Source of the DNA: Segnochrobactrum spirostomi
GTDB lineage: Bacteria > Pseudomonadota > Alphaproteobacteria > Rhizobiales > Segnochrobactraceae
Assembly (NCBI RefSeq): GCF_009600605.1
Contig: NZ_VWNA01000001.1
Coordinates: 3,210,501 to 3,274,500, forward strand
Direction: 5' to 3'
Length of the DNA: 64,000 bases
Position 1 is the stretch's first letter, and each line of letters starts with the position of its first letter. This document shows positions 1-64,000 of this stretch, one piece after another. A model generated the notes under the pieces. It saw only the letters and a list, made by a program, of their open reading frames with translations, searched no databases and was not told where the DNA came from. The position numbers were made by a program, and so were the translations under genes.

Positions 1-179
1 CACAAAGACTTCACGTTTTCCGGCGCGCCGGCAGGCCCCGGATGTTCTTTCTCTCTCGTCGGCTCGTTGCGCGTGCGTGCGGCGGCCGGAAGCGGAACCA
101 AGCTCGGTGCCCGCGATTATCGCTGCGTCTCGACTATCCGCCGGTCGGTTGGGTCGGCGGCGGCGAACCGAGAGGCACG

Positions 180-1751
180 ATGCTCAAGCGACGCGAATTC
201 CTGATCGGGGCGGCCGCGCTGCCGCTCGTGGCGATGCCGCTCGGAGGCTTGTTCGGGCCGCGCGAGCGCGGCGGCGATGCCGAGGCCGAGGACGCTCCGG
301 GGGCGGTCGGGCCGCAGCCTTTCGATGCGGGAAATGTCCGCGCGCTCGCCCGCGCCCTCGCCCAGAAGCCCTACAAGAAGCCGGCCGCCAACCTCCCGAC
401 GCCCTACGACAAGCTGAGCTACGACGACTATCGGGCGATCCGCTTCAATCCCGAGCGCGCGATCTGGAAGGGGGAGAACCGGGGCTTCGAGCTCCAGCTC
501 TTCCACCGCGGCTTCCTGTTCCAGGATCGGGTCGACGTCTTCCTCGTCGCCGACGGCATGGCCCAATCCATCACCTATCGGCCCGATCTCTTCGTCTTCG
601 AACGCGGCGTGAAGCCGCCCGCGGCCGGCCAGGACCTCGGCTTCTCCGGGTTCCGCCTACATGGCCCGATCAACCGCGCCGATTATTTCGACGAGATCGC
701 CGTGTTCCAGGGTGCGAGCTATTTTCGCGCGGTGGCGAAAGGCCAAGTCTACGGCCTGTCCGCGCGCGGCCTCGCGATCAACACCGCTGACGCGGCGGGC
801 GAGGAATTCCCGGCCTTCCGCGCCTTCTGGATCGAGCGGCCGGAACCGGGGGCGAACTCGGTTGTCGTCCACGCGGTGCTCGACAGCCCGAGCGCGGCCG
901 CGGCCTATCGCTTCACCATCCGCCCCGGCGAGGAGACCGTGTTCGACGTCGAGACCGCGATCTATCCGCGCGTCGATCTCGACAAGGCCGGGCTCGCCCC
1001 GCTGACCTCCATGTTCTTCTTCGATGCCGACGACCGCCGTGGCGTGGACGATTTCCGTCCCGCCGTTCACGACAGCGACGGCCTCCTCATGCAGACCGGG
1101 CGCGGCGAGACCTTGTGGCGCCCGGTGACCAACCCGAGCGAGCTTCAGCTCAGCGCCTTTGCCGACGCGAACCCGCGCGGTTTCGGCCTGATGCAGCGCA
1201 ACACCGATTTCGGCCATTATGAGGATCTCGAGGCGGCCTACGAGCGGCGGCCGAGCGCCTGGATCGAACCGATCGGCGATTGGGGCGAGGGCACCGTGCA
1301 ACTCGTCGAGATCCCAACCGACGAGGAGATCCACGACAACATCGTCGCCTTCTGGCGCCCCAAGGGCACACTCAAGGCGAAGTCCGAGTACACCAAGACC
1401 TACCGCCTGCATTGGCGCGCCGGCGACCAGACCGGCGCCGGGCTTGCCCGCGCGATGCAGACCCGGGCCGGGGCCGCGCCGCGGCGACCCGAGGGCGACC
1501 GCATCTTCGTCGTCGATTTCGTCGGCGACAGCTTGAAGGACATCGCCCCCGACGCGGCCCCGAAGGCCGACGTCTCGACCTCGGCCGGCCAACTCCACGA
1601 CATCGTCGTCGAGCGGCTGCCTGGCGCGAACGCCTGGCGCCTGAGCGCCCAATTGGATACCGGGGGCGCCCCGCTGGCGGAACTCAAGGCGCGGCTCCTC
1701 GTCGGCGACAAGCCGGTCACAGAAACATGGGTGTTCCGATGGACGGCGTGA
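180..1751 (+). CDS. opgG: Periplasmic glucan biosynthesis protein OpgG/MdoG
   Basis: Periplasmic protein required to make osmoregulated periplasmic glucans (branched beta-glucans), acting after the OpgH synthase. The 523-residue product begins with a Tat-type signal: residues 3-8 read KRREFL, followed by a hydrophobic stretch to about residue 27. The mature part has the beta-sandwich MdoG signature, for example PYDKLSYDDYRAIRF near residue 65 and the ERP block in the middle. The frame is open further upstream, but that extension is Arg-rich and unlike the family; the ATG at 180 puts the Tat motif at the N-terminus. The 3' end overlaps opgH by 13 bases, so the two are translationally coupled. 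A Tat leader resembles OpgD, so an OpgD-like name is possible, but the pairing with opgH favours OpgG. Confidence 0.93.
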   Translation: MLKRREFLIGAAALPLVAMPLGGLFGPRERGGDAEAEDAPGAVGPQPFDAGNVRALARALAQKPYKKPAANLPTPYDKLSYDDYRAIRFNPERAIWKGENRGFELQLFHRGFLFQDRVDVFLVADGMAQSITYRPDLFVFERGVKPPAAGQDLGFSGFRLHGPINRADYFDEIAVFQGASYFRAVAKGQVYGLSARGLAINTADAAGEEFPAFRAFWIERPEPGANSVVVHAVLDSPSAAAAYRFTIRPGEETVFDVETAIYPRVDLDKAGLAPLTSMFFFDADDRRGVDDFRPAVHDSDGLLMQTGRGETLWRPVTNPSELQLSAFADANPRGFGLMQRNTDFGHYEDLEAAYERRPSAWIEPIGDWGEGTVQLVEIPTDEEIHDNIVAFWRPKGTLKAKSEYTKTYRLHWRAGDQTGAGLARAMQTRAGAAPRRPEGDRIFVVDFVGDSLKDIAPDAAPKADVSTSAGQLHDIVVERLPGANAWRLSAQLDTGGAPLAELKARLLVGDKPVTETWVFRWTA

Positions 1752-4006
1752 GGTTGCGCCTCGAGCGGGCAGGGGAGGCCGACGGCCTGGTACCGCGGCT
1801 CGCAGATTTCCGCGCGCTTCCCGACGAAGCGCCGCTCTCGATGCCGGTGCAATCCCTGCGGAGTGAAGCCCGCGCCCGCCCACTCGGTCCCAACGCGATT
1901 GCCGGGCGGCGGCTTCTCGTGCTCGGGGCGGCCTTCGCCGTCTGCGTCGCGGGCGCGTTTGGCATGTACGAGGTGCTGGTCGTCGGCGGCCTGACGGTGC
2001 TCGAAGACGTCGTTCTCGTGCTCTACGTGCTGCTGTTCGGCTGGATCGCGCTGTCGGTCGCAAGTGCGGTCGGTGGATTTCTGGCGATCGTCGCGGGGTC
2101 GAACCGCCTCGGCATCGACCCGGCGGCGCCGCTGCCGCCGCTCGCGAGCCGCACCGCTCTCCTGATGCCGACCTACAACGAGGATCCCGCCCGCGTCTTC
2201 GCCGCGCTCCAGGCGATGCACGAGGAGATCGCGGCGGCAGGCCGGCTCGACGCCTTCGACTTCTTCATCCTGAGCGATACCACCGATCCCGCCGTCTGGC
2301 TCGCCGAAGAGGCGGCCTTCCTGCGCCTGCGTGCCGAGGTCGAGAGCCGCGGACGCGAGCAAGTCTTCTACCGCCGCCGCCGCGACAACACCGAACGCAA
2401 GGCCGGCAACATCGCCGAGTGGGTGCAGCGCTTCGGCGGCGCCTATGATCACATGCTGATCCTCGACGCCGACAGCATCATGACCGCGGACGCCGTCGTC
2501 CGCCTCGCCGAGGCGATGGAGCGCCATCCGACGGCGGCCTTGATCCAGACCTTACCGGTCCTCGTCAGCGGACGAACGTTGTTCGCGCGGCTCCAGCAAT
2601 TCGCCGGCCGGGTCTACGGGCCCCTGATCGCACAGGGCATTGCCTGGTGGCACGGACCGGACGGCAATTATTGGGGCCACAACGCCATCATCCGGGTGGC
2701 GCCGTTCGCGGCCCATGCCGGCTTGCCCCACATCGAAGGCCGTAAGCCGTTCGGTGGCCACATCATGAGCCACGATTTCGTCGAGGCGGCGCTGATGCGG
2801 CGCGCCGGCTGGAGCATCCACATGGTGCCGGGTCTGCCCGGCAGCTACGAGGAGAGCCCGCCCTCGCTGATCGACTTCGCAGCCCGCGACCGCCGCTGGT
2901 GTCAGGGCAATCTGCAACATCTCGCCGTGCTGCCGGCGCGCGGGCTCCATTGGGTGAGCCGCATCCACTTCCTCGTCGGCGTCGGGGCCTATCTCAGCGC
3001 GCCCCTGTGGCTCCTGTTCCTCGCCGTCGGCATGGCGCTCGCACTCCAGGCGCGCTTCGTGCCGCCGGATTATTTCTCCAAGGATTTCTCGCTGTTTCCC
3101 ACCTGGCCCGCCCAGGACCCGGTGCTCGCCGCCTGGATGTTCGCGGCGACGATGGGATGTTTGGTGCTGCCGAAATTCATGGGGCTCGCCCTTGTGATCG
3201 GGCGGGAGCGCCGCGCCTTCGGCGGCGCGTTCGCGACGTTGGCGGGCGTCGTCGTCGAGATCGTGCTCTCGGCCCTGGTGGCGCCGATTATGATGCTGCT
3301 GCAGTCCGCCGCCGTCGTCGACATCCTGATCGGCCGCGACGCCGGCTGGTCGGCGCAGCGCCGCGACGACGGCCGCGTTCCGTTCGGCGCGATCGCGCGG
3401 CGGCACGCCATGCACACCCTCGTCGGGCTCGCGACGGCGGTCGCCTCCTATCTCATCGCGCTACCGCTGTTCCTCTGGATGCTACCGGTGACGCTCGGCC
3501 TCATCCTCTCGATTCCGTTGTCGGCTTGGACCGGCTCGCGGTGGGCGGGGCAGGGGATCGGCCGGCTCGGCCTCCTGCGGACGCCCGAGGAACGGGCACC
3601 GCCGCCGGTCCTTCTGCGGGTCGCCGAACTCCAGGCGCTCTATGCCGAAACGGGCACCCCGTCCGACCCCATCGCCCGCCTCGCTGGCGACCCCGCGCTT
3701 GCGGCGGCCCATCTCGCGATGCTGCCGCCGCCGTCCTGGCGGCGCGGACCGGCCATCCGGACCGACCTCCTCGCCGGCTTCGTCAAACTCGCCGAGGCGG
3801 CGACGCTCGCCGAGGCGGAGCGGGCGCTCGATGCCAAGGAACTCGCCGCCGTGCTGGCCGACCCGGACGGCTTCGCGGCCCTGATCGCGGCGGCGCGCCG
3901 GGCTCAGATCTTCGACGTGCCGCCTACGTCGATGGTTCCGACGTCAGCCCGTCGGCCCTCGTCCGGATCGCCCCGGGATGCCGCGTTGGCCGTCACCGCA
4001 TCGTGA
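1739..4006 (+). CDS. opgH: Glucans biosynthesis glucosyltransferase OpgH/MdoH
   Basis: Inner-membrane family 2 glycosyltransferase that polymerises UDP-glucose into the linear beta-1,2-glucan backbone of periplasmic glucans. The 755-residue protein has two N-terminal membrane segments (about 58-76 and 91-118). A cytoplasmic GT-A domain follows, with MPTYNED at 143-149, the metal-binding LDADS at 242-246 and the processive-type RDRRWCQGN near 383-391. Several C-terminal membrane helices then form the export part. The chosen ATG lies inside the opgG stop region; a later ATG at 1841 (MPVQSLR) is the alternative. The C-terminal roughly 100 residues are soluble, as in other OpgH proteins. Confidence 0.95.
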   Translation: MDGVRLRLERAGEADGLVPRLADFRALPDEAPLSMPVQSLRSEARARPLGPNAIAGRRLLVLGAAFAVCVAGAFGMYEVLVVGGLTVLEDVVLVLYVLLFGWIALSVASAVGGFLAIVAGSNRLGIDPAAPLPPLASRTALLMPTYNEDPARVFAALQAMHEEIAAAGRLDAFDFFILSDTTDPAVWLAEEAAFLRLRAEVESRGREQVFYRRRRDNTERKAGNIAEWVQRFGGAYDHMLILDADSIMTADAVVRLAEAMERHPTAALIQTLPVLVSGRTLFARLQQFAGRVYGPLIAQGIAWWHGPDGNYWGHNAIIRVAPFAAHAGLPHIEGRKPFGGHIMSHDFVEAALMRRAGWSIHMVPGLPGSYEESPPSLIDFAARDRRWCQGNLQHLAVLPARGLHWVSRIHFLVGVGAYLSAPLWLLFLAVGMALALQARFVPPDYFSKDFSLFPTWPAQDPVLAAWMFAATMGCLVLPKFMGLALVIGRERRAFGGAFATLAGVVVEIVLSALVAPIMMLLQSAAVVDILIGRDAGWSAQRRDDGRVPFGAIARRHAMHTLVGLATAVASYLIALPLFLWMLPVTLGLILSIPLSAWTGSRWAGQGIGRLGLLRTPEERAPPPVLLRVAELQALYAETGTPSDPIARLAGDPALAAAHLAMLPPPSWRRGPAIRTDLLAGFVKLAEAATLAEAERALDAKELAAVLADPDGFAALIAAARRAQIFDVPPTSMVPTSARRPSSGSPRDAALAVTAS

Positions 4007-4170
4007 CATGTTGCTGGCCCGGCACCTGTCGCAAACGTCTTCAACTTGTCATCGTCGCCGTCTTCGTCCACCTCATCGTCTTGGACTTGTCGCATCGGGC
4101 CATTAGACGGAAGGGTCATCCGTCGCGAATCCGCCGGCGAGCCGCGTCGGCCTTGGAGTGTATCGCTGTC
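4007..4170. other. Intergenic region between opgH and the UDP-glucose dehydrogenase gene
   Basis: This stretch is less GC-biased than its neighbours. The downstream frame stays open across it, but the translation is low-complexity and unlike any dehydrogenase N-terminus, so I read it as non-coding leader. I see no clear terminator hairpin and no confident promoter. The downstream gene may therefore be read from opgGH or from a weak promoter here. Confidence 0.4.
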
Positions 4171-5478
4171 ATGAAGATCGCCGTGTTGGGCGCAGGCTAT
4201 GTGGGCCTGGTGTCGGGAGCGTGCTTCGCCGATTTCGGCCACGAAGTGACGTGCGTCGACACCGACCCGGCGAAGATCGAGAGCCTGCGCGCCGGCCGCA
4301 TCCCGATCTTCGAACCGGGCCTCGACGATATCGTCGAACGCAACGTGAAGAGCGATCAGCTTCGCTTCACCAGCGACACCGCCGCGGCGGTCGCCGGGGT
4401 CGACGTCGTGTTCATCGCGGTCGGCACGCCGTCGCGGCGTGGCGACGGCCGGGCCGATCTCACCTATGTCTACGCCGCCGCCGAGGACATCGCCCGGGCG
4501 GTGAGCGGCTTCACCGTCATCGTCACCAAATCGACCGTGCCCGTCGGCACCGGCGATGCCGTCGAGCGCATCATCCGCGATGCCGTGCCGGAGGCGGACG
4601 TCGCCGTCGTCTCCAACCCGGAATTCCTGCGCGAGGGCGCGGCGATCGAGGACTTCAAGCGGCCCGACCGCATCGTCATCGGGCTCGAGGACGAGCGCGC
4701 CCGCGCGGTGATGGCCGAGGTCTACCGGCCGCTCTTCGTCAACCAGGCGCCGGTGATGTTCACCCGCCGCCGCACCGCCGAGCTCATCAAGTACGCGGCG
4801 AACGCCTTCCTCGCGACCAAGATCACCTTCATCAACGAGATGGCCGATCTCTGCGAGGCGGTCGGCGCCAACGTGCAGGAAGTCGCCCGCGGCATCGGCC
4901 TCGACAACCGCATCGGCTCGAAGTTCCTCCACGCCGGCCCGGGATTCGGCGGGTCCTGCTTCCCGAAGGACACCCGCGCCCTGTTGGAGACGGCCCGGGA
5001 AGCCGGTACGCCGAGCCAGATCGTCGAGGCGGTGATCGCCGTCAACGAAGGCCGCCGCCGCCGCATGGCGGACAAGGTGGTGCGCGCCTGTGGCGGCTCG
5101 GTCGCGGGCAAGACGATCGCCGTGCTCGGCCTCACCTTCAAGCCGAACACCGACGACATGCGCGAGAGCCCGGCGATCGACATCGTCGGCGCACTCCAGG
5201 ACGCGGGCGCCCATATCCGCGCCCACGATCCCGAAGGCATGGAGCAGGCGGCGCGGGTGCTCGAGGACGTCGAGTTCACGAGCGGGCCCTATGCCTGCGC
5301 CACCGGGGCCGATGCGGTCGTCCTCGTCACCGAGTGGAACGCCTACCGCGCCCTCGACCTCGGCCGCCTCAAGGAGGCGATGGCGATCCCGATCTTCGTC
5401 GATCTGCGCAACGTCTATCGCCGCTCCGAGGTCGAGCGGCACGGCTTCACCTACGCGGACGTCGGCCGCGGCGGGTGA
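4171..5478 (+). CDS. UDP-glucose 6-dehydrogenase
   Basis: Oxidises UDP-glucose to UDP-glucuronate with two NAD+, supplying glucuronate for polysaccharides. The 435-residue length is normal for the short bacterial class. The N-terminal Rossmann motif GAGYVG is at residues 7-12. The catalytic cysteine is Cys263 in the signature GFGGSCFPKD. The C-terminal NAD/UDP-binding domain carries TFKPNTDDMRESP. The ATG at 4171 places the Rossmann strand right at the N-terminus. It lies directly downstream of opgGH on the same strand, and both use UDP-glucose; whether glucuronate modifies the glucans is only a guess. Gene names used for this family are ugd, udg and rkpK; the sequence does not decide between them. 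Confidence 0.95.
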   Translation: MKIAVLGAGYVGLVSGACFADFGHEVTCVDTDPAKIESLRAGRIPIFEPGLDDIVERNVKSDQLRFTSDTAAAVAGVDVVFIAVGTPSRRGDGRADLTYVYAAAEDIARAVSGFTVIVTKSTVPVGTGDAVERIIRDAVPEADVAVVSNPEFLREGAAIEDFKRPDRIVIGLEDERARAVMAEVYRPLFVNQAPVMFTRRRTAELIKYAANAFLATKITFINEMADLCEAVGANVQEVARGIGLDNRIGSKFLHAGPGFGGSCFPKDTRALLETAREAGTPSQIVEAVIAVNEGRRRRMADKVVRACGGSVAGKTIAVLGLTFKPNTDDMRESPAIDIVGALQDAGAHIRAHDPEGMEQAARVLEDVEFTSGPYACATGADAVVLVTEWNAYRALDLGRLKEAMAIPIFVDLRNVYRRSEVERHGFTYADVGRGG

Positions 5479-5560
5479 GGCGGGGGCGCTCCCGCTTGCG
5501 GTGCGGTCCGTTCGCTCCCATCTCAGGCGTCCGACCATGACACAGCGGAGCGCTCTGCCG

Positions 5561-6358
5561 ATGATCGACACTAAGAAGCTTCTCGACCAGTTCCTCGGTG
5601 CCGGCGCGTCGGGACAGATGGCGGGCGATCCGCTCGGGTCGATCGGCAAGGCGCTCCAGGGCGGGCTCGGCTCGCTCGCCGGCGGGGCTCAGGACGCGCT
5701 CGGCAACAAGGGGGCTCTCGGCGGGCTCGCCGGCGGCGCGGTCGCGGGCGGCCTCGTCTCGATCCTGCTCGGCTCCAAGTCCGCCCGCAAGATCGGCGGC
5801 AAGGTGCTGACCTATGGCGGCCTCGCCGCCGTCGGGGCCATCGCCTACAGCGCCTACCGCAACTGGCAGGCCGGCCAAGGCGCGGCCGGCACGCCTGCGG
5901 CCCCGGCCGGCGGCCCCGCGACGGTCTCGGGGCCGGCCGCCGCCCCCGCGCTGCCGCCGCCGGGCACGCCGTTCGATCCCGCCAGCGCCCCCGGTGGCGA
6001 GGCGGCGCTCGCCCATACGATCGTCCACGCCATGATCGTCGCCGCGAAAGCCGACGGCCACGTCGATGACGCCGAGCGTGCCCGCATCCTCAAGCAACTC
6101 GGCGAGATCGGCCTCGACGGCGACGAGCGTGCCTTCCTCGACGCCGAGCTTTCGAAGCCCCTCGACATCGACGGCGTGGTCGCGAGCGCGACGACGCCCG
6201 AACTCGCCGCCGAGATCTATGCTGCCTCCCTCATCGCCGTGACGGCGGACGCCCCGGTTGGCCGCGCTTATCTCGACCTTCTGGCCGCCCGCCTGAAGCT
6301 CGACCCGGGCCTCAAATCGGCGCTCGAGGCGGCGGTGACGGAACACCTGGCCGCCTGA
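5561..6358 (+). CDS. DUF533/TerB-like inner-membrane-associated protein
   Basis: The 265-residue protein resembles the DUF533 (YebE-type) family, whose C-terminal part is a TerB-like all-helical domain; the function is unknown. The N-terminus MIDTKKLLDQFLG is typical of the family. A Gly/Ala/Leu-rich stretch (about 25-110) holds one likely membrane segment. An Ala/Pro linker follows, then a helical acidic domain from about 145 with AKADGHVDDAERARI, the TerB signature. The start at 5561 has GGAG ten bases upstream; an in-frame ATG at 5537 lacks this. It follows the UDP-glucose dehydrogenase gene by about 80 bases and could share its transcript. Homologues are sometimes labelled tellurite resistance, but nothing here supports that role. 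Confidence 0.85.
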   Translation: MIDTKKLLDQFLGAGASGQMAGDPLGSIGKALQGGLGSLAGGAQDALGNKGALGGLAGGAVAGGLVSILLGSKSARKIGGKVLTYGGLAAVGAIAYSAYRNWQAGQGAAGTPAAPAGGPATVSGPAAAPALPPPGTPFDPASAPGGEAALAHTIVHAMIVAAKADGHVDDAERARILKQLGEIGLDGDERAFLDAELSKPLDIDGVVASATTPELAAEIYAASLIAVTADAPVGRAYLDLLAARLKLDPGLKSALEAAVTEHLAA

Positions 6359-6420
6359 ACGGGGATCGCGGTGGCCATTCCGATTGCCCCGGTGCGGCGG
6401 CTCGGTTTAGAACGCCTCGC

Positions 6421-7194
6421 ATGTCCAACGTTTCCTTGCCCGACGACGGCGGGGCGCGCCGGCGGCTCGACCTCGAGCTCGTCGCCCGCGCCCTCGCACC
6501 GAGCCGCGCCCGCGCCCAGGATCTGATCCGTCGCGGGCTCGTTTCCGTCTCCGGCGCAGTCGTCGCAAAACCCGGTCTCCTCGTCGATGCGGCGACGCCG
6601 GTCGCGCTCTCCGCCGAGGCGCCGGACTGGGTCTCGCGGGCGGCGGAGAAGCTCGTCGCCGGCCTCGATCATTTCGGCTTCGATCCGGCGGGCCTGAACG
6701 CCCTCGATCTCGGCGCTTCGACCGGCGGCTTCACCGAGGTGCTGCTCTCCCGCGGAGCCGCCGCGGTGCTCGCGATCGACGTCGGCCACGGGCAGATCCA
6801 TCCGAGGATCGCGAGCGACGCCCGCGTCCATGTTCGGGAAGGGCTCAATGCCCGCGATCTCGCCGGCACCGACCTGCCGTGGCCGATCGGTGTCGTCGTC
6901 TCCGACATGAGCTTCATCTCGCTCAAGCTCGCGCTTCCGCCGGCGCTCGCGCTCGCGGCGCCGGGGGCGTTCGGCGTCTTCCTCGTCAAGCCGCAATTCG
7001 AGGTCGGCCGCGCCTTCGTCGGCAAGGGCGGCGTGGTGCGCGACGCCGCGAAGGCGGACGCGACCGCGGCGGAGATCGCCGCCTGGCTCGGCACCGTCGC
7101 GGGCTGGCGGCCGCTCGGCCTCGCCCCGTCGCCGATCGCCGGTGGCGACGGCAATCGTGAATTCCTCCTCGGTGCGGTGAAGGACCCGTCATGA
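6421..7194 (+). CDS. tlyA: TlyA family ribosomal RNA 2'-O-methyltransferase
   Basis: Predicted SAM-dependent methyltransferase that 2'-O-methylates cytidines in 16S/23S rRNA; older entries call the family haemolysin A. The 257-residue protein starts with an S4 RNA-binding domain (about 12-75, LARALAPSRARAQDLIRRGL). An FtsJ-like Rossmann domain follows, with the SAM motif LDLGASTGGFTE near 94-106. The conserved blocks VVSDMSFISLKLALP and LVKPQFEVGR come next. Length and domain order match the family. It overlaps the next gene by four bases (ATGA), so the two RNA methyltransferases are translationally coupled. Confidence 0.93.
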   Translation: MSNVSLPDDGGARRRLDLELVARALAPSRARAQDLIRRGLVSVSGAVVAKPGLLVDAATPVALSAEAPDWVSRAAEKLVAGLDHFGFDPAGLNALDLGASTGGFTEVLLSRGAAAVLAIDVGHGQIHPRIASDARVHVREGLNARDLAGTDLPWPIGVVVSDMSFISLKLALPPALALAAPGAFGVFLVKPQFEVGRAFVGKGGVVRDAAKADATAAEIAAWLGTVAGWRPLGLAPSPIAGGDGNREFLLGAVKDPS

Positions 7195-8432
7195 ACGAGA
7201 TCGTCACCATCGCCCGGGTCGGCCATCGCGGCGACGGCATCGCCGACACGCCCGCCGGCCCGCTCTACGTGCCCTACACGCTGCCCGGCGAGGTCGTCTC
7301 GGTCGAGCGCCGCGGCACCCGTGCCGATCTCGCGGCGATCGAGCAGCCGTCGCCGGCCCGTATTTCGCCCGCCTGCCGGCATTTCGGCACCTGCGGCGGC
7401 TGCCTGCTCCAGCATTGGCGCGGCGACGATTATGCCGCGTGGAAGCGCGATCTGGTCGCCGCCACCCTCGCCGAGGCGGGCCTCGAGGTCGCCGTCGATC
7501 CCCTCGTGCCGGGCCGGCCGGGCATGCGCCGCCGCCTTGCGCTGACCGCCGTGCGGGCGGGGCGCGGCATACTCCTCGGCTTCAGCGAGCGTCAGGCGCA
7601 TCGCATTGTGGACATCGCCGAGTGCCCGATCGCGATGCCGGCGCTCGTCGCCGCCTTGCCCGGCCTCAAGACGCTCGCCGCCGATCTGCTCGGCCGCAAG
7701 GACCCGCTGCGCCTCGTCGTCACCGCGACCGCCGAGGGCCTCGACATCGCGGCGACGGGCGCGCGGAAGATCGATCCCCGCACCCACGGCGAGATCGTTG
7801 GCCGCCTGCTCGCCGGCGATTATGGCCGCGCGGCCCGTCTCAGCGTCGAGGGCGAGGTCGTCATCGCCCCGCGTCAACCGATGGTCGACGTCGACGGCGT
7901 GATGGTCGCGCTGCCGCCGGGCGGTTTCCTCCAGGCCGTCGCCGAGGCCGAGACCGCCATGGCGGCGCGGGTGATCGAGGGCATCGGCGGGGCCCGCCGG
8001 ATCCTCGATCTGTTCGCCGGAATCGGCACCTTCTCCCTCCGCCTCGCCCGCTCCGGCGCCGTTCACGCGGTCGACGGCGATGCGGCGGCGATCGGGGCGC
8101 TCGCCGAGGCGCGCCGCCGCGCCGCCGATCGCCATCCGGTGGCGACCGAGGTGCGCGACCTCTTCCGCCGCCCGTTCCAGGGCAAGGAACTGGAGCGCTT
8201 CGACGCGGTGGTGTTCGACCCGCCCTTCGCCGGCGCCAAGCTCCAGGCGGAGATGCTCGCCGTCTCCAAGGTGCCGACCATCGTCGCGGTGTCGTGCAAT
8301 CCGGCCACGCTCGGCCGCGATCTCGCCATCCTGGTCGCAGGCGGCTACCGGGTGACGCGCGTCACGCCGATCGACCAGTTCCTCTGGTCGCCGCATGTCG
8401 AGGTGGTCGCCACGCTCTCCCGTCCGCGCTGA
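7191..8432 (+). CDS. Class I SAM-dependent RNA (uracil-5) methyltransferase, RlmD/TrmA family
   Basis: A 413-residue TrmA/RlmCD-type enzyme that makes 5-methyluridine in rRNA or tRNA through a cysteine-uracil adduct. It opens with a short TRAM-like domain (residues 1-50). The [4Fe-4S] cysteines follow at 62, 68 and 71 (CRHFGTCGGC), with a fourth near 146 (AECPIAM). The SAM motif is DLFAGIGTF, the FDPPFAG block is present, and the catalytic cysteine is Cys369 in VSCNPATL. The usual general-base glutamate near the C-terminus lies in the HVEVVATLSR end block. The substrate base (U747, U1939 or U54) cannot be told from sequence alone. Start codon ATG overlaps the tlyA stop. Confidence 0.9.
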   Translation: MNEIVTIARVGHRGDGIADTPAGPLYVPYTLPGEVVSVERRGTRADLAAIEQPSPARISPACRHFGTCGGCLLQHWRGDDYAAWKRDLVAATLAEAGLEVAVDPLVPGRPGMRRRLALTAVRAGRGILLGFSERQAHRIVDIAECPIAMPALVAALPGLKTLAADLLGRKDPLRLVVTATAEGLDIAATGARKIDPRTHGEIVGRLLAGDYGRAARLSVEGEVVIAPRQPMVDVDGVMVALPPGGFLQAVAEAETAMAARVIEGIGGARRILDLFAGIGTFSLRLARSGAVHAVDGDAAAIGALAEARRRAADRHPVATEVRDLFRRPFQGKELERFDAVVFDPPFAGAKLQAEMLAVSKVPTIVAVSCNPATLGRDLAILVAGGYRVTRVTPIDQFLWSPHVEVVATLSRPR

Positions 8433-8625
8433 CCGACGGGTAGCCGACCAGCGGTTCGGCCCGCCGGCGGGCGTGAGCCGCTCGCAGCCCGAGCACGCTG
8501 AAGCCCGCCGCTTCGGGGCCTCAGGTGCCAAAGCGAGCAGTTCACTTTTTCGTTGCCCGCTCGCGCGCCGTTCTGCGATGAGAGCCGCCGTTCCCCAGGC
8601 CGCGGCTTTCTTGTGGAGACGACGC

Positions 8626-9531
8626 GTGCAGCAGATCGTGATGATCGTCCTCTATCTCGTCATCGGCGTGCTGCTGCGCTTGAGCGGCCGGCTGCCCGAG
8701 GATGCCTCGAAGGTGCTGTCGGGTTGGGTCATCAACGTCGCCCTGCCGGCGGCGGCGCTCGAAAGCATGCACGGTCTGGAGACGCGCCCCGATTGGTGGT
8801 TCGCCGCCGCGACGCCGTGGATCGGCGTCGTCGTCTCGGTCCTGGTGATGGTGCCGCTCTGCCGCGCCCTCGGCTGGTCTCGGGGCAGGGCGGGGGCGCT
8901 GATCCTGGTCGCAGGCTGGGGCAACACGTCCTTCGTCGGTCTGCCGATGATCGCCGCCTTCGCCGGCAGCCAATGGCTCGGCCTCGGCATCGTCATCGAC
9001 CTGTTCGGGTCCTATTTGGCGCTGTCGACCCTCGGCCTCGCCATCGCGGCGGTGGCGAGCGAAGGGCGGCTCGATCTGCGCGCCGTGGTGAAGCGCATCG
9101 TCACCTTTCCGCCCTTCATCGCCATTCTGGTCGCCTTCGCGACCAATCACGTGGCGCGGCCGGTCTGGCTCGACGACCTGATCACGGCGCTCTCCGGCAC
9201 GCTCACCCCGTTGGCCCTCGCCGCCGTCGGCTTCGCGCTCCGGTTCGATCAGGTGATGAACCGCCTCGCGCCGCTCGGCGTCGGGCTCGTCTACCGGCTT
9301 GGCGTCGCGCCGCTCCTCCTCATCGGGCTCTATGCGCTGCTCGGGCGGACCGGCGACATGGTCGGGAAGGTCGCCATGCTGGAGATGGCGATGCCGCCGA
9401 TGCTCGGGGCGAGCGTGATCGCGATGAACAGCGATCTCGAGCCGGATCTCATCGCCTCGCTCATCGGCATCGGCGTGCCGCTCTCCATGCTCACGTCGTG
9501 GGCCTGGTGGTCGCTGATTTCCACGTTCTAG
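8626..9531 (+). CDS. AEC (auxin efflux carrier) family transporter
   Basis: Ten-helix secondary transporter of the AEC family, whose bacterial members move malate/malonate or other organic acids. The 301-residue product has five hydrophobic helices, a central break, then five more. The N-terminal half carries the family pattern with LPAAALE and GWGNTSFVGLPM. I chose the GTG at 8626 because GGAG lies seven bases before it and the length then matches the family's roughly 300 residues. The frame also contains an ATG at 8578, giving 16 extra residues with a basic patch. The substrate is not predictable. The AT-rich iron-control region begins just beyond its stop codon. Confidence 0.88.
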   Translation: MQQIVMIVLYLVIGVLLRLSGRLPEDASKVLSGWVINVALPAAALESMHGLETRPDWWFAAATPWIGVVVSVLVMVPLCRALGWSRGRAGALILVAGWGNTSFVGLPMIAAFAGSQWLGLGIVIDLFGSYLALSTLGLAIAAVASEGRLDLRAVVKRIVTFPPFIAILVAFATNHVARPVWLDDLITALSGTLTPLALAAVGFALRFDQVMNRLAPLGVGLVYRLGVAPLLLIGLYALLGRTGDMVGKVAMLEMAMPPMLGASVIAMNSDLEPDLIASLIGIGVPLSMLTSWAWWSLISTF

Positions 9532-9541
9532 GGCCAATCGA

Positions 9542-9558
9542 ATTAGGATGACTCTAAA
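9542..9558 (+). promoter_or_regulatory. Candidate Irr box (iron control element) 1
   Basis: The 17 bases match 13 of 17 positions of the ICE/Irr-box consensus as I recall it (TTTAGAATAATTCTAAA); the right half-site TCTAAA is perfect. It lies in a sudden AT-rich island of about 90 bases in an otherwise very GC-rich sequence, ahead of an iron-uptake gene cluster. Irr is the haem-responsive iron regulator of Hyphomicrobiales. The match was made by eye. Confidence 0.5.
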
Positions 9559-9604
9559 CTAAGTTGGGCCATTTGATCTGGCTCAACCTGCATCGCACCT
9601 TGAA

Positions 9605-9621
9605 AATAGAATAATTTTAAA
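9605..9621 (+). promoter_or_regulatory. Candidate Irr box (iron control element) 2
   Basis: These 17 bases match 14 of 17 positions of the same ICE/Irr-box consensus, with the core TAGAATAATT intact. It lies 63 bases downstream of the first candidate, or six helical turns centre to centre, so both would face the same side of the DNA. The ferric-binding protein gene starts about 140 bases further on. Confidence 0.55.
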
Positions 9622-9759
9622 AATATGTTGCGGCATATGTCGCGATTGACACAAGGGCTTCGTTCCGTCTTCTGTCCAAATGCGATCGATTTGCAAGAGG
9701 TGCCACCGACAGGCTCGGCGCCGCAGATCGGACAATCGGGCGTGCAGGGAGTCGGGACG

Positions 9760-10821
9760 ATGGCGATGGTCGAAGCAGGATGGCAGGCGCGGGCGGTGCT
9801 CGCCGTGTCCGTGCTGATGGGCGCGGGCCTGTCGGGACTGAGCGCGGCTGCGGCCGCCGACGAGGTCAACGTCTATTCCTATCGTCAACCGGAACTGATC
9901 CAGCCGCTCCTCGACAAGTTCACCAAGGAAACCGGCATCCGCACCAACGTCGTGACCGCGTCCTCCGGTCTCGAGGAGCGCATCGCGGCCGAGGGCGAGT
10001 TCTCGCCCGCCGACGTGCTGCTCTCGGTCGACGTGGGGCGGCTCGAGAACGCCAAGGCGCTCGGCATCACCCAGCCGATCGTCTCGCCGATCGTCGACAA
10101 GAACATCCCGGCGATCTACCGCGATCCGGACGGAAGCTGGATCGGCCTCGCCATGCGCGCCCGCGTCTTCTACGCCTCCAAGGAGCGCGTGAAGGAGACC
10201 GCTCTCGATTACGAGGATCTCGCGAAGCCGGAATGGAAGGGCCGCGTCTGCACCCGCTCCGGCCAGCACGTCTACAATATCGGCCTGTTCGCCTCGCTCA
10301 TCGCCAATGACGGCGAGGCCAAGGCGACCGAGATCATCGAAGGCATCAAGAACAACCTGAACGGCAAGCCCTCCGGCAACGACCGCTCCCAGGCCAAGGC
10401 GATCTATGCCGGCGAGTGCGATATCGCCCTCGGCAACACCTATTATGTCGGCCTGATGGAGACCGACGACCGCGAGCCCGAGCAGAAGAAGTGGGCGAGC
10501 GCGATGCGGGTCATCTTCCCGAATGCCAACAATCGCGGCACCCAGGTCAACATTTCCGGTGTGATCCTCGCCAAGCATGCGCCGAACAAGGCGAATGCCA
10601 TGAAGCTCATCGAATATCTGAGCTCGGACGAGGCGCAGGAATATTATGCCGACGTCAATTTCGAATATCCGGTCGAGCCGGGCCTCAAGGTCAACCCGGT
10701 GATCGCCGCGCTCGGGCCGCTGAAGCCCGATCCGCTGCCGCTCGCCGAGCTGGTGAAGTATCGCAAGCTCGCGAGCGAGATCGTCGACAAGGTTCATTTT
10801 GACGACGGTCCGTCGAACTGA
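9760..10821 (+). CDS. Fe(3+) ABC transporter periplasmic substrate-binding protein (FbpA/FutA type)
   Basis: Periplasmic binding protein of the ferric-ion family. The 353-residue product has a signal peptide of about 36 residues ending in an Ala-rich cleavage region. The mature protein starts DEVNVYSYRQPELIQPL, a hallmark of FbpA/FutA. The paired iron-ligand tyrosines are Tyr228-Tyr229 in GNTYYVG. The ATG at 9760 has AGGGA nine bases upstream; the frame is open further upstream but lacks a signal-like sequence there. No permease or ATPase gene follows, so the ABC partners must be encoded elsewhere. It leads the iron cluster and lies behind two Irr-box-like sites. Confidence 0.92.
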   Translation: MAMVEAGWQARAVLAVSVLMGAGLSGLSAAAAADEVNVYSYRQPELIQPLLDKFTKETGIRTNVVTASSGLEERIAAEGEFSPADVLLSVDVGRLENAKALGITQPIVSPIVDKNIPAIYRDPDGSWIGLAMRARVFYASKERVKETALDYEDLAKPEWKGRVCTRSGQHVYNIGLFASLIANDGEAKATEIIEGIKNNLNGKPSGNDRSQAKAIYAGECDIALGNTYYVGLMETDDREPEQKKWASAMRVIFPNANNRGTQVNISGVILAKHAPNKANAMKLIEYLSSDEAQEYYADVNFEYPVEPGLKVNPVIAALGPLKPDPLPLAELVKYRKLASEIVDKVHFDDGPSN

Positions 10822-10913
10822 TCACGCCCACACGAGTCCCGGCCGGGTCCGCGATTGCGTCGCGCGTGCCCGGCCGTCGCTGTTTCAAATCGAAGTCGGG
10901 GAGATAGCCGCAG

Positions 10914-12197
10914 ATGCGCCGTTTGAACCTTTTCCTGGCCGCCCTCTTGCCGGTCGTCGCGCTGGCAGGGCCCGCCCGGGCCGCCGATGCGCCGGCCCCC
11001 GAGGCGGTGGTCGGGCACTATGCGGACCTCGCCGCCGCCATCTACGGCGATGCGGCGACCACCGCCGAAGCGCTTAAGACCTCGGTCGCCGCGTTCCTGG
11101 CGAAGCCGGACGATCAGACCCTCGCCGCCGCCCGCGCCACCTGGAAGGCCGCCCGCGCGCCCTACCAGCAGAGCGAGGGCTTCCGCTTCGGCAACGCCTT
11201 CGTCGACGATTGGGAGGGCAAGGTGAATTCCTGGCCGCTCGACGAGGGGCTGATCGACTATGTCGATCCGAAGACCTACGGCGAGAGCTCGGATTCGAAC
11301 CCGCTTTACGTGCTCGACGTGGTCGGCCACGAGAAGATCCGCATCGGCTCCGAGACGGTGGACGCCACGGTGATCACCAAGGAGCTGATCTCCGAGAAGC
11401 TCCAGGGTGCGCAGGACGTCGAGGCGAACGTCGCGACCGGCTACCACGCCATCGAGTTCCTGCTGTGGGGCCAGGATCTGAACGGCACGGGTCCGGGTGC
11501 CGGCAACCGCCCGGCCACCGATTATTCGCTGGAGGCCTGCACCCACGGCCATTGCGACCGGCGCCGGCAATATCTCTCGGTCGCGACCGATCTCCTCGTC
11601 GACGACCTGAAATTCATGGCGGACGCCTGGAAGCCGGAGGGTGAGGCGCGCAAGCAGCTTCTCGCCAAGGGCCCCGAGGGTGGCCTCTCGACGATCCTGA
11701 CCGGCCTCGGATCGCTGTCCTACGGCGAGCTCGCCGGCGAGCGCATCAAGCTCGGCCTCATCCTCCACGACCCGGAGGAGGAGCACGACTGCTTCTCCGA
11801 CAACACCCACAATTCCCACTATTACGACGAGGTGGGGATGAACGCGATCTATACCGGGACCTATAAGCGGACCGACGGCACGACGCTGACCGGGCCGAGC
11901 ATCCAGGCGCTCGCGGCCGCCAAGGCGCCCGAGGCGGCGACCCGTCTCGACGACGCCTTCGCGGCGACGCTCGCCAAGATGCAGATCATGAAGGACCGGG
12001 CGGATTCCGGTAAGGAAGCCTACGACCAGATGATCGGGCCCGACAATCCGGAGGGCAACAAGATCATCGACGACGTCGTCACCGCGCTCGTCGCCCAGAC
12101 CCGGGCGATCGAGGGCGTCGTCGCCGCGCTCGATCTGAAGATCACCGTCGAGGGCTCCGACAGCCTCGACAATCCGGGCGCGGTGAAGGCGAACTGA
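10914..12197 (+). CDS. Imelysin-family iron-regulated protein IrpA
   Basis: Periplasmic imelysin (peptidase M75-like) protein of the IrpA group (COG3487), associated with iron uptake. The 427-residue product has a signal peptide (1-23, ending AGPARAAD). The family GxHxxE motif is at residues 176-181 (GYHAIE), followed by FLLWGQDLNGTGPGAGNRP. A second conserved block, DCFSDNTHNSHYYDE, is also present. These residues are thought to bind metal rather than act as a protease. GGGGAG precedes the ATG. It lies 92 bases after the ferric-binding gene, probably in the same transcript. Confidence 0.92.
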   Translation: MRRLNLFLAALLPVVALAGPARAADAPAPEAVVGHYADLAAAIYGDAATTAEALKTSVAAFLAKPDDQTLAAARATWKAARAPYQQSEGFRFGNAFVDDWEGKVNSWPLDEGLIDYVDPKTYGESSDSNPLYVLDVVGHEKIRIGSETVDATVITKELISEKLQGAQDVEANVATGYHAIEFLLWGQDLNGTGPGAGNRPATDYSLEACTHGHCDRRRQYLSVATDLLVDDLKFMADAWKPEGEARKQLLAKGPEGGLSTILTGLGSLSYGELAGERIKLGLILHDPEEEHDCFSDNTHNSHYYDEVGMNAIYTGTYKRTDGTTLTGPSIQALAAAKAPEAATRLDDAFAATLAKMQIMKDRADSGKEAYDQMIGPDNPEGNKIIDDVVTALVAQTRAIEGVVAALDLKITVEGSDSLDNPGAVKAN

Positions 12198-12227
12198 GGC
12201 CGTTCCAAACGGACAGGCCGGACCAAG

Positions 12228-12256
12228 GATCGCCCGGGCCGGAGGCTCGGGCGATC
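12228..12256 (+). terminator. Strong hairpin between irpA-type gene and multicopper oxidase gene
   Basis: A nine-base-pair perfect stem (GATCGCCCG / CGGGCGATC) with an 11-base loop lies 30 bases after the imelysin stop. There is no run of T after it, so it may be a 3'-end stabiliser or partial attenuator within the operon rather than a full terminator. Confidence 0.45.
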
Positions 12257-12324
12257 GTCGTTGTGACGAAGGGTGCGGCCGGGGCAGGATCGTCGGCCAC
12301 GCGGATTTGGGGACGAAGTTGATC

Positions 12325-13803
12325 ATGCCGACGCGCCGCCGCTTCACCTTGGGCCTCGCGGCAACCGCCCTGGCCGGCGCTGGAGCCTACGCCGCCGGCC
12401 GGGTCTTCGTCGGCCGTGCCGCGGCCTATTCCACGGCGGAGCTTTCGCAGACGGCCGTGCCGGCGCCGGCGCGCGAGGTGGCGGTGAGCCTGATGCCGGC
12501 CCCGCGCGCGACCGCCCTGCCAGCCTTCGGCGGGCACGCTTTGCCGCTGTGGAGCTTCGCGCCCGGCGACGTCTTCCCGAACGTGGTGCGGCTGCGGTTC
12601 GGCGAGACCCTCGTCGCGACCGTCGAGAACGGCATTCCCGAGGGCCAGGAGGATCTCACCGTCCACTGGCACGGCGTCCGCCTGCCGAACGCCGAGGACG
12701 GCGTCCCCTACCTCACCCAGAAGCCGATCCCGTTCGGCTCGCGCTTCACCTACCGCTTCACGCCGCCCGACCCCGGCACCTATTGGTTCCACACCCATTG
12801 CAACACGGCGGAATCGATCGGGCGCGGGCTCATCGGCGTCCTCATCGTCGAGGGCGACGAGACCCGGCCCTATGACGCCGACCAACTGCTCTGTCTCAAG
12901 GATTGGCGGGTCGGCACGGACGGCGCCGCGGGCGGCTTCCTGCCCTTCCTGACCGACAGCGGCGCGAGCAAGGCCGGCACCTTCGGCGCGCTGCGCACCG
13001 TGAACGGCGCGGTCTCGCCGCGCTTCGCGCTTCCCGCCGGCGGCGACGTGCGGCTGCGCCTCATCAACGTCGACCCGACGCGGGTGCCCGAGATCGGCAT
13101 CGAGGGCGCGGAGGCCGCGATCGTGGCGGTGGACGGCGCCGGTATCCCGCCGGTGCCCTTCAAGACGTGGCGGCTCGGCCCGGCGATGCGGCTCGATCTC
13201 GTGGTGCGCATGCCGCCGACCGGCGGCGAGGTCCGCGTCGTCGATTATTTCGCCGCCGAGCCGGTGGTGCTTTCGACGCTTGTCGCCACCGGCGACACGC
13301 TCGCCCGCGGCGCCTTCGACCCGGCGCCCCTGGTGCGCCCGGCGATCCCCGAGCCGGACCTCGGCGCGGCCGAGCGGATGCCGTTCGTGTTCAGCGCGAC
13401 CGCGGCCGGCGCGGCGGTCGGCGGTGCCGACGGCATTCCCTTCGGACCGCTCTGCGCGTCGGAGAAGACCTTCTGGGCGATCAACCGCGCGCCGTGGCCG
13501 AACCGCGGCCACGCGGTGCTGCCCCCACCGCTCGCCGACCTGAAGCGCGGCCGCAGCTATGTCTTCGAGCTCGCCAACGTCACGCCCCACGTCCACCCCA
13601 TCCACATCCATGGCCACACCTGGCGGGTAGTGAAGTCGAGCGCCGGGCCGGTGATCCCCCACTTCGCCGACACCGTTCTCGTCGCACCGAAGGAGCGGGT
13701 CGAGGTCGCCTTCGTCGCCGACAATCCCGGTGACTGGATGCTCCATTGCCACATCATCGAGCACCAGGAGACCGGGATGATGGGCTTCCTGAGGGTCGCC
13801 TGA
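12325..13803 (+). CDS. Tat-exported multicopper oxidase (laccase/ferroxidase type)
   Basis: Periplasmic blue copper oxidase coupling substrate oxidation to reduction of O2 to water. The 492-residue product starts with a Tat leader (TRRRFTLG at 3-10). All four copper motifs are intact: HWHG at 114-117, HTH at 156-158, HVHPIHIHGH at 422-431 and HCHIIEH at 474-480. A methionine at about 485 fits the type 1 axial ligand, which suggests moderate redox potential. Placed inside an iron-uptake operon, a ferroxidase role producing Fe(III) for the binding protein is a reasonable inference, but laccase-like or cuprous oxidase activity cannot be excluded. Its stop overlaps the next start (TGATG). Confidence 0.9.
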   Translation: MPTRRRFTLGLAATALAGAGAYAAGRVFVGRAAAYSTAELSQTAVPAPAREVAVSLMPAPRATALPAFGGHALPLWSFAPGDVFPNVVRLRFGETLVATVENGIPEGQEDLTVHWHGVRLPNAEDGVPYLTQKPIPFGSRFTYRFTPPDPGTYWFHTHCNTAESIGRGLIGVLIVEGDETRPYDADQLLCLKDWRVGTDGAAGGFLPFLTDSGASKAGTFGALRTVNGAVSPRFALPAGGDVRLRLINVDPTRVPEIGIEGAEAAIVAVDGAGIPPVPFKTWRLGPAMRLDLVVRMPPTGGEVRVVDYFAAEPVVLSTLVATGDTLARGAFDPAPLVRPAIPEPDLGAAERMPFVFSATAAGAAVGGADGIPFGPLCASEKTFWAINRAPWPNRGHAVLPPPLADLKRGRSYVFELANVTPHVHPIHIHGHTWRVVKSSAGPVIPHFADTVLVAPKERVEVAFVADNPGDWMLHCHIIEHQETGMMGFLRVA

Positions 13804-15035
13804 TGGGGCCAGCCCGCCTCCTCATCTCTGCGGCGGTCTCGCTCGCGGCCGCGCTCGCGCCGGCGGCGGCCGGCGATCTCGATGCCGTCCTCGGCCGTGC
13901 GATCTTCAAGCGCATGTGGGTCGCGGGCGGCGCGTCGACGCGCTCGGCCGACGGCCTCGGGCCGCTCTTCAACGCCCGTTCCTGCACCGGCTGCCACCGC
14001 GATGCCGGCCCGTCCCAGATCCTCGCGCTCGAAGACGGTTCGCTCGAAGGCGCCGGGCTGATCGTCCGCCTCTCCAACGCGGAAGGCGGTCCCGATCCGG
14101 TCTATGGCCGCCAGATCGAGCCGCAGGCGCTCGCCGGCCAGATCGCGGAGGCGAAGACGGAGTTCAACCTGGTGCCGCCCGCGGCGGGCGAGCCCGGGCC
14201 GCACACGGCCGTCGTCCTCTCCGCCTTCGGCTACGGGCCGCTCGCGCCGGGAACCGTGTTCGGCGTGCGCACAGGCCCGTCGCTGCGTGGCCGGGCGGCG
14301 CTCGACCGCATCGACGAGGCGGCGGTCGCGGCGCTCGCCGATCCCGACGACGCCAACGGCGACGGCATCTCGGGCCGCGAACAGCGCCTCGACGACGGCA
14401 AGGGCGGCACCGTGCTCGGCCGTTACGGCTGGCGGGCGGGCCACGCCACCCTGGAGAGCCAGATCGCCGGCGCCTTCTCGCTCGATATCGGCCTCTCGAC
14501 GCCGCTCTATCCGAATCCGGCCGGGGACTGCACGCCGGCTCAGAAGGACTGCCTCGCCGCCCGCCACGGCGACCGGGACGGCATGACCGAGACCGAAGTC
14601 ACGGCCGAGATGCTCGCCATGCTCGACGCCTATCTGGCGAGCCTCAAGGCGCGGCCGCCGGCGGCCGACGGCGCGGCGGGCCGCGCGCTCTTCGTGGCGG
14701 CGGGCTGCGGCGCCTGCCACGTCCCCGAGATGCCGGCGGTCGGCGGCGGTACCGTGCCGGCCTTCACCGATCTCCTGCTGCATGATCTTGGGCCGGGCCT
14801 CGCCGATCCGGCGGTCGAAGGCGTCGCGACGGCACTCGAATGGCGCACGGCGCCCCTCGCCGGCCTCGGTGACGGCCGAACCGGCGCCAGGCGCTTTCTC
14901 CACGACGGGCGGGCCGGATCGATCGACGAAGCGATTCGCTGGCATGGCGGGGAAGCATCCGCCGCGAAGATGCGCTACGAAGGCCTCAGCGCCGCCGATC
15001 GTGCCGCGCTGGTCGCCTATCTCAAGGGGCTGTAA
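13803..15035 (+). CDS. Di-haem CxxCH protein of the DUF1111/COG3488 oxidoreductase family
   Basis: Secreted 410-residue protein of the COG3488 group, formerly annotated thiol oxidoreductase and related to di-haem peroxidases. A signal peptide (about 1-22, ending PAAAGD) precedes two haem c sites: CTGCH at 61-65 and CGACH at 302-306. An acidic segment, DPDDANGDGISG, around residue 180 resembles a calcium-binding loop. The start codon shares a base with the multicopper oxidase stop, and its own stop shares a base with the next start. Family members co-occur with imelysin proteins in iron operons. Electron transfer for iron oxidation or reduction is the likely role, but it is unproven. Confidence 0.9.
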   Translation: MGPARLLISAAVSLAAALAPAAAGDLDAVLGRAIFKRMWVAGGASTRSADGLGPLFNARSCTGCHRDAGPSQILALEDGSLEGAGLIVRLSNAEGGPDPVYGRQIEPQALAGQIAEAKTEFNLVPPAAGEPGPHTAVVLSAFGYGPLAPGTVFGVRTGPSLRGRAALDRIDEAAVAALADPDDANGDGISGREQRLDDGKGGTVLGRYGWRAGHATLESQIAGAFSLDIGLSTPLYPNPAGDCTPAQKDCLAARHGDRDGMTETEVTAEMLAMLDAYLASLKARPPAADGAAGRALFVAAGCGACHVPEMPAVGGGTVPAFTDLLLHDLGPGLADPAVEGVATALEWRTAPLAGLGDGRTGARRFLHDGRAGSIDEAIRWHGGEASAAKMRYEGLSAADRAALVAYLKGL

Positions 15036-16240
15036 TGCGTCGTCCGCTCGCCTGTTCGTTCGTCGTCGCCTTCCTCGCGGCCGTGCCGGCCTTCGCCCAG
15101 ACGGTGCAGCCGAACGCCGCGCCGAACGCCACCGCCACGAAGGCGGACCCGGCGCCCGGCGCGCCGGCGCCGGGCGGTGATGCCTCGGTGCCGATCGTCG
15201 CGGTCGCCAACGCCCCGGCGCGTCAGAAGGCGATCGTCGCGCTCGCGGTCGATCGCTACATTCGTCCGACCTATGCGGCGGTGGCCGACGCCGCGGCGGG
15301 CCTCAAGAGCATCACGGTGCGCTATTGCGCGCAGCCGACCGCGGCGAACGGGGAGGGGGTCGCGGCGGCGTACCGCACGTTCGTCACCGCCTGGGCCGGC
15401 GCCGATTTCCTCCGCTTCGGGCCAGCCTTGGTCGAGCACCGTCTGGAGCGCATGGCGTTCTGGCCCGACCCGCGCAATTTCGTCGAGCGGCAGCTCCGCC
15501 AGATCCTCGCCGCCCCCGACGTCGACAGCTTCGACATCGCCCGGCTGCGCGGCCAGAGCGCGGCGATCCAGGGCCTTCCCGCCTTCGAGCGGCTGATGTT
15601 CGACAAGGACGGCAAGGGCACGGTCCACCCGGACCCCGATGCGGCGACCTTCGGGCGCAAATGCCGCCTTGCGAGCCTCGTCGCCGCGAACATGTCGGAC
15701 ATCGCCGATACGCTGCGCGACGAATGGGCCGAGGAGGGCGGCGCGGCCCAGCAGATCCTCCTCCCGGGGCCGAACAACGCGGTCTATCGCACCGGCGCCG
15801 AGGCGGCGCAGGAGATCGTCAAGGCGATCACGACGGGCCTCGAACAGACCCGGGATCTTGCGATCCGCCCGGCGCTCGGGGCGAAGCCGGAGGACGCCAA
15901 GCCGCGCCGCTTCCCCTATTGGCTGAGCGGCAACACGCTCCCCTATCTGCGGGCTTCCGTGGACGCGCTGCGCCAGATCGTCGAGACGAGCGGGCTCGCC
16001 GACGATCTGCCCGACAGCGAGGCCTGGATGCGCCGCTCGATTCTGCTTGAGATCGGCAATGCCGCGAACGTTCTCGCCAAGGCCGATGCCAGCCCGGAGA
16101 TCCTCGCGACCAACCCGAAGGAACGGGCGCGGCTCAATTATGTGATGATTGCGCTCGCCAGCGCGCGGGAGACGATCGGCGGGCCGCTGGGCGCCACGCT
16201 CGGGCTCAAGGCGGGGTTCAATGCGCTCGATGGAGATTGA
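15035..16240 (+). CDS. Second imelysin-family periplasmic protein (COG3489 type)
   Basis: The 401-residue protein starts with a signal peptide (about 1-22, ending AFAQ), followed by a Pro/Ala-rich linker to about residue 50. A helical imelysin domain comes next, with FGPALVEHRLERMAFWPD and RQLRQILA, both typical of the COG3489 group. It differs strongly from the IrpA-like imelysin upstream, so the operon carries two distinct imelysins as in other alphaproteobacterial iron loci. The one-base overlap (TAATG) with the di-haem gene suggests the two products are made together. Its 3' end overlaps the DUF1513 gene. Confidence 0.87.
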   Translation: MRRPLACSFVVAFLAAVPAFAQTVQPNAAPNATATKADPAPGAPAPGGDASVPIVAVANAPARQKAIVALAVDRYIRPTYAAVADAAAGLKSITVRYCAQPTAANGEGVAAAYRTFVTAWAGADFLRFGPALVEHRLERMAFWPDPRNFVERQLRQILAAPDVDSFDIARLRGQSAAIQGLPAFERLMFDKDGKGTVHPDPDAATFGRKCRLASLVAANMSDIADTLRDEWAEEGGAAQQILLPGPNNAVYRTGAEAAQEIVKAITTGLEQTRDLAIRPALGAKPEDAKPRRFPYWLSGNTLPYLRASVDALRQIVETSGLADDLPDSEAWMRRSILLEIGNAANVLAKADASPEILATNPKERARLNYVMIALASARETIGGPLGATLGLKAGFNALDGD

Positions 16241-17321
16241 TCGCCGCGCTTTCCTCGTCGCGGCGGCGGGGGCCGTCGCGGTGCTGCCGAGCCTCGGGCG
16301 GATTGCCCGGGCGGCGGATGCCGAGCCGCTCTACGCCTCCTGCTGCAAGACGCCGGACGGCCAGTTCGCTGTCGTGATACTCGATGCGGCCGGCACCGTG
16401 CGGCGCACCGAGCTGCTCGCCGGGCGCGGCCATTCGCTCGCCATGGACCGTCAGGGCCGCTGGTGCGTCGCCTTCGCGCGGCGGCCGGGCACTTTCGCGC
16501 TCGCGGTCGATCGCGCCTCCGGCACCGCCGTTCATGCCTTCGAGACGCCGTCGGATCGCCATTTCGAGGGGCACGGCGCCTTTTCGCCCGACGGCCGGCT
16601 GCTTTACGCGACCGAGAACGCCTTCGACGACGGCGTGGCGGTGGTCGGCGTCTATGACGCGACCGGTGGGTTCCGCCGCATCGGCGAACTGCCCGGCCAC
16701 GGCATCGGCTCGCACGAGCTCCTGCTCGCCCCCGACGGGCGCTCGCTCGTCGTCGCCAACGGCGGCATCGCGACCCATCCCGATTATCCGCGCGCCAAGC
16801 TCGACCTCGATGCGATGGAGCCCTCCATCGCCTGGATCGACCGTGATACCGGCGATCTCGTCGAGCGGGTCGATCCGCCGGCGGCGCTGAAGGAACTCAG
16901 CCTGCGGCACATGGCGGTCGATGCGGCGGGGCAGGCCTGGATCGGCTGTCAATGGCAGGGCGACCAGGCGAACCCGGTCCCGCTGCTCGCCGTGTATCGG
17001 CGCGGCGAACCGCTCGCCTTCGTCGACTTGCCCGACGAGGCCCGCATCGGGCTCCAGCAATATGTCGGATCGGTCGCTGCCGACGTCACCGGCCGGCGCA
17101 TCGTGATCGCGAGCCCCGTCGGCGGCACCGTGCTCACCTTCGACGCTGCGAGCCGGCGCCTCCTCGCCAAGGAGGACCTCGTGGACGGCTGCGGCGCCGC
17201 ACCGTTCGAGGCGGGCTTCCTCCTGACCTCGGGCCGCGGCACCCTGCTGCGCGAAGGGGGCCACGGCTCCGAGCGGATCGAGACGCCCTATTCGTGGGAC
17301 AATCACATCCGTTCGATCTGA
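16221..17321 (+). CDS. DUF1513 (COG3490) Tat-exported beta-propeller-like protein
   Basis: The 366-residue product has a Tat-type leader (DRRAFLVAAAGA within the first 20 residues) and a repeat-rich all-beta sequence typical of the DUF1513 family, probably a beta-propeller. Conserved blocks include HGAFSPDG, GIGSHELLLAPDG and the C-terminal WDNHIRSI. GGGG lies four bases before the ATG at 16221; an in-frame ATG at 16230 is the alternative. It overlaps the preceding imelysin gene and closes the iron cluster. Its biochemical role is unknown, and association with iron-regulated operons is the main clue. Confidence 0.88.
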   Translation: MRSMEIDRRAFLVAAAGAVAVLPSLGRIARAADAEPLYASCCKTPDGQFAVVILDAAGTVRRTELLAGRGHSLAMDRQGRWCVAFARRPGTFALAVDRASGTAVHAFETPSDRHFEGHGAFSPDGRLLYATENAFDDGVAVVGVYDATGGFRRIGELPGHGIGSHELLLAPDGRSLVVANGGIATHPDYPRAKLDLDAMEPSIAWIDRDTGDLVERVDPPAALKELSLRHMAVDAAGQAWIGCQWQGDQANPVPLLAVYRRGEPLAFVDLPDEARIGLQQYVGSVAADVTGRRIVIASPVGGTVLTFDAASRRLLAKEDLVDGCGAAPFEAGFLLTSGRGTLLREGGHGSERIETPYSWDNHIRSI

Positions 17322-17378
17322 GGGGCGCGCCGCGCGACGCGGCGGCCCACTCGTTGCTCGCACCTCAATCCGCGGACA

Positions 17379-17822
17379 TCAGTCCTGGGACGGCGGCGTG
17401 ATGACGCCCTTCTTCAGGATCAGGTTGCCGTAGAGCCGGCGCTCGCCGGTCTGGACGATCGCGAAGGCGCCCTTGGCACGCTCGTAGAAGGCGAAGCGCT
17501 CGATCGACTTGACGCCGAAGCGGCCGTCGGAGGCACGGTCGACCTGGGCCTCGAACTCCCGGCAGATCTCCGCGAGTTCGTCCGGGGCATGGACCTGCTG
17601 CATCACGAAGGCCGCTTCCGGCTCGAACTCGTCGAGCGGCAGCAGCGCGAGGATCGCCTCGGCGGCGTGGGTCGCGGCGATGCCGTCGAGCCGGACCACC
17701 TGGCGGCCCATGGTTTCGGCCGGGAAATTGGCGTCCACGATGGCGATCTCGTCGCCGTGGCCCATGGCGCGGAGAATGTAGAGCAGGTCCGGGCCGAGCA
17801 CCGGATCGATCAGCTTCAGCAA
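17379..17822 (-). CDS. fucU: L-fucose mutarotase (RbsD/FucU family)
   Basis: Interconverts alpha and beta anomers of L-fucose (or a related pyranose). The 147-residue protein follows FucU closely: N-terminal MLKLIDPVLGPDLLYILRAM, catalytic-type His22 in MGHGDE, and the C-terminal RFAFYERAKGAFAIV with YGNLILKKG. The start is a TTG with GGAGG ten bases upstream. It stands alone between the iron cluster and a divergently oriented lipoprotein gene; no fucose catabolic genes are nearby, so the sugar it serves is uncertain. Confidence 0.92.
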   Translation of the reverse strand: MLKLIDPVLGPDLLYILRAMGHGDEIAIVDANFPAETMGRQVVRLDGIAATHAAEAILALLPLDEFEPEAAFVMQQVHAPDELAEICREFEAQVDRASDGRFGVKSIERFAFYERAKGAFAIVQTGERRLYGNLILKKGVITPPSQD

Positions 17823-17932
17823 GGCGTCGTCCTCCAGATTTGGTGGCGTGACACATGGCCTTCCGCTGCGTTAGTTCGTCAAGTCTGGACGGACCGGTGT
17901 CGTTTGTTGGCCGGCGGAGAGGCGGGACGAGG

Positions 17933-19237
17933 ATGATGGCAGCGGCGACGCGGAATCGCAGATGGATGCGCGGCGCGGCCTGTGTGGCACTCGCCCTTCT
18001 CGTCGGTGCCTGCGGCGGCCGGGCGCGGGGCGTGCTCGTGCCCGAGGCCGTCAACACGCCCGGCACCGGCCGGGTCGACATGGTCGTCGCGACCACCCGC
18101 GCTCTCGACGAGACCAATCGCGGCGTGATGTTCTCCGGCGAGCGCGGCCTCGATGCGCGCTATGCGGAAATCGTCGTCTCGATCCCGCCGGACGCCAACC
18201 GCACCCGCGGCGACGTTCAATGGCCTTCGCGCCTGCCGGCCGATCCGGCCCGCGACTTCGTGACGGTGAAGGCGGACGTCCTCGAAAAGAGTGAGGTGCG
18301 GCCGGTGTTCGATCGCCTCGCCGCCGCCCACCGGCCGCGGCGCGTGCTCGTCTTCGTCCACGGCTACAACAGCAGCTTCGAGGACGCCGTCTACCGCTTC
18401 GCCCAGATCATTCACGATTCCGGCGCGCCGGTGGCCCCGGTGCTGTTCACCTGGCCGTCGCGCGGCCAGCTCCTCGCCTACAACTACGACCGCGAGAGCT
18501 CGACCTATTCCCGCGACGCCCTCGAAGAGGTGCTCTCGACCCTCGCCAAGGACCCGAAGGTGGACGAGGTCTCGATCCTCGCCCATTCCATGGGGAACTG
18601 GGTCACCCTGGAAACGCTGCGCCAGATGGCGATCCGCCACGGCGGTCGGCTGCCCAAGAAGATCAACGTCGTGATGCTCGCCGCGCCGGACGTCGACGTC
18701 GACGTGTTCCGCAGCCAGATCGCCGATATCCGCGCGCCGCGGCCGCAATTCATCCTGTTCGTGTCCCAGGACGACCGGGCGCTCGCGCTGTCGCGCACCA
18801 TCGCGGGCAACGTCTCCCGCCTCGGGGCCGTCGATCCGGAGCGCGAACCCTACAAGTCCGAACTCGCCCGCTTCGACATCAAGGTCATCGACCTGACCAA
18901 GCTCAAGACCGACGATCCGCTCAACCACGGCAAGTTCGCCTCGAGCCCCGAGGTGGTGCAGCTCATCGGGGCGCGCCTCGCGGAAGGGGATTCGGTCACG
19001 ACGATGAATGTCAGCCTCGGCGAGCGCATCGGCCAAGTGACGACCGGCGCGGCGGCGACCGTCGGGCAGGCGGCCGGGCTCGTGCTCAGCGCCCCCGTCG
19101 CGGCGATCGACAGCGGCACGCGGCGGTCCTACGGCGAGCGCGTCAAGCAACTCGGCGGCACGGCGGCCGATACGGTGAGCGCCACCGGCAGCGCGGTCGT
19201 CGAGGCGCCGGGCGATCTCGTCGGGCCGAACCGATGA
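17933..19237 (+). CDS. DUF900-type alpha/beta hydrolase lipoprotein
   Basis: The 434-residue product is a predicted lipoprotein: the lipobox LVGAC places the modified cysteine at residue 27. A domain of the alpha/beta-hydrolase fold (COG4782, DUF900) follows. It has FVHGYNSSFEDAVYR as the oxyanion-hole region, the nucleophile Ser219 in AHSMGN, and LAAPDVDVDVF as the acid strand. The C-terminal 80 residues are low-complexity Ala/Gly/Val with predicted helices. The substrate is unknown; members are annotated as esterase/lipase-like. Two adjacent ATGs (17933, 17936) follow GACGAGG. Confidence 0.87.
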   Translation: MMAAATRNRRWMRGAACVALALLVGACGGRARGVLVPEAVNTPGTGRVDMVVATTRALDETNRGVMFSGERGLDARYAEIVVSIPPDANRTRGDVQWPSRLPADPARDFVTVKADVLEKSEVRPVFDRLAAAHRPRRVLVFVHGYNSSFEDAVYRFAQIIHDSGAPVAPVLFTWPSRGQLLAYNYDRESSTYSRDALEEVLSTLAKDPKVDEVSILAHSMGNWVTLETLRQMAIRHGGRLPKKINVVMLAAPDVDVDVFRSQIADIRAPRPQFILFVSQDDRALALSRTIAGNVSRLGAVDPEREPYKSELARFDIKVIDLTKLKTDDPLNHGKFASSPEVVQLIGARLAEGDSVTTMNVSLGERIGQVTTGAAATVGQAAGLVLSAPVAAIDSGTRRSYGERVKQLGGTAADTVSATGSAVVEAPGDLVGPNR

Positions 19238-19268
19238 CGCTTCGCGTCGGCAGTGTGGACTAACGCTG

Positions 19269-19628
19269 TCACGCGCTCCGGCGCAGGGTGAAGGCGCCGG
19301 CGGCGACGACGAGCCAGCCGAGGATCAAGGCGGTGCCGCCGAACGGCGCGGCATGGGGAAAGGGCGGGGCGCCGAAGGCGTCCGTGCTCATCAGCCCGCC
19401 GGAGAACGACAGCGTTCCGAGAACGAGGATCGCGGCCGCGACGTCGAGCAGCCGTCCGCCGAACGGGCGGATCGCCACGATCGCGGCGACGGCGACCGCG
19501 TGGAGCATCAGAAACTGCGCCGCGACCGGGAAATTGGCGTAGCCGAGGTGAGCGCCGGCCGCCGCGGCGGCGACACCGGCGGCGCCCATCAGCCCGGCGA
19601 GGGCGAGTAGCCCCTTGCGCATCATCAT
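19269..19628 (-). CDS. DUF423 family small membrane protein
   Basis: A 119-residue protein with four predicted membrane helices and the DUF423 (YgdD-type) pattern: AAGVAAAAAGAHLG in helix 1, MLHAVAVAA in helix 2, SGGLMSTDA before helix 4, and PFGGTALILGWL in the last helix. The function is unknown. GAGG lies upstream of a run of ATG codons; the first of these (19628) was chosen. A TTG three bases earlier is possible. It is convergent with the lipoprotein hydrolase gene. Confidence 0.85.
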   Translation of the reverse strand: MMMRKGLLALAGLMGAAGVAAAAAGAHLGYANFPVAAQFLMLHAVAVAAIVAIRPFGGRLLDVAAAILVLGTLSFSGGLMSTDAFGAPPFPHAAPFGGTALILGWLVVAAGAFTLRRSA

Positions 19629-19661
19629 CAAGCGATCCTCAGGTCAAATCTGCGCCGCGCC

Positions 19662-20615
19662 TCAGGAGGCCTTGCTCTCCGGTGCGGTGCGTTCGCGCAG
19701 GCGGCGGATCTTCTCGGCGAGGCTCGGGGCGCTGCCCGGCGCGGCGAGATCGGACGCGTCTCTGGCGAGGAGTTCGTCGATCGGCCCGCCGCTGCCTTCG
19801 ACGGCGGCCGTCATCGCGGCGACTTCGGCGGCGATGTCGGAAAGCCGCTGGCGCAGCAGGGCGGCCTCGACGTCTTCGAGGCGGGCTGCCGCCGGTGCGG
19901 GAGGCGGCTCGGGCGCAGTCGGCTCGGCCGGTGCCGCGGCGGGCGCCTGCTTCAGCGCGGCGTTCTCGCTCTCGAGGGCGGCGACGCGCTCGGCGAGTGC
20001 CGCCTCGCGGTTTGCCGCTTCACGGGCGGCGGTCTCGCTCTCGGTCCGGGCGGCGATGCCATGCTCGCGCTGGACGAGGGCGCTCTCGCGCGCCGCGACG
20101 GCGCTCTCGCGCAGCGCGAGGCGGGCGAACGCCTCGCGGCGGTCGTCGGCATCGGGTGCCTTGGGTGCGGCTGCGGCGGCGGATTTGGCCGCGGAGAGTT
20201 CGGCGAGCAGCGCCGCGATGCGGGCTTCCGCGGCGGCGAGCGCGGCCCCGGTCGCATCGGGGTCCGCGGGGGCCACCCCATGAGGCGCTACGCCATGGGG
20301 CGACGGCATGTCCGGCGCCGGCATCGGGATCGCCGGCATCGCGGTCGCCGCGCCGGGCTGGGCATAACGCAGGCGGGCATTCTCGATGCGGGCGCGGCGT
20401 AAAGTCTCATTCAGCGCCTCGACGCGCGCCTCGAGCTGGCGGATCGCGATGGCATGCTCGGCGCGCAGCTTGTCGAGTTCGGGCCGCTTGGCGGAGGCCG
20501 GCCGCATCTCGCGCCGCTTGTAGCGCGGCCGTCGCAGCAGGAAGGCCAGCACGATCAGAAGGACGATGGTGCCGACCACGGCGGTCGCCACGTTGATGAG
20601 ATCGGTCTCGCTCAA
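19662..20615 (-). CDS. Hypothetical single-pass membrane protein with long coiled coil
   Basis: I do not recognise a named family. The 317-residue product has one membrane helix (about 11-27), a basic patch RRPRYKRREMR, and a helical coiled-coil segment (48-84). A short PHGVAPHGVAP repeat lies near 106-116, and a long Ala/Glu/Arg-rich coiled coil runs to about 275. The translation starts at TTG with GGAGG seven bases upstream. The layout (anchor plus cytoplasmic coiled coil) resembles structural or scaffold proteins, but the role is unknown. The PHGVAP repeat comes from a 15-base DNA repeat also seen near 60,960. Confidence 0.7.
   Translation of the reverse strand: MSETDLINVATAVVGTIVLLIVLAFLLRRPRYKRREMRPASAKRPELDKLRAEHAIAIRQLEARVEALNETLRRARIENARLRYAQPGAATAMPAIPMPAPDMPSPHGVAPHGVAPADPDATGAALAAAEARIAALLAELSAAKSAAAAAPKAPDADDRREAFARLALRESAVAARESALVQREHGIAARTESETAAREAANREAALAERVAALESENAALKQAPAAAPAEPTAPEPPPAPAAARLEDVEAALLRQRLSDIAAEVAAMTAAVEGSGGPIDELLARDASDLAAPGSAPSLAEKIRRLRERTAPESKAS
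20275..20304. repeat. 15-bp tandem repeat, two units (coding)
   Basis: Two adjacent 15-base units resemble ACGCCATGAGGTGCG with a few substitutions. In the minus-strand coiled-coil gene they encode HGVAP repeats. The same unit occurs three times at 60952-60996. Confidence 0.6.
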
Positions 20616-20860
20616 GTCTCACCCTCCGCACGGTCCGCCCGCCGGCGCGCCGCGGCGCGCGTGCTCACGGGCTCCGGCCCAGCACGCCACCCCGCGTTCC
20701 GCCGCGGCCGATCTGGCGCGCCTCCGTCACGGCGAAGGGAGGTTCGCGCGTGGCGGCGGCCCGATCCGGTCGGCCGGAGCGTCCCGTGAATGGAACTCTC
20801 TCGTTCGCAGATAAGATGGTCCGCCTTCAAAAAGATAGGGGCGAAGCGGACACGGGCGGC

Positions 20861-21556
20861 TCAGAACGGGTTCCAGGTCGCCTGGGGGGTGAATTTCAGA
20901 TAGCCGAGATTGATTCCGAGCCTGAGGCCCACCCCCGAGCGGATCGGGGCGACATAGGTGGTGTTGACGGCGAGTAGCGTCATGCCGAAGCCGCCGACGA
21001 CATAGGCCGAGCCGCTGACGCCGACGAAGCGCTGGAACAGGGTATCGATGCTCGGCAGGCGATAGACCAGCATCATCACCCGGGCACCGTCGCCGCCGAG
21101 ATCGAAGCCGAGCGAGGGTCCCTGCCAGAACACGTGCTGTGCCGGCTGGCCCTGGAGATAGAGGTCGCCCTCGCCGTAGCGCAGGCCACCGAACAGGGCG
21201 CCGGTCGCCTCCTGGCCGAGGATATAGCCGTTCGGCTCGCCATATTTCGCGAACGCCTGTTCGATCACGGTGGCGAGGCCGCCGGAGATCGAGCCGAAGA
21301 AATGGTGGCCGGTCTTGAGGATTTCGGCAGAGCTGTAGGTGCTACTGTTGGGGGCGCCTTGGGCGGGCGGCGCGCCTTGGGCAGGCGCACCTTGGGCCGG
21401 GGCCGCAGGCGCGATCGGCTGGGCGGCGGCCGGGGCCGGCGAGGCGTTGCTCGGCAGGGTGTATGGGTCGGATCCGTCGCTCTGGGCGCGGGCGAGCGTG
21501 ATCGTGGCGCCGAGGATCACGAGGACGGCGGCGAGCCTGACGAAGGGTGCGATCAT
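20861..21556 (-). CDS. eipA: Periplasmic envelope-integrity protein EipA (DUF1134)
   Basis: Secreted protein of the DUF1134 family, whose Brucella member EipA supports cell-envelope integrity. The 231-residue product has a signal peptide (1-24, ending TLARAQ) and a Pro/Ala/Gly linker with AQGAP repeats (about 40-70). The conserved domain begins near residue 75 with SAEILKTGHHFFGSISGGLA and includes QGPSLGFDLGGDGARVMMLVY. AAGGAG precedes the ATG. It is divergent from chpT and sits close to ctrA, which fits the CtrA control described for this gene in Brucella. No full CtrA box is visible in the 243-base gap. Confidence 0.88.
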   Translation of the reverse strand: MIAPFVRLAAVLVILGATITLARAQSDGSDPYTLPSNASPAPAAAQPIAPAAPAQGAPAQGAPPAQGAPNSSTYSSAEILKTGHHFFGSISGGLATVIEQAFAKYGEPNGYILGQEATGALFGGLRYGEGDLYLQGQPAQHVFWQGPSLGFDLGGDGARVMMLVYRLPSIDTLFQRFVGVSGSAYVVGGFGMTLLAVNTTYVAPIRSGVGLRLGINLGYLKFTPQATWNPF

Positions 21557-21799
21557 CGGGCGTGGTCTCCTTGGTGGTCCGCTGCGCCCCCGCGCGCCCC
21601 GATCGAGAGTGGCGGTGTCGGCCGGTGCGGCCGGTCGTCGATGCTTTCTCTGGAGTCGATGTGGTCTGTCGGTCCGATGTCGTCACTCGGGTCGATGTTG
21701 TCCCTGGACCGGGCGGCGTGTAAGGCTCCCGCCCCCGAACGGTCCGCCGCGATGTCTTCGCCGGCGTGCCCGACCTGTCCGCTACCGACGAGCCCAACG

Positions 21800-22441
21800 A
21801 TGAGCCAGCCCCCGATGAGCCTCGACCTTGCCGCGCTCCTCTGCAGTCGCATCTGCCACGACGTCATCAGTCCGGTCGGGGCGATCAACAACGGGCTCGA
21901 GGTGCTCGACGAGGACGATTCGGGCGACATGCGCGATGTCGCCATGGACCTTATCCGCAAGAGCGCACGGCAGGCGTCGGCGCGGCTGCAATTCGCGCGG
22001 CTCGCCTTCGGCTTCGCCGGCTCGGCCGGGGCGGCGGTCGATCTCAACGATGCGGAGCGGTTGGCGCGCGGATATGTCGAGGGCGACAAGACCAGCCTCG
22101 ATTGGCGCATCCCGGCCGCGCTGGTTGCGAAGGATCGCGTCAAGCTTCTCCTCGTCCTCATCGTTCTGGCGCTGCAGGCGGTCCCGCGCGGAGGGTCGCT
22201 GAGGGTGTGGGCGGCCGGCGCGGCCGAAAACGGCGATCTCGTCGTCGCGGCGACCGGTTCGCATGCCCGCATTCCGCCGGGCTACGAGGCCCTGATCGCG
22301 GGCACCCAGATCGAGCCGCTCGATGCTCATACCGTGGTGCCGTATTATGCAGGCCTGCTCGCCCGCTCGATCGGCATCTCGATCCGCATCGCCAAGGACG
22401 GCGACACAGTGACCTTCGTCGCGGGCGAACGGGCCGCCTGA
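21800..22441 (+). CDS. chpT: Histidine phosphotransferase ChpT
   Basis: Cytoplasmic phosphotransfer protein that carries phosphate from the CckA receiver domain to CtrA (and CpdR). The 213-residue product has the dimerisation/phosphorylation helix LLCSRICHDVISPVGAINNG with His20 as the phospho-site. A degenerate ATPase-like domain follows (KLLLVLIVLALQAVPRGG). Two starts are possible (21800 and 21815); the ribosome site is weak for both. It is convergent with ctrA, only 29 bases separating their ends. CckA is encoded about 22 kb downstream. Confidence 0.92.
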   Translation: MSQPPMSLDLAALLCSRICHDVISPVGAINNGLEVLDEDDSGDMRDVAMDLIRKSARQASARLQFARLAFGFAGSAGAAVDLNDAERLARGYVEGDKTSLDWRIPAALVAKDRVKLLLVLIVLALQAVPRGGSLRVWAAGAAENGDLVVAATGSHARIPPGYEALIAGTQIEPLDAHTVVPYYAGLLARSIGISIRIAKDGDTVTFVAGERAA

Positions 22442-22470
22442 GCGGCGCCCGTCGGCCCGGGGGAGGCGGT

Positions 22471-23172
22471 TCAGGCGCTGTCGCGCACCGCCTCTTCGTC
22501 GCCTTCGCGCAGGACGTAGCCACGGCCCCACACGGTCTCGATGTAGTTTCGGCCGCCCGTCGCCGCCGACAGCTTCTTGCGCAGCTTGCAGATGAAGACG
22601 TCGATGATCTTCAGCTCGGGCTCGTCCATGCCGCCATAGAGATGGTTGAGGAACATCTCCTTGGTCAGCGTGGTGCCTTTGCGGAGCGAGAGCAGCTCCA
22701 GCATCTGATATTCCTTGCCCGTCAGATGCACCCGGGTGCCGCCGACCTCGACCGTTTTGGTGTCGAGATTGACGAGCAGGTCGCCGGTCTGGATGACGGA
22801 CTGGGCGTGTCCCTTGGAGCGGCGCACCACCGCGTGGATGCGGGCGATGAGCTCGTCCTTGTGGAACGGCTTCGTCATGTAATCGTCGGCGCCGAAGCCG
22901 AGGCCGCGAACCTTGTCCTCGATGTTCCCGAGGCCCGAGAGGATGAAGATCGGGGTCTTCACCTTGGACAGGCGCAGCGCCCGCAGCACCTCGTAACCGG
23001 ACATGTCCGGCAGGTTCAGGTCGAGCAGGATGATGTCGTAATCGTAGAGCTTGCCGAGGTCGATGCCTTCCTCGCCTAAGTCGGTGACGTAGACGTTGAA
23101 GCGCTCCGACTTGAGCATCAGTTCGATGCTCTGCGCGATCGCGCTGTCGTCCTCAATCAGCAGTACGCGCAT
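22471..23172 (-). CDS. ctrA: Cell-cycle response regulator CtrA
   Basis: OmpR-family master regulator that silences replication initiation and activates flagellar, division and envelope genes. The 233-residue product has a receiver domain with the acidic pocket EDD (7-9), phospho-acceptor Asp51 in LLDLNLPD, and the switch lysine in MTKPF. A winged-helix domain follows, with [20 protein letters not shown] and the recognition segment [18 protein letters not shown] precedes the ATG; the upstream extension of the frame is Arg-rich and non-homologous. The conserved Ala-Ala degradation signal of Caulobacter CtrA is not present: the C-terminus here ends DSA. Confidence 0.96.
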
Positions 23173-23286
23173 GCCAATTACCTCGTGTTCGACGGACCTC
23201 TCGGCACGACGACGACGGTCGCCCGTTCGCTGTCGCAAAAGGGCCGTCGCGCTTCGGAAGCGTCTGCGTAGGACTGCTGGTGTCCC

Positions 23287-23347
23287 GACTCAACGGTACT
23301 CAAGAAGGGTTAACAGATTGCGATTCGCCTAGGCAAATCCCGTTAAC
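23287..23347 (-). promoter_or_regulatory. Candidate ctrA promoter region with CtrA half-sites and CcrM sites
   Basis: Within 115-175 bases upstream of ctrA are two GTTAAC palindromes (23309-23314 and 23342-23347), each containing TTAAC, the CtrA half-site. Two GANTC sites (GACTC 23287-23291, GATTC 23322-23326), targets of the CcrM methylase, lie in the same stretch. The half-sites are 33 bases apart and do not form a standard TTAA-N7-TTAA box. Confidence 0.45.
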
Positions 23348-23608
23348 GACGAGCGCGTCCCAACCTGTGGAAGGCCTCTGAAAGCGAGGCATTCCAACCT
23401 GTTGCAATGCGCCTCGCGCCGGGAAGCCGGGGCGTCGCCCTGCTTTCCTTCGAAGTGCAATCCCAGCCGATGGCCGAGCCGAATGGTTACTCAAACCGGT
23501 AAACGTTCCCTTACCGACGCCCCAACGCATTCGTGATCTGAAGAGCCGCGGCCAACCTTTTGGAAAGACTCACGCTCTATCCTCCCCTTCATAAGGGAGT
23601 GACACCAG

Positions 23609-24004
23609 ATGAAGCCGCGCGACACACACCTTCGCTCCAAGCAGTTCCAACTCGACGAGGCGCGCCGCCGCCTCGCGCAGATCGAGTACATGATCGCCGA
23701 TCTGATGCGCATGGCCGGCGAGCTCGACCAGCAGATCGCGGTCGAGGAGCAGAAGAGCGGCGTCACCGACCCGTCTCACTTCGCCTACCCGACCTTTGCG
23801 CGCGCGGCGCGGCAGCGGCGGGACAATTTGATGGTCTCGGTGCACGGCCTCGAGGCGCAGCGCGATCAGGCCGCCTCGGCGCTTGCCGACGTCGAATCCG
23901 AACACGCGGCCTTGATGCTCAAGGTTGAGCGGATGGACGCGGCGGCGCTGCACACCCACGCCCGTCCGCACCACGACTCCCGGCCGTCGCATCGCGCCGC
24001 CTGA
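23609..24004 (+). CDS. fliJ: FliJ-like flagellar export protein
   Basis: A 131-residue, almost wholly helical, charged protein with coiled-coil character (residues 10-115), matching the short FliJ type next to ctrA in Hyphomicrobiales: N-terminal MKPRDTHLRSKQFQLDEARR and later IAVEEQKSGVTDPSHFAYP. FliJ is the soluble stalk/chaperone that couples the FliI ATPase to the flagellar export gate. The C-terminal tail is His-rich. GGGAG precedes the ATG. FliI is not adjacent here, unlike in some relatives. A GACTC (CcrM) site lies about 40 bases upstream of the start. Confidence 0.8.
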   Translation: MKPRDTHLRSKQFQLDEARRRLAQIEYMIADLMRMAGELDQQIAVEEQKSGVTDPSHFAYPTFARAARQRRDNLMVSVHGLEAQRDQAASALADVESEHAALMLKVERMDAAALHTHARPHHDSRPSHRAA

Positions 24005-24060
24005 GGCCGGCATCGCGCCCGCCGTGAGGGGCGGTGGGGCGCTACAGGGCCAGAACAAAG

Positions 24061-24098
24061 GAAGCCGGAGCGTCTGTGCGCTCCGGCTTCGTCGTTTG
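24061..24098. terminator. Bidirectional intrinsic terminator after fliJ
   Basis: A perfect 12-base-pair stem (GAAGCCGGAGCG at 24061-24072, CGCTCCGGCTTC at 24079-24090) with loop TCTGTG is followed by GTCGTTT. It lies between two convergent genes (fliJ and the hydrolase at 24112) and can serve both. Confidence 0.8.
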
Positions 24099-24111
24099 CG
24101 GGGGAGGGGGG

Positions 24112-25323
24112 TCAGTAGGCGAACACCTCGTCGACCCAATCGAGCACCCGGCGATTGAGGAGCGAACGGTTGCCCATCTCGCACGGATCGCCGGCCCCGT
24201 CCGCCGCCTCGAAGGGCATCAGCGTCTTCGGGCCCCGCACCGCCTCGAACACGGCCTCGGCGCTCTTCGCCAGCGGATCGTTCTCGGCCTGGGTGATCAG
24301 GGTCGGGCAGGTGATGCGGTGGGTGATCCCGTTCAGGGTGAACTTCGAGATCTCGTTCAGATAATCCGCGAGGGTGTCGACCCCGTGGACCCAGAAGCCG
24401 CGCCGCTTGATCTTCCAGGTCAGGGTGCGGTCGAAATCGATGGCCGAATCGAGGAGCTCCAGCACATCGGGGGCGACGTTGGAGAGGTCCTCCATCTCGT
24501 GGGGCTCGACGCCGAGCTGGGCGCCGAGGTCCTGCAGCGGCCCGGCCATGCTCCAGATGCCCGGGTCGGCGATGCAGGCGGCGATGCGCGGGTCGCAGGC
24601 CGCCGTGCGCAAGGCGAGATGGCCGCCGAGGCTCCAGCCGCTGACGGCGATGCGCTTCGCATCGACCACCGGCAGCGTCAGGGCGACGTTGAGCACGGCG
24701 TCGATCACGGATTCCCAATCGGGCCGCATCTTGGCGCTGCCCTGCACGAGCATCGCCCCCTGGCCGGGGCCGTCGAAGATCATGCAATGATAGCCGCGCT
24801 GAGACGCCGCCACGACCGAGGCGAGATAGACGTCGCTCATCGTGCCGTCATAGCCGTTGATGAAGATGATGAGCGGGCGCAGCGACATCGGACGGGTCGC
24901 GGCGGGGATGAAATAGCCCGGCAGCCACCAGCGCTCGAACGGAATGCTGAGGGGCGTCGCCTGCGCCTCGAGCAGCGACATGGCCTGGTCGAAAGCGCGG
25001 GTCTGGTTGGCGTGGGCGGCGCGCAGGCGCCGGTCCACCGCTGCGCCATAGAGCGGATGATAGGCGGTGGCGTAGAAGGCGCTGGCGCGGAACAGGAGGT
25101 CGCGCGCGCTGGCGCGGCGGCCGAGAGCGAGGGCGTCCTGCGCCTCCGCCATCAGGCGGTCCGCCGCCGTGTTCCAGGCCTCGAAATAAGCGGAATCGTC
25201 CCCCTTGCCGACGGCGCGGGCGGCGGCGAGCACCTCGCCGAAATCGGCCCCGCCATAGGGAATGTAGGCGAGCGGCCAGGTGCCGAGCCGGTCGTGCAAG
25301 TCGTCCTCGAACAGGAGCCCCAT
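24112..25323 (-). CDS. Alpha/beta hydrolase, prolyl-oligopeptidase-like (FrsA/DHPON-hydrolase type)
   Basis: The 403-residue protein has a helical N-terminal domain (about 1-140) and a C-terminal alpha/beta-hydrolase domain. The nucleophile motif is SGWSLGGH, preceded by FDGPGQGAML. The layout matches C-C hydrolases such as 2,6-dihydroxypseudooxynicotine hydrolase and FrsA-like esterases. The acid (QAENDPL) and a possible histidine partner can be placed, but the substrate cannot. GAGG lies just upstream of the ATG at 25323; twelve residues encoded upstream are dropped. It is transcribed toward fliJ and divergently from mmcB. Confidence 0.82.
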   Translation of the reverse strand: MGLLFEDDLHDRLGTWPLAYIPYGGADFGEVLAAARAVGKGDDSAYFEAWNTAADRLMAEAQDALALGRRASARDLLFRASAFYATAYHPLYGAAVDRRLRAAHANQTRAFDQAMSLLEAQATPLSIPFERWWLPGYFIPAATRPMSLRPLIIFINGYDGTMSDVYLASVVAASQRGYHCMIFDGPGQGAMLVQGSAKMRPDWESVIDAVLNVALTLPVVDAKRIAVSGWSLGGHLALRTAACDPRIAACIADPGIWSMAGPLQDLGAQLGVEPHEMEDLSNVAPDVLELLDSAIDFDRTLTWKIKRRGFWVHGVDTLADYLNEISKFTLNGITHRITCPTLITQAENDPLAKSAEAVFEAVRGPKTLMPFEAADGAGDPCEMGNRSLLNRRVLDWVDEVFAY

Positions 25324-25456
25324 GGTGTCCTCGTGTTGGCGCCGGCGGGCGGGGCGCAATGCGCCACGGTGAATAGGGCCGACCCTATCGGTGGGGGCTT
25401 TCGCGATCCTGTTGTCGGCGCGGTGGGACAGCTCGTGATGGGTCTTGCAATATGCG

Positions 25457-25471
25457 GAACAAAGAGAGAAC
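25457..25471 (+). promoter_or_regulatory. LexA (SOS) box upstream of mmcB
   Basis: A perfect alphaproteobacterial SOS operator, GAAC-N7-GAAC (spacer AAAGAGA), ends 18 bases before the mmcB ATG. This position overlaps the likely promoter or transcript start, as expected for repression. Confidence 0.8.
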
Positions 25472-25489
25472 TATAGGGCGGGTTAGAAT

Positions 25490-26011
25490 ATGAATTCCGC
25501 CCTTTCTGGTATCGCCATGGCCGGTTTCCGCAGCTTCGCCGCAGCCGATCCTTTGATTGACGGGCGGCAATCCGAGACGGCGCTCAGGGTGCGCCGCGGC
25601 ATCGGGCGTCTGTTGCGCGCGCACGGCTTCGCGATGATCGCGGAGCTGCCGCTCGCCTCCGGCCGGCGGGCGGACCTGATCGCCCTCGGGGCGACGGGTG
25701 AGGTGCTGATCGTCGAGATCAAGTCGTCGATTGCGGATTTTCGGGCCGACGCGAAGTGGCCGGATTATCGCCGGCACTGCGACCGGCTGTTTTTCGCCAC
25801 CGTGCCCGAGGTCCCGGCGGAGATCTTTCCGGAGGAGGCGGGACTGATGGTGACGGACGGTCACGAGGCCGCGATCCTGCGCGAGGCACCGCTGCATCCG
25901 ATGCCGGGGGCGACCCGCAAGGCGCTGCTGCTGCGCTTCGCCCAGGCCGCCGCCCGGCGCCTACATGATCTCGCCGATCCCGGCGCTGCCGCCTTCGACC
26001 GCCTGCTGTGA
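25490..26011 (+). CDS. mmcB: MmcB family DNA repair protein
   Basis: The 173-residue protein belongs to the MmcB family (COG5321), needed for mitomycin C resistance in Caulobacter and SOS-induced there. It has a PD-(D/E)XK nuclease-like core: GRRADLIAL followed by EVLIVEIKSSIADFRADAKW, where the Asp and the E-x-K are the expected metal/catalytic residues. CDRLFFATVPEVPAEIFPEEAGL follows. A perfect LexA box directly upstream supports DNA-damage regulation. The exact lesion or substrate is unknown. Confidence 0.9.
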   Translation: MNSALSGIAMAGFRSFAAADPLIDGRQSETALRVRRGIGRLLRAHGFAMIAELPLASGRRADLIALGATGEVLIVEIKSSIADFRADAKWPDYRRHCDRLFFATVPEVPAEIFPEEAGLMVTDGHEAAILREAPLHPMPGATRKALLLRFAQAAARRLHDLADPGAAAFDRLL

Positions 26012-26101
26012 CGCGCGCGTTCGTGCCCGCGGGCCGCGGGAAAAGATGAGCTGATCGGGAAAATATGTGAGCCGAGCGTGGGGATCTGAGCTTCGGCGTG
26101 A

Positions 26102-26178
26102 TGGTCGGAGCGGCGAGATTCGAACTCGCGACCCCTTGCACCCCATGCAAGTGCGCTACCAGGCTGCGCTACGCTCCG
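26102..26178 (-). tRNA. tRNA-Pro (anticodon GGG)
   Basis: Read on the minus strand, the 77 bases fold as a full cloverleaf. The acceptor stem is CGGAGCG/CGCTCCG, the D arm is GCGC/GCGC, and the anticodon stem is CTTGC/GCAAG with loop ATGGGGT (anticodon GGG). The T arm is GCGAG/CTCGC with TTCGAAT. The CCA end is encoded. It reads the proline codon CCC (and CCU). Confidence 0.95.
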
Positions 26179-26358
26179 ACGGCCGTTGTCCTACCGGTCC
26201 GTGCGCCGGAGAGCAAGCGCAAACGGGCCTTCGCCATCAATTGCCGGTGGGGAGCCGGCTGGCTGCGCTCGGGTTCGCCCCGTCGTTCCGGGGCGGAGGG
26301 GCGCTCGAATTCCGGTAAACCGGGTCGCCCGGGCGCCTGCGACAGGACCGGGAGGCGG

Positions 26359-26631
26359 CTAGCCGCGCCCGAGGCGGCGGGCATTGGCGCGCACTTTGCG
26401 CCGGTAGCCTTGGATCAGGGTGTCGGCGCTGGCGCCGGCCATCGCCTTCTGCGAGGCCTCGATGGCGGCGGCGACCTTCTCGCTCACCATCCGCCGCGCT
26501 TCCTTCTTCGCCTTCGGGCCGCCGGCCGCGAGCATCGCGGTGCGCATCAGGATCACCTGCTGCGCCTCGAACGCCAGCGCCGCCATGGCGGCCCAGGGAT
26601 GGCTCCCTTTCGGACGTCGAACTCTCTTCAT
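26359..26631 (-). CDS. Small basic hypothetical protein
   Basis: A 90-residue basic, mostly helical protein with no family I recognise. It begins MKRVRRPKGSHPWAAMAALA and contains MLAAGGPKAKKEARRM; the C-terminus is Arg-rich (YRRKVRANARRLGRG). The start is well supported by GGAGGCGAGGCG immediately before the ATG. It lies alone near tRNA-Pro. Basic composition might suggest nucleic-acid binding or a phasin-like helix bundle, but this is a guess. Confidence 0.65.
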   Translation of the reverse strand: MKRVRRPKGSHPWAAMAALAFEAQQVILMRTAMLAAGGPKAKKEARRMVSEKVAAAIEASQKAMAGASADTLIQGYRRKVRANARRLGRG

Positions 26632-26743
26632 CGCCTCGCCTCCGCGCCGGTTCGCTCCTCATATGGGAACGCGGGCGTGTCGCGGCGAGCGGAGCGAGGC
26701 GGACGGCGATCGAAAGCCGGGGCTTCACGATCCGGGGCGGGGT

Positions 26744-27028
26744 CTAAGCGGCGCGCGCGTCGGACGGCTTGGGGCGCGTCCGGTCTCCGCGCCCGGCGAG
26801 GAGGCCGGCGACGGAGATGTCTTCGTCGAGCTCGTCCCAACGAAGTCCTTCTCCCTGTCCAATCAAGGACCAATTCGCGCGCTGGAATGGGGTCGCTTTC
26901 AGGAGACGCGGGAACCACGCCAGCGGTACCGTCAGTTCGCGTCCGTCATCGAGCGTGACACGGAAGGCCTCGTCCGAAAACGTCACGCCGGTCGCAATGG
27001 GTTCCGCCTCAAGCGTTAAAGTGCGCAT
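26744..27028 (-). CDS. DUF2442 domain-containing protein
   Basis: A 94-residue protein with the DUF2442 pattern: VTFSDEAFRVTLDDGRELTVPLAWFPRLLKA, then ANWSLIGQGEGLRWDELDEDISVAGLL. This small fold is often found beside DUF4160 proteins in toxin-antitoxin-like pairs. No DUF4160 partner is visible on either side, so it appears to be an orphan. The start is set by the ATG at 27028, just downstream of merR, and co-transcription with it is possible. Confidence 0.85.
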   Translation of the reverse strand: MRTLTLEAEPIATGVTFSDEAFRVTLDDGRELTVPLAWFPRLLKATPFQRANWSLIGQGEGLRWDELDEDISVAGLLAGRGDRTRPKPSDARAA

Positions 27029-27048
27029 CCAGAGTCGCGCCCTCCGCC

Positions 27049-27738
27049 TCAGCGCGCCTGATCGAGCAGGCGCTTGCACTCGAGGAGGTCGAACAGGGTC
27101 GCCTGGAGGCGGCGGATGTCTTCGCGCGACAGACCGGCGTCGGCGTGCTTGCCCTCGCCGCGCAGCCGATCGAAGAAGCGGAAGCCGCCGCGGTGCTCCT
27201 CGCCGTCCTCGTTGCCGACGCGGATATCGCGGGGAACGGTCTCGCCGGGAACGAGGTCGAGCGTCGGCTCGTCGTCGCGCTCGCGGGCTTCGAGGGCGCG
27301 CGAGTGCGCCTCCGCCTCGGCGTCGATCGCGCGCGCCGCGCGCACGGCGGCGGACACGGTGGGCCGCTCGCGGGCGTCGTCTTCGAATTCGAACATCGGC
27401 CCCTCGGCCTCGTCGCTCTTTTCGTGCGGAACCGCGGCGAGGGCGGCGATGGCCTCCGGCCCGCCGCGCCCGATCGCAACCACGTGGCGCAGCCCCTGGG
27501 AGCCCAGGATGCGCTGCACGCCGCGGATGGTGTAGCCCTCGCGATAGAGGAGATGGCGGATGCCGCGCAAGAGGTCGACGTCGTCGGGGCGGTAATAGCG
27601 CCGCCCGCCAGCGCGCTTCAGCGGCTTGATCTGGGTGAAGCGGGTCTCCCAGAAGCGCAGAACGTGCTGGGGGATCTCGAGGTCTTCGGCGACCTCGCTG
27701 ATGGTGCGAAAGGCTTCAGGACTCTTTTCCGATGCCAC
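27049..27738 (-). CDS. MerR family transcriptional regulator (ihfA-linked type)
   Basis: The 229-residue product starts with a MerR-type winged helix (about 10-80): [25 protein letters not shown] followed by [21 protein letters not shown]. This is the class always found beside ihfA in Hyphomicrobiales; its ligand and targets are unknown. The rest is a long acidic linker and a C-terminal helix. I chose a GTG at 27738 with GAGGG eight bases upstream, which gives the short N-terminus usual in homologues. The frame continues to 27837 with an unlike extension. Confidence 0.88.
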
Positions 27739-27875
27739 GCCACCGACCCTCGCCTGTTCGTCGCCCGCCGCCACCGGGCTGGTCCCCATATCGGCGACGT
27801 CCGCGGGCCGATCTCCGGCCGAATCGCATGCGGTCACGCGCCCGCATCATGCCCTCGCGCGGATCGGGCGGACGA

Positions 27876-28187
27876 TCAAGCCCTTTCAGCCTCGTCGCCG
27901 GCGTTGATCCGCTCCTTGAGCACGTTCGACGGCTTGAACACCATCACCCGTCTGGGCTCGATCGGCACTTCCTCGCCGGTCTTCGGATTGCGGCCCATGC
28001 GCTGGCCTTTCGAGCGCACCAGGAACGATCCGAATGACGAGAGCTTCACCGATTCCCCGCGTGCCAGGCAATCGGAGATCTCGCGCAAAACCATCTCGAC
28101 CAGGTCGGAGGATTCAGAGCGGGACAGGCCCACCTTCTGATAAACGGCCTCGCAGAGGTCGGCCCGGGTCACGGTCCTTCCCGTCAT
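27876..28187 (-). CDS. ihfA: Integration host factor subunit alpha
   Basis: DNA-bending histone-like protein working as a heterodimer with IHF-beta. The 103-residue product has the family sequence [20 protein letters not shown], the body segment [14 protein letters not shown], and the minor-groove-intercalating arm GRNPKTGEE with the key proline at 68. The frame is open far upstream, but the ATG at 28187 matches the family length. The neighbour order fabH-ihfA-merR is conserved in the order. Confidence 0.95.
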
Positions 28188-28320
28188 CGTCCCACATCTC
28201 CTCAGCGATTGATCGAGCACCAGGGCCCCGATGAGAGGAGCCCTCCTAGAACGCGTTGGTGCGAAACGGTATTGCTTGGTTAACGCCTGGTCAATTCCAA
28301 CCTGACGCGTCGTATCGACC

Positions 28321-29298
28321 TCACCAGCGGACCAACACGGCGCCCCAGGTGAAACCGCCGCCCATCGCTTCGAGAAGCACCAGATCGCCCGGCTTGATCC
28401 GCCCGTCGCGTACCGCGACATCGAGGGCGAGGGGGATCGAGGCGGCCGAGGTGTTGCCGTGTCGGTCGACGGTGACGACGACCTTTTCCGGGGCGATCCC
28501 GAGCTTCTGGGCGCTCAGGTCGATGATGCGCCGGTTCGCCTGATGCGGCACGAACCAGTCGATGTCGTCGGCGCCGAGCCCGGTCTGGGCGAACACGTCT
28601 TCGATGACGTCGGTGATCATCGCGACGGCGTGCTTGAAGACCTCGCGGCCTTCCATCCTGAGATGGCCGACGGTTCCGGTCGTCGAAGGACCGCCGTCGA
28701 CGAAGAGCTTCTCCTTGTGCCGGCCGTCGGAGCGCAGCCGGCAGGCGAGCACGCCGCGATCGCTCGCCGCGCCCTGGCCGCGCTGGGCCTCGAGCACGAC
28801 CGCGCCGGCACCGTCGCCGAACAGCACGCAGGTGGTGCGGTCTTCCCAATCGAGCAGGCGCGAGAAGGTCTCCGAGCCGACCACGAGGGCGCGGGTGCCC
28901 TGGCCGGTCTTCAACAGGGAATCGGCGACGGTGAGGCCGTAGACGAAGCCCGAGCAGACCGCCTGGAGATCGAAGGCCGCGCCGCGGCGGATGCCGAGCT
29001 CGGCCTGGAGCGTCACCGCCGTCGCCGGAAAGGTGTTGTCCGGGGTCGAGGTGGCGAGGATCACGAGGTCGATGTCGTCCGGCGCGACGCCGGCCTGCGC
29101 CATGGCGACCCGGGCCGCGGCGATGCCGAAGGTCGAGGTGAACTCGCCTTCCGCCGCGATACGGCGCTCGCGGATGCCGGTGCGCTGCTGAATCCATTCG
29201 TCCGAGGTGTCGATCCGGCGGGACAGGTCGTCGTTGGTGATGACGTGGGACGGAAGCGCGCTGCCGCACCCGAGAATGACGGAACGGGCAACGCTCAC
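28321..29298 (-). CDS. fabH: 3-oxoacyl-[acyl-carrier-protein] synthase III
   Basis: Condenses acetyl-CoA with malonyl-ACP to start fatty acid synthesis. The 325-residue length is standard. The catalytic triad is visible: Cys115 in QAVCSGF, His252 in PHQANRR and Asn282 in HGNTSAAS. The start is GTG with AGGTGA four bases upstream. It overlaps the plsX stop by a few bases, so fabH and plsX are coupled; both serve phospholipid supply. Confidence 0.96.
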
Positions 29299-30418
29299 AA
29301 TTCACCTGCCAGCGGGGAGGAATTCATGTCTTCGCGGGACGCCTCGGCGCCCGCCGCGTCGGGGGCAGCACGGCCACGCTCGCCGAGCGGGTCGTCGCCG
29401 AGCCGGAACGCGGCGAGATCGTTGCCGATCTTCGCCCAGAGATCGTTCTTGATCATGTCGTATCCGAGTTCGATCGCGCTTGCGAAGCCCTCGGCCGAGG
29501 CGCCGCCATGGCTCTTGATGACGAGGCCGTTGAGGCCGAGGAAGACGCCGCCGTTCGCCTTCGACGGGTCCATCTTCTCGCGCAGCGCATCGAAGGCCGG
29601 CTTGGCGAGCAGATAGCCGATGCGCGAGCGCCACGTGCGGTTCATCGCCGAGCGCAGCAGGCGCGCGATCTGCTTGGCAGTGCCTTCCGCGGTCTTCAGG
29701 GCGACATTTCCGGTGAAGCCGTCGGTGACGACGACGTCGACGGTGCCGGCACCGACATCGTCGCCCTCGACGAAGCCGTGATAGCTGAACGAGGCCAGCG
29801 GCGATTCGCGCAGCATGCGGCCGGCCGCCTTGATCTCCTCGATGCCCTTGACCTCTTCGACCCCGACATTGAGGAGCCCGACGGTCGGGCGCTCGACGCC
29901 CAGCACCGCGCGCGCCATGGCGCCGCCGAGGATGGCGTAATCGACGAGCTGGTGGGCGTCGGCGTCGATCGTCGCGCCGATGTCGAGCACGATCGATTCG
30001 CCGCGCAGGGTCGGCCAGATGCCGGCGATCGCCGGGCGCTCGACGCCGTCGAGGGTGCGCAGGCAGAACTTCGCCATCGCCATCAGCGCGCCGGTGTTGC
30101 CGGCGGAAATCGCCGCGCCGGCTTCGCCGCGCTTCACGGCATCAATGGCCTGCCACATGCTCGAGCGGTAGCGGCCCTGGCGGAGCGCCTGACTCGGCTT
30201 GTCGTCCATGCGGACGGCGATCTCGGTGTGGTGGAAGGTGGCGGCGGCTTTGACGCGCGGATGGCGGTCAAGGAGGGGGCCGACGATCTTCTCGTCGCCG
30301 TAGATGGCGAGCTTGAGCGACGGGCAGCGGACAAGGGCGAGATCCGCCCGGGCACCACCATCTCCGCGCCGCGGTCGCCGCCCATGGCATCGAGCGACAG
30401 GGTGACAGGCTTCGTCAT
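29295..30418 (-). pseudogene. plsX: Phosphate acyltransferase PlsX, frame broken by one missing base near the start
   Basis: PlsX converts acyl-ACP to acyl-phosphate for glycerolipid synthesis. The start (ATG at 30418) encodes [20 protein letters not shown] followed by VVPG, the normal PlsX N-terminus. The rest of the protein ([21 protein letters not shown] onward, about 345 residues, with [11 protein letters not shown] and [14 protein letters not shown]) lies in another frame. Restoring one base to the run of C at 30347-30349 joins them exactly (VVPG-ADLALV). As read, translation from the true start is wrong after residue 24. Everything downstream is intact and conserved, and the gene is expected to be essential or nearly so, so a consensus error is likelier than real decay. 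Confidence 0.85.
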
Positions 30419-30560
30419 CGCACTCCCTTGATCCGCGCCGCGGCCTTCGAGTGTGCGCAACCCGGCGCATCGGCGGCGCTGGAACATAGCGGATTCCCAA
30501 CCCCTGACAACCGCGCCTTGAAGGCGGCGACGGACCGGTGCGGGCAGGGATGATCGGGCA

Positions 30561-31114
30561 TCAGCGTTCGCCGTCGGGGGCGTTTCCCTTGAGGCGGGCC
30601 AGTTCGGCGAACGGCGAGCGCGGGGTGTCCGCGTCGGCCTCCTCGGTCTCGCCCGCGACGGTGAACTCTGCCCCCGGCGCCCGCGGATAGGGATCGAGGC
30701 CGAGCGCAAGATGTTCCGTGGTGATCGCGCCGAGATCGATCGTGGTACCGTCGAGCACGTCCGGCGGATCGTCGCCCGTCACCTCGAAATCGATCTCCTC
30801 GGCGAGCTTCGCCGCGACGGTCGGCGGCAGATAGGTGATGTGGACTCTCTCCACCACGGTCTGCGGGACCGGCGCGAGCGTCGCGACGCAGGACTGGACG
30901 ACCGCGGCTCCCACGGTGCCGTTGACGATCACGCCGCCGTCGCGCCGGCTGCGGACCTCGTAGGTCGCCTTGCAGCTCTCCACCGCGGCAATGCCGAGGA
31001 AGGTGGCGAGCGCGCGGCATTCCGCCTCGGTGGCCGTTACCGGCACGATCGAGGGCGTTTCGGTGATCTCGCCAAGCGAGAGGGGCGGGTGAAGGGAATC
31101 TGGGGTGTCGACAT
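30561..31114 (-). pseudogene. YceD/DUF177 family protein, probable single-base frameshift near the start
   Basis: The body (about 160 residues, from GTG at 31046) is a DUF177/YceD protein, a family linked to 23S rRNA and to the rpmF-plsX-fabH region. It carries ATFLGIAAVESCKATYEVR, VVQSCVATLAPV and the acidic DDPPDVLDGTTIDLG. The best start is the ATG at 31114, with GAGGTGA five bases upstream, reading MSTPQIPFTRP. It enters the main frame (LSLGEITETPSIVPVTAT) only if one base is added to the G run at 31082-31085 (C run in the gene). Without that, only an internal GTG at 31046 is available, which loses the conserved N-terminus. It lies between the cytochrome bc1 chaperone gene and plsX. Confidence 0.72.
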
Positions 31115-31118
31115 CGGG

Positions 31119-31670
31119 TCACCTCGGCTCCGGGCCGGGCAGGAAGGGATCGAGTGCGGGGAAGGCGATGCGTCCGTCGGCGATCGCCGCGTCGTCGCTC
31201 GCCTCGAGCGCGTGCGCCGCGGCGGCGGCGTAGGCGGCGAGCGCGGCGGACTCGCCCGGCCGCTCGGCATCGGGGAATATGTTGCGGGCGATCGCTGCCG
31301 CCAAGTCGTCGAGATCGCCCGAATCGAGGGCGGCGACATAGGCCGAGAGGCGGCCGTAGAAGGCGGCGATCATCTTCTTGATGCGCTTCGGCACGGCGGT
31401 ATCGCCGACGCCCATCTCGCGCAGCGAGCGGTCCATGTCGCGCATGAAGAGATCGAACAGGGCCTGGCTGCCGGTCTCGTCCGCCCCGCCCGGTCCGCGT
31501 AGGCGGCGGCAGATGAGGACGATGTGGAGAACCACCATGTCGAAGCGCCCATCGAGCGTATCGGGCACGGCGAAGGACGTGTAGAACGTGGGCTGCCGCG
31601 CCTGCGCCACGATCGCCCCATAGAGCGCGAAGGGTTCGGGTTCGTTGCGGCGAAACAGCTTGAAAATCAT
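31119..31670 (-). CDS. Ubiquinol-cytochrome c chaperone (CBP3-like) family protein
   Basis: A 183-residue CBP3/UQCC1-like protein, a chaperone family for cytochrome bc1 assembly. Recognisable blocks are QARQPTFYTSFAVPDTLDGRFDMVVLH and FMRDMDRSLREMGVGDTAVPKRIKKM, then FYGRLSAYVAAL. The ATG at 31670 (MIFKLFRR) is the family-like start. It is divergent from bamE, with about 140 bases between the two starts, and lies upstream of yceD, whose start is within ten bases of its stop. Confidence 0.88.
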   Translation of the reverse strand: MIFKLFRRNEPEPFALYGAIVAQARQPTFYTSFAVPDTLDGRFDMVVLHIVLICRRLRGPGGADETGSQALFDLFMRDMDRSLREMGVGDTAVPKRIKKMIAAFYGRLSAYVAALDSGDLDDLAAAIARNIFPDAERPGESAALAAYAAAAAHALEASDDAAIADGRIAFPALDPFLPGPEPR

Positions 31671-31812
31671 GCGCGCGGCGCCATCGCCTCGTTGCAGGAA
31701 TTCAGCGCCTTGGGCTACTGATTTTCGCTCCGGGCGGCGCTCGGATACCGGGCGCGGACGCGGCCGGCGCGGCGTTCGAGGACCACTATCGCAGCTTTCG
31801 GAGGAAGCCAAG

Positions 31813-32349
31813 GTGCAGCGTGACGACGACTTGCCGTTCGAGGGGCGCCCCGCCTCACCGTCTCTCCCGGGCGTCCTGTCTTCGGCCGGTGCGCGCCTGC
31901 GGCGCTCCGGTGCCGCGGGACTGATCGCCGTTCTGGTCGGAGCCGGGCTTCTCGCCGGCTGCGGAACCAGCGAAACGCTGACCCACGGTTACGTGATCAC
32001 GCCCGATGCGCTGGCCCAGGTGCCGATCGGCGCGAGCCGCGAGCAGGTGCTTCTCGCCCTCGGCACGCCCTCGACCACGTCCACGGTCGGCAACGGCGTC
32101 TTCTATTACATCACCCAGACCACCCGCCGGCAGATGGCCTTCATGATGCCGAAGGTGATCGATCAGCGCGTCGTCGCCATCTATTTCGACGAGCAGGGCC
32201 ATGTGAAGCAGATCGCCGATTACGGCCTCAAGGACGGCAAGGTCTTCGATTTCTACGCTCAGAAGACGCCGACCGGCGGCGCCGATTTCGGCTTCATCGG
32301 TCAGGTCATCCACGGCTCGTCCACCATCGGGCCGTCGATCGGCAAATAA
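31813..32349 (+). CDS. bamE: BamE/SmpA-OmlA outer membrane assembly lipoprotein
   Basis: Lipoprotein component of the BAM complex that inserts outer-membrane beta-barrels. The 178-residue product starts at GTG with GGAGG eight bases upstream. It has an extended N-terminus of about 45 residues before the lipobox LLAGC. The SmpA/OmlA domain follows, with ALAQVPIGASREQVLLALGTPS and the beta-strand FYYITQTTRRQMAFM, then VVAIYFDEQGHVKQIADYGL. A terminator follows. Confidence 0.92.
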   Translation: MQRDDDLPFEGRPASPSLPGVLSSAGARLRRSGAAGLIAVLVGAGLLAGCGTSETLTHGYVITPDALAQVPIGASREQVLLALGTPSTTSTVGNGVFYYITQTTRRQMAFMMPKVIDQRVVAIYFDEQGHVKQIADYGLKDGKVFDFYAQKTPTGGADFGFIGQVIHGSSTIGPSIGK

Positions 32350-32389
32350 GGCGGAGCGCCGGCGCGGCGCGTCCCGTCCCACGGAACAG

Positions 32390-32426
32390 AGCGGCGCGGT
32401 CCGGAAGGGCCGCGCCGCTTTTCGTT
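32390..32426 (+). terminator. Intrinsic terminator after bamE
   Basis: A ten-base-pair stem AGCGGCGCGG / CCGCGCCGCT with a ten-base loop is followed by TTTTCGTT, 40 bases after the bamE stop. Confidence 0.8.
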
Positions 32427-32531
32427 GCCACCTGGCCATTAAGTGCGGTCCCATGGGTGGGCCGCCGTTAACCGGGCGCTTACCGTGCCGGTCCACACTG
32501 CGCGTCCTAAGCAGTGTGGAGTGGCGTCAGC

Positions 32532-33881
32532 ATGGTCGATCTCGCCTTCGCGGCGGAGCTCATGCGCCGGGAGCCGGTCTCCGGGAGCGGCACCGTCGCG
32601 CGGTGCGCCCGCTGGGGTCTCGTCGCCGCCGGCATCACCGTCGCCGCCTTCCTCGCGGGCCGGGCGCTGACGCCCGAGGCCCGTGCCGTCGCCCGCATCA
32701 CCGTCGCCGATCCGGCCGCCGACGTCGCCTTGCGCGACGCCCAGGTCGCCGCCGCGGCGCAGCTCATCCAATCTCCCGAATTCCTGCGCGTCGCCGCACG
32801 CGCCCTCGACGACGGCCGGGCCGAAGCGTTGACCCGCAGCCTCGTGCCCGCCGCCCCAGGCTCGCGCGTCGTCGCCGCGCTCGGCCTGCCGGGGCCCGCC
32901 GCCACTGCCGAGGACGCCCGCGTCGGGCGGCTCGCCGAGGCGATGAGCGTCAGCCGTTACGGCACCGATTCGCTGGCCGTCGCCCTCGATGCCGACGATG
33001 CCTCGGACGCCGTGCGGGCCGCGAACGCGGTCGCCGATTCCTATGTGACGATGACCGGCGACGTGACCGGCGGTCCCAAGGCGCACATCGCCTTGCGCGC
33101 CGAGCCGATACGGGCGCGGGACAATCTGATGATCGGCCTTGCCGCGCTGGCCGCCGGTCTCGCCGCGGCCGGGCTCGGGCTCGGGCTCGACCTGTGGACC
33201 CTGTACCGGCGGGCGACCGCCCATTTCGTGCCGGAGGCGCCGAGCATCGTCGATGCGGTGCCCGTGGATATCCGCCTGCCGGCGGCCGGGGCCGCGACCC
33301 CGGCGAGCCGGCGCTCGGCGGCGGCGATCTGGGCCTCGCGTCCGGAGGAGGGCGGCTCGATCGCGGTGGTGGCGACGGGATCGGCGGTCGGCTCGGGCGC
33401 CGTGGCGCGCCTTCTTGCCGGGGCCGGAGACGCGGCACCCGCGGTGCTGGTCGATCTCTCCGCGGAGGCCGCGGCCGCACCGAAATCGCCGTTCGGGGCG
33501 CTCGCCGCCGGCGAGGCGTCCTTCGCCGAAGCCATCATCCGCACCGGCAACGGCCGCTCCTATCTGCTGCGCGGTTGCCGGGCCGATCTCGGCGCCGGCG
33601 CCGAGCGCATCCAGGCGGTCGTCGAAGCCCTCGTCCACGCCTATGACCGCGTCGTCGTGCACCTCGCGCCGCAGGATGCGGCGGTGCTCGCCGAGCGTCC
33701 CTGGAAGGGGCTCGGGGCGGTCCTCCTCGTCACCGACCGCGACGCCTGCGCTCCCGGCGTGCGCGCCGCCCACGAGCGCCTCACCCGCTTCGCCGGCGGA
33801 CCGGTCATCGTCGCCGCCCTCGAGGGCCCGGTCGCCGAGCGCCGGGGATCGAGCACCCCGCACGCGCTCAAGGCGGCCTGA
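32532..33881 (+). CDS. Wzz/GumC-like polysaccharide chain-length protein with degenerate kinase-like C-terminus
   Basis: A 449-residue inner-membrane protein with two membrane helices (about 27-46 and 208-228). They flank a periplasmic segment with SVSRYGTDSLAVALDADD, the layout of Wzz/GumC polysaccharide co-polymerases. The cytoplasmic C-terminal 180 residues resemble the ATPase fold of BY-kinases (SIAVVATGSAVGSGAVARLLAG, then VVHLAPQ). The Walker A lysine is absent (GSAVGSGAV) and there is no Tyr-rich tail, so kinase activity is unlikely. No polysaccharide export or glycosyltransferase genes are adjacent. The ATG at 32532 follows a GTG 18 bases upstream in frame. Confidence 0.65.
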   Translation: MVDLAFAAELMRREPVSGSGTVARCARWGLVAAGITVAAFLAGRALTPEARAVARITVADPAADVALRDAQVAAAAQLIQSPEFLRVAARALDDGRAEALTRSLVPAAPGSRVVAALGLPGPAATAEDARVGRLAEAMSVSRYGTDSLAVALDADDASDAVRAANAVADSYVTMTGDVTGGPKAHIALRAEPIRARDNLMIGLAALAAGLAAAGLGLGLDLWTLYRRATAHFVPEAPSIVDAVPVDIRLPAAGAATPASRRSAAAIWASRPEEGGSIAVVATGSAVGSGAVARLLAGAGDAAPAVLVDLSAEAAAAPKSPFGALAAGEASFAEAIIRTGNGRSYLLRGCRADLGAGAERIQAVVEALVHAYDRVVVHLAPQDAAVLAERPWKGLGAVLLVTDRDACAPGVRAAHERLTRFAGGPVIVAALEGPVAERRGSSTPHALKAA

Positions 33882-33890
33882 GCGGGCGGC

Positions 33891-34103
33891 TCACGTCTTC
33901 GGCTTGCGTTCCATCCACCAGATCACGGCGCCGGCGGGGATCGTCCAGACGAGGCCTGCGACGGCGTAGAACACCATGCCGATGCCGTGGCCGTGGACCG
34001 CCATGATCGGCGCGCCGATCGCCATCACGGTGAGCGAATAGACCGTCACGAACGCGACGAGCACCACCGTCCCAATCAGCTTGCGCAGGCGTGGCGCGAT
34101 CAT
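33891..34103 (-). CDS. DUF2842 small membrane protein
   Basis: A 70-residue protein with two membrane helices: [23 protein letters not shown] and [23 protein letters not shown], ending in MERKPK. This is the DUF2842 pattern, conserved in Hyphomicrobiales next to the cox15/ctaA gene. GGAGGAACCGGGG precedes the ATG. It is divergent from ctaA. The function is unknown, and the gene neighbourhood hints at respiratory-chain assembly. Confidence 0.85.
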
Positions 34104-34227
34104 CCCCGGTTCCTCCCGATTTCGTTTCGTCGTCGTCCGGATTCGCGACCCGGTGTCGCGGCGGTCGCGAAAATGGCGCGCCGCTGCCGTTCCCACCCTA
34201 TACAATCGCCGCACGGGAACGGACACC

Positions 34228-35337
34228 ATGACGATCACGACGCCTCGAACGACCCCATCGCATGCCGCCTCTGCCGCCGCCGCGGCGAGCCTTAACCCGA
34301 CGACGCTTGCCCGCCGCCGCGCCGCCATCCGCACGTGGCTCGTCGCCGTCGCCATCATGATCATCGCCATGATCGTCGTGGGCGGCGCCACGCGGCTCAC
34401 CGAATCCGGCCTCTCGATCACCGAGTGGAAGCCGATCCACGGTGTCCTGCCGCCGCTCAACGCCGCGGAATGGCAGGAGGAGTTCCTCAAGTACCAGCAG
34501 ATCCCACAATATAAGGAGATGAACGCTGGCATGACCCTCGAGGGCTTCCAGTTCATCTTCTGGTGGGAGTGGAGCCACCGGCTGCTCGGGCGGGTGATCG
34601 GCCTCGTGTTCGCCCTGCCGCTTCTGTTCTTCTGGGTGCGCGGCTGGATCCCGAAGGGCCTCGGCCTCCCGCTCGTCGGCCTCCTCGCCCTCGGCGGCCT
34701 GCAAGGCTTCGTCGGCTGGTGGATGGTCGCCTCGGGCCTCGTCGATCGGGTCGAGGTCAGCCAATACCGCCTCGCGATCCACCTGACGCTCGCCTGCTTC
34801 ATTCTGGTCGCCACGCTTTGGGTGGCGACAGGGCTTCGGCCGGTCGGCGACGTCCGCGCGGCGTCGAGCCCGGCCCGCCTGCGCCGGCTCGCGCGCTTCG
34901 TCGTCGCCGGTGTGCTCCTGCAGATTTTTCTCGGCGGCCTCGTCGCCGGCCTGCGCGCCGGATGGACCTTCAACACCTGGCCGCTGATCGATGGCGGGCT
35001 GGTGCCGGGCAACCTGTTCGTTCAGGCGCCGTGGTGGGCGAACCTGTTCGAAAATCCGCTCACGGTGCAGTTCGACCACCGCATGATCGCCTATGCCCTC
35101 GTCGTGGTGATCGTGGTGCAGGCTTATCTGTCGCGCGGCACCGGCGCGGCGCGCGGCGCCGTCGCACTCTTGTTCCTGGCGCTCGCCCAGGCGACGCTCG
35201 GCGTGCTCGCCCTCATCCACATGGTGCCGCTCGATCTCGGGCTCGCCCATCAGCTCGGCGCCGCGATCCTGCTCTCGGCCGCGACGGTGCACGCCCGCTC
35301 GCTGACGCCGCCGATCGGGGCCACCGCACGCGCTTGA
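34228..35337 (+). CDS. ctaA: Haem A synthase (COX15/CtaA)
   Basis: Membrane enzyme that oxidises the C8 methyl of haem O to make haem A for cytochrome oxidase. The 369-residue product has about eight membrane helices and the conserved histidine ligands: [35 protein letters not shown] and [12 protein letters not shown]. The [19 protein letters not shown] motif is diagnostic of the alphaproteobacterial/mitochondrial (Cox15) type. The ATG at 34228 follows GGGAACGGAC. Confidence 0.94.
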
Positions 35338-35384
35338 CCGGAGCGCGTCCCGGAACCGCGCACCGGCCCCGGGACGCCGTCGGC

Positions 35385-36686
35385 TCAGATCTGGTCGAGC
35401 GCCTGCGAGAGGTCGCCGATGATGTCGGCGACGTCCTCGATGCCGACCGACAGACGCACCACTTCCGGGCCGGCGCCGGCCGACGTCTTCTGAGCGTCGG
35501 TGAGCTGGCGGTGGGTGGTCGAGGCCGGGTGAATGATCAGGGACCGCGTGTCGCCGATGTTGGCGAGGTGCGAGAACAGCTTCACCGACGAGACGAGCTT
35601 CACGCCGGCATCGAAGCCGTCCTTCAGCCCGAACGTCATCACCGCACCGGCCCCGCGCGGCGAATATTTCTGCGCCAGTGCGTGGGTCGGGTCGGACGGC
35701 AGGCCGGCATAGGCGACCCACGCGACCTTCGGATGGCTTTGGAGGAAGGTCGCGACCGCCTTGGCGTTGTCGGAGTGGCGCTGCATGCGCAAGGGCAGCG
35801 TCTCGATGCCGGTCGCGATCAGGAAGGCGTTGAAGGGCGACAAGGCCGGCCCGAGGTCGCGCAGGCCGAGCACGCGGGCGGCGATGGCGAAGGCGAAATT
35901 GCCGAACGCCTGATGCAGGACCATGCCGCCATAATCCGGGCGCGGCTGGCTGAGCGCGGGGAAGCGGTCGTCCGCCGACCAATCGAACGAGCCGCCGTCG
36001 ACGATCAGGCCGCCGATCGAGTTGCCGTGGCCGCCGAGGAACTTGGTCGCCGAGTGGACGACGATGTCCGCGCCGTGGTCGAACGGCCGCACCAGGTAGG
36101 GCGTCGCCAGGGTGTTGTCGACGATGAGCGGCACGCGGGCCTTGCGGGCGATCGCCGCGATCGCCTCGAGATCGGTCATCGAACCCGACGGGTTCGCCAG
36201 CGATTCGACGAAGATCGCCTTGGTGCGGTCGCTGATGGCGCGTTCGAAGGAGGCGATGTCGCCCGCTTCCGCCCATTGCACGGTCCAGCCGAAGCGCTTG
36301 AACGAGTGATTGAACTGGTTGATCGAGCCGCCATAGAGCTGGCGGGCGGCGACGAACTCGTCCCCCGGCTGCATCAGGGTGTGGAAGACGAGGAGCTGGG
36401 CGGCGTGGCCCGACGCGACGGCGAGCGCCGCGGTGCCGCCTTCGAGGGCGGCGATGCGCTCTTCGAGCACCGCGCAGGTCGGGTTGCCGATGCGGGTGTA
36501 GATGTTGCCGAACGCCTGGAGCCCGAACAGCGAGGCGGCGTGATCGACATCGTCAAACACGAACGAGGTGGTCTGGTAGATCGGCGTCGCCCGCGCCTTG
36601 GTGGCGGGATCCGGCTGCGCGCCGGCATGCACCGCAAGGGTCGCGAAGCCCGGGGCGTGCTCGGCCGGCGTTTCGTTCTCGCTCAT
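35385..36686 (-). CDS. metY: O-acetylhomoserine sulfhydrylase (O-acetylhomoserine aminocarboxypropyltransferase)
   Basis: PLP enzyme that makes homocysteine from O-acetylhomoserine and sulfide. The 433-residue length fits the MetY class rather than shorter MetB/MetC. PLP-binding Lys215 is in SATKFLGGHG. The N-terminal FATLAVHAGAQPDPATKARATPIYQTTSF and LEGGTAALAVASGHAA are typical. GGAGGAAAATC precedes the ATG. The short leader region may hold a SAM-II-like riboswitch. A tetR-type gene ends 84 bases upstream. Confidence 0.93.
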   Translation of the reverse strand: MSENETPAEHAPGFATLAVHAGAQPDPATKARATPIYQTTSFVFDDVDHAASLFGLQAFGNIYTRIGNPTCAVLEERIAALEGGTAALAVASGHAAQLLVFHTLMQPGDEFVAARQLYGGSINQFNHSFKRFGWTVQWAEAGDIASFERAISDRTKAIFVESLANPSGSMTDLEAIAAIARKARVPLIVDNTLATPYLVRPFDHGADIVVHSATKFLGGHGNSIGGLIVDGGSFDWSADDRFPALSQPRPDYGGMVLHQAFGNFAFAIAARVLGLRDLGPALSPFNAFLIATGIETLPLRMQRHSDNAKAVATFLQSHPKVAWVAYAGLPSDPTHALAQKYSPRGAGAVMTFGLKDGFDAGVKLVSSVKLFSHLANIGDTRSLIIHPASTTHRQLTDAQKTSAGAGPEVVRLSVGIEDVADIIGDLSQALDQI

Positions 36687-36689
36687 GAT

Positions 36690-36760
36690 TTTCCTCCGTC
36701 TTTTTTCCGAATCCGCGCGGCACTGTCGTGCAACGGGGCGTTCAGGTCAAAGGCGGATCG
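36690..36760 (-). promoter_or_regulatory. Candidate SAM-II-like leader element before metY
   Basis: In the 84-base leader, ATCCGC (minus strand, 36758-36753) pairs with GCGGAT (36716-36711). Between them lies TTTGACC...TTGCA, which resembles the conserved core of SAM-II riboswitches found before methionine genes in alphaproteobacteria. The loop is longer than usual and the 3' GCTAAA-type strand is not obvious (AAAAAAGACGG is there instead), so this is only a candidate. Confidence 0.3.
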
Positions 36761-36769
36761 GCGGTCGCC

Positions 36770-37431
36770 TCACGGGGCCGACGGCGCGGCGGTGCGGCCC
36801 GAGCCGAGCGTCGCCCGGCCGCGATCGGTGAGCAGGGCGGCGAGAAAGAGAGCGAAAGCCTCGTCGAACACCGCCCGCGGTGTCCGTTCCGTGCGGGCGA
36901 GCGAGGCCGGGGTGTGCAGGCCCTTGATGGTTTCGAGCCAGAACTCGACCGCGAACGGGATGTCGATGTCGTCGCGAACCAGCCCGGCGGTGACGCCGCC
37001 ACGCAGCACCTCGCCGATGACGAGGGGGATGTTGCGCGCCTTGAGGGCGTCGATGGCAGCGACGATCTGCGGGGCGTGGCGGGCGAGGTCGTCGACGAGC
37101 GGCGGCGTGAGAAGCCCGAGATAGGTGCTGACGATCGCGAGCACCCCTTCGAGCCGCCCGGCGAAATCCCGGTTCGGATCGGCGAGCACCTCGCCGACGC
37201 GGCGGCGGATGGTCCGCCCGGTCGCCTCGACGAGGGCGCCGATCAGCGCTTCCTTCGAGGGGAAGTGCGCATAGATCGTCTTCTTGCTCATACCGAGCGC
37301 GGCGGCGAGCCCGTCCATCGTGAGCCCGCTATAGAGCCGGTCGGCGAAGATCAGGCGGGCCGCGGCGAGGATGCGACCGGACGGCCCGTCGTCGAGATCG
37401 ACCGGGGAAGCACGGTGCCGGTAGACGGCAT
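36770..37431 (-). pseudogene. TetR/AcrR family regulator, probable single-base frameshift near the start
   Basis: The body is a TetR-type repressor with the HTH near its start (RILAAARLIFADRLYSGLTMDG, then GMSKKTIYAHFPSKEALIGAL). A ligand-binding domain ends GRATLGSGRTAAPSAP. In frame there is no usable start codon near the HTH. The well-placed ATG at 37431, with AGGGGG upstream, reads MPSTGTVLP and joins the HTH frame (PVDLDDGPSGRILAAARL) if one base is restored to the G run at 37404-37407. It follows a flavin monooxygenase gene on the same strand, so it may control that gene. The ligand is unknown. Confidence 0.7.
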
Positions 37432-37463
37432 GAAACCTACCCCCTGAGGCGATGGCGGCGCGG

Positions 37464-39056
37464 TCAGGCGACGGCGGCCGGCGACACGACACGGCCGAGG
37501 TAGCGAGCGAGGTCGGGGGCGTCAAGCGACGCGCCACGGGCGGCGACGACCTGATCGGGACGCACCAGAACCCAGCCACCCCGCGCCATCTCGTAGCGTC
37601 GTGCCACCGTGCCCGCGGGATCGCGGGCCGCGTCGAGGCGGAGGATCCGGAGATCGGCGCCCTCGCGCGCCGCGAGCGCAGCGGGAAGCGGCGCCTCGCC
37701 GAACACCAGAAGGGTGTGGCGCGGCACGCAGAGGAGCGGCCACAGCGAGCCGGCGCCGCCTTGATCGTCGAGAAGCGGCGCGTCGAGAGCCCGGCCGCCG
37801 ACGTCGCCGCGCCCGGCTCGCCGGGGGGCGCCGCCGCCCAGCGCAACGAGCGGGCCGTCGCGATAGACCACCTCCGTCTCCGACAACTCGACCTGGAGCT
37901 TGCGCTGCACGACGGGCAGGTTGCCGAAGATCGACACCGCGATGTCCTTGGCGACCCGGGTGAGGCCACCGCCCGAGAAGGCGAGGTGCAGCTTCTGTGA
38001 AGCGCCGTCGACGACGTCGCGGGCGACCGGCCGCCGTTCCGCGCCGTAGCTCGCGAGCAGCATCTCGGCGTCGCCGGTGCCCTTGAGCACCGCCGCGAGC
38101 TTCCAGCCGAGATTGACGGCGTCCTGAATGCCCGTGTTCATGCCCTGGCCACCGGCGGGGCTGTGGATGTGGGCGGCATCGCCCGCGAGGAAGACGCGGC
38201 CCTCGCGATAATTCTGCGCGAGCCTGGCGTTGATGCGGAAGGCCGAGAGCCAGGTCGCCTCGGTGATGTGCAGTCCGCGCGGCCCGTGGCGGTCGAGGTG
38301 GCGCTGCAATTCGGCGATGTCGGGGGGCGCGTCGCCGGCGCCCTCGGCGCGCACCGCGAAGATGCGCCAGAGATCGTCGCCGAAGGGGAACAGTGCGATC
38401 GTGCTGCCCTGGTGCCACCACAGATAGATCGAGCGGTGGTCGAGGGGCGGATCGGAAAAGCGCACGTCGCCGAGGAGATAGGTCGCCGGCTCGGTGAAGC
38501 CCTCGAAGGGAATGGCGAGGGCGTGGCGTACCGCGCTGCGCGCGCCGTCGCAGCCGACCAGATAGGCGGACCGCACGATCTCCTCGCTGCCGTCCGGCCG
38601 CTTCACGGTCGCCGTGACCCCGGTGGCGTCCTGGGCGAGCGTGGCGAACTCGACTTCGCGCTCGATCGTGGTGCCGAGCGCGGCGAGGCGGGCGGTGAGG
38701 ATTTCCTCGGTGCGCGACTGCGCGAGCAGCAGCGGGAAGGGGAACGGGCTGTCGATGCCGTCGCCGACCGCGAGGCGGGCGAGCTCGCGGTCGCCATCGC
38801 CGATCACGAGGGCGTTGAGGCGCGCGCCCGCCTCGAGGAAGGTGTCGACCACACCCATGCCCCGCAGCGCTTCGAGGCTGGCGCTCCACAAGGCGAGCGC
38901 CTTCGAGACGGGCGCCGGATGGGCGGCGCGGTCGATGATGCGGACGCTCGCGCCGTGCAGGCGGAGCGTGATCGCGAGCGACAGCCCGGTCGGGCCGGCG
39001 CCGACGACGAGAACGTCGGGATGCCCCGGCGCGGCGGCGTGTTCGGCAACGGACAT
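37464..39056 (-). CDS. FAD-dependent aromatic-ring monooxygenase (PheA/TfdB family)
   Basis: The 530-residue enzyme has the class A flavin hydroxylase layout. The FAD/Rossmann motif VGAGPTGLSLAI is near residue 18, the DG motif is YLVGCDGARSAVRHALAI, and the GD motif is VFLAGDAAHIHSPAGGQGMNTG. A C-terminal thioredoxin-like domain follows (from about residue 400). Relatives hydroxylate phenols, resorcinol or polyketides using NAD(P)H; the substrate cannot be named. Gene and TetR regulator form a pair, suggesting an inducible aromatic degradation or detoxification step. Confidence 0.88.
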   Translation of the reverse strand: MSVAEHAAAPGHPDVLVVGAGPTGLSLAITLRLHGASVRIIDRAAHPAPVSKALALWSASLEALRGMGVVDTFLEAGARLNALVIGDGDRELARLAVGDGIDSPFPFPLLLAQSRTEEILTARLAALGTTIEREVEFATLAQDATGVTATVKRPDGSEEIVRSAYLVGCDGARSAVRHALAIPFEGFTEPATYLLGDVRFSDPPLDHRSIYLWWHQGSTIALFPFGDDLWRIFAVRAEGAGDAPPDIAELQRHLDRHGPRGLHITEATWLSAFRINARLAQNYREGRVFLAGDAAHIHSPAGGQGMNTGIQDAVNLGWKLAAVLKGTGDAEMLLASYGAERRPVARDVVDGASQKLHLAFSGGGLTRVAKDIAVSIFGNLPVVQRKLQVELSETEVVYRDGPLVALGGGAPRRAGRGDVGGRALDAPLLDDQGGAGSLWPLLCVPRHTLLVFGEAPLPAALAAREGADLRILRLDAARDPAGTVARRYEMARGGWVLVRPDQVVAARGASLDAPDLARYLGRVVSPAAVA

Positions 39057-39191
39057 GCTTTCCCTCCCTCGGGCCGCGCGGCGGTGCCTGCCGCGGCGGC
39101 GAACGGGGCGGACGATGTCACAGGCCTTCGGAAACTGAAATAGCTCTGAAAGTTTCCTGCAGGGCCGCGCCGATCCGGCGACCCTGTCGGC

Positions 39192-39398
39192 TTACTCGAC
39201 GGCGATCATCACGTCGGACGCCTTGATGACGGCCGCCGCCGCGCCGCCGACCGCAAGGCCGAGATCGTCCACGGCCTCGTTGGTGATCGAGGCGGTGACG
39301 ATCGAGCCGCCGATGTCGAGGCGGACGTGGGAGGTGGTGGCGCCCTTGGTGATCTCGACGATGGTCCCCTTGAGGACGTTGCGCGCGCTGATCTTCAT
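39192..39398 (-). CDS. Molybdenum-pterin-binding protein (Mop/TOBE domain)
   Basis: A 68-residue single-domain protein with the Mop/TOBE signature: MKISARNVLKGTIVEITKGA, SHVRLDIGG, ITNEAVDDLGL, and VIKASDVMIAVE at the C-terminus. Such molbindins store or buffer molybdate in the cytoplasm as oligomers. No mod genes are adjacent. The ATG at 39398 is preceded by GGAG. Confidence 0.92.
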   Translation of the reverse strand: MKISARNVLKGTIVEITKGATTSHVRLDIGGSIVTASITNEAVDDLGLAVGGAAAAVIKASDVMIAVE

Positions 39399-39504
39399 GA
39401 GGTCGGCTCCGTTTCGATATGTTCGGATGGGAATATCGCATCCGCAGCCGTCTCGCCAGCACGTCCGCCCGGCGCGGTGAAGCGGCGTGGTCGGAGCCGC
39501 CCCC

Positions 39505-39948
39505 TCAGAGTCCGAGCCGGCCGTATTCGATTGCGGGGCAGCGGTTCTGGATGATTGTGAGGCCGGCCGCTTCGGCACGGGCCGCGGCCGCATCGTCGCG
39601 CACGCCGAGTTGCAGCCAGATCGCCTTCGGCCGGGTCGGCAGCGCCAGCGCTTCGTCGACGAGGCCGGCGACGGCCGCCGAGTCGCGGAAGACGTCGACG
39701 AGATCGACCGCCACCGGCACGTCCGACAGCCGCGCATAGACCGTCTCGTCGTGGATGGTCTTGCCCGCCTGACCCGGATTGATCGGGATCACCTTGTGGC
39801 CGCGTGACATCAGGAAGGCCATCACGCCGTAGGAGGGCCGGGCCACATTAGGGCTCGCGCCGACGAGGGCGATCGTCTTCGCCTCGCCGAGCACGCGTGT
39901 GATGAGGTCGTCGGAATAGGCGTCGGGGCGGTCCGGATCGGCAACCAT
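39505..39948 (-). CDS. CoA-binding domain protein (YccU family)
   Basis: A 147-residue protein made of a single Rossmann-like CoA-binding domain. It has IALVGASPNVARPSYGVMAFL, KVIPINPGQAGKTIHDETVYA, DLVDVFRDSAAVAGLVDEAL, AIWLQLGVRDDAAAARAEAAG and the conserved NRCPAIEYGRL. The conserved cysteine in QNRCP is present. The role is unknown; the family resembles the CoA-binding part of succinyl-CoA ligases. The start is the ATG at 39948. Confidence 0.88.
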   Translation of the reverse strand: MVADPDRPDAYSDDLITRVLGEAKTIALVGASPNVARPSYGVMAFLMSRGHKVIPINPGQAGKTIHDETVYARLSDVPVAVDLVDVFRDSAAVAGLVDEALALPTRPKAIWLQLGVRDDAAAARAEAAGLTIIQNRCPAIEYGRLGL

Positions 39949-40056
39949 CGCACACGCTCTCCATCGAGGAACGCCGCGCAATCGCGCGCGGCGGGGCCTT
40001 CGATGTGGTCGCGGCCGGGCGCGGGCGCAAGCGGCTCGGGGCGCCGGCGGCCCGCC

Positions 40057-40785
40057 TCACTGGTCGCCGGAGGCCTCTTCGCCGATGCCCTTGGCGATGC
40101 GGTCGGAGAACGGCGCGATGACCTCGCGGTTGCCCGGCAGCGGCCGGGATTCCTCGGCGGAGGCGGCCTGCTCCTTGACCTGGGCGATCAGGGCGTCCTT
40201 CTCCGCCTGGCTCAGGCCCGGCGTCTTGTCGATGTCGTGGACCGCCTCCTCGATCTTCTTCGGATCGACGAGATCGTCATCCCAATCGTAGGCGATGAGG
40301 ATGCTGTTCGCGACCTTGGTCCACTCGTCGAGGTCCTTGAAGCCGTGCTTGGCGATGACCGCGTCGATCTTCGCCTTCGCCTCCGGGTGGCTCGCCCAGG
40401 CGCCGAACACCGCCGCCGGGTCGGGCGCATCCTCGTCGATGCCGTATTGATCGGTGAAGTCCGAGGCGAGCGCGCTCATCTCCGGCCACGAATCGATCAG
40501 CCGCTGCACCAGGTCGGTGGTGAGCGGAACCTGATCGGTCGTGGTGTTCGAGAGCTCCGGAATGTTCGGCGGCATCCCATCCGCGCCGCCCGCGTCGGTG
40601 CCGCCCTGCTCGGCCGCCGCCGGGTCGGGCGATCCCGGAACGGGGACGGTGGGGGAGGGTGCCGTCAGTTCGGCCCCGGGCGTCGTCTTGGTCCCGGCGG
40701 CGGGCGCCGCGGTCTGGGCGAGCGCCGGTGCCGCAAGGATGAGGGCGGCGGCCGCGAGAGGGAGGCGGAAGAGGGTCTGGGGCAT
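40057..40785 (-). CDS. Secreted hypothetical protein
   Basis: A 242-residue protein with a clear signal peptide (1-24, ending APALAQ) and a Pro/Thr/Ala-rich linker (25-80). An acidic, mostly helical domain follows (about 80-240), with LVQRLIDSWPEMSALASDF and HGFKDLDEWTKVANSILIAYDWDDD. I do not recognise a named domain. The pattern of acidic helices recurs in conserved periplasmic proteins of Hyphomicrobiales. It is divergent from rplM, with 380 bases between the starts. Confidence 0.75.
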   Translation of the reverse strand: MPQTLFRLPLAAAALILAAPALAQTAAPAAGTKTTPGAELTAPSPTVPVPGSPDPAAAEQGGTDAGGADGMPPNIPELSNTTTDQVPLTTDLVQRLIDSWPEMSALASDFTDQYGIDEDAPDPAAVFGAWASHPEAKAKIDAVIAKHGFKDLDEWTKVANSILIAYDWDDDLVDPKKIEEAVHDIDKTPGLSQAEKDALIAQVKEQAASAEESRPLPGNREVIAPFSDRIAKGIGEEASGDQ

Positions 40786-41166
40786 CGGGCAGGCTCCGCG
40801 AAGGCTGGCGCATCATGGCGGCGAATCGTGGCGGCCGCACGAGCCTCCCCCGCTTTCCGGGAGGAAGGGAGGAAAAAATCCGGTCCGTAGCCCCCGAAAA
40901 TTTGTGGTATTATCATACCGAAAACATAAGTAACTGTTTTTGCATGCGTTTTTAAATCGAGCCAACAAATTCGCGCTTGACGCGCCGGCGGCGACCCCCT
41001 AAAGGAACCGCGGCTGCGGCGTCGAGAGGCGCCGCGCGCCGTTTGTGGGCCCGAGCCACCGGATGCGTCCGGGAGCAGGCTCCGAGCGGCGAGGCGGCCC
41101 GGCGAAGCGGATTTCCTCCCAGCGTCGCGGCCGCGCACAACCCGATCTCAGACGGAAACGAGCACG
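40786..41166. promoter_or_regulatory. Intergenic region with AT-rich island and candidate rplM promoter
   Basis: An AT-rich island (about 40896-40972) includes a small inverted repeat, GGTAT-TATC-ATACC (40906-40919). Just downstream is a promoter-like pair on the plus strand: TTGACG at 40977-40982 and CTAAAG at 40999-41004, 16 bases apart, ahead of rplM-rpsI. I see no open reading frame of interest here. Confidence 0.45.
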
Positions 41167-41631
41167 ATGAAGACCTATACGGCGAAGCCCGCAGAGGTCG
41201 AGAAGAACTGGATCCTGATCGACGCCGAGGGCCTCGTCGTCGGCCGGCTTGCTTCGCTCATCGCCATGCGCCTGCGTGGCAAGCACAAGCCGACCTTCAC
41301 GCCCCACGTCGATTGCGGTGACAACGTCGTTGTTGTCAACGCGGACAAGGTGGTTCTGACCGGCCGCAAATATACCGACAAGCGCTACTACTGGCACACC
41401 GGCTTTATCGGCGGGATCAAGGAGCGCTCTCCGCGCCAGATCCTCGAGGGCCGTTTCCCCGAGCGCGTCGTCGAACTCGCCGTGAAGCGCATGATGCCGG
41501 GCGGCCCGCTGACCCGTCAGCAGCTCCGCAATCTGCGCGTCTATGCCGGCGCTGAGCATCCTCATGAGGCGCAGCAGCCGACCAAGCTCGATGTCGCCGC
41601 GCTCAATTCCAAGAACAAGCGGGCGGATTGA
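41167..41631 (+). CDS. rplM: 50S ribosomal protein L13
   Basis: Early-assembling large-subunit protein. The 154-residue product has the standard sequence: [39 protein letters not shown], the L13 signature around [20 protein letters not shown], and [15 protein letters not shown]. It is followed six bases later by rpsI, the usual pair. Confidence 0.98.
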
Positions 41632-41636
41632 TCACC

Positions 41637-42119
41637 ATGGCTGAACTCCAGACCCTGAATCAGCTGGGCTCCGCTCTCGGTGCCGAGCGCGACGTGCCGG
41701 AAGCTCCGGTCCACGTCCAGAAGCTCGACGCCCTGGGCCGCGCCTACGCGACCGGCAAGCGCAAGGACGCCGTCGCCCGCGTGTGGGTGACCCGCGGCAC
41801 CGGCAAGATCGTCGTCAACGAGAAGGACTTCGCGGTCTATTTCGCGCGTCCGGTTCTGCAGATGACGATCCGCCAGCCGATCTCGGTGGCGGGCCGCGAG
41901 AACCAGTACGACATCCACGCCACGGTTTCGGGCGGCGGTCTGTCGGGCCAGGCGGGAGCGCTGCGCCACGGCATCTCCAAGGCGCTCACCTATTACGAGC
42001 CGGAGCTGCGGTCGGTCCTCAAGAAGGGCGGCTTCCTCACCCGCGACTCGCGCACCGTCGAGCGTAAGAAGTACGGCCGGGCGAAGGCTCGCCGCTCCTT
42101 CCAGTTCTCGAAGCGCTGA
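41637..42119 (+). CDS. rpsI: 30S ribosomal protein S9
   Basis: Small-subunit protein whose C-terminal tail reaches the P-site tRNA anticodon. The 160-residue product has an N-terminal extension typical of alphaproteobacteria (about 30 residues), then [37 protein letters not shown], and the essential basic tail [17 protein letters not shown]. The start is the ATG at 41637, six bases after the rplM stop. Confidence 0.98.
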
Positions 42120-42164
42120 TTTCGCGCGGGCGCCGCGGCTCGCGGCGCTTCCATCTCGATCTCG

Positions 42165-42196
42165 ACGGGGCGGCTTCGGCCGCCCCGTTTGTTTTT
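42165..42196. terminator. Bidirectional intrinsic terminator after rpsI
   Basis: A ten-base-pair stem ACGGGGCGGC / GCCGCCCCGT with tetraloop TTCG is followed by TTGTTTTT. It separates rpsI from the convergent FliO-domain gene. Confidence 0.85.
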
Positions 42197-42219
42197 GGGC
42201 GGCCGGCCGGGCGCGGTCG

Positions 42220-43515
42220 TCACCGCTGCGGCGGCGTGAAGTCCCCGAGCAGGCGCGACATCTCCTGTTCCAGCCGTTCCGCCGGATCGAGATCGTCCGA
42301 ATGTTCCTGGTAGGCGGCGGCGATGCGCGGCTCGCGGGACGGCGGCTCGACCGGCGCGGCCGGTTCGACGGTCGGCGGCTTCTCCGCCTTCGGCGCGCCG
42401 GCCCCGTCCACATCGATTGCCGCCCGCGGCTCGACGCGAGGCAGCGAGCGGGCCCAGGATTGTGCCGAGGATGTCGGTGCCGAGGCCGCCGGCGAGGCCG
42501 GTGCCGATGAGGGCGACGCGGGCGGTGCGGACGCCGACACCGGCTGCGGGGCTCTGGGCGCCGCGGGACCGACCGCCGGGGCGGCGTTGGGTCGCGCCGG
42601 ATGCGCAGTGGGCGTGCGGAGGGCGACGGACGGGGCGGGTGCCGGGCTCTCGACACGCGGGGCCGGCTTCGGTGCGGCTGGATGGGCGGTCTCGGTTCGT
42701 GACACGATCGGCGGTGCCTCGTGCCGCGCGGGGTCCGGATGCGGCTCTGCCCGGACAGCGGTGAGATCCGCCCGCACGGCGATCGGTGTGGCCCGGACCG
42801 GCTCGGCCCGGCCTGACGGCGGCGCATTCTCCCCCCGTGCCGGCTCGACGACGGGCTCGGGGCGGATCGGAGGCTCGGCCCGCTTGGCGGCGGGAACCGG
42901 TGGGTCGGCCGGACGCGGCGCCCGCGGTGCGGTCGCGGACGGGCCAGCGGGGGCCGGCGCAGGTTGAGGCGCAGGTTGAGGCGCAAGTCGGGCCGGCGGC
43001 TGGGCAGGGCGCACCGGGCGGGCCTCCTCGCCGGCCACCGCCGGCGGAACCGGCTCGGCATGGCGTTCGGCCGGCATGTCGGCCCGGGGCGCATCCGTCC
43101 GGGTCGGCTCGGGCGGCTGCGGCGGGAACGCCCGCGCCGCGGGCGGGCGCGGCGCCTCCGGGCGCGGATTTGCCGGGCGAAGCGCGACGCGATCATCGGC
43201 CCCGCGATGGTCGGCCGCGCGGTGATCCGCGATCGCGGCCTCGACCACCACATCCGTCACGCCGCCGACGAGGATGAGATGCTCCACCCCGTCGCGGCGC
43301 ACCAGCACGAGGCGGCGCCGGTTGTCGATCGGCAGCGTCTCCATCAGCTCCAGCCGATGGGTCGACTGGTGCGCGCGGCGCACGCCGAGGAGATAGCGGT
43401 AGAGCCTCATCGTCGCGACCAGCGCGACGAGCACGATCACCGTTGCCAAGATCAGCTGCACGATCCGTGCAACGCCCGGATCGAACCCCAGACCCGTCAG
43501 GAAATCGCCCATCAT
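42220..43515 (-). CDS. FliO-domain membrane protein with long Pro/Ala-rich tail
   Basis: The 431-residue product starts with a periplasmic stub and one membrane helix (about 16-38). A cytoplasmic FliO-type domain follows, with HRLELMETLPIDNRRRLVLVRRD and HLILVGG. The remaining 320 residues are low-complexity Pro/Ala/Arg, then a short acidic tail AYQEHSDDLDPAERLEQEMSRLLGDF. FliO helps assemble the flagellar export gate. This gene type is regularly found beside cckA in Hyphomicrobiales. Two adjacent ATGs (43515, 43512) follow GAGG; either may be used. Confidence 0.78.
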   Translation of the reverse strand: MMGDFLTGLGFDPGVARIVQLILATVIVLVALVATMRLYRYLLGVRRAHQSTHRLELMETLPIDNRRRLVLVRRDGVEHLILVGGVTDVVVEAAIADHRAADHRGADDRVALRPANPRPEAPRPPAARAFPPQPPEPTRTDAPRADMPAERHAEPVPPAVAGEEARPVRPAQPPARLAPQPAPQPAPAPAGPSATAPRAPRPADPPVPAAKRAEPPIRPEPVVEPARGENAPPSGRAEPVRATPIAVRADLTAVRAEPHPDPARHEAPPIVSRTETAHPAAPKPAPRVESPAPAPSVALRTPTAHPARPNAAPAVGPAAPRAPQPVSASAPPASPSSAPASPAASAPTSSAQSWARSLPRVEPRAAIDVDGAGAPKAEKPPTVEPAAPVEPPSREPRIAAAYQEHSDDLDPAERLEQEMSRLLGDFTPPQR

Positions 43516-43804
43516 TCCGCCTCATGTCCGCCGAACGGCGTCGCTCCCGGCACGGCTGCGGAGGTTTCCGCAGGCGGCCGCGGGGTCGTCGCCGCCCCAG
43601 CTTTCTTCCAATAATGCAGACAGCTAACCGAATTTAAATGACCCGTGTTAGAGATCGTTGCAGTTCTCGGCCTCTGTCGTCGGCTGCGGGTCCTTTAATC
43701 GTGACCGCACGATGCGACGATCGCCGGGATGTGCGCGACCGACGAACGCTCGCGCCTGTCAATCCCGCGCCCCGCGAGGGGCCGTCGCGCCGGAGGCCGA
43801 GAGG

Positions 43805-46603
43805 GTGAGCGCCGATCACCAGCCCGCCAGCAATGCCGACCGGCGACCCCGCCGGCGCGGCCGGCCCGCGCTCGCACTGTTCCTGCTCGTCGTCCTCCTC
43901 GCCGTCCCGCTCCTCTTCGCTCTCACCTCGCCGGGAGAGGCCGAACCCTACGTGCTCGGCGGTCTCGTGGCGCTGGCGGCAATCGGCGTGTTCACCGTGT
44001 TCGCGCTCGCGGTCGGCCTCGTGGGCCGTGACGAGCGCCGCGACGGCGTCGCCGAGGCCGTCGCGGCCGCCGATCCCGACGCCATCCTCGTCACGGACGC
44101 CAGCGGTGCCGTCCGCTATGCCAATCCCGCTTACCGCGCACTCACCGGCGGCGGCGCGCGGGTCCGCGATCTGCCGACGTTCGATCGTCTGCTCGCCGGC
44201 CGCGACGAGGCCGCCCAGCCGCTCGCCCGCCTGATCGAGGCCGCCCGCGCCGCCCGCCCGGCCGAGGAGGAGGTGCGCCTCGCCAACGGCTTCGGCTCCG
44301 CGAGCGGCGGCGCGCGCTGGTATCGTCTTTCCGTCGCGCCGATCGCCGTGGCCGATGTGCCCCGCCCCCTCGTGCTGTGGCGCCTCGTCGACGTGACCGA
44401 GGCGCGGCACGACCAGGAGGCGGCGTTCTTCGATCTCCAGAACGTCATCAACTTCCTCGACCGCGCCCCGGCCGGCTTCTTCGCCGCCGATGCGGGCGGG
44501 CGCATCGTCTTCCTCAATGCGACGCTCGCGGACTGGCTCGGCTACGATCTCGCGACCTTCGACACGGGGCAGGCGACCCTTGCGATCCTGCTCGGCGAGG
44601 GCGGTGCCGTCACGCTCGCCGCCCTGACCGGCCGCCCGGGCGAGACCCGCACCGAGCGCTTCGACATCGGCCTCCAGCGCCAGGGCGGCGGCTCGCTCGG
44701 CGTCCGCTTGATGCACCGGGTGACGTTCGGCTCGGACGGTCGCCCGGCCGAGGCGCGCACGCTGGTGCTCGAGCGCGGGGCGGAGCCGGTGGCCACGGCG
44801 CCGCTGTCGGCCCTGTCGGACGCGAGCGTCGTCCATTTCTTCGACAACGCGCCCTTCGCCATCGCCTCGGTCGACGGGGCAGGCCGCGTCGGCCTCTCCA
44901 ACGCACCGTTCCGCCGCCTGTTCGGCGGCATCGTCGGCACCGAGACCCGACTCATCGACGCGCTCGCCGAGCGCGATCGGGCCGGCCTCGCCGCGGCGCT
45001 CGCCGCCGCCGTCGGCGGCATCGCCGAGATCGCGCCGGTCGATGCGACGCTGATCGGCGACGGTCAGCGCAATGTCCGCTTCTATGTCGCCCCCGCCGGC
45101 GAGGCCGGGGCCGGGCTCGCTGGCGCGGCGATCGTCTATGCCCTCGACACCACCGATCAGCGTGCGCTGGAGGTGCAGTTCGCCCAGAGCCAGAAGATGC
45201 AGGCGATCGGGCAGCTCGCCGGCGGCGTCGCCCACGATTTCAACAATGTCCTGACCGCGATCATCGGCTTCTCGGATCTGCTCCTCGCGAGCCACCGGCC
45301 GACCGATCCGTTCTTCCAGGACATCATGAATATCAAGCAGAACGCCAACCGGGCGGCGGGCCTCGTCCGCCAGCTCCTGGCGTTCGCGACCCGCCAGACC
45401 CTGCGGCCCGAGCGCATCGTGCTCACCGACGTGCTCGCCGACCTCACGATCCTGCTCGGCCGCCTCATCGGCGAGATGGTGGAGCTGCGCGTCGTTCACG
45501 GGCGCGACCTGTGGCCGGTGATGGCCGACGTCAACCAGCTCGAGCAGGTCGTGATGAACCTCGCGGTCAACGCCCGCGATGCCATGCCCGAGGGCGGCCG
45601 CCTCACCATCCGCACCTTCAACGTCCCGGCGGCCGACCTGCGCACCCTGCCCGAGATGCGCGCCTTCGCCGGTCGCGCACTTCCCCCTGCCGACCACGTG
45701 ATGATCGAGATCGCCGATACCGGCACGGGCATGCCGGCGGAGACGATGGAGAAGATCTTCGAGCCCTTCTTCACCACCAAGGAGGTGGGCAAGGGCACGG
45801 GCCTCGGTCTGTCGACCGTCTACGGCATCGTCACCCAATCGGGCGGTCACATCGCCGTCGAGAGCGAGATCGGCAAGGGCACCGTTTTTCGCATCCTGCT
45901 GCCGCGCGCGGCGAGCGCAGAGCGCGCCGACGCTGTCCGGGGCGAGACGGCGCGGTCCGAGACCCTCCGGGCCGAGATGGCGCGCACCGAGATCTCGCGG
46001 TTGGAGACGTCGCGGACCGAGGCGCCCCGCGCAGACGCCTCGCGTGGCCTGCCGCAGCGCCCGCCCGCGGCCCTGCAATCCGACCTGGAAGAGGCGTTCT
46101 CGGGCGCTGTCCGCGCCGACGCCGCCGCCGACGCCGACACCGACGGCGCGCCCGGTGCGCGCGTTCGGGCCGAGCCCGAGGGGGCGCACCGCGATCCCGT
46201 CCCCGCCCCGGGTGCGGCCGCCTCGGACCTTACCGGCAACGCCACGATCCTGCTTGTCGAGGACGAGGAGGCCGTGCGCGCCTTCGCCGCCCGCGCGCTC
46301 GCCTCCCGCGGCTACACCGTCCACCAGGCATCGACCGGCACCGAGGCACTCAAGGTGATGCGCGAGGCCGGCGGCCGCATCGATCTCGTCGTCTCCGATG
46401 TCGTCATGCCGGAGATGGACGGGCCGTCGCTCCTGCGCGAACTGCGCAAGACGCGCCCCGATCTCAGGATCATCTTCGTCTCGGGCTACGCCGAGGAAGC
46501 CTTCGCCCGCAATCTCCCGGCCAACGAGCGCTTCGGCTTCCTGCCTAAGCCCTTCACGCTGAAGCAACTCGCGACCGCCGTGAAGACGGCGCTGGTCGGT
46601 TGA
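43805..46603 (+). CDS. cckA: Cell-cycle hybrid histidine kinase CckA
   Basis: Membrane kinase/phosphatase that drives the ChpT-CtrA phosphorelay. The 932-residue product has two membrane helices (about 24-42 and 51-74) and three PAS-like segments: [44 protein letters not shown] and [19 protein letters not shown]. The HisKA domain has His477 in [14 protein letters not shown], and the ATPase has [10 protein letters not shown] and [17 protein letters not shown] receiver domain with Asp865 in [12 protein letters not shown] closes the protein. The GTG at 43805 has GGAGG eight bases upstream. The linker between ATPase and receiver (about 705-812) is unusually long and repetitive. Confidence 0.94.
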
Positions 46604-46698
46604 GACCGCTCGAGCCACGGGGGCGGGCGTCGATGCCCGCCGGCCTTTCTCTGGGGATATCGGGTCGCCGCGCCCCCGACGAGGGGCGGTCGTCATGA

Positions 46699-46713
46699 GA
46701 ACAAAAATCGAAC
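46699..46713 (+). promoter_or_regulatory. LexA (SOS) box 1 upstream of recA
   Basis: Perfect GAAC-N7-GAAC (spacer AAAAATC), 85 bases before the recA start. Confidence 0.85.
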
Positions 46714-46715
46714 GA

Positions 46716-46730
46716 GAACGTCTTGTGAAC
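46716..46730 (+). promoter_or_regulatory. LexA (SOS) box 2 upstream of recA
   Basis: A second perfect GAAC-N7-GAAC (spacer GTCTTGT), two bases after the first. Centre-to-centre spacing is 17 bases, so two LexA dimers would bind adjacent sites on offset faces. A further GAAC follows at 46734. Confidence 0.8.
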
Positions 46731-46797
46731 GGAGAACAAAAAGTGTACGTTCAGGGAAATTGAAACCGTTCCGCCGCCGTGGAATAAGGAGCCATCC

Positions 46798-47880
<1,083 letters not shown>

Positions 47881-47911
47881 TCGGGCGCGAATGAGGATCG
47901 GATGCCGTCAA

Positions 47912-47951
47912 GCGCCGCCGCCGGGAGATCCTCGCGGCGGCGCCGTCTTTT
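47912..47951 (+). terminator. Intrinsic terminator after recA
   Basis: A ten-base-pair stem GCGCCGCCGC / GCGGCGGCGC with a 12-base loop is followed by CGTCTTTT, 31 bases after the recA stop. The rest of the region to 48187 holds no gene that I can see. Confidence 0.75.
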
Positions 47952-48187
47952 CCGGCCTCACACGCCGTCATTTTCCGCCTTCGGCGCGGGGCGTCCGGCG
48001 CGGCGAAGGCGGTTCGGGACGAGGGCGCGGTGCGGCCGCGCGACGATCGTCGTTAACCTCTTGCTGGCGACGGGATGACAGAAGCCGGCGCGCCCGCTAA
48101 AACCCGCGGCGGACCGCCTTTTCCAGGCGACGAACGAGCGATTGCGAGCCGGAGCGATCTCCGGCTGTTTGGGAGCGCATTTTTCCG

Positions 48188-50863
<2,676 letters not shown>

Positions 50864-50903
50864 TCGCGACCGTCGCGGTCGGCTCCCTCTTCAAGCGCCG
50901 AGA

Positions 50904-50932
50904 ACGGCCGGCCGGTCCCTCCGGCCGGCCGT
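50904..50932. terminator. Strong hairpin after alaS
   Basis: A 12-base-pair stem ACGGCCGGCCGG / CCGGCCGGCCGT with a five-base loop begins 40 bases after the alaS stop. No T run follows, so termination may be partial or Rho-assisted. Confidence 0.55.
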
Positions 50933-51850
50933 CGTCGTGATCGGGGCCACTCCTTCGCAGCGCACCGGCGCGGGTCGGTCCGGCCGTGCCAGGGGGCGCG
51001 TCGGCGGTTCGGATCGGCAACGGGCGCCGTGCGTTCTCTTGTCATCCTCCCGTAGTCATCGGGCTCTAGAGAACGCTCCATTGCGCCGCGACGGCGCCTT
51101 GCCCGCCGTCTATCGAAGCGCGCGCATCGCGTCTGAGTTGAGGGGCTGTCGCAGGCATGCCGCGTTCGGCGCCCCCGCAGAGGGGCGCATGGCCGGGGCG
51201 CCGGGCGAGATGCCCTCGCGGAACAGTCTCCGTGAGGCCGCCCGCAGACAAGCGGCGCGCGCGCTCTCGCCGATGCGTCCGGGCAACGGACATTTCCGAA
51301 CATGTCTGGAAGCGTGACCGGCCGGTGCCGACGGGTATCCGGCGGCGCGGCAAAGGTCATTCGCGGGGCCGCCGGAGGGCGTCCGCTGATCGCCGGGCGG
51401 CCTTCGAATCGTCGCAGCTTTGCCCGGCTCCGGGCCGGAACGCGGCCAATTCCGCCAAAATCAACCCTTTCTTAACCGGCAGCCGCGGCGTCTGGGGCTC
51501 GCCGATGCCTTGGTTTATTAACAGCGTGTTAAAGTCGGAGCCGTTCCAGAGGGGGGTGGCGGGCGAATTTGTTGCTGGCCCGCAACAGTGCTCGCGGAAG
51601 GTCGCTTTCGAAGCCGCAACCGCCGCCTTTGCGATTGAACGCGAAGTCTCCCTCGGTATGGTCGTTTTCAGCGGAAGCGGTTCGCGGAAGCGCTTATGCG
51701 GTCTTGGCGGTCAGACCCGCCGGTCTGGTTGGAACGGCAAGCGCCAGATCGCCAAGCGCGTGTAAGTCAAGGCAACAGCGTAGACGTCAAGCGGCTTCGG
51801 CCGGGCGGCGGACACGGAATGCCAAAAACGAAACGAATGGAGATCATCAC
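50933..51850. other. Long non-coding region before the porin gene
   Basis: About 920 bases without a convincing gene. The open frames here (for example a 202-codon plus-strand frame at 51157-51765) translate to Arg/Pro-rich sequence with no signal, domain or ribosome site. The region becomes less GC-rich toward the porin. A perfect CtrA box lies at 51518-51532. A long leader or regulatory RNA for the porin is possible but not shown. Confidence 0.5.
51518..51532. promoter_or_regulatory. CtrA-binding box upstream of porin gene
   Basis: TTAA-N7-TTAA (spacer CAGCGTG), an exact match to the CtrA consensus, 318 bases before the porin ATG. A further TTAAC half-site lies about 45 bases upstream (around 51473). 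Confidence 0.6.
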
Positions 51851-53239
51851 ATGAAGATCAAGGGCTTCGTCCTTGGCGTTGCGGGTGCCCTCGCTGCCGT
51901 GACCGGCGCGCAGGCCGCCGACCTCCCGGCTGCTCCGGCTGCTCCGGAGCCGGTTGACTACGTTCGCGTCTGCGACGCGTTCGGCACGGGCTTCTTCTAC
52001 ATCCCCGGCACCGAGACCTGCATGAAGATCTCGGGCTACCTGCGCGCCGAGTACGACGTTGGGATCACCAACGGTTCGGCCGGTGGCCTGACCAACAGCT
52101 CGTGGGGCGGTGGCGCTGCGCAGCAGGGTGGCAACTGGTCCGACCGCGACGCGAACACCTATCGCTTCCGCGCTCGCGCCAACGTCCGCTTCGACACCCG
52201 CACCAACACCGAGTTCGGTCTGCTGCGGACCTACACCGAAATCAACTTCCAGAACGACAACTCCTCGTACTCGTCGGATCTGGATAAGGCCTACATCCAG
52301 TTCGGTGGCCTGACCTTCGGTCGCGCCCAGTCGATGTTCGACTTCTACACCGGCGTTGGCTACAACTCGATCTTCGAGCCGGCCCACTCCGACACCACCA
52401 CCAACCTCGCCGCTTACACCTTTGCCTTCGGCAACGGGTTCTCGGTCACGGGTTCGGTCGAAGACACCAACGCTCGCCGTTCGTCGCTCGGTTACGTCAC
52501 TGGCGCCAGCTACGACCCGTCGACCGGCGTGATCGATCTGACCGGTGCCACGCCGTCCGGCGACGGTTACGGCGGCACCCGCGTGCCGGACGTGGTCGCC
52601 AACTTCCGCATGGATCAGGGTTGGGGTTCGGCCCAGATCATGGCTGCCGGCCACCAGGTGTGGACCAGCACCGCGGTCAACTCGGGCGCCGGCATCGCTG
52701 ACGGCGTTGTGACCTCGACCTCGACCAACAGCAAGTACGGCTTCGCCGTCGGCGCTGGCGTGACGGTCAACCTGCCGTTCCTCGCGGCTGGCGACACCTT
52801 CAACCTGCAGGGCGCCTACGCCCAGGGCGCGGTTTCCTACACCGCTCCGCAGTCGACGATCGTGTGGCACGACAACGCTGGTGGCAGCTACTACACCACC
52901 GGTATCCCGGACGGCTTCGTGAACCCGGTGTCGGGCGAGCTCGAGCTGACCCAGTCCTGGTCGGTTGCGGCTGGCATCCAGCACTTCTTCACCCCGCAGG
53001 TCTATGCGGCGATCGACGGTTCGTACTTCGGCTCGCAGGTTGACCTGCCGGGCGCGGACAACACCCAGATCAACAACTGGAACCTGACCGGCACCGTCGG
53101 TTACACCCCGGTTGCCGGCCTGGAGTTCGGTGCGGCGCTCGAATACCTCAACACCAGCGCCAACAACAGCGACCTGAACGGCATCGTGAAGAGCGACAAC
53201 CAGCTCATCGGTCTGGTTCGCGTTCAGCGCAGCTTCTGA
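51851..53239 (+). CDS. Outer membrane porin, Omp2b/RopA (Porin_2) family
   Basis: Trimeric 16-strand general porin for small hydrophilic solutes. The 462-residue product has a signal peptide (1-22, ending GAQAAD) and the Porin_2 start PVDYVRVCDAFGTGFFYIPGTETCMKISGY, with the conserved cysteine pair. Alternating beta-strand segments such as FGRAQSMFDFYTG follow, and the C-terminal LVRVQRSF ends in phenylalanine as required for BAM recognition. Codon and base use is less extreme than in neighbours, as expected for a highly expressed gene. GGAG precedes the ATG. A CtrA box lies about 320 bases upstream and a terminator follows. Confidence 0.95.
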   Translation: MKIKGFVLGVAGALAAVTGAQAADLPAAPAAPEPVDYVRVCDAFGTGFFYIPGTETCMKISGYLRAEYDVGITNGSAGGLTNSSWGGGAAQQGGNWSDRDANTYRFRARANVRFDTRTNTEFGLLRTYTEINFQNDNSSYSSDLDKAYIQFGGLTFGRAQSMFDFYTGVGYNSIFEPAHSDTTTNLAAYTFAFGNGFSVTGSVEDTNARRSSLGYVTGASYDPSTGVIDLTGATPSGDGYGGTRVPDVVANFRMDQGWGSAQIMAAGHQVWTSTAVNSGAGIADGVVTSTSTNSKYGFAVGAGVTVNLPFLAAGDTFNLQGAYAQGAVSYTAPQSTIVWHDNAGGSYYTTGIPDGFVNPVSGELELTQSWSVAAGIQHFFTPQVYAAIDGSYFGSQVDLPGADNTQINNWNLTGTVGYTPVAGLEFGAALEYLNTSANNSDLNGIVKSDNQLIGLVRVQRSF

Positions 53240-53262
53240 TCGGATCTCCGATCGGTTCGAGG

Positions 53263-53294
53263 GAGCCCGGCGTAAGCCGGGCTCTTTTCGTTTT
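53263..53294 (+). terminator. Intrinsic terminator after porin
   Basis: A nine-base-pair stem GAGCCCGGC / GCCGGGCTC with loop GTAA is followed by TTTTCGTTTT, 23 bases after the stop. Confidence 0.9.
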
Positions 53295-53526
53295 GGGGTG
53301 TCGTCCTGAAGAATGGCAGCGGCGTGCGCCATCGGCCGCCCGGCGCGCGAGGTGCCCGCGGGTCCGCCGAGCTAGCGCGAGATCCCGCCGGCTTACCGGC
53401 CGACCAAGGCAGCCGTTGTAAGCCGGACAGAATGGGGTTGACGCGGCCGCGCTGCGGCGCGGGCGACTGGTGTCGACGGGCAGAAACGCCTAAATAGGGC
53501 GCGACATCCGATCCGAGGCGAATGCC

Positions 53527-53745
53527 ATGAACCGCTATGAATCCCCCCGCTCAGGCGGCGAGGCCAAGATCCGCTATCTCGACGGTGATTATCAGGTGCT
53601 GACGCCGGGCGCGTTCGTGCGCTGTGCCGTGACCGGCCTGCCGATCCCGCTCGACGAACTGCGTTATTGGAACGTCGATCGCCAGGAAGCCTATCTCGAC
53701 GCCGCGACGGCGCTGAAGCGCCATCAGGAACTGGCGCGCGCCTGA
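53527..53745 (+). CDS. DUF2093 family small protein
   Basis: A 72-residue protein matching DUF2093: AKIRYLDGDYQVLTPGAFVRCAVTG, PIPLDELRYWNVDRQEAYL. This small conserved alphaproteobacterial protein has no known function. The gene is convergent with lpxK and their ends overlap by 22 bases. Confidence 0.88.
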   Translation: MNRYESPRSGGEAKIRYLDGDYQVLTPGAFVRCAVTGLPIPLDELRYWNVDRQEAYLDAATALKRHQELARA

Positions 53746-54866
53746 TTCCGTTGCTCCGCCCGCGCGAGCGCGCCGGAGAGAAGCGCCGTCAGGGCGGCCG
53801 CGTCCTCGCCGAGATCGAGCGCGACATCGAGAATCAAGACCATGCGGGCGAGGCGTCCGAGGGCGCCCGACGATTCCTCCCGGGCTGCAACCGCGACGGC
53901 GCCGGCCCTCCGCGACGGACGGGAGGCGATGCCCTCCGGACGGCCTTGTCCTTGCGCCGGTTCCCCTGTGACAGGCAGCGCGGGCAGCCGCGCGCCGTCC
54001 TTCGCCGTCGTCAGCGGAACAGCGGCCTCGGACGCGCAGAGCGAAAGCAGATCCGCGGCGTCTTTCTCCGTGAAGGCGTGATGATCGGGAAAGGGACGCG
54101 TGGCGGCGATGATCGCGCCCGTCTTCCGAACGCTGTCGAAGAATTTCTCCGGCCGTCCGATTCCGGCGAAGGCGACGACGCGACGTCCGGCGAGGTGCGC
54201 TGGGTCTCGGGGCACGAGGTGGCCTGCGAAGCGCGGCGTACGGTGCGCGGTGAGCGCCGCGTCGAGGTGCGCGAGCGCCGGGGCCGGATCTCCGATCACC
54301 AGCACGGCATCGGCTCGGTCGAGCTGGACGGGCAGGGGGGCCCGCAGCGGCCCGGCCGGAATGCAGCGCCCATTGCCGATGCCGAAGCCGCCGTCCACCA
54401 CCACGATCGAGAGATCCTTGGCGAGGGACGGGTTCTGAAAGCCGTCGTCCATCACGATGAGGTCGCCGAGCGTCGAGGCCAATACTGCGCCGGCCGGCCG
54501 GTCGCGGGACACCACGGTCGGCGCCGCGGCGGCGAGCAGGAGCGGCTCGTCGCCGACATCGGCGGCATCGTGCCGCGCCGGATCGACGGCGAGCGGGCCC
54601 GCCTCCCGTCCGCCATAGCCGCGGCTGAGGAAGACGGGACGGCGGCCGAGTTCCCGGGCGATGCCGGCGATGAGGAGGGCGGTCGGCGTCTTGCCGGCGC
54701 CGCCGGCGACGAAATTGCCGATGCAGACGACCGGCACCGCCGCGCGGGCGCGCGGCGGCCTCGTCATGCGTCGTGCGCTCATGCATCCGAAGACGGCGCC
54801 GATGGGCGCGAGAAGGGCGGCTTCGAGGCCGGCCGGCTTTCCCCAGAAAGCCGGGGCGCGCCTCAT
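53724..54866 (-). CDS. lpxK: Tetraacyldisaccharide 4'-kinase
   Basis: Phosphorylates the 4' position of the lipid A disaccharide at the inner membrane. The 380-residue product has an N-terminal membrane-associated helix and the Walker A NFVAGGAGKTP (GKT at 58-60). FLSRGYGG, VGDEPLLLA and the VMDDGFQNPSL block (Walker B-like) follow. A long insertion near residues 300-325 (PVTGEPAQGQGRPEG...) is less conserved. The start ATG overlaps the expected waaA stop (ATGA). Confidence 0.94.
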   Translation of the reverse strand: MRRAPAFWGKPAGLEAALLAPIGAVFGCMSARRMTRPPRARAAVPVVCIGNFVAGGAGKTPTALLIAGIARELGRRPVFLSRGYGGREAGPLAVDPARHDAADVGDEPLLLAAAAPTVVSRDRPAGAVLASTLGDLIVMDDGFQNPSLAKDLSIVVVDGGFGIGNGRCIPAGPLRAPLPVQLDRADAVLVIGDPAPALAHLDAALTAHRTPRFAGHLVPRDPAHLAGRRVVAFAGIGRPEKFFDSVRKTGAIIAATRPFPDHHAFTEKDAADLLSLCASEAAVPLTTAKDGARLPALPVTGEPAQGQGRPEGIASRPSRRAGAVAVAAREESSGALGRLARMVLILDVALDLGEDAAALTALLSGALARAEQRNQARASS

Positions 54867-56178
54867 GACGCGGACTCGGCGGCGGGGGAGGCTGTCGGGG
54901 GGCAGGGAGAAAACGGTCGATGACGCGCAGCGTCCGGCCGACGCTGCCGGCGTGCTCGTCGAGCACGGCGGTGGCGAGCGCGACGGTCGCCTCGGCCTGG
55001 CTCGGATTGTCCATCAGCGTGGCGACGGCGCGGGCGAGCATCTCGCCGTCCTCGACCGAGGTGAGACCGCCGGCGGCGGCGAGATCGGCATAAATGGTGC
55101 GGAAATTGGCGACGTGCGGGCCGACTACCACCGCTGCGCCAAGCCGGATCGGCTCGATGGGGTTGTGGCCGCCGTTCGCGACCAGCGAGCCGCCCATGAA
55201 GGCGATCGGGGAGAGCTTGTAGAAGAGGCCGATCTCGCCGATCGAATCGGCGACGTAGAAGCGGGTGTCGGGCGTGATGCGATCGCCGCGGGAGCGCAGC
55301 GCGACGCTCACACCAGACCCGGACGGGTCGAGCCGCTCGGCGATGGCCGGCCCGCGCTCCGGGTGGCGCGGAACCACGAAGGTGACGAGGTCGCCACGGC
55401 GCGCGGCGAGCCGGGCATGGGCGACGGCGACGAGATCCTCTTCGCCGCCATGGGTGCTCGCGGCGACCCAGCGTGGGCGGTTGCCGAGCATTTCTTCGAA
55501 GCGGCGCAATTCCGCTTCGTCGACCGGGGGCGGCGCGACGTCGAATTTCAGATTGCCGGAGACGTAGACTTCGCCGACGCCGAGGTCGGCGAAGCGCTGG
55601 CCGTCGGCATTGGTCTGGGCGAGGCAGGCGGAGAGGGCGCCGAACAGGCCGCGGGCGGTCTGCCGCCAGCGCCGCCAGCCGGCATGGGAGCGCGCCGAGA
55701 GCCGCCCGTTGACGACGATGCGGGGAATGTCCCGCCGGCGCAGCTCGTCGATCGTCGCCGGCCAGATCTCGGACTCGACGAAGAGGGCCGCCTGCGGCCG
55801 CCAATGGTTGAGGAAGCGATTGATGTAGGGCGCGACGTCGAGCGGAACGAACTGGTGGAAGGCGCCGGTGGGTAGCCGGTCGGCGGCAATCCGGGCCGAG
55901 GTGACGGTGACGGTGGTGGCGAGCACCTGATAGCCTCGGGCGGTCAGGGCACCCACCAGCGGCAGTGCGGCGGTGATTTCGCCGACGCTTGCGGCGTGCA
56001 CCCAGACGAGCGGCCCCTCGCGGCGCAGCAGGCTTGCGTGGCCGAACCGTTCCCGCCGGCGCGCTGGGTCCTCCTTGCCGTGCGCCGTGCGCACCGCGAG
56101 CAGCACCTTGAGGGCCGGGCGTCCGATCGAGCCGGCCCAGCGCCAGAGCGGGATGAGGGAGGGCGACATGTCAGCCAT
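54863..56178 (-). pseudogene. waaA: 3-deoxy-D-manno-octulosonic acid (Kdo) transferase WaaA, frame broken near the 3' end
   Basis: Glycosyltransferase that adds Kdo to lipid IVA. It has the GT-B fold with catalytic-type Glu67 in HAASVGEITAALPLVG, then FVESEIWPATIDELRRR, SGNLKFD and FMGGSLVANGGHNPIEP. The normal frame runs to TLRVIDRFLPAP and should then read PTASPAAESAS and stop at 54863, overlapping the lpxK ATG. That needs one extra base in the G run at 54897-54902. As given, the frame misses this stop and continues antisense-frame through lpxK to 53551 (882 codons), which is not credible. Restored length is about 438 residues, a normal WaaA. The gene is likely functional with a sequence error here. 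Confidence 0.85.
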
Positions 56179-56860
56179 GGCGCCTGTCGACGAGTTCATG
56201 AGCCCGTGCCGTTACCGCATCGAGTCCGGCGGCGACGGCCTGCCGGACGGCTTCGCGCTCGGTCTCGTCCTTCGGCGGGGGAATCAGATCCCCGAGCACG
56301 ATGGCGCAGCGGCCGAACGGAAGGTTGAGGGTGGACTTGTCCCAGGTGTCGAAGTCTCGGCGGCGGCTGGAGGCGAACGCGATCGGCATGATCGGACGGC
56401 CCGAGCGCTCGGCGAGCTGCACGATGCCGTCGCCGACCACGCGTGAAACCTTCGGCACGTCCGCCGTCAACGCCACCGATCCTCCCTCCCTCAGGGCACG
56501 CAGCACTTCGAGAAAGCCCCGCACGCCGCCCCGTTTCTTGATCTCACGGGCATTGCGCCCGCCGGAAGCCCGGATGAGCCCCATACCGAGCCGTTTGGCC
56601 GCCACCGCGTTGATCTCGCCGTCGACGGACCGGGAGATCATCACCCGGACGTCCCAGCCCTTCGGACGCACGAACGGCGCCATGAAATGCTGCCCGTGCC
56701 ACATCGCGACCAGAACCGGGAGATCCGGCCTGATTCGGTCGTAACAATCGGGCGGATCGTACACGACCTTGTTGGTTCGCCAGACGAAGACGAGCCAAGC
56801 CGCCAGCAATTCACCGATCAGGCGGCGGATCCACTCCGCCCGGCCGACTTTCTTCAGCAT
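56171..56860 (-). CDS. Lysophospholipid acyltransferase family protein (DUF374)
   Basis: A 229-residue membrane-anchored acyltransferase of the DUF374 family, found in lipid A gene clusters. The hydrophobic N-terminal helix (about 14-28) precedes the motif VAMWHGQHFMAPF, in which His55 is the likely catalytic residue. ISRSVDGEINAVAAKRLGMGLIRAS, ALTADVPKV and SGRPIMPIAFASSRRRDFDTWD follow. The exact acyl donor and acceptor are unknown. It overlaps the waaA start by eight bases. Confidence 0.87.
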   Translation of the reverse strand: MLKKVGRAEWIRRLIGELLAAWLVFVWRTNKVVYDPPDCYDRIRPDLPVLVAMWHGQHFMAPFVRPKGWDVRVMISRSVDGEINAVAAKRLGMGLIRASGGRNAREIKKRGGVRGFLEVLRALREGGSVALTADVPKVSRVVGDGIVQLAERSGRPIMPIAFASSRRRDFDTWDKSTLNLPFGRCAIVLGDLIPPPKDETEREAVRQAVAAGLDAVTARAHELVDRRHG

Positions 56861-56907
56861 CCGCGGTCCGAGGTCCGATCGAAGGCGTCGCGCTTAATCG
56901 GGCACGA

Positions 56908-57168
56908 TCAATCGTGCTTCGGATCGAGCAGCCGATGCATGTGGACGACGAAATAGCGCATCAGCGCATTGTCGACCGACGCCTGTGCCTTGGACTTCCA
57001 GGCTTCGCGGGCGCTCGCATAATCGGGGAAGATGCCGACCACGTCGAGCTTTGACAGATCGCGGAATTCGGTGCTGTCGAGGCTCTTCAATTCGCCGCCG
57101 AAGACGAGGTGGAGGAGCTGCGGCTTGTCGGATGCTTCGGACGCGGGGGAGGAAGACGCGGGAGACAT
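56908..57168 (-). CDS. DUF4170 family small protein
   Basis: An 86-residue cytosolic protein with the DUF4170 core: LLHLVFGGELKSLDSTEFRDLSKLDVVGIFPDYASAREAWKSKAQASVDNALMRYFVVHMHRLL. It is conserved in this position between cysQ and the DUF374 acyltransferase in Hyphomicrobiales. The function is unknown. The start ATG is at 57168; a longer frame upstream is unlike homologues. Confidence 0.85.
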   Translation of the reverse strand: MSPASSSPASEASDKPQLLHLVFGGELKSLDSTEFRDLSKLDVVGIFPDYASAREAWKSKAQASVDNALMRYFVVHMHRLLDPKHD

Positions 57169-57323
57169 GGGGGACGAGCCTCGGATCGATGGTTCACGCG
57201 TGACGAGATGGAGACCCCGGCGCGCTTGGGATGCCGGGACGTCCACGCTGTAGCAGCATCATCGCCGCGCCGGAAGCGCGAGGATGAACCGGGCGCGCGC
57301 GGGAGCGCGGCCGGACGGCCCGA

Positions 57324-58142
57324 TCAGGTCGGGAGCGGGGCGTCGTCGCGGCTGAAGGCGGCGAAAAGCGCGGTCAATTCCCCGTGGAGCCTGCCCCCGG
57401 CGGCGACGAGCGGCGGATGGCTCACGTCACGGCGATTGTAGCGCACCGGTTCGCCGTCGAGGTTGGAGAGCCGCCCGCCGGCCTCATGCACGATGAGGTC
57501 GGCGGCCGCGATGTCCCAGTCGCAGGCCCGGCTCGAGGCCGCAGCGGCGTCGATGCGGCCGGCCGCGACCAGCGCGAGGCGATAGGCGAGGGAATGGACG
57601 AAGCCGACGGTCTCGATGCCGGCGGCCTTCACCGAGGCCGCGCGGGAAAAGCCGCTCGGCGCGGCGAGACGGCACCCGACGAGGCTCGCATCCGTCCGCA
57701 CCGCAAGGGGCGTGTCGTCGAGGCGGGCGCCGCCGCCCCGTTCGGCGACGAACATCTCGTCGGTCACCGGGCAATAAAGTGCGGCGGCGAACGGGCGGCC
57801 GTCCTCGACGACGGCGAGGCTGATGGTCCAGTCCGGCTTGCCGGCGATGAAGGCGCGGGTGCCATCGATCGGGTCGACGACGAAGACGCGGCGGCGTGCG
57901 AGCCGTTCGTCGTCGTCCTTGCCCTCTTCGGACAGCCAACCGTAGCCTGGTCGGGCGGGGCGCAGCGCCTCGGCGACGAAGCGATCGACCGCGAGGTCGG
58001 CCTCGGTCACCGGCGAGGCGTCCGCCTTGGTGAACACTTGCGGATCGCGCTGGAAGAAGCCGAGCGCGAGCGCGCCCGCGGCGCGAGCGGTTTCGGCGAG
58101 CAGGGCGGCGTCGGCGCTCGGTAGGGAATCAGCGTCCGGCAA
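57324..58142 (-). CDS. cysQ: 3'(2'),5'-bisphosphate nucleotidase CysQ (inositol monophosphatase family)
   Basis: Removes the 3' phosphate from PAP or related compounds formed in sulfate assimilation; it could also be another inositol-monophosphatase-like phosphatase. The 272-residue product has metal ligands in WLSEEGKDD, Asp90 and Asp93 in VDPIDGTRAFIAG, and the third site WDIAAADLIVHEAGG. It starts at TTG, with GAGGG eight bases upstream, overlapping the pmbA stop by 14 bases. Confidence 0.9.
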   Translation of the reverse strand: MPDADSLPSADAALLAETARAAGALALGFFQRDPQVFTKADASPVTEADLAVDRFVAEALRPARPGYGWLSEEGKDDDERLARRRVFVVDPIDGTRAFIAGKPDWTISLAVVEDGRPFAAALYCPVTDEMFVAERGGGARLDDTPLAVRTDASLVGCRLAAPSGFSRAASVKAAGIETVGFVHSLAYRLALVAAGRIDAAAASSRACDWDIAAADLIVHEAGGRLSNLDGEPVRYNRRDVSHPPLVAAGGRLHGELTALFAAFSRDDAPLPT

Positions 58143-59505
58143 CGGTCAGTCCCTCGATGGCGATGGTGGGCGCGTTGGCGGCGAAGCGCAGCACGAGATC
58201 GTCGGCCGGCCGCGCCCGGGCGAACATCTCGGGCAGTCGGCCGGCGATCGTCACTTCGCTCACCGGATAGGCGATCTCCCCGTTCTCGATCCAGAATCCG
58301 GCAGCACCGCGGCTATAATCGCCGGTGATGAGATTTGCGCCCGATCCGATGAGATCGGTGACGTACAAGCCGGTTCCGATCTCCTTGAGAAGGGCCGCGG
58401 GGCTGATCGTCCCGGCTTCCAAGGTGAGGTTGGTGGTGCCGGGCGAGGGGCCGCCGATGCCGCGCGAGGCGCGCCCGTTGCTCTGAAGGCCGAGCTCCCG
58501 GGCGGTCGCCGAATCGAGCAGCCATTGGGTCAGCACGCCGTCCTCGATGAGGGCGAACGGTTCGGAGGCGAGCCCTTCGCCGTCGAAGGGCCGCGAGCCG
58601 AGGCCGCGGGGCCGCATCGGGTCGTCGGTGATGCGCAGGCCCGCCGCGAAGATGCGCTCGCCGAGCCGCTCCTTCAGAAACGACGTGCCGCGGGCGATCG
58701 CCGCGCCGTTCACGGCGCCCGCGAGGTGGCCGATCAGGCTCGTCGAGACGCGCGGATCGTAGACGACGTTGGTGATGCCGGTCGCGACCTTGCGCGGCCC
58801 TACGCGCTTCACGGCGCGCTCGCCGGCGCGCCGGCCCACGTCTTCGGCGGGCTCGAGGTCGGAGGCGTGGATCGCCGCGCTCGACCACCAATCCCGCTCC
58901 ATGCCGGTGCCCTCGCCGGCGATCGCTGTCATCGAGCGGCTGTGGCGCGTGCCGATATAAGAAGCCGAGAAGCCGCCGGAGGTGACGAGCACCAGCCCGC
59001 CGCGGCTCCAGCCGGCCGAGGCGCCGCTCGACCGGGTGACGCCGGGCACGGCAAGCGCCGCAGCCTCGGCGGCGAGCGCGATCTCGGTCAGGGCCTCGAC
59101 GCTCGGCTCGGTCGGATCGACGAGATCGAGCGCGGCGATGCGGGCGGCGACCGTCGCGGCGTTCGCAAGGCGATCCGCCGGCGCGAGCCCGGCGTACGGA
59201 TCTTCCGGCGCCGCCTTCGCCATCGCCACGGCGCGTTCGGCGAGCGGGCGGGGATCGTCGAGCCGGTTGGCGGAGACGGTGGCGACGCGGCGGCCGACGA
59301 AGACGCGAAGGCCGAACTCGTCGCCCTCCGAGCGCTCGCTCTCCTCCACCTTGCCGTCGCGGACGCTGACGCCGAGCGCGATGCCGCGCACGACGACCGT
59401 ATCGGCGGCATCGGCGCCGGCGCGGCGCGCGGCTTCGACGAGGTCGGCGGCGGCGGTCTCGATGTCTTTCGGGGCGGACGCGGTCGTGTGGGACGCGGCT
59501 TTCAT
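58129..59505 (-). CDS. pmbA: TldD/PmbA family metalloprotease-like protein, PmbA subunit
   Basis: Subunit of the TldD-PmbA (TldE) complex that cleaves small peptides; PmbA itself lacks the zinc site. The 458-residue product has the family blocks RVFVGRRVATVSANRL, VYDPRVSTSLIGHLAGAVNG, DDPMRPRGLGSRPFDGEG and TNLTLEAG, and the C-terminal GAAGFWIENGEIAYPVSEVTIAG. The start ATG is at 59505; a longer frame is Arg-rich. It leads the pmbA-cysQ-DUF4170-DUF374-waaA-lpxK block on the minus strand. Confidence 0.93.
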   Translation of the reverse strand: MKAASHTTASAPKDIETAAADLVEAARRAGADAADTVVVRGIALGVSVRDGKVEESERSEGDEFGLRVFVGRRVATVSANRLDDPRPLAERAVAMAKAAPEDPYAGLAPADRLANAATVAARIAALDLVDPTEPSVEALTEIALAAEAAALAVPGVTRSSGASAGWSRGGLVLVTSGGFSASYIGTRHSRSMTAIAGEGTGMERDWWSSAAIHASDLEPAEDVGRRAGERAVKRVGPRKVATGITNVVYDPRVSTSLIGHLAGAVNGAAIARGTSFLKERLGERIFAAGLRITDDPMRPRGLGSRPFDGEGLASEPFALIEDGVLTQWLLDSATARELGLQSNGRASRGIGGPSPGTTNLTLEAGTISPAALLKEIGTGLYVTDLIGSGANLITGDYSRGAAGFWIENGEIAYPVSEVTIAGRLPEMFARARPADDLVLRFAANAPTIAIEGLTVAGR

Positions 59506-59782
59506 AGGAGCACTCCGGTTCCTGCCTGATCTACGGTCGCGACGAGGCCGCGGCAAGGCGGACCGGCGCCGCAGACGGCGTTTCGGCGTCGAGCCCCTCG
59601 AATGCTCCGCACCGCTTTGACCCTTTCCTAACCCTCCGATCGTCGAGACGGGGCGAACGGACCCGCCGGAGGGGGTGAACGGCCCCGCGTTAAGATTCTC
59701 GACAAGGGAGAGGCCTAGGGTTCGGTCAACGGGCGCTGCGGGGCTGGCGCCGGACTGTGAAGACGACGACGAGGAGAGGCCG

Positions 59783-60376
59783 ATGAACGGGCAGGGTCAG
59801 GCCGGCGCCACTTGGACGGGCTCCATTCCCATGTCCATTTGGGCGGAGACGGCGATCCGCACGGCCGACGGCGACCGGACCGGGCCGCGGTTCAAGGATC
59901 GTATCTTGGGGGTCGGCGGCGACGGCGCCGCGATCTATCTCGACACCACCCGCGCGCTCATCAAGCGTCGGGTCGCCGGGCTGCCCCAGGACGTGCTGCC
60001 GCTTTCGACCTTCGCCGGCGTCGCGGCGCGCTTCGATGCCGAGGCGGAGATCGTGCGCCTCGAGCTCGTCCATCCCGATCCCTCGATGACCGTTCCGCTC
60101 GACAGCGTGGTCGACCTCGACCGTGCGGCGCGGCTCTGGCAGCAATGGTCGAAGGTTCTCGAGCTGCCGATGATGATCTTCGAGGCCGACGGCACGCTGG
60201 TGCCGGCGCCGCTCGACGACCGCACCCGCCTGCCGCGGCCGCCGGCGTCGCGCCGGTTCGGCCGCGCCACCACCCGCCGCCGGCCGACCATCGGCTGGAA
60301 GCGCGGCAAGTCGGTTGTGCGCCGCGCCGACGCACCGGTTCATCGCGGCGAGCGCGAGATCATCGCGCGCACCTGA
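59783..60376 (+). CDS. DUF6101-like conserved hypothetical protein
   Basis: A 197-residue basic protein. It resembles a family restricted to Hyphomicrobiales (DUF6101), but I can support only the general pattern. There is an N-terminal beta-rich half with PRFKDRILGVGGDGAAIYLDTTRALIKRRVAGLPQ, a middle segment VDLDRAARLWQQWSKVLELPM, and a strongly basic C-terminus (RRFGRATTRRRPTIGWKRGK). GAGGAGAGG precedes the ATG. The function is unknown. Confidence 0.75.
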   Translation: MNGQGQAGATWTGSIPMSIWAETAIRTADGDRTGPRFKDRILGVGGDGAAIYLDTTRALIKRRVAGLPQDVLPLSTFAGVAARFDAEAEIVRLELVHPDPSMTVPLDSVVDLDRAARLWQQWSKVLELPMMIFEADGTLVPAPLDDRTRLPRPPASRRFGRATTRRRPTIGWKRGKSVVRRADAPVHRGEREIIART

Positions 60377-60477
60377 CACGGCGCGATCGTCGACCGAGCG
60401 CGCCGTAAATTTCGCAGCGCTCGCACGCTCTCCTGCGCTACCATTCCGGGCAAAACGACCTCGGGATGGAGACGGCG

Positions 60478-60960
60478 GTGAAGAAGACAACGCTTCTCGC
60501 GTTCATCGTGCTCGCTGCGGCGCCCAGGGCGGGTGTCGCAGGGGACGACGTCATCAACGGCGAACCGGTGCCGTTCAAGCCCGCCCCGGCGGAGTCGACG
60601 CTTCTCATGCGCCATGTCGAGGGCGGCACAGAATATGTGGTGTTCCGCAGCGCGCGCGGGCCGGGCCTGCGGTCCCCCATCCACCGCCACACCTCTCCCG
60701 CCTATAGCTGCGTCGTCGAAGGTGAGGCGACGGTCTACATGGAGGGCAGCGCGCCGCACCGCTACGTCGCCGGCGAATGCTTCTGGATGCCTTCGGGCGT
60801 GCGGATGGCGAACGTGAACACCGGCTCGAAGCGGGTCGTCCTCTACGACAATTTCAGCCTGCCGGTCGGCACGCCTTATTGGCAGATCGACGAGGACATG
60901 GCGAAACACCTCGACCACCAATGGGACGCGCCCAAGACGGCACCCAAGACGACGCCTTGA
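60478..60960 (+). CDS. Secreted cupin-domain protein
   Basis: A 160-residue protein with a signal peptide (MKKTTLLAFIVLAAAPRAGVAG) and one cupin barrel. The metal-ligand region is PIHRHTSPAYSCVVEGEATVYMEG, then ECFWMPSGVRMANVNTGSKRVVLYDNFS. The substrate or function is unknown; it could be a small-molecule enzyme or sensor in the periplasm. GTG at 60478 has GGAG six bases upstream; the ATG at 60466 (METAVKK) is the alternative. The C-terminal end runs into a 15-base tandem repeat. Confidence 0.8.
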   Translation: MKKTTLLAFIVLAAAPRAGVAGDDVINGEPVPFKPAPAESTLLMRHVEGGTEYVVFRSARGPGLRSPIHRHTSPAYSCVVEGEATVYMEGSAPHRYVAGECFWMPSGVRMANVNTGSKRVVLYDNFSLPVGTPYWQIDEDMAKHLDHQWDAPKTAPKTTP

Positions 60961-60996
60961 GGTGCGACGCCATGAGGTGCGACGCCATGCGGTTCG
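60952..60996. repeat. 15-bp tandem repeat, three units
   Basis: Three head-to-tail units close to ACGCCATGAGGTGCG. The first contains the cupin stop codon and the rest is intergenic. The same unit, with changes, occurs twice at 20275-20304. Confidence 0.7.
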
Positions 60997-61030
60997 ACGT
61001 GCCGGAGCGGGCGGGGGACGGCCGTCGTCG

Positions 61031-61960
61031 TCAGAGCCCGCGGATGACGATGTCGAGGAGAAGGCCGGCGAAGGGCATCCAGCCGGCGGTGCGGTTCGAC
61101 TTGAAGAGCCGTAGGCAGAGATCCGGATCGTCGATGTCGAGCCGGACGATCTGCCAGCCGAGTTGCACGGCGAACGCCGCGAGCCCGACGAAGGCGAATG
61201 GGCCCGCATCCACCATCACGAACGATGCCCCCATCAGGATCACCGCCGCGGCGTAGAGGCCGGCGAGCCACGGCTTGGTGCGCTGCCCGAACAGACGGGC
61301 GGTCGATCGCACGCCGACGATGGCGTCGTCCTCGCGATCCTGGTGGGCGTAGATGGTGTCGTAGCCGATCGTCCAGGCGATGGCCGCCCCGTAGAGGAAG
61401 AAGGCCGGCGCATCGAGCCGGCCGAAGGTGACGGCCCAGCCCATCAGGCCGCCCCAGGAAAAGGCGAGGCCGAGCACGGCCTGCGGCCAGTCGGTGACGC
61501 GCTTGGCGAACGGATAAGCGGCGACCACGAGCAGCGAGCAGAGCCCGGTGACGATCGCGAAGCGGTTGAACTGCAGAAGCACGATCAGCCCGACGATCGC
61601 CTGGACGAATAGGAAGACGGCGGCCCGCCGCGCGCTCACCTGACCGCTCGGGATCGGCCGCGACCGGGTGCGAGCCACTGCCGCGTCGATCTTGCGGTCG
61701 ACGATGTCGTTGTAGGTGCAGCCGGCCCCGCGCATCGCCACCGCGCCGACCAGCATCAAAGCGAGGTGCCAGAGGTTCGGCAGGGCGTGCCCGGCGGCGA
61801 GATCGGCGAGGGCAACTGACCACCAGCACGGCCACAGCAACAGCCACCAGCCGATCGGACGGTCCCAGCGCGCGAGGCGCGCATAAGGCCGCACGAAGGG
61901 CGGCGCCCAGCGGTCCACCCAATTGCCGCGGGCGGCATCGGCGACGGCATCCCCGGTCAT
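61031..61960 (-). CDS. ubiA: 4-hydroxybenzoate polyprenyltransferase
   Basis: Intramembrane prenyltransferase joining the polyprenyl chain to 4-hydroxybenzoate in ubiquinone synthesis. The 309-residue product has about eight membrane helices. The first Mg-diphosphate motif is NDIVDRKID (84-92), and the second is [22 protein letters not shown] follows motif 1, as in UbiA. GAGGATAAC precedes the ATG. It is divergent from purD, with 230 bases between the starts. Confidence 0.95.
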
Positions 61961-62189
61961 GTTATCCTCGCGGCAGAGGCCGCCGGAGCGATCGGGCGGC
62001 GACCGCGGTTCTGACACGGGCGCGCCCGAGCGTCCAGTTGGCGGACCGGCTGTACCCTTCTGCTCCACGCGGCGGCGCGAGAGCTATGCGTTTCCGCGCG
62101 TCGGGCTTGCGGTGCCGGCTGTTCGCAAGTCTTCCCGCGCGTGCTACACGACCCAAGCTTATTTTGGGTACCAGCGGACATTCGAGCTC

Positions 62190-63473
62190 ATGAACGTGCT
62201 TCTGATCGGTTCCGGTGGGCGTGAGCACGCGCTCGCCCGCAAGATCACCGAATCGGCACTTCTCACCCGCCTATACGCCGCCCCCGGCAACCCCGGCATC
62301 GCCGAGGTGGCGAAGCTCGTGCCGCTCGACGTCGGCGACAACGACGCGGTGCTCGCCTTCTGCCGGGAGGCTTCGATTGGGCTCGTGGTGATCGGGCCGG
62401 AGGCGCCGCTCGTGGGCGGGCTCGTCGATGTCCTCGAGGCCGCGGGCATCAAGGCGTTCGGGCCGAGCCGCGCCGCCGCCCAGCTCGAGGGCTCCAAGGG
62501 CTTCACCAAGGATCTCTGCGCCCGCGCCGGTATTCCGACCGCCGCCTATGCCCGCTTCTCCGATGCCGCCGCCGCCCACGCCTACCTCGACACGGTCGGC
62601 GCGCCGATCGTGATCAAGGCCGACGGTCTCGCCGCCGGCAAGGGCGTCGTCGTCGCCGAAACGCTCGCCGAGGCGCGCGCCGCCATCGATGCCTGCTTCG
62701 ACGGGACCTTCGGGGCCGCCGGTGCCGAGATCGTCATCGAGGAAAAGCTTGTCGGCGAGGAGGCGAGCTTCTTCGCCCTCTCCGACGGCATCAACGTCGT
62801 GCCCTTCGCCACCGCTCAGGACCACAAGCGCGCCTATGACGGCGACACCGGCCCGAACACCGGCGGCATGGGCGCCTATTCGCCCGCCCCGATCGTGACC
62901 GACGCCGTCGCCGAGCAGGTGATGGCCGAGATCGTGCGGCCGACCATCGCGACGCTCGCGGCCGAGGGCACGCCGTTCCGCGGCGTGCTCTATGCGGGCC
63001 TGATGCTGACCGCCGACGGTCCGAAGCTCATCGAATACAATGTCCGCTTCGGCGATCCGGAGTGCCAGGTGATCCTGTTGCGCCTGCGCAGCGACCTGCT
63101 CGCGACCCTTCTCGCGGTGGCCTCGGGCACGCTCGCCGCTGAGGCGCCGCTCGAATGGCGGCCGGAGACGGCGCTCACCGTCGTCATGGCGGCGAAGGGC
63201 TATCCCGGGACGCCGGAAACCGGCACGCCGCTCGGCGACCTCGATGCGGCCCAGGAGGCGGCGCCGGGCGTCGCCGTGTTCCAGGCCGGCACGCGGCTGC
63301 TCGACGGCCGTCTCGTCGCGGCGGGCGGGCGCGTCCTCAATGTCTGTGCGCTCGGCGCGGGCGTCGCCGAGGCCCGCGATCGGGCCTATGCCGCGGTCGC
63401 CGAAATCCGCTGGCAGGGCGGCTTCTATCGGCGCGACATCGGCATGCGCGCACTCGCCAACACCGCCGGCTGA
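62190..63473 (+). CDS. purD: Phosphoribosylamine-glycine ligase
   Basis: ATP-grasp enzyme of purine synthesis (GAR synthetase). The 427-residue product starts [19 protein letters not shown] and has [14 protein letters not shown], the ATP-grasp loop [14 protein letters not shown], the diagnostic [21 protein letters not shown], and [15 protein letters not shown]. The ATG at 62190 is the family start; the frame is open upstream without homology. Confidence 0.97.
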
Positions 63474-63491
63474 CGCGCCGAAGGTCGGCCG

Positions 63492-64000
63492 TCACGCCGT
63501 GAAGGCGTCGAACGCCGCCCAGAATCGGGCGCGCAGGGCGTCGGTTTCCTGAAGCACCTCGTGCCGCGCACCCTCGATCACGAGGGCGTTCCCTTTCGGA
63601 ATCCGGCCTGCCGCGGCGAGCGCCCGTGGCGTCGAGACGATTCGCTCCTCGCCCGCGGCGACGACGAGCGCGGGGATCCGGCATTGCGCCAGCCCGTCCG
63701 CCCCCGCGAGCCGCCGGATGCCGTCGCGCATCGCCTTCAACCAGTGATAGGTCGGCGGCCCGATCCTGAGCGCCGGCTCCGCCATGAAGATCGCCCGGGT
63801 GCGCTCGAAGCGCGCCGCGTCGTGGGTCAGGGCGTTGGTCTCGAAGGTGCGGTGGTCGATGTTGGTGTTGACCGGCCGCCGCCCGAGGCCCGCCGCCATC
63901 AGAAGCGCGAGGAGGGCGCCGACGGGCGCGCTCGTGAGATCGACCGCGGTGAGGCCGAACATCGGTGCCGTGGCGATCACCCGGGCGAGGCCGGTCGTAT
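63492..64000 (-). CDS. Alpha/beta hydrolase, lysophospholipase L2/monoacylglycerol lipase-like (N-terminal part missing)
   Basis: The 3' 169 codons of a hydrolase_4-type gene whose start lies beyond the right end of the window. The frame runs through the last base. Visible features are TAPMFGL after the (missing) nucleophile region and RIGPPTYHWLKAMRDGIRRLAG. The acid strand is IPALVVAAGEERIVSTPRAL, and the conserved His is in VIEGARHEVLQETD. Likely a lysophospholipase or monoglyceride lipase; substrate unproven. It is convergent with purD. Confidence 0.82.
   Translation of the reverse strand, partial: TTGLARVIATAPMFGLTAVDLTSAPVGALLALLMAAGLGRRPVNTNIDHRTFETNALTHDAARFERTRAIFMAEPALRIGPPTYHWLKAMRDGIRRLAGADGLAQCRIPALVVAAGEERIVSTPRALAAAGRIPKGNALVIEGARHEVLQETDALRARFWAAFDAFTA

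Follow-up and report, generated by a model that had tools for sequence, protein, structure and literature searches.

Several described systems resemble the gene set analyzed here. The first is an operon encoding an imelysin, a DUF1111 protein and an IPPA protein; the source that treats it describes it as Fur regulated and names PA4370-PA4372 of P. aeruginosa and VC1264-VC1266 of V. cholerae (PMC3143127). The second is the R. sphaeroides operon hemP-irpA-bfd-bfr-RSP_1545-1544-1543, in which RSP_1545 is the di-haem gene; its source states that these genes are cotranscribed and iron related, and it reports IscR-binding sites (PMC4618611). The third is EfeUOB, which pairs an imelysin domain with a haem enzyme for Fe(II). 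Two sources call the working of imelysin/di-haem iron operons poorly understood or unclear (PMC3143127, PMC9174327).

The locus described here lies in a 64-kb window, which is the whole stretch of DNA analyzed, and comprises six plus-strand genes in the order fbpA, irpA, multicopper oxidase (MCO), DHOR, imelysin 2 and DUF1513. The first gene (positions 9760 to 10821, with a possible alternative upstream start at 9625) encodes an FbpA-type periplasmic ferric-iron-binding protein (phmmer E values of 5.8e-100 to 1y9u and 1.1e-98 to FbpA 1q35). It is followed by an IrpA-type imelysin (10914 to 12197; PF09375, 280 bits; 7xrx, E value of 9.1e-116) with the GxHxxE motif GYHAIE at residue 176. The MCO gene extends from an ATG at 12325 to a TGA at 13801-13803 and encodes a Tat-type periplasmic protein of 492 residues that starts with the twin-arginine sequence MPTRRRFTLG and matches three Cu-oxidase Pfam models, all over their cut-offs. 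The preliminary description of this locus had reported an intact, Tat-exported MCO between the IrpA-type gene and the COG3488 gene and a one-base overlap with the latter, and both statements proved correct: base 13803 is common to the MCO stop and the DHOR start (TGATG). The span of 12228 to 13803 that it gave ends at the MCO stop codon, but its beginning is the start of a hairpin and not that of the gene. The COG3488/DHOR di-haem protein (13803 to 15035; PF06537) is of a short subtype and carries two CxxCH motifs, CTGCH at residue 61 and CGACH at residue 302. The second imelysin (15035 to 16240; PF09375) is of the IPPA type, with the GxxxxE motif GLPAFE at residue 180 and no GxHxxE motif, and the DUF1513 protein (PF07433, 339 bits) is encoded at 16230 to 17321. 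The flanking genes encode a DUF533 protein, an S4/FtsJ methyltransferase, an RNA methyltransferase, a Mem_trans transporter, RbsD/FucU, DUF900 and DUF423 proteins, and one protein without a match.

As judged from its predicted proteins, this set has the sequence features of the imelysin-DUF1111-IPPA operon outlined in PMC3143127, namely, a GxHxxE imelysin, a DUF1111/DHOR protein with two CxxCH motifs, and a GxxxxE imelysin; the predicted promoter element described below would give it iron-type control as well. It differs in that an MCO is located between the first two genes, FbpA is encoded ahead of them and a DUF1513 protein behind, and the DHOR protein lacks the N-terminal GGAAT/FSxPSAN segment. 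Like the R. sphaeroides operon described in PMC4618611, it contains irpA and a di-haem gene with other genes between them; there, however, the gap holds bacterioferritin genes instead of an MCO, and IscR-binding sites are reported. Compared with the account of EfeUOB in PMC9174327 and PMC3143127, the present set likewise combines imelysin with a haem enzyme, but the latter is a di-haem DHOR, an MCO is added, and a Pfam scan revealed no EfeU in the operon. A functional analogy exists with Fet3p-Ftr1p, since in both cases an MCO with complete copper ligands is linked to iron genes; the two MCOs are distant, and the present operon contains a ferric-binding ABC protein in place of a permease. The single FTR1 match in the genome is on contig C3, outside the operon. 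We conclude that the exported oxidase is probably a standing part of iron handling outside the inner membrane. More specifically, we favor, with a probability of roughly 0.55, the reading that it belongs permanently to a periplasmic operon that responds to iron, fbpA-irpA-MCO-DHOR-imelysin2-DUF1513, and oxidizes Fe(II) at its type 1 (T1) copper.

The enzyme itself gives little indication of iron. Twelve residues (H114, H116, H156, H158, H424, H427, H429, H474, C475, H476, H480, and M485) are invariant in 36 aligned sequences, and we take these to be the T1, T2 and T3 copper ligands on the basis of known MCO motifs. In the AlphaFold2 model (pLDDT of 88.2), the nearest solved structure was the P. 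thermotolerans MCO 6vow (Z of 54.6, 1.7 Å over 408 residues, 41% identity), followed by 6vox of P. parafulva (Z of 49.0), the T. thermophilus laccase, further laccases, CueO, and others. Both Pseudomonas MCOs, which we presume to be CumA, share the fold and 40 to 41% identity over about 400 residues. Fet3p was not among the 50 matches listed by VIA-align for this model; it appeared far down in the other comparisons, with a Foldseek E value of 3.0e-32 amid many MCOs and a profile E value of 1.8e-40 versus 3.1e-132 for 6vow. In Fet3p, the acidic residues E185, D283, and D409 lie beside the T1 copper. At the one position compared, four residues before the T1 ligand H424, which we assume to correspond to D409, the protein has T420, which is nearly invariant and not acidic. 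Sequence and fold thus identify a laccase-like MCO, and it is the context that says iron. The preliminary description had held that grouping with laccases unrelated to iron would speak against its proposal; the relationship goes half of the way in that direction, and the iron context contradicts it.

Two other substrates were considered in this light. Many bacterial MCOs of known role act on Cu(I), and CueO-type enzymes are among the structural relatives, so that the protein might be a CueO-like cuprous oxidase that protects the periplasm and whose place in an iron operon reflects the coincidence of copper stress with iron shortage. We consider this unlikely, given that (i) the protein's NCBIfam scores of 106.1 bits for CueO and 135.1 bits for CopA (TIGR01480) are far under the respective cut-offs of 525 and 478.95 bits, (ii) it contains only 8 Met among 492 residues, of which only 485 and 486 are adjacent, and no Met-rich stretch, (iii) no copper-related Pfam family was matched among the scanned window neighbors on either side, and (iv) the predicted promoter element is of the iron type. 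CueO also oxidizes catechol siderophores. In accordance with the laccase-like nature of its best solved relatives, the enzyme could act on phenolic iron chelators, such as catechol siderophores or plant phenolics, and free iron for FbpA; a stand-alone oxidase in another genome (G300:C1, L126 3273-7954) is indeed found near genes for an AraC-type regulator and a TonB-dependent receptor. The scanned neighbors in the window, in contrast, included no siderophore or TonB receptor gene, and we regard this option as improbable. A role of the oxidase in iron handling is likely, its exact substrate being a judgement from context, and oxidation of Fe(II) is plausible.

To determine how common the arrangement is, we compared gene order in relatives, as the preliminary description had proposed. 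Of 289 genomes sampled across the class, 65 encoded a DHOR protein (E value of 1e-20 or better), and 53 of these had irpA ahead of DHOR, in the same orientation and no more than 5 kb away. An MCO gene lay between the two in 6 of the 53 pairs and was lacking in the remaining 47, in agreement with the earlier view that IrpA followed by COG3488 is the usual order. Among 297 genomes of the window's own order, 156 contained DHOR (E value of 1e-30), and an MCO gene directly preceded it on the same strand in at least 27, a number obtained from 39 DHOR and 36 oxidase places that leaves uncounted one genome with both genes at contig ends (G499). Both searches scored part of their first-look candidates. 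Frequencies were taken only from these two counts, since the oxidase served as the bait both for the loci described next and for the IrpA sequences in the tree below, which overstates how often it occurs. In the best 80 of 532 confirmed loci of this kind, the order IrpA-MCO-DHOR was present in 40, and 37 of these also contained imelysin 2 and DUF1513 (the other three being L021, L034, and L074); two more loci (L035 and L045) showed IrpA-MCO only. The 40 loci belong to Hyphomicrobiales (22), Rhodospirillales (10), and unplaced records (8) and cover 14 named families. The same order is kept in both other members of the window's family that were found (G001 and G002), which, together with its presence in many families, rules out a recent insertion in the present genome. 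The idea of an MCO inserted as a peculiarity of one genome was thus not upheld. The oxidase variant is a minority one, but it is old and widespread; our searches of open-licence papers, including one on imelysin, multicopper oxidase and iron, revealed no account of it.

Further observations concern the composition of these clusters. Plasmid records of Azospirillum sp. B510 and A. thermophilum are annotated with the five genes from irpA to DUF1513 in this order; in two Azospirillum records (L147 and L148), the whole set resides on large plasmids, one of which is typed as mobilizable. A ferritin-family gene is located between irpA and the oxidase gene in Aestuariivirga (L048 6692-9392), and in Thalassobaculum (L040 6571-7842) this place is taken by a DUF2325 gene that overlaps the called oxidase start by 4 bases. 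Another ferritin-family (Dps-like) gene lies between irpA and DHOR on the opposite strand in genome G292 (L107 3298-3768). Based on these two ferritin-family genes and on bfd-bfr of R. sphaeroides, we considered whether irpA and DHOR commonly enclose a "ferroxidase slot" but do no more than note the idea, since the cases are few and the gene in G292 is on the other strand. A small protein is encoded before IrpA in Kaistia and Aestuariivirga (L022 6107-6607, L023, L024, L026, L029, and L048; 166 residues in L022 and 145 in L048); that of L022 has no Pfam match, and its gene is located between the iron box and irpA.

The ancestry of the oxidase was assessed with a quick, unrooted tree of 97 sequences, prepared after removal of 18 near-alike Rhizobium oxidases, duplicate loci, and short or interrupted matches. 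With 48 sequences labeled "operon" (IrpA or DHOR nearby) and 49 labeled "alone" according to the fetched flanks, some of them on short contigs (e.g., L036 and L052), 47 of the 48 operon oxidases fell into a single clade of 63 sequences (support of 97). The same clade contains 16 "alone" sequences, namely, those of the Bauldia and Pleomorphomonadaceae groups, the Ferrovibrio/Magnetospirillum group, and Tistlia. The label changed 6 times on the tree, compared with 32.6 times when labels were shuffled. The 48th operon sequence is that of genome G020, in which the oxidase gene adjoins a convergent long-type DHOR gene (L142 10554-13117, G020:C88), an association apart from the main cluster. An unrooted tree of 60 IrpA sequences, 46 from clusters with and 14 from clusters without the oxidase and with duplicate loci left out, required 2 changes. 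These trees do not separate gain from loss; the simplest account would be a single early recruitment, with losses or moves thereafter. A stand-alone oxidase might also have landed in the operon and been kept without a shared role. In this respect, 49 of the 97 wider-family sequences stand alone, again with some on short contigs, and within one genus two genomes (G077 and G303) have the MCO in the set and a third (G205) has the set without it. Passive hitchhiking of this kind is nevertheless very unlikely, as the order has been kept with close spacing throughout the 14 families and two orders.

The di-haem partner differs between clusters with and without the oxidase. We inspected the DHOR N terminus at 61 loci, from which duplicates had been left out; an oxidase was nearby at 46 of them, and the other 15 were chosen by us from the 47 oxidase-free pairs. 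A segment GGAAT...FSxPSAN before the first haem motif was present in 14 of the 15 DHOR proteins without an oxidase and in 1 of the 46 with one. The exception with an oxidase is G020, which is not a true cluster, and the exception without is G205, which belongs to the genus of G077 and G303. Sequence comparison therefore indicates that the short DHOR protein marks the oxidase variant as an old, distinct subtype. Structures similar to the DHOR model (pLDDT of 89.7), with Z values of about 15, include MauG, BthA, and bacterial cytochrome c peroxidases, the best being MauG 3sle (Z of 15.6, 3.5 Å over 246 residues); Foldseek alone returned no match at an E value of 0.001, and a sequence search of the PDB yielded a single weak match, to a cytochrome c. 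With its two c-haem motifs and this modeled fold, DHOR resembles the di-haem peroxidase superfamily (MauG, BthA, and CcpA).

Electrons pass between MauG/CcP enzymes and cytochromes or small copper proteins. It is conceivable that the oxidase and DHOR form one O2-reducing chain in which DHOR passes electrons from imelysin-bound Fe(II) to the oxidase, an arrangement compatible with Fe(II) oxidation by the operon. The absence of the N-terminal segment from 45 of the 46 DHOR proteins with a nearby oxidase and the MauG/CcP-like modeled fold are in line with this, as are the loci of Bauldia and relatives described below. The cluster oxidases and the short DHOR proteins, however, share their ancestry, so that the subtype match amounts to about one historical event and is not independent proof of interaction; moreover, no CxxCH gene was found within 2.5 kb of the oxidase at Rhizobium-type loci. 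We consider such a chain rather unlikely. In Bauldia and relatives (L046 8001-10479, L025, L028, L036, and L037), an oxidase without an iron cluster is adjacent to a cytochrome c gene, whose product has two CxxCH motifs in L028, L037, and L046 and a single one in L025 and L036, where the called gene is shorter. The preliminary description had suggested a functional electron-transfer pair of copper oxidase and haem protein; the tracking of the oxidase by the di-haem subtype and the cytochrome c beside the Bauldia oxidase lend indirect support to such a pair, whose members may exchange electrons.

Evidence for an iron context comes from the region upstream of fbpA. A palindromic motif (TTGGAATaATTCCAA) was learnt from the upstream regions of 23 clusters of other Hyphomicrobiales families, with the window's family held out, and reached a log-likelihood of 129.6 versus 30.4 to 37.4 in 5 shuffled sets searched with equal effort. 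The two best separate sites in the 64 kb are located before fbpA and represent candidate Irr/Fur-type boxes: a proximal one at 9605 to 9621 (AATAGAATAATTTTAAA) and a weak distal one at 9542 to 9558 (ATTAGGATGACTCTAAA). The 23-cluster motif scored 25.1 at 9606-9620 and 14.6 at 9543-9557, and the best score elsewhere in the window was 9.7, 12.5, or 13.1 for motif widths of 15, 17, and 19, respectively. None of 60 shuffled windows matched the score of the former site and 10 of 60 matched that of the latter, which is notable by its place and not by its score. A motif version derived from 19 sites scored 28.2 at 9605, whereas 60 shuffles reached 20.2 at most. In both family members that had been held out, two sites are likewise located upstream of fbpA. 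In its 17-base form, the motif reads TTTGGAA-TAA-TTCCAAA, close to the ICE/Irr box, TTTAGAA-N3-TTCTAAA; each of the two window sites matches 11 of 14 positions of the plain ICE consensus. The genome encodes IrrA (NCBIfam, 219.6 bits with a cut-off of 150) and two further Fur-family proteins. The predicted box, the ferric-binding FbpA as the first member of the set, and the conserved co-location together support the iron context proposed for the oxidase.

No Hyphomicrobiales-type box of at least 14 bits was detected in 44 IrpA-MCO gaps (some loci counted twice), which is consistent with a shared upstream promoter. At the 73 stand-alone oxidase loci, which include duplicates and a few with upstream regions too short to scan, such a box occurred in 5 rows from 3 distinct genomes; the strongest, an Irr-type box of 27.0 bits at L140 (G033:C8), is a hint that iron may also control oxidase genes that lie apart from the operon. 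Many Rhodospirillales-type clusters are preceded by a different palindrome, which is Fur-like. A first Fur-type motif (TGcGAATnATTCgCA), with a log-likelihood of 149.7 versus 47.7 to 53.3 in 5 shuffled sets that were searched with less effort (fewer restarts and iterations) than the real sequences, was set aside because, with the family held out, its best window site at 9681 (15.8) scored barely above an unrelated one at 31661 (14.3).

The predicted control could have either sign. The proximal box lies within a weak sigma-70-like match at 9600-9629, the position expected of a repressor site, whereas R. sphaeroides irpA is reported to rise in low iron, with a wild-type ratio of 4.05 (PMC3413700). 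As the same source describes Irr as repressing in low iron, a box in this position would shut the operon then, opposite to what uptake would call for.

The preliminary description had also placed a strong hairpin ahead of the oxidase gene, and a stem-loop with a 13-bp stem and a 3-nt loop is indeed found on the plus strand at 12228 to 12256, after the IrpA stop codon. The region from 12198 to 12324 folds with a z value of -2.68, and 2 of 200 shuffles were as stable. No T-run follows the hairpin, and the terminator scan lists nothing at this place. In the 90 nt after the IrpA stop codon, stems of 9 bp or more were present at 10 of the 14 clusters without an oxidase and at 21 of the 45 with one, counts for which four oxidase clusters whose next called gene is not the oxidase (L040, L042, L048, and L050) were assigned by hand; shuffled copies had a longest stem of about 6 on average. 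The hairpin is therefore a feature of the irpA 3' end and not part of an oxidase insertion, since it also follows irpA in oxidase-free sets. Perhaps it limits read-through or protects the irpA message.

Fe(II) oxidation within the operon, the reading we prefer, would proceed as follows. (i) The six genes would be expressed on one transcript, with Irr or a different member of the Fur family as the regulator. (ii) The oxidase would leave the cytoplasm through Tat; its type 1 copper would take electrons from Fe(II), yielding Fe(III), and its trinuclear site would reduce O2 to water. (iii) The iron reaching the imelysins and FbpA would thereby be ferric. (iv) The di-haem protein would serve the same end as a parallel peroxide-dependent oxidase or as an electron relay. 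Because FbpA heads the operon and the lone FTR1 is encoded elsewhere, ferric capture by the ABC route would be the more natural sink. Against this reading count the laccase-like Pseudomonas relatives, the MCOs of the wider family, such as those of Rhizobium, whose fetched flanks are devoid of the cluster genes, the 47 of 53 pairs that have no oxidase, the location of FTR1, the score of the distal box, and the sign of control that Irr at the proximal box would give. A bolder and rather doubtful proposal is an O2-driven periplasmic iron-oxidizing chain in which the short MauG-like DHOR works with the MCO as terminal O2 reductase, O2 replacing peroxide, and ferric iron passes to imelysin and FbpA without FTR1.

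The interest of the locus is that an oxidase and an altered di-haem protein go together in an operon of unsettled redox chemistry. The widespread subtype offers a natural comparison, as some copies of the same operon include an O2-using oxidase and others do not, and both forms occur in a single genus; comparing G077 and G303, which have it, with G205, which does not, may show which redox step the operon performs.
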